Made by a program: the position numbers and the translations under genes. DNA of 7,070 nt from a bacterium (GTDB taxonomy: Bacteria > UBP18 > UBA7526), in assembly GCA_030619985.1 (NCBI GenBank), contig JAUXAI010000056.1:1-7070 (forward strand), read 5' to 3'. The notes under the pieces are model-generated. The model worked only from the letters and a program-made list of their open reading frames with translations, ran no database searches and had not been told where the DNA came from. This document shows positions 1-7,070 of the stretch, piece after piece. The first letter of the stretch is position 1. Each line of letters starts with the position of its first letter.

Positions 1-589
1 GAAGGTGTCCATTGCCAAAGGGATTAAGACTATCAATGAGTAAAATATCCAAATCGCGTTCCAACCTCTGGTACTGGAATCCATCATCTAAGATAAAGGT
101 CTCTGTGTCAAAATTAGCTAGACAGTAATTCCCGCTCGCAATGCGATTCTTCCCTACGACTATTGGGACTCCGGATAAGTTCTGAGCCAAGAGGTACGGC
201 TCATCTCCCCCCTCCTTCGCTGACAACAATATCTTTCTTCCGTCACTCACCACTGCTATCTTCCGATTGGTAATTGGGAATTGGAAATTGGGAATTTTCC
301 TTTTATATCCCCTACTCAATATGGCTGCCTTTCTCCCCTTCTCTTGAAGAAGCCTTGCTATTCTTTCAACTGCAGGGGTCTTTCCCGTTCCCCCTACAGT
401 CAGATTTCCAATACTAATCACCCTTGCCTTTAACTTTAGTCTCTTTAAAATTCGTACTCGATAGAGAAACCGGATAACCTGAAGACCCAAATAGTATATC
501 CCAGATAGAATCAAAAATATAAGGCGCAACGAAGAAGCAAAGACACCCTTTCTCTCATCTAAAATAATGCTCAACAAATACTTCTCCAT
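1..589 (-). CDS. lpxK: Tetraacyldisaccharide 4'-kinase LpxK, N-terminal part
   Basis: LpxK transfers a phosphate from ATP to the 4' position of the tetraacyl disaccharide, giving lipid IVA, at the inner face of the cytoplasmic membrane. My reverse-strand translation gives 196 residues before the window ends; the family is usually about 320-350. A hydrophobic segment covers roughly residues 20-42. The kinase P-loop GNLTVGGTGKTP lies at 61-72, LSRGYKRK at 91-98, GGDEPYLLA at 127-135, the DDGFQ motif at 168-172 and NPFGNG at 189-194; this set is diagnostic of LpxK. The ATG at 589 is the only sensible start, because an in-frame TAA lies a few codons upstream. Its Shine-Dalgarno is weak: a GGAAAG about 11 bases upstream, inside a repeat. 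The previous gene stops 40 bases upstream. An array of 7-base repeats adds about ten residues (around 99-109) between SRGYKRK and the VVSDG strand, probably as a surface loop. Confidence 0.95.
   Translation of the reverse strand, partial: MEKYLLSIILDERKGVFASSLRLIFLILSGIYYLGLQVIRFLYRVRILKRLKLKARVISIGNLTVGGTGKTPAVERIARLLQEKGRKAAILSRGYKRKIPNFQFPITNRKIAVVSDGRKILLSAKEGGDEPYLLAQNLSGVPIVVGKNRIASGNYCLANFDTETFILDDGFQYQRLERDLDILLIDSLNPFGNGHL
265..296. repeat. 7-base tandem array inside lpxK
   Basis: Four 7-base units in exact register, GATTGGT, AATTGGG, AATTGGA and AATTGGG, are followed by a partial AATT. On the coding strand they read in frame as the peptide NFQFPITN within LpxK, between the conserved SRGY and SDG segments. 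The array does not break the reading frame, so it appears to be tolerated in a loop. The word differs from those at the other arrays in this window. Confidence 0.85.
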
Positions 590-595
590 TTTCAG

Positions 596-634
596 TTTTA
601 CTTTCCTACTCTTTTACTCTTTTACTTTCCTACT
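596..634. repeat. 8-base tandem array between acyltransferase 4 and lpxK
   Basis: The plus strand reads TTTTACT, TTCCTACT, CTTTTACT, CTTTTACT, TTCCTACT: an array of roughly 8-base units with consensus YTYYTACT. It fills most of the 40-base gap between the fourth acyltransferase and lpxK. It also supplies the TAG stop of the acyltransferase (630-632) and the only purine-rich stretch upstream of the lpxK start. Confidence 0.85.
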
Positions 635-1544
635 TTTCTGGTGGTTGGCTCTTCCACCTATTATGCATCCACCACCACTGAGAGGGATATTTTCTAACAT
701 ACCTTTCGATGACCTTGGTAAGTCTTTGAGTATTGGTTATCAAATCTTTCTCCTTATTCCCAGTATTAACCAAAGGGACCTCGGGCTCTATGATTAACCG
801 ATGCCCCTTTCTTCCTTCTCTAATGATGCACATGGGCACAAGAGGGGCCCCGGTTCTCTGGGCAAAGACTACTGGGCCAGCGGGAGCAGAAGCCGGTCTT
901 CCAAAGAAGTCAACAAATACCCCTTCCTTCCCGGCATTCTGATCAATGGGAATAATGAGAACTTCCCCTCTTTTCAGCGAGGCCAAGGCTCTCTTGACCG
1001 CCAAACTCCTTGGCTTAGCAGGAATGCTTCCCATATTTGAGCGGTCGCGCAGTTCCTGCATGAACCGGGCCACCCTCTCATCCTTAGGGTCCTTAGCTAT
1101 GACGCTCGCCGGATAACTTTCGTTAGCTATCTTTCGCAGGAGAAGAGTAATATTCCCGATATGGCCAATGACTCCAATCGCCCCCTTCCCCTTAGCCAGA
1201 GCCCTATCTAAGTTCTCCTTTCCTTCAATGGCCAAGAGATGGGCATACCTCTTTCCATACTCCAGGACCCGAAACATCTCGAATCCCCCCTGAGCGATAT
1301 GGCAATAATTCTCTTTTATTATTCTCTTTAGTTCTTGAGGGGATTTTTCTTTCCCCAGGGCCATCCTGATATTCTCCAGGCCTATTCTACGATGCCTCCG
1401 GTCAATATAATAAGCCAGGTGACCAATACATCTCCCTCCCCAGAGAAGGAGATTAAGGGGAAGGAGCTTTATGGGAAGAAGGATGCTATACAAAGCAATT
1501 CCTCCCAAACTATGCCTGATCTTTTTCCTCAACCTTTTTAGCAT
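630..1544 (-). CDS. LpxL/HtrB-family lipid A acyltransferase, fourth in tandem
   Basis: This is predicted to be an inner-membrane enzyme moving an acyl chain from acyl-ACP onto lipid A or a related lipid. The start is taken as the ATG at 1544 (304 residues), because GGGGAG (1549-1554) sits 4 bases upstream. A TTG at 1556 would overlap that Shine-Dalgarno and add only four residues. An N-terminal hydrophobic helix covers about residues 14-36. The motif HIGNIT lies at 128-133, so His128 is kept but the acidic residue of HX4(D/E) is Thr133. DQNAG begins at Asp201, followed by FVDFFGRPA and AQRTGAPLVPM, and the C-terminus carries the family hallmark YPSQWWWMHNRWK. This copy keeps the DQ pair where its three neighbours have DR, so it is the most divergent of the four. 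Which acyl position it modifies cannot be read from the sequence. Confidence 0.9.
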   Translation of the reverse strand: MLKRLRKKIRHSLGGIALYSILLPIKLLPLNLLLWGGRCIGHLAYYIDRRHRRIGLENIRMALGKEKSPQELKRIIKENYCHIAQGGFEMFRVLEYGKRYAHLLAIEGKENLDRALAKGKGAIGVIGHIGNITLLLRKIANESYPASVIAKDPKDERVARFMQELRDRSNMGSIPAKPRSLAVKRALASLKRGEVLIIPIDQNAGKEGVFVDFFGRPASAPAGPVVFAQRTGAPLVPMCIIREGRKGHRLIIEPEVPLVNTGNKEKDLITNTQRLTKVIERYVRKYPSQWWWMHNRWKSQPPEK

Positions 1545-1548
1545 GGAT

Positions 1549-1554
1549 CTCCCC
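1549..1554 (-). promoter_or_regulatory. Shine-Dalgarno that sets the start of the fourth acyltransferase
   Basis: GGGGAG on the minus strand lies 4 bases before the ATG at 1544. It favours this ATG over the in-frame TTG at 1556, whose first base pair overlaps the site. Confidence 0.7.
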
Positions 1555-1558
1555 AAGA

Positions 1559-1672
1559 TATCCCCCTCGGGGATACTTCCATAGGGGTTTCACCCCTCTG
1601 GCGTTCACCAAATGTTCACTGGACATTTGGTTCACTGTCACCCCTTGGGGGCAAGCAGATTCTTTCCCCCAA
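1559..1672. repeat. Cluster of four small inverted repeats between acyltransferases 3 and 4
   Basis: The 133-base gap, the largest in the window, holds four separate hairpin-capable sequences. They are TATCCCC/GGGGATA with a 3-base loop (1559-1575), AGGGG/CCCCT with a 5-base loop (1583-1597), ACCAAATGT/ACATTTGGT with a 7-base loop (1607-1631), and TTGGGGG/CCCCCAA with a 14-base loop (1645-1672). The word GTTCAC occurs three times (1603, 1614, 1630) around the third. None is followed by a T-run in the direction of transcription, so I do not call a terminator. They could affect mRNA stability between the two genes. Confidence 0.75.
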
Positions 1673-1677
1673 ACCCC

Positions 1678-2646
1678 CTAATCCTCGGTATCGGAATTAT
1701 TGAAATTCCGATGCCTCTCGAGATAACGGGCGGTACCCCTCCATCTCTTGTAGATCCAGAAATATTGAGTGGGATACTTTCTCACATAATCCTCAATGAT
1801 CTTGGTAAACTTCTGGGTATTGATTAAGATATCCTTCTCTTTGTCTCCGGTCAGTTCTAACTCTACTGGTGGATCGATGACTATGGTATATCCTTCATTC
1901 CCTTTCTTTCGCACCACAAACATAGGCAAAAGAGTAGCGCCGCTTCTCTTTGCTAAGGTAACTGTTCCCGGGGCCGTGGGTGCTGGCTGGCCGAAGAAGT
2001 CCACCCAGATGGCTCCCTTATCTTCAAAGAAGTTCCTATCCTGCTGGAGATAGAGGATCTTATTCTCCCTTAACCATCTCAAGGATTCTCTTACTGCTCG
2101 ATGGGCTGGTAGGGCAGGAATGGAATGGATATTTATTCCTTTCTGCATATCTTTAATGAGTCGGGCTACCTTCTTATCCCGAACCTCCCGATAGAGAACG
2201 CCGAGGGGATAACCCTCCTGGACCAGTTTAGTGCCCAGAAGCATGAAGTTCCCCAGATGACCAGAGATAGTCATTATTCCCTTCCCTTTTGCTAAGGCCT
2301 TATCCAGGTTCTCTTTTCCCTCTATAGTGAACATGCGATCAATAGTTTCTTGAGAGAGGCGATAACAGCGAAGTAGTTCCACACTATACCTTGTTAAGTT
2401 ATGGTAGACCCTTTTAGCAATCCTCTTTAATTCTTCTTGAGATTTCTCTTTTTCAAAGGCAAGGTTCAGGTTCTTGAAGACCGTTTGATGATAAAGCCTT
2501 ATAAGCCAGGCGAAGTTGGCCATGCCCCGAGCAAAGAGATAGGCCACCCTCCAGGACATAGCGTTTATGAGCCAGATAGTAAACTTCAAAAGTATTCTAT
2601 AGACTATCCAGTACTTCCATTTCCTCTTAATCAGCCTTCTTCTCAT
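1678..2646 (-). CDS. LpxL/HtrB-family lipid A acyltransferase, third in tandem
   Basis: Predicted membrane-anchored acyltransferase of the lipid A late-acylation family, 322 residues from the ATG at 2646. That ATG overlaps the preceding gene's TGA as ATGA, the usual sign of translational coupling. The longer frame from a TTG at 2697 is less likely because its extra 17 residues are only the translation of a short tandem repeat. Hydrophobic N-terminal stretches lie at about residues 12-30. HLGNFM starts at His130, so the acidic residue of HX4(D/E) is replaced by Met135. QQDRN has its Asp at 203, followed by WVDFFGQPA, AKRSGATLLPMFVVR and a C-terminal YPTQYFWIYKRW block. The last dozen residues (RHRNFNNSDTED) have no family counterpart that I recognise and coincide with a palindrome. 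The substrate position is not deducible. Confidence 0.9.
   Translation of the reverse strand: MRRRLIKRKWKYWIVYRILLKFTIWLINAMSWRVAYLFARGMANFAWLIRLYHQTVFKNLNLAFEKEKSQEELKRIAKRVYHNLTRYSVELLRCYRLSQETIDRMFTIEGKENLDKALAKGKGIMTISGHLGNFMLLGTKLVQEGYPLGVLYREVRDKKVARLIKDMQKGINIHSIPALPAHRAVRESLRWLRENKILYLQQDRNFFEDKGAIWVDFFGQPAPTAPGTVTLAKRSGATLLPMFVVRKKGNEGYTIVIDPPVELELTGDKEKDILINTQKFTKIIEDYVRKYPTQYFWIYKRWRGTARYLERHRNFNNSDTED
1687..1715. repeat. Imperfect palindrome in the tail of the third acyltransferase
   Basis: GGTATCGGAATT and AATTCCGATGCC are inverted copies matching at 11 of 12 positions, separated by ATTGA. The palindrome lies inside the coding region and encodes the unusual NFNNSD tail, which looks like an inserted element extending the C-terminus. 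There is no adjacent T-run on the minus strand, so it is not a typical terminator. Confidence 0.75.
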
Positions 2647-3575
2647 CTCTGTCTTCTCTGTATTTCCTTCTGTGTCCTCTGTGGTACTGTCTTCCAACGC
2701 TTATAGGTCCAGAGCCATTGCTCGGGATATCTTCTGATGTAGGATTCAATAATCTTAGTAAACTTAGCACTATTTACCAAAATGTCTTTTTCTTTATTAC
2801 CTGTTACTTCTAACTCTACGGGGGAACCAAAGATAATTCTGTGTCTATTCATCTCTCTAACAACGAACATGGGCAGAATAGCAGCTCCGGTTCTCTTGGC
2901 CAATACTACCGGTCCAATGGGGGTTGCTGCGGGATAACCAAAGAAATCGACAAAGACCCCTTGAGGAGAATCACGGTCTGCCTGGATGCAGAGAACCTTA
3001 TTCTTCCTTAGCCATTTTAAGGATTTCCGAACTGAAGCATGAGAAGGAGAAGTGGGTATAAGGTCAATTCCTAAGTGGCGTCCAATATTAAAGAAGAGTT
3101 TTACAACTCTGGCATCACTTGCTCCATAAATGAAAGAGGCACAGGGATAACCTTCCTGAACCAATTTAGCGCCCATCAAAGGGAAATTACCCAGATGAGC
3201 AGAGAGTCCAATCACCCCTTTTCCCCGAGCCAGAGCAGCATCTAAATATTCTCTTCCCTGGATAGTGAATATTTTATTGATCTCTTCTTGGGAAAATTTG
3301 AAGACGCGTAACAGCTCACAGATGCTTTTAGCAATATTGCGGTAGGCTTCCCGAGCAATGGCTCTAATTTCATGGGGATCTTTCTCTCTTCCAAAAGCGC
3401 GATTAAGATTATCAAAGACTATCTGACGCCTGACACCCAGTATCCAGGCCAAGCCAGCCAGACCATTTGCCAGACCATACATTATCCTTTGGGGTAGAAT
3501 ATTTATCAAAGCAATAACTATTCTAAGCACTACCCATCCTACATTATGCTTGAGCCACCTTTTCACCCTTTTCAT
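2643..3575 (-). CDS. LpxL/HtrB-family lipid A acyltransferase, second in tandem
   Basis: Predicted inner-membrane lipid A acyltransferase of 310 residues, starting at the ATG at 3575 with GGAAGG (3584-3589) 8 bases upstream. A hydrophobic anchor covers about residues 13-28. HLGNFP begins at His127, placing Pro132 where the catalytic Glu or Asp of HX4(D/E) is expected. QADRDSPQG has its Asp at 200, then FVDFFGYPAATP, AKRTGAAILPMFVVRE, and YPEQWLWTYKRWK near the C-terminus. The final tail after KRWKTVPQ is arginine- and glutamine-rich and is the translation of the CTCTGT repeat array, not a family domain. Its TGA overlaps the next gene's ATG. It is most similar to the copy just upstream, sharing the DRD and YPEQWLWTYKRWK forms and a 44-base stretch with three differences, so these two are probably the most recent duplicates. 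Confidence 0.92.
   Translation of the reverse strand: MKRVKRWLKHNVGWVVLRIVIALINILPQRIMYGLANGLAGLAWILGVRRQIVFDNLNRAFGREKDPHEIRAIAREAYRNIAKSICELLRVFKFSQEEINKIFTIQGREYLDAALARGKGVIGLSAHLGNFPLMGAKLVQEGYPCASFIYGASDARVVKLFFNIGRHLGIDLIPTSPSHASVRKSLKWLRKNKVLCIQADRDSPQGVFVDFFGYPAATPIGPVVLAKRTGAAILPMFVVREMNRHRIIFGSPVELEVTGNKEKDILVNSAKFTKIIESYIRRYPEQWLWTYKRWKTVPQRTQKEIQRRQR
2647..2685. repeat. CTCTGT array at the junction of acyltransferases 2 and 3
   Basis: CTCTGT occurs at 2647, 2656 and 2677 with a TTCTGT variant at 2668, giving units of about 9 bases (one spacing is 12). Read on the minus strand this is an ACAGAG-type array. It encodes the C-terminal tail of the second acyltransferase and immediately precedes the ATG of the third. 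In another frame it would encode the spurious acidic leader EDTEGNTEKTE. Its purine-rich minus strand (GAGAAGACAGAG) may also serve as the ribosome-binding region for the downstream gene. Confidence 0.8.
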
Positions 3576-3592
3576 CCTAATAACCTTCCAAT

Positions 3593-3630
3593 CTAACTAA
3601 TCCGCTTCCGCGCTTCGCTTACAACTAACT
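3593..3630. repeat. Direct repeats around a GC-rich iterated core, between acyltransferases 1 and 2
   Basis: AACTAA at 3595-3600 and 3623-3628 flanks a core built from CGCTTC, CGCGCTTC and CGCTT (3601-3620). This fills most of the 57-base gap. The layout, short AT-rich words around a GC-rich core, recalls the arrays upstream of waaA and of the DUF374 gene, although the sequences differ. Confidence 0.65.
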
Positions 3631-3632
3631 TT

Positions 3633-4538
3633 TTAACTTTCTCTTTTAGGTGGTTGGGTTTTCCAGCGCTTATAGGTCCAGAGCCACTGCTCGGGATATT
3701 TTCTCACATAATTCTCCAAGATTTTGGTATACTTTTGCACATTTACCAGGATATCCTTCTCTCTATCGCCAGTCGATTCCAGTTCCATTGGAGAATCGAT
3801 GATAATCCTATGTCTATCGTTCTTTTCTCTAATAGTAATCATGGGAAGGATGGTGGCTCCGGTTCTTTTGGCTAAAATAACAGGGCCAGGAGCAGTGGCC
3901 GCTGGATGGCCGAAGAAATCAACAAATATCCCTCTGGGGAAGTCCCGATCCCCGTGGAGACCCAAGATCTTGTTCTCCTTTAGCCAGGCTAAGGACTTCT
4001 GGGCCGAGACCCGACGAGGTAAGGCAGGAATGATAGTCAAACCTAAATGATTCCCGATATCTGCGAAGAGCCTTGCTCCCTTCTTGAGGCTGGTGCCATA
4101 CATAACAAAAGCAAATGGAGAGCCCTCCTGGGCGAGCCTTGCTCCCATTAAAACAAAGTTGCCGAAGTGACCTATAAGGGCGATCACTCCCTTTCCTTTC
4201 TCAAGGACTTTCTCCAGGTTCTCCTTCCCCTCTATGGTGAACATCTCTCTAAGTTTCTCAGGTGAGATTTTATACTTGGATCCTTCACAGCCATTCTTAA
4301 TCCAATTGCAATAGCTCTGAAAGGCAATCCTTTTAATCTCTTCTTTAGACTTCTCTTTCCCAAAGGCACGATTGAGATTCTCGAAGACTATTTTGTGGAA
4401 GATGCCCAATACCCAGGCAATCCTCGCTAAAATCTCTGCTAAAAGATAAAGTGCTCTCCAGGGAAGGATGTTAGCCAGCCAGACGAAACTTTTTAAAGAT
4501 AGATATTCTAACTCATGCTTTATTTTTTTCTTCTTCAC
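3633..4538 (-). CDS. LpxL/HtrB-family lipid A acyltransferase, first in tandem
   Basis: Predicted inner-membrane lipid A acyltransferase, 301 residues. The start is a GTG at 4538 overlapping the waaA stop codon as GTGA; no other Met occurs before residue 99, and there is no well-spaced Shine-Dalgarno, so translation probably depends on coupling to waaA. The N-terminus is very basic (MKKKKIKHE) followed by a hydrophobic segment at about 14-45. HFGNFV begins at His124, so Val129 takes the place of the acidic catalytic residue. HGDRDFPRG has its Asp at 197, then FVDFFGHPAATAPGP, AKRTGATILPM, and a C-terminal YPEQWLWTYKRWK. Coupling to waaA fits an acyltransferase acting on Kdo-lipid A, as E. coli LpxL does, but the altered active site leaves activity and specificity open. 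Confidence 0.92.
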   Translation of the reverse strand: MKKKKIKHELEYLSLKSFVWLANILPWRALYLLAEILARIAWVLGIFHKIVFENLNRAFGKEKSKEEIKRIAFQSYCNWIKNGCEGSKYKISPEKLREMFTIEGKENLEKVLEKGKGVIALIGHFGNFVLMGARLAQEGSPFAFVMYGTSLKKGARLFADIGNHLGLTIIPALPRRVSAQKSLAWLKENKILGLHGDRDFPRGIFVDFFGHPAATAPGPVILAKRTGATILPMITIREKNDRHRIIIDSPMELESTGDREKDILVNVQKYTKILENYVRKYPEQWLWTYKRWKTQPPKRES

Positions 4539-5827
4539 TCCAACAATTTCCCTATCAGTTCCACAGTTCTCTCTGATGCTCCTTGATGTCTCTTAACAAT
4601 TTCTTGAGCCCTTTTTCCTGTCTTCTCTCTTTTTTCAGAGTTTTTTAAGAGGCTTAAAATATTTTCTAATAGTTCTTCCTTATCCCTAACTTGGATTCCT
4701 CCTTTTCCTTCCAGAAGCAATCGGGCGCTCTCTATGAAGTTATGCATATAGGGACCAAAGATAGGCGCCTTACCCAGAGCAGCAGGCTCTAAGATATTAT
4801 GTCCTCCCACAGGAACCAAGCTCCCTCCCACAAAGACTACTGTTGCCAGAGAATAAACCTTTGCCAATTCACCGATAGTATCGAGAAGGATGACTGGAGT
4901 TCGGAGTTCGCCTGCCTGCCGGCGAGGCAGGGAGTTCGGAGTTCGGAGTAGTTGGCTTCGGCGGATAGAAAAGAGATTTTTATTCTTACAGATAGCCTCT
5001 ACTTCAGGAATGCGTTCTGGGTGGCGAGGAGCAAGGATGAGTTTTAAGTTTGGAAATTCTTCTTTTGCTTTCTGGTAAACATCTAAGACGATTTCTTCCT
5101 CCTCAGGATGGGTGCTTCCTGCGACCAAAATCAGATCTTTTGAAGAAATTCTTAACTCTTCCGCTAATTTTTCCCTGTCTGGAATTTCAGTTTTCAGTCC
5201 ATCGAATTTAACATTGCCCGTAGTGTGGACCTTTTCCTCTGGAGCCCCCAAAGAGATGATTCGCTCCTCATCCAGTTTAGACTGCATGCTGAATAGATCG
5301 ATATTAGAGAGTACTCTTTTTAGAAAAGGCTTTATTATTCTATAGCCTTTAAAAGAACTGGGTGAGATCCGACCATTAACCACTGCCAGAGGAATTTCCC
5401 TTTTCTTTGTCTCTCTTATAAAATTGGGCCAGAGCTCGGTTTCGACCATGATGAAGAGTCTTGGTTGGATAACCTTCAAAACTTTATTTACGATCCATTT
5501 AAAGTCTAAGGGAAAGTAGATGATTTCCTTGGGATCAGGGATGGCCTTCCTCGCCATATCCTGGCCAGTATCAGTTACGGTGGAGATTAGAAAATTGTGT
5601 CTGGGGAATTTCTTTCTTATAGCATCTATTATAGGAGAGGCAGCGATTACCTCTCCCACGCTTACTGCATGAACCCAGATAATATCTTTATTCTTTACTT
5701 GAGGAATAAATCCTAGACGCTGCCTCAATCCCTTCTTATACTTCCCCTTAGTGACCATTCTGAATAAAAAGTAGGGAATGGAAAAGAGCAAAAATAAAAA
5801 TAGCAAGAAACTATAAATAAGATACAT
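4535..5827 (-). CDS. waaA: 3-deoxy-D-manno-octulosonic acid (Kdo) transferase WaaA/KdtA
   Basis: WaaA transfers Kdo from CMP-Kdo to lipid IVA on the cytoplasmic side of the inner membrane. I use the ATG at 5827 (430 residues, normal for the family). It has GGAG 5 bases upstream, and the extra ten residues from a TTG at 5857 are repeat-derived. A single membrane anchor covers residues 2-23. The acceptor domain shows LRQRLGF, then HAVSVGEV with Glu59 at the place of the proposed catalytic base, and ETELWPN at 129-135. The donor domain shows AGSTHPEEE, LAPRHPER, DTIGEL, FVGGSLVPVGGHNILEP (CMP-Kdo site, GHNILEP at 342-348) and FGPYMHNF. An insert at about residues 292-311 (LRTP, LPRRQAGE, LRTP) comes from an inserted repeat-plus-palindrome. 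How many Kdo units it adds cannot be judged. The stop overlaps the next gene by 4 bases. Confidence 0.96.
   Translation of the reverse strand: MYLIYSFLLFLFLLFSIPYFLFRMVTKGKYKKGLRQRLGFIPQVKNKDIIWVHAVSVGEVIAASPIIDAIRKKFPRHNFLISTVTDTGQDMARKAIPDPKEIIYFPLDFKWIVNKVLKVIQPRLFIMVETELWPNFIRETKKREIPLAVVNGRISPSSFKGYRIIKPFLKRVLSNIDLFSMQSKLDEERIISLGAPEEKVHTTGNVKFDGLKTEIPDREKLAEELRISSKDLILVAGSTHPEEEEIVLDVYQKAKEEFPNLKLILAPRHPERIPEVEAICKNKNLFSIRRSQLLRTPNSLPRRQAGELRTPVILLDTIGELAKVYSLATVVFVGGSLVPVGGHNILEPAALGKAPIFGPYMHNFIESARLLLEGKGGIQVRDKEELLENILSLLKNSEKREKTGKRAQEIVKRHQGASERTVELIGKLLE
4896..4950. repeat. In-frame palindrome flanked by 7-base repeats inside waaA
   Basis: GGAGTTC occurs at 4896, 4903, 4931 and 4938, with a partial copy at 4945. 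Between the two pairs lies a 21-base core (4910-4930), exactly three 7-base units. It forms a stem CCTGCCT/AGGCAGG (4911-4917 and 4925-4931) around a loop containing GCCGGC. The whole element is translated as LRTP, NSLPRRQAGE, LRTP in the WaaA donor domain. The 21-base core is divisible by three and leaves the frame intact. LPRRQAG-type peptides are ones I recall as recurrent in uncultivated candidate-phylum genomes, analogous to Rickettsia palindromic elements. Confidence 0.85.
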
Positions 5828-5832
5828 AAATG

Positions 5833-5836
5833 CTCC
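5833..5836 (-). promoter_or_regulatory. Shine-Dalgarno that sets the waaA start
   Basis: GGAG on the minus strand lies 5 bases before the ATG at 5827. It supports that ATG over the upstream in-frame TTG at 5857, and sits at the edge of the repeat array. Confidence 0.6.
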
Positions 5837-5837
5837 G

Positions 5838-5903
5838 CTACAGGCTGCCGGCCACAAGCTACAGGTTTTTAGCTTGGAGCTTGGAGCCCGAGGCTTGAAG
5901 CTT
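5838..5903. repeat. 7-base tandem array between the DUF374 gene and waaA
   Basis: CTACAGG at 5838-5844 and 5859-5865 brackets CTGCCGG and CCACAAG, so the copies are exactly 21 bases apart and the core is two 7-base units. After TTTTT, a second array reads AGCTTGG, AGCTTGG, AGCCCG, AGGCTTG, AAGCTT (5871-5903). Together these fill the 74-base gap and reach into the TAA stop of the DUF374 gene at 5902-5904. Confidence 0.8.
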
Positions 5904-6549
5904 ATTCCTTAAAGTAGTTGTCTGCTTCCTGGGTAAGTCTATTTAAGACTTTTTCTAGTTCTTGGGTCTTTTCTTTTATTATCTTCTGTGAGGCTTTAGG
6001 AGGAACCCTAATCGGTTCCCCGTATATGATTATTCCCCGGCTAAAAAAACGGGGAAGGATGAACTTGCTCCAGTTATCGAGATAGACCTTCTTTCTATTA
6101 GCATTGGAGCTCAAAGGGATAATAGGCATCTGAGTCTTCTGGGCGAGGTGAATTACCCCTTCTTTTGCCTTATAGATGGGGCCCCTCGGGCCATCAGGAG
6201 TAAAGGCACCGTCAAAACCCTCTTTTAATTTCCGGGCCATCAGAAGAAGCGCCCTGCCTCCACCGCGCGATGTAGAACCCCGAATGGTCCTACTCCCTAA
6301 GTGGTGGAGGATGCGAGCAAGATACTCACCATCACGATGTCTGCTCACCAGAGCATAGATACTCTGATTGCGCAGGTGATAGGTGGGTAGAAGCATCCTT
6401 CCATGCCAGAAGGCATAGATGACTCTTTCTCCCTTTTTGCGAAGCCTTTCAACAGATTCTTCTCCCCTTACCTCTATTTTCAACATCTTCCCCAAGAGAA
6501 GCATAAAGAGCCAACCGAGAAAGGACATTATGCTTGGAGAAAATTTCAT
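5902..6549 (-). CDS. DUF374-family lysophospholipid acyltransferase-like protein
   Basis: This is a 215-residue protein of the DUF374 family, a membrane-associated branch of the glycerolipid acyltransferase superfamily. The expected motifs are present in order: a hydrophobic N-terminus at residues 8-22, AFWHGRMLL with the candidate catalytic His49, SRHRDGE at 69-75, GSTSRGGG at 91-98, and TPDGPRGP at 117-124. The length is typical, so the protein looks complete and functional. DUF374 genes often sit beside waaA and msbA, as here. As I recall, the Helicobacter LpxJ enzyme, a lipid A late acyltransferase, belongs to this broad group, so an acylation step before or around Kdo addition is plausible but not proven. 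The start is the ATG at 6549 with GAGGGG 3 bases upstream; the ATG at 6528 is an alternative that would shorten the protein by seven residues. Confidence 0.9.
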   Translation of the reverse strand: MKFSPSIMSFLGWLFMLLLGKMLKIEVRGEESVERLRKKGERVIYAFWHGRMLLPTYHLRNQSIYALVSRHRDGEYLARILHHLGSRTIRGSTSRGGGRALLLMARKLKEGFDGAFTPDGPRGPIYKAKEGVIHLAQKTQMPIIPLSSNANRKKVYLDNWSKFILPRFFSRGIIIYGEPIRVPPKASQKIIKEKTQELEKVLNRLTQEADNYFKE

Positions 6550-6552
6550 CTA

Positions 6553-6570
6553 CCCCTCGCTAACGCTCGG
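6553..6570. repeat. GC-rich module that carries the DUF374 Shine-Dalgarno
   Basis: On the minus strand this reads CCGAGCGTTAGCGAGGGG. Its last six bases, GAGGGG (plus-strand 6553-6558), lie 3 bases before the ATG at 6549, closer than the usual spacing. It looks like a repeat module rather than native leader sequence, so the ribosome-binding site of this gene may have been supplied by the repeat. Confidence 0.55.
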
Positions 6571-6571
6571 G

Positions 6572-6592
6572 AGTTTACAGTTAACAGTTCAC
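6572..6592. repeat. Three 7-base units upstream of the DUF374 gene
   Basis: AGTTTAC, AGTTAAC and AGTTCAC follow each other without gaps, an exact 7-base period with the middle of the unit varying. They share an RRTTNAC-like pattern with units 80-100 bases further on (GATTCAC, GGTTCAC, GGTTAC). Confidence 0.8.
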
Positions 6593-6602
6593 AACGATTA
6601 AA

Positions 6603-6686
6603 CTGGTTACTGTTCGTCCGCCCCAAAGGGGCGAGACCTCGCCTTCGGCGGGCTGGTTACTGGTTACTTTGGGATTCACGGTTCAC
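6603..6686. repeat. Two palindromes between CTGGTTACTG direct repeats, plus 7-base units at the flippase 3' end
   Basis: CTGGTTACTG occurs at 6603-6612 and 6653-6662. Between the copies lie two GC-rich hairpins: CGCCCC/GGGGCG with loop AAA (6619-6633) and CGCC/GGCG with loop TTC (6640-6650). GGTTACT is tandem at 6655 and 6662, and GATTCAC then GGTTCAC at 6673 and 6680. The array contains the TAA stop (6657-6659) of the flippase gene and encodes its last residues. No T-run follows the hairpins on the minus strand, so they are not called terminators. Confidence 0.8.
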
Positions 6687-7070
6687 TGTGTCCCTGAATT
6701 GTATCTCATAGAGTCTCTTGTAGAGTCCACCCTGAGCCAGAAGCTCCTCATGAGTTCCCTTTTGAACAATCCTTCCCTTCTCCAGGACGATGATTTTATC
6801 TGCATTCCTCACTGTTGATAGCCGATGGGCGATGACGAAGGTCGTCCTTCCCCTCATTAGTTTATCCAAGGCCTCCTGAACCAGTCTCTCAGACTCACTA
6901 TCCAAGGCACTAGTGGCCTCATCCAGAATTAAAATGGGAGGGTTCTTCAATATTGCCCGAGCAATGGCTAATCTCTGCCTCTCCCCTCCAGATAACTTCA
7001 CCCCCCGCTCTCCGATAATGGTATCGTAGTCCTTTTCTGTGGCCATGATGAAGTCATGGGCATTGGCTGC
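6657..7070 (-). CDS. msbA: MsbA-type lipid A ABC transporter, C-terminal part of the ATPase domain
   Basis: Only the last 137 residues are in the window; the frame runs off the right edge, and the Met at 7046 is internal because the sequence AANAHDFI precedes it in frame. The nucleotide-binding domain shows [10 protein letters not shown] (ABC signature LSGGERQR), Walker [13 protein letters not shown] with the catalytic Glu and D-loop, and the switch His in [11 protein letters not shown]. Walker A and the membrane domain lie beyond the window. Exporters of this type flip lipid A across the inner membrane as homodimers. The MsbA assignment rests on the family sequence and on its position heading a waaA/lpxK cluster; another lipid or drug exporter of the same class cannot be excluded. 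The last residues ([10 protein letters not shown]) are encoded by 7-base repeats and are probably not part of the original protein. The next gene begins 107 bases downstream. Confidence 0.88.

Follow-up and report, generated by a model that had tools for sequence, protein, structure and literature searches.

Four PF03279 genes in a lipid A operon

The window, by which we mean the whole 7,070-bp stretch of DNA analysed here, carries tightly packed genes, every one of which lies on the minus strand. Read in the sense of transcription, these are a partial msbA-type exporter gene, a DUF374 gene, waaA, four genes of the PF03279 family, and a partial lpxK (Table 1). We refer to the four PF03279 genes as the T, M, P, and V copies after the residue that each encodes five positions beyond the block I histidine (+5). 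The V-type gene starts with GTG and has a 4-nt overlap with the stop of waaA. The open reading frame of the M-type gene runs from a TTG at 2697, and its ATG at 2646 overlaps the stop of the P copy as ATGA (2643–2646). The ATG at 1544 is the likely start of the T-type gene, the mechanical ORF extending to 1556.

Table 1 Genes and sequence blocks of the 7,070-bp window.
Feature	Position	Strand	Details
lpxK (partial)	2..589	-	PF02606, TIGR00682; directly downstream of the four copies
LpxL-type gene, T type	630..1544	-	HIGNIT; block II Arg kept; DQN; PF03279 159 bits
Block III DQN, T copy	936..944	-	First Asp is the proposed His partner; invariant in two alignments
Block I HIGNIT, T copy	1146..1163	-	+5 is Thr; from sequence
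LpxL-type gene, M type	1678..2646	-	HLGNFM; block II Arg replaced by Gln; DRN; PF03279 160.1 bits
Block III DRN, M copy	2032..2040	-	Asp is the proposed His partner; from alignment
Block I HLGNFM, M copy	2242..2259	-	+5 is Met; from sequence
LpxL-type gene, P type	2643..3575	-	HLGNFP; block II Arg replaced by Gly; DRD; PF03279 158.4 bits
Block III DRD, P copy	2970..2978	-	D200, aligned with PatA E200 and LpxM D192; from profile alignment
Block I HLGNFP, P copy	3180..3197	-	+5 is Pro; from sequence
LpxL-type gene, V type	3633..4538	-	HFGNFV; block II Arg replaced by Gly; DRD; PF03279 138.3 bits
Block III DRD, V copy	3942..3950	-	Asp is the proposed His partner; from alignment
Block I HFGNFV, V copy	4152..4169	-	+5 is Val; from sequence
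waaA/kdtA, Kdo transferase	4535..5857	-	PF04413, NF004388; directly upstream of the four copies
DUF374 (LpxJ-type) acyltransferase	5902..6549	-	PF04028 98.2 bits; HGRMLL
msbA-type ABC exporter (partial)	6657..7070	-	PF00005; full-length orthologue with an ABC_membrane domain in L252

The operon order msbA-DUF374-waaA-lpxL(3–4)-lpxK is kept in the UBP18 family. In one relative genome (G002), bamA, skp, lpxD, lpxC-fabZ, lpxA, lpxI, and lpxB stand before msbA, and the run ends with four lpxL-type genes, lpxK, and a heptosyltransferase-type gene; lpxC, lpxB, lpxD, and lpxA were found in nearly all of six genomes. Some genomes have three copies rather than four (V-M-L in G003, P-M-T in G004 and G005), to which incomplete assembly may contribute. 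The window paralogues share 38–56% mutual identity and are thus not recent copies.

All four proteins match PF03279 over nearly their full length, with scores of 138–160 bits against a cut-off of 22.3. They score below the NCBIfam cut-offs for LpxL/LpxM (at most 121 bits against 297.8 for TIGR02207 and at most 64 against 336.05 for TIGR02208) and for PatA (83–124 bits against 209 for NF005919). A search of the window proteins for PF04028 matched only the DUF374 protein and none of the four LpxL-type copies. The DUF374 protein also has no acid at its +5 position, so that all five late-acyltransferase candidates of the operon lack the HX4(D/E) motif. Two ordinary copies with the motif HLGNWE are encoded elsewhere in the same genome, away from the lipid A cluster.

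Loss of the motif acid and retention of the His and block III Asp

An earlier note on this DNA had reported that the four LpxL-type copies keep the catalytic His and lack the acid at +5, and the motif positions it gave are exact on the minus strand. Its wording that all copies are acid-less holds for the window cluster and fails genome-wide because of the two HLGNWE copies. Similarly, the remaining family blocks are intact overall, as had been claimed, except that the M copy has DRN in block III and WVDFFG in place of FVDFFG. The E. coli proteins LpxL (HFLTLE) and LpxM (HGWAVD) align as expected. We searched the 13 positions that follow the His (+1 to +13) for Asp or Glu and found none in any of the four copies; the first acid is a Glu at +14 in every case. 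An alignment shift that would restore the acid was rejected, since there is neither a gap near the motif nor an acid in that interval, and the comparison proposed in the note, with E. coli LpxL and LpxM, Acinetobacter LpxM, and proteins of other phyla, places no shifted Glu or Asp in the motif.

Among 230 distinct relatives, the block I His is invariant and the block III acid is always present (Asp in 229, Glu in one), and both are kept in all 68 relatives without an acid at +5. A domain-wide sample of 83 proteins, taken from unrelated genomes, has Glu at +5 in 74 cases, Asp in eight, and Thr in one; it was drawn from better-scoring matches with low-scoring ones left out, so acid-less proteins may somewhat exceed 1 in 83. 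With an acid in 82 of these 83 proteins, a cluster in which all four copies lack it is far from the family background.

Val, Pro, Met, and Thr are each fixed among the respective orthologues that several genomes of the genus and family (UBP18 lineage) encode. Window-type copies evolve with dN/dS values of 0.07–0.41, compared with 0.11–0.20 for the ordinary copies in those genomes, the weakest constraint falling on the P copy (up to 0.41). The fixed residues and these ratios show that this is not decay, a reading that the earlier note had already thought unlikely. Pseudogenes were rejected because the frames are open, dN/dS is low, and the orthologues are conserved, and assembly error because MAGs assembled independently show identical residues.

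An acid-less clade across several phyla

Trees were built with the +4, +5, and block II Arg columns masked. The acid-less proteins of UBP18, Omnitrophota, Myxococcota, and Thermodesulfobacteriota group as a single clade (UFBoot 100, SH-aLRT 96), and a quick tree gave the same acid-less grouping (SH-aLRT 95). In the careful tree, the clade holds 41 acid-less rows and one row with HIGNFE; a separate loss of the acid occurred outside it (HMGNGG in L152). Besides the +5 position, the clade is marked by Phe at +4 (41 of 42 rows), Ser at -2, Lys or Arg at +10, Asp or Glu at position 154, and Cys at 181. Scanning genomes with the acid-less alignment yielded acid-less relatives from about 30 species of Omnitrophota, where HFGNFP predominates, as well as from Myxococcota and Thermodesulfobacteriota; these counts are biased by peptide patterns favouring Phe or Ile at +4. 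What is novel here is phylogenetic: a single old clade without the acid, which in a lipid A operon has grown to four tandem genes. A literature search found no paper on LpxL in Omnitrophota or on UBP18 lipid A.

The block II Arg is missing from 13 of the 43 clade rows, through 7 changes, versus 1 of 120 rows outside the clade (1 change). Covariation between the +5 acid and this Arg could be assessed in three independent tree contrasts only and gave no significance, so the relaxed constraint on the Arg is a descriptive statement. Omnitrophota members retain the Arg without the Glu; the pair was therefore not simply lost together. Within UBP18, the absence of the Arg from the M, P, and V copies would fit the loss of a Glu–Arg pair as a unit, the contrasts being few. 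Most clade members outside UBP18 do not lie beside lipid A genes, so their substrate may differ. The operon setting suggests lipid A as the best-supported acceptor in UBP18, and in that lineage only.

Structural comparison and a proposed active site

Profile alignment of the P copy places H127 on H122 of LpxM and H126 of PatA, P132 on E127 and D131, the block II Arg column on R159 and R164, and D200 on D192 and E200, respectively (LpxM and PatA residues were counted on chains 5kn7 and 5f2t). AlphaFold2 gave confident folds for the P copy (pLDDT 95.8) and for a second model (93.7). The best structural match of the P-copy model is PatA (Z 30.4, rmsd 2.3 Å, 245 residues); against LpxM it gives Z 29.1 and rmsd 5.1 Å over 266 residues. 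In the model, position +5 lies within the initial turn of a helix spanning residues 131–140, where Pro should be well tolerated.

In PatA, H126 lies 2.8 Å from E200 and the H126A and E200A variants are dead, whereas D131 serves structurally, with D131A retaining 37% activity; the authors propose the block III acid for HtrB/MsbB as well (PMC4792965). For Acinetobacter LpxM, a review gives 2.6 Å between H122 and D192 and 7.6 Å between H122 and E127, which is ion-paired to R159 (PMC6286764). In family structures, the +5 acid lies 7.6–8.5 Å from the His and is paired with Arg (PMC6286764, PMC9597891). With Tyr at +5, VexE is an active enzyme; no activity is detectable after mutation of its His, and mutation of its block III Asp lowers activity substantially (PMC9597891). 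LpxJ represents a family of late lipid A acyltransferases that has no HX4(D/E) motif, for which a pair of His and block III Asp has been proposed (PMC6148475). The suggestion in the earlier note that the kept Asp of DRD/DQN may complete the site gains support from its alignment with PatA E200 and LpxM D192, both of which are hydrogen-bonded to the His. The premise that the +5 acid is needed for activity is borne out in E. coli LpxL, where E137A costs about 3000-fold, H132A 1000-fold, and D200A only 15-fold, and in LpxM, where E127 mutants are nearly dead (both from PMC6286764), but it does not extend to VexE and sits poorly with the distance of this acid from the His. Since the +5 acid is remote from the His and paired with Arg, and since VexE works with Tyr, altered chemistry is not needed; the subfamily that had been proposed along with it stands in part, as one old multi-phylum clade. 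Known structures thus mostly explain the alarm over catalysis.

The window copies resemble LpxL/HtrB and LpxM/MsbB of E. coli and Acinetobacter baumannii in their PF03279 membership, predicted fold, His, block III Asp, C-terminal W-rich block, and lipid A gene setting. They differ from them in having no Asp or Glu at +5, in the replacement of the +4 Trp by Phe or Ile, and in missing the block II Arg, which is R169 in LpxL and R159 in LpxM, in three of four copies. PatA, a mycobacterial phosphatidylinositol mannoside (PIM) acyltransferase, shares the fold and the pairing of His with a block III acid, but has Asp at +5, keeps the block II Arg, and acts on a PIM substrate. VexE, the Vi antigen C-6 hydroxyacyltransferase, is likened by description only: it combines an uncharged +5 residue with the His and block III Asp, yet is divergent, contains TPRs, and acts on UDP-GlcNAc. 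LpxJ (DUF374/PF04028) belongs to a different Pfam family from the four copies and has one member in the same operon.

Taken together, we consider it probable (about 0.8) that the four genes encode active late (secondary) lipid A acyltransferases forming a separate clade of the LpxL/HtrB-like family, which use a dyad of His and block III Asp and have dropped the Glu–Arg pair. The analysis shows directly that the motif acid is lost, that His and Asp are retained, that the proteins form a single clade under purifying selection, and what their predicted fold and operon are; catalytic activity, an acyl-ACP donor, a lipid A acceptor, and an acylation position for each paralogue are what we infer. 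The block I His (H127 in the P copy) would act as general base and take a proton from the acceptor hydroxyl, with the block III Asp (D200) holding and tuning it in the manner of LpxM D192 and PatA E200; the acceptor hydroxyl would then attack the acyl-ACP thioester. What ordinary LpxL/LpxM enzymes have as a second polar pair, the +5 Glu with the block II Arg, would have been dropped, the loss of the Glu throughout the clade being accompanied by replacement of the +4 Trp with Phe or Ile and presumably by a relaxed constraint on the Arg. A counterpoint is that E. coli LpxL depends more on its +5 Glu than on its block III Asp; given the effects of E137A and D200A there, the clade must place the donor or acceptor in another way.

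One or more copies might instead be non-catalytic, serving as scaffolds or regulators for the HLGNWE copies or the DUF374 enzyme. Such pseudoenzymes would accord with the near-inactive LpxL E137A and LpxM E127 variants described in the review, with the retention of two acid-containing copies elsewhere in the genome, and with the P copy being the least constrained. They are quite improbable nonetheless, as the His and block III Asp, needless in a non-catalytic protein, are strict in all 68 acid-less proteins, purifying selection acts on all four diverged copies, and the fold can do without the +5 acid, as VexE and PatA D131A illustrate. Substitution of the +5 Glu by another acid of the clade is very unlikely. 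The Glu at +14 occurs in all four window copies but in just 20 of the 42 clade rows, and it sits beyond the end of the helix starting at +4, grounds on which it was judged an unlikely substitute; an Asp or Glu at block II position 154 is present in 38 of 42 clade rows, where acid-containing rows mostly have Asn, but the V copy has Leu there. A search of the clade alignment for a residue clearly replacing the +5 Glu found no universal replacement acid.

It is also conceivable, though unlikely, that the four proteins are active acyltransferases with an acceptor other than lipid A, such as another glycolipid or a capsule anchor, and that the loss of the Glu–Arg pair reflects this acceptor. PatA and VexE acylate other sugars with the same fold, and in Omnitrophota the acid-less (P-type) gene lies off the lipid A genes, often preceded by an adenosine-specific kinase gene, while a different LpxL-type protein adjoins lpxK and waaA. 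Against this, the UBP18 genes are flanked by waaA and lpxK, show 4-nt overlaps, and belong to a full lipid A pathway cluster, and two Myxococcota-labelled MAGs have a clade gene near lpxC. For the preferred reading, lipid A acylation through the His–Asp dyad, a more specific form is doubtful: each of the four paralogues would be a single-position specialist acting on a different primary chain, yielding with the DUF374 enzyme an unusually highly acylated lipid A. The Glu–Arg pair has been proposed by others as a second dyad for the second transfer in Acinetobacter LpxM, and its loss would then have made each paralogue strictly one-site.

The four enzymes are probably a working, hitherto undescribed branch of a known family. 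For the +5 Glu of LpxL/LpxM, two roles have been considered, either catalytic partner of the His or substrate-binding residue or second dyad with the Arg, and a natural clade without the Glu, in which some members keep the Arg and others have lost it, offers material to separate both roles. Annotation or inhibitor design based on HX4(D/E) would overlook late acyltransferases that look functional, candidates for which occur in Omnitrophota, UBP18, and some Myxococcota and Thermodesulfobacteriota.

Loss and presence of the +5 acid

The protein of locus L152 (genome G254) reads HMGNGG at block I, and its branch is otherwise ordinary; here the +5 acid was lost independently. Loci L070 and L093, from MAGs labelled Clostridia, encode HIGNFE and HMGNFE proteins in which the block II Arg, the usual partner of the +5 Glu, is replaced by Trp, and both genes lie directly 3′ of waaA. 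L070 is placed within the acid-less clade, a PF03279 clade whose other members have no +5 Asp or Glu, and the Glu was therefore either kept or regained in L070.

Gene neighborhoods

The acid-less gene of Omnitrophota (L067-L130) is immediately preceded by an adenosine-specific kinase gene (PF04008) at about half of the loci, where DUF502 often lies downstream. The window's own MAG carries a second run of M-type, T-type, and lpxK genes at the start of another contig (L038). This run is 87-89% identical to the window copies and likely either stems from a co-binned relative or forms a second operon.

Fusions and in-frame repeats

Two lipid A gene fusions occur at L252, which also carries a full-length msbA-type orthologue. 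The LpxL-type protein adjoining lpxK in Omnitrophota L137, L143, L159, and L163 retains the canonical WE motif within a frame of ~650 aa, and is therefore a fusion with a second part. In-frame repeats lie within the P-type gene of G005 and the window's waaA; the one in waaA is a palindrome, cctgcctgccggcgaggcaggg, with gagttcggagttcgg repeats on either side, and resembles a small mobile or spreading repeat.

Positions of the fusions, in-frame repeats, and second run
Sequence	Positions	Feature
L252	10507-12576	N-terminal GFO/IDH/MocA oxidoreductase domain fused to LpxB
L252	14511-15893	FabZ-type domain fused to LpxC
L057 (G005)	5332-6486	P-type gene; ~55-aa in-frame repeat insertion in C-terminal loop
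Window	4890-4960	In-frame palindromic repeat inside waaA
G000:C49 (L038)	1-3000	Second M-T-lpxK run
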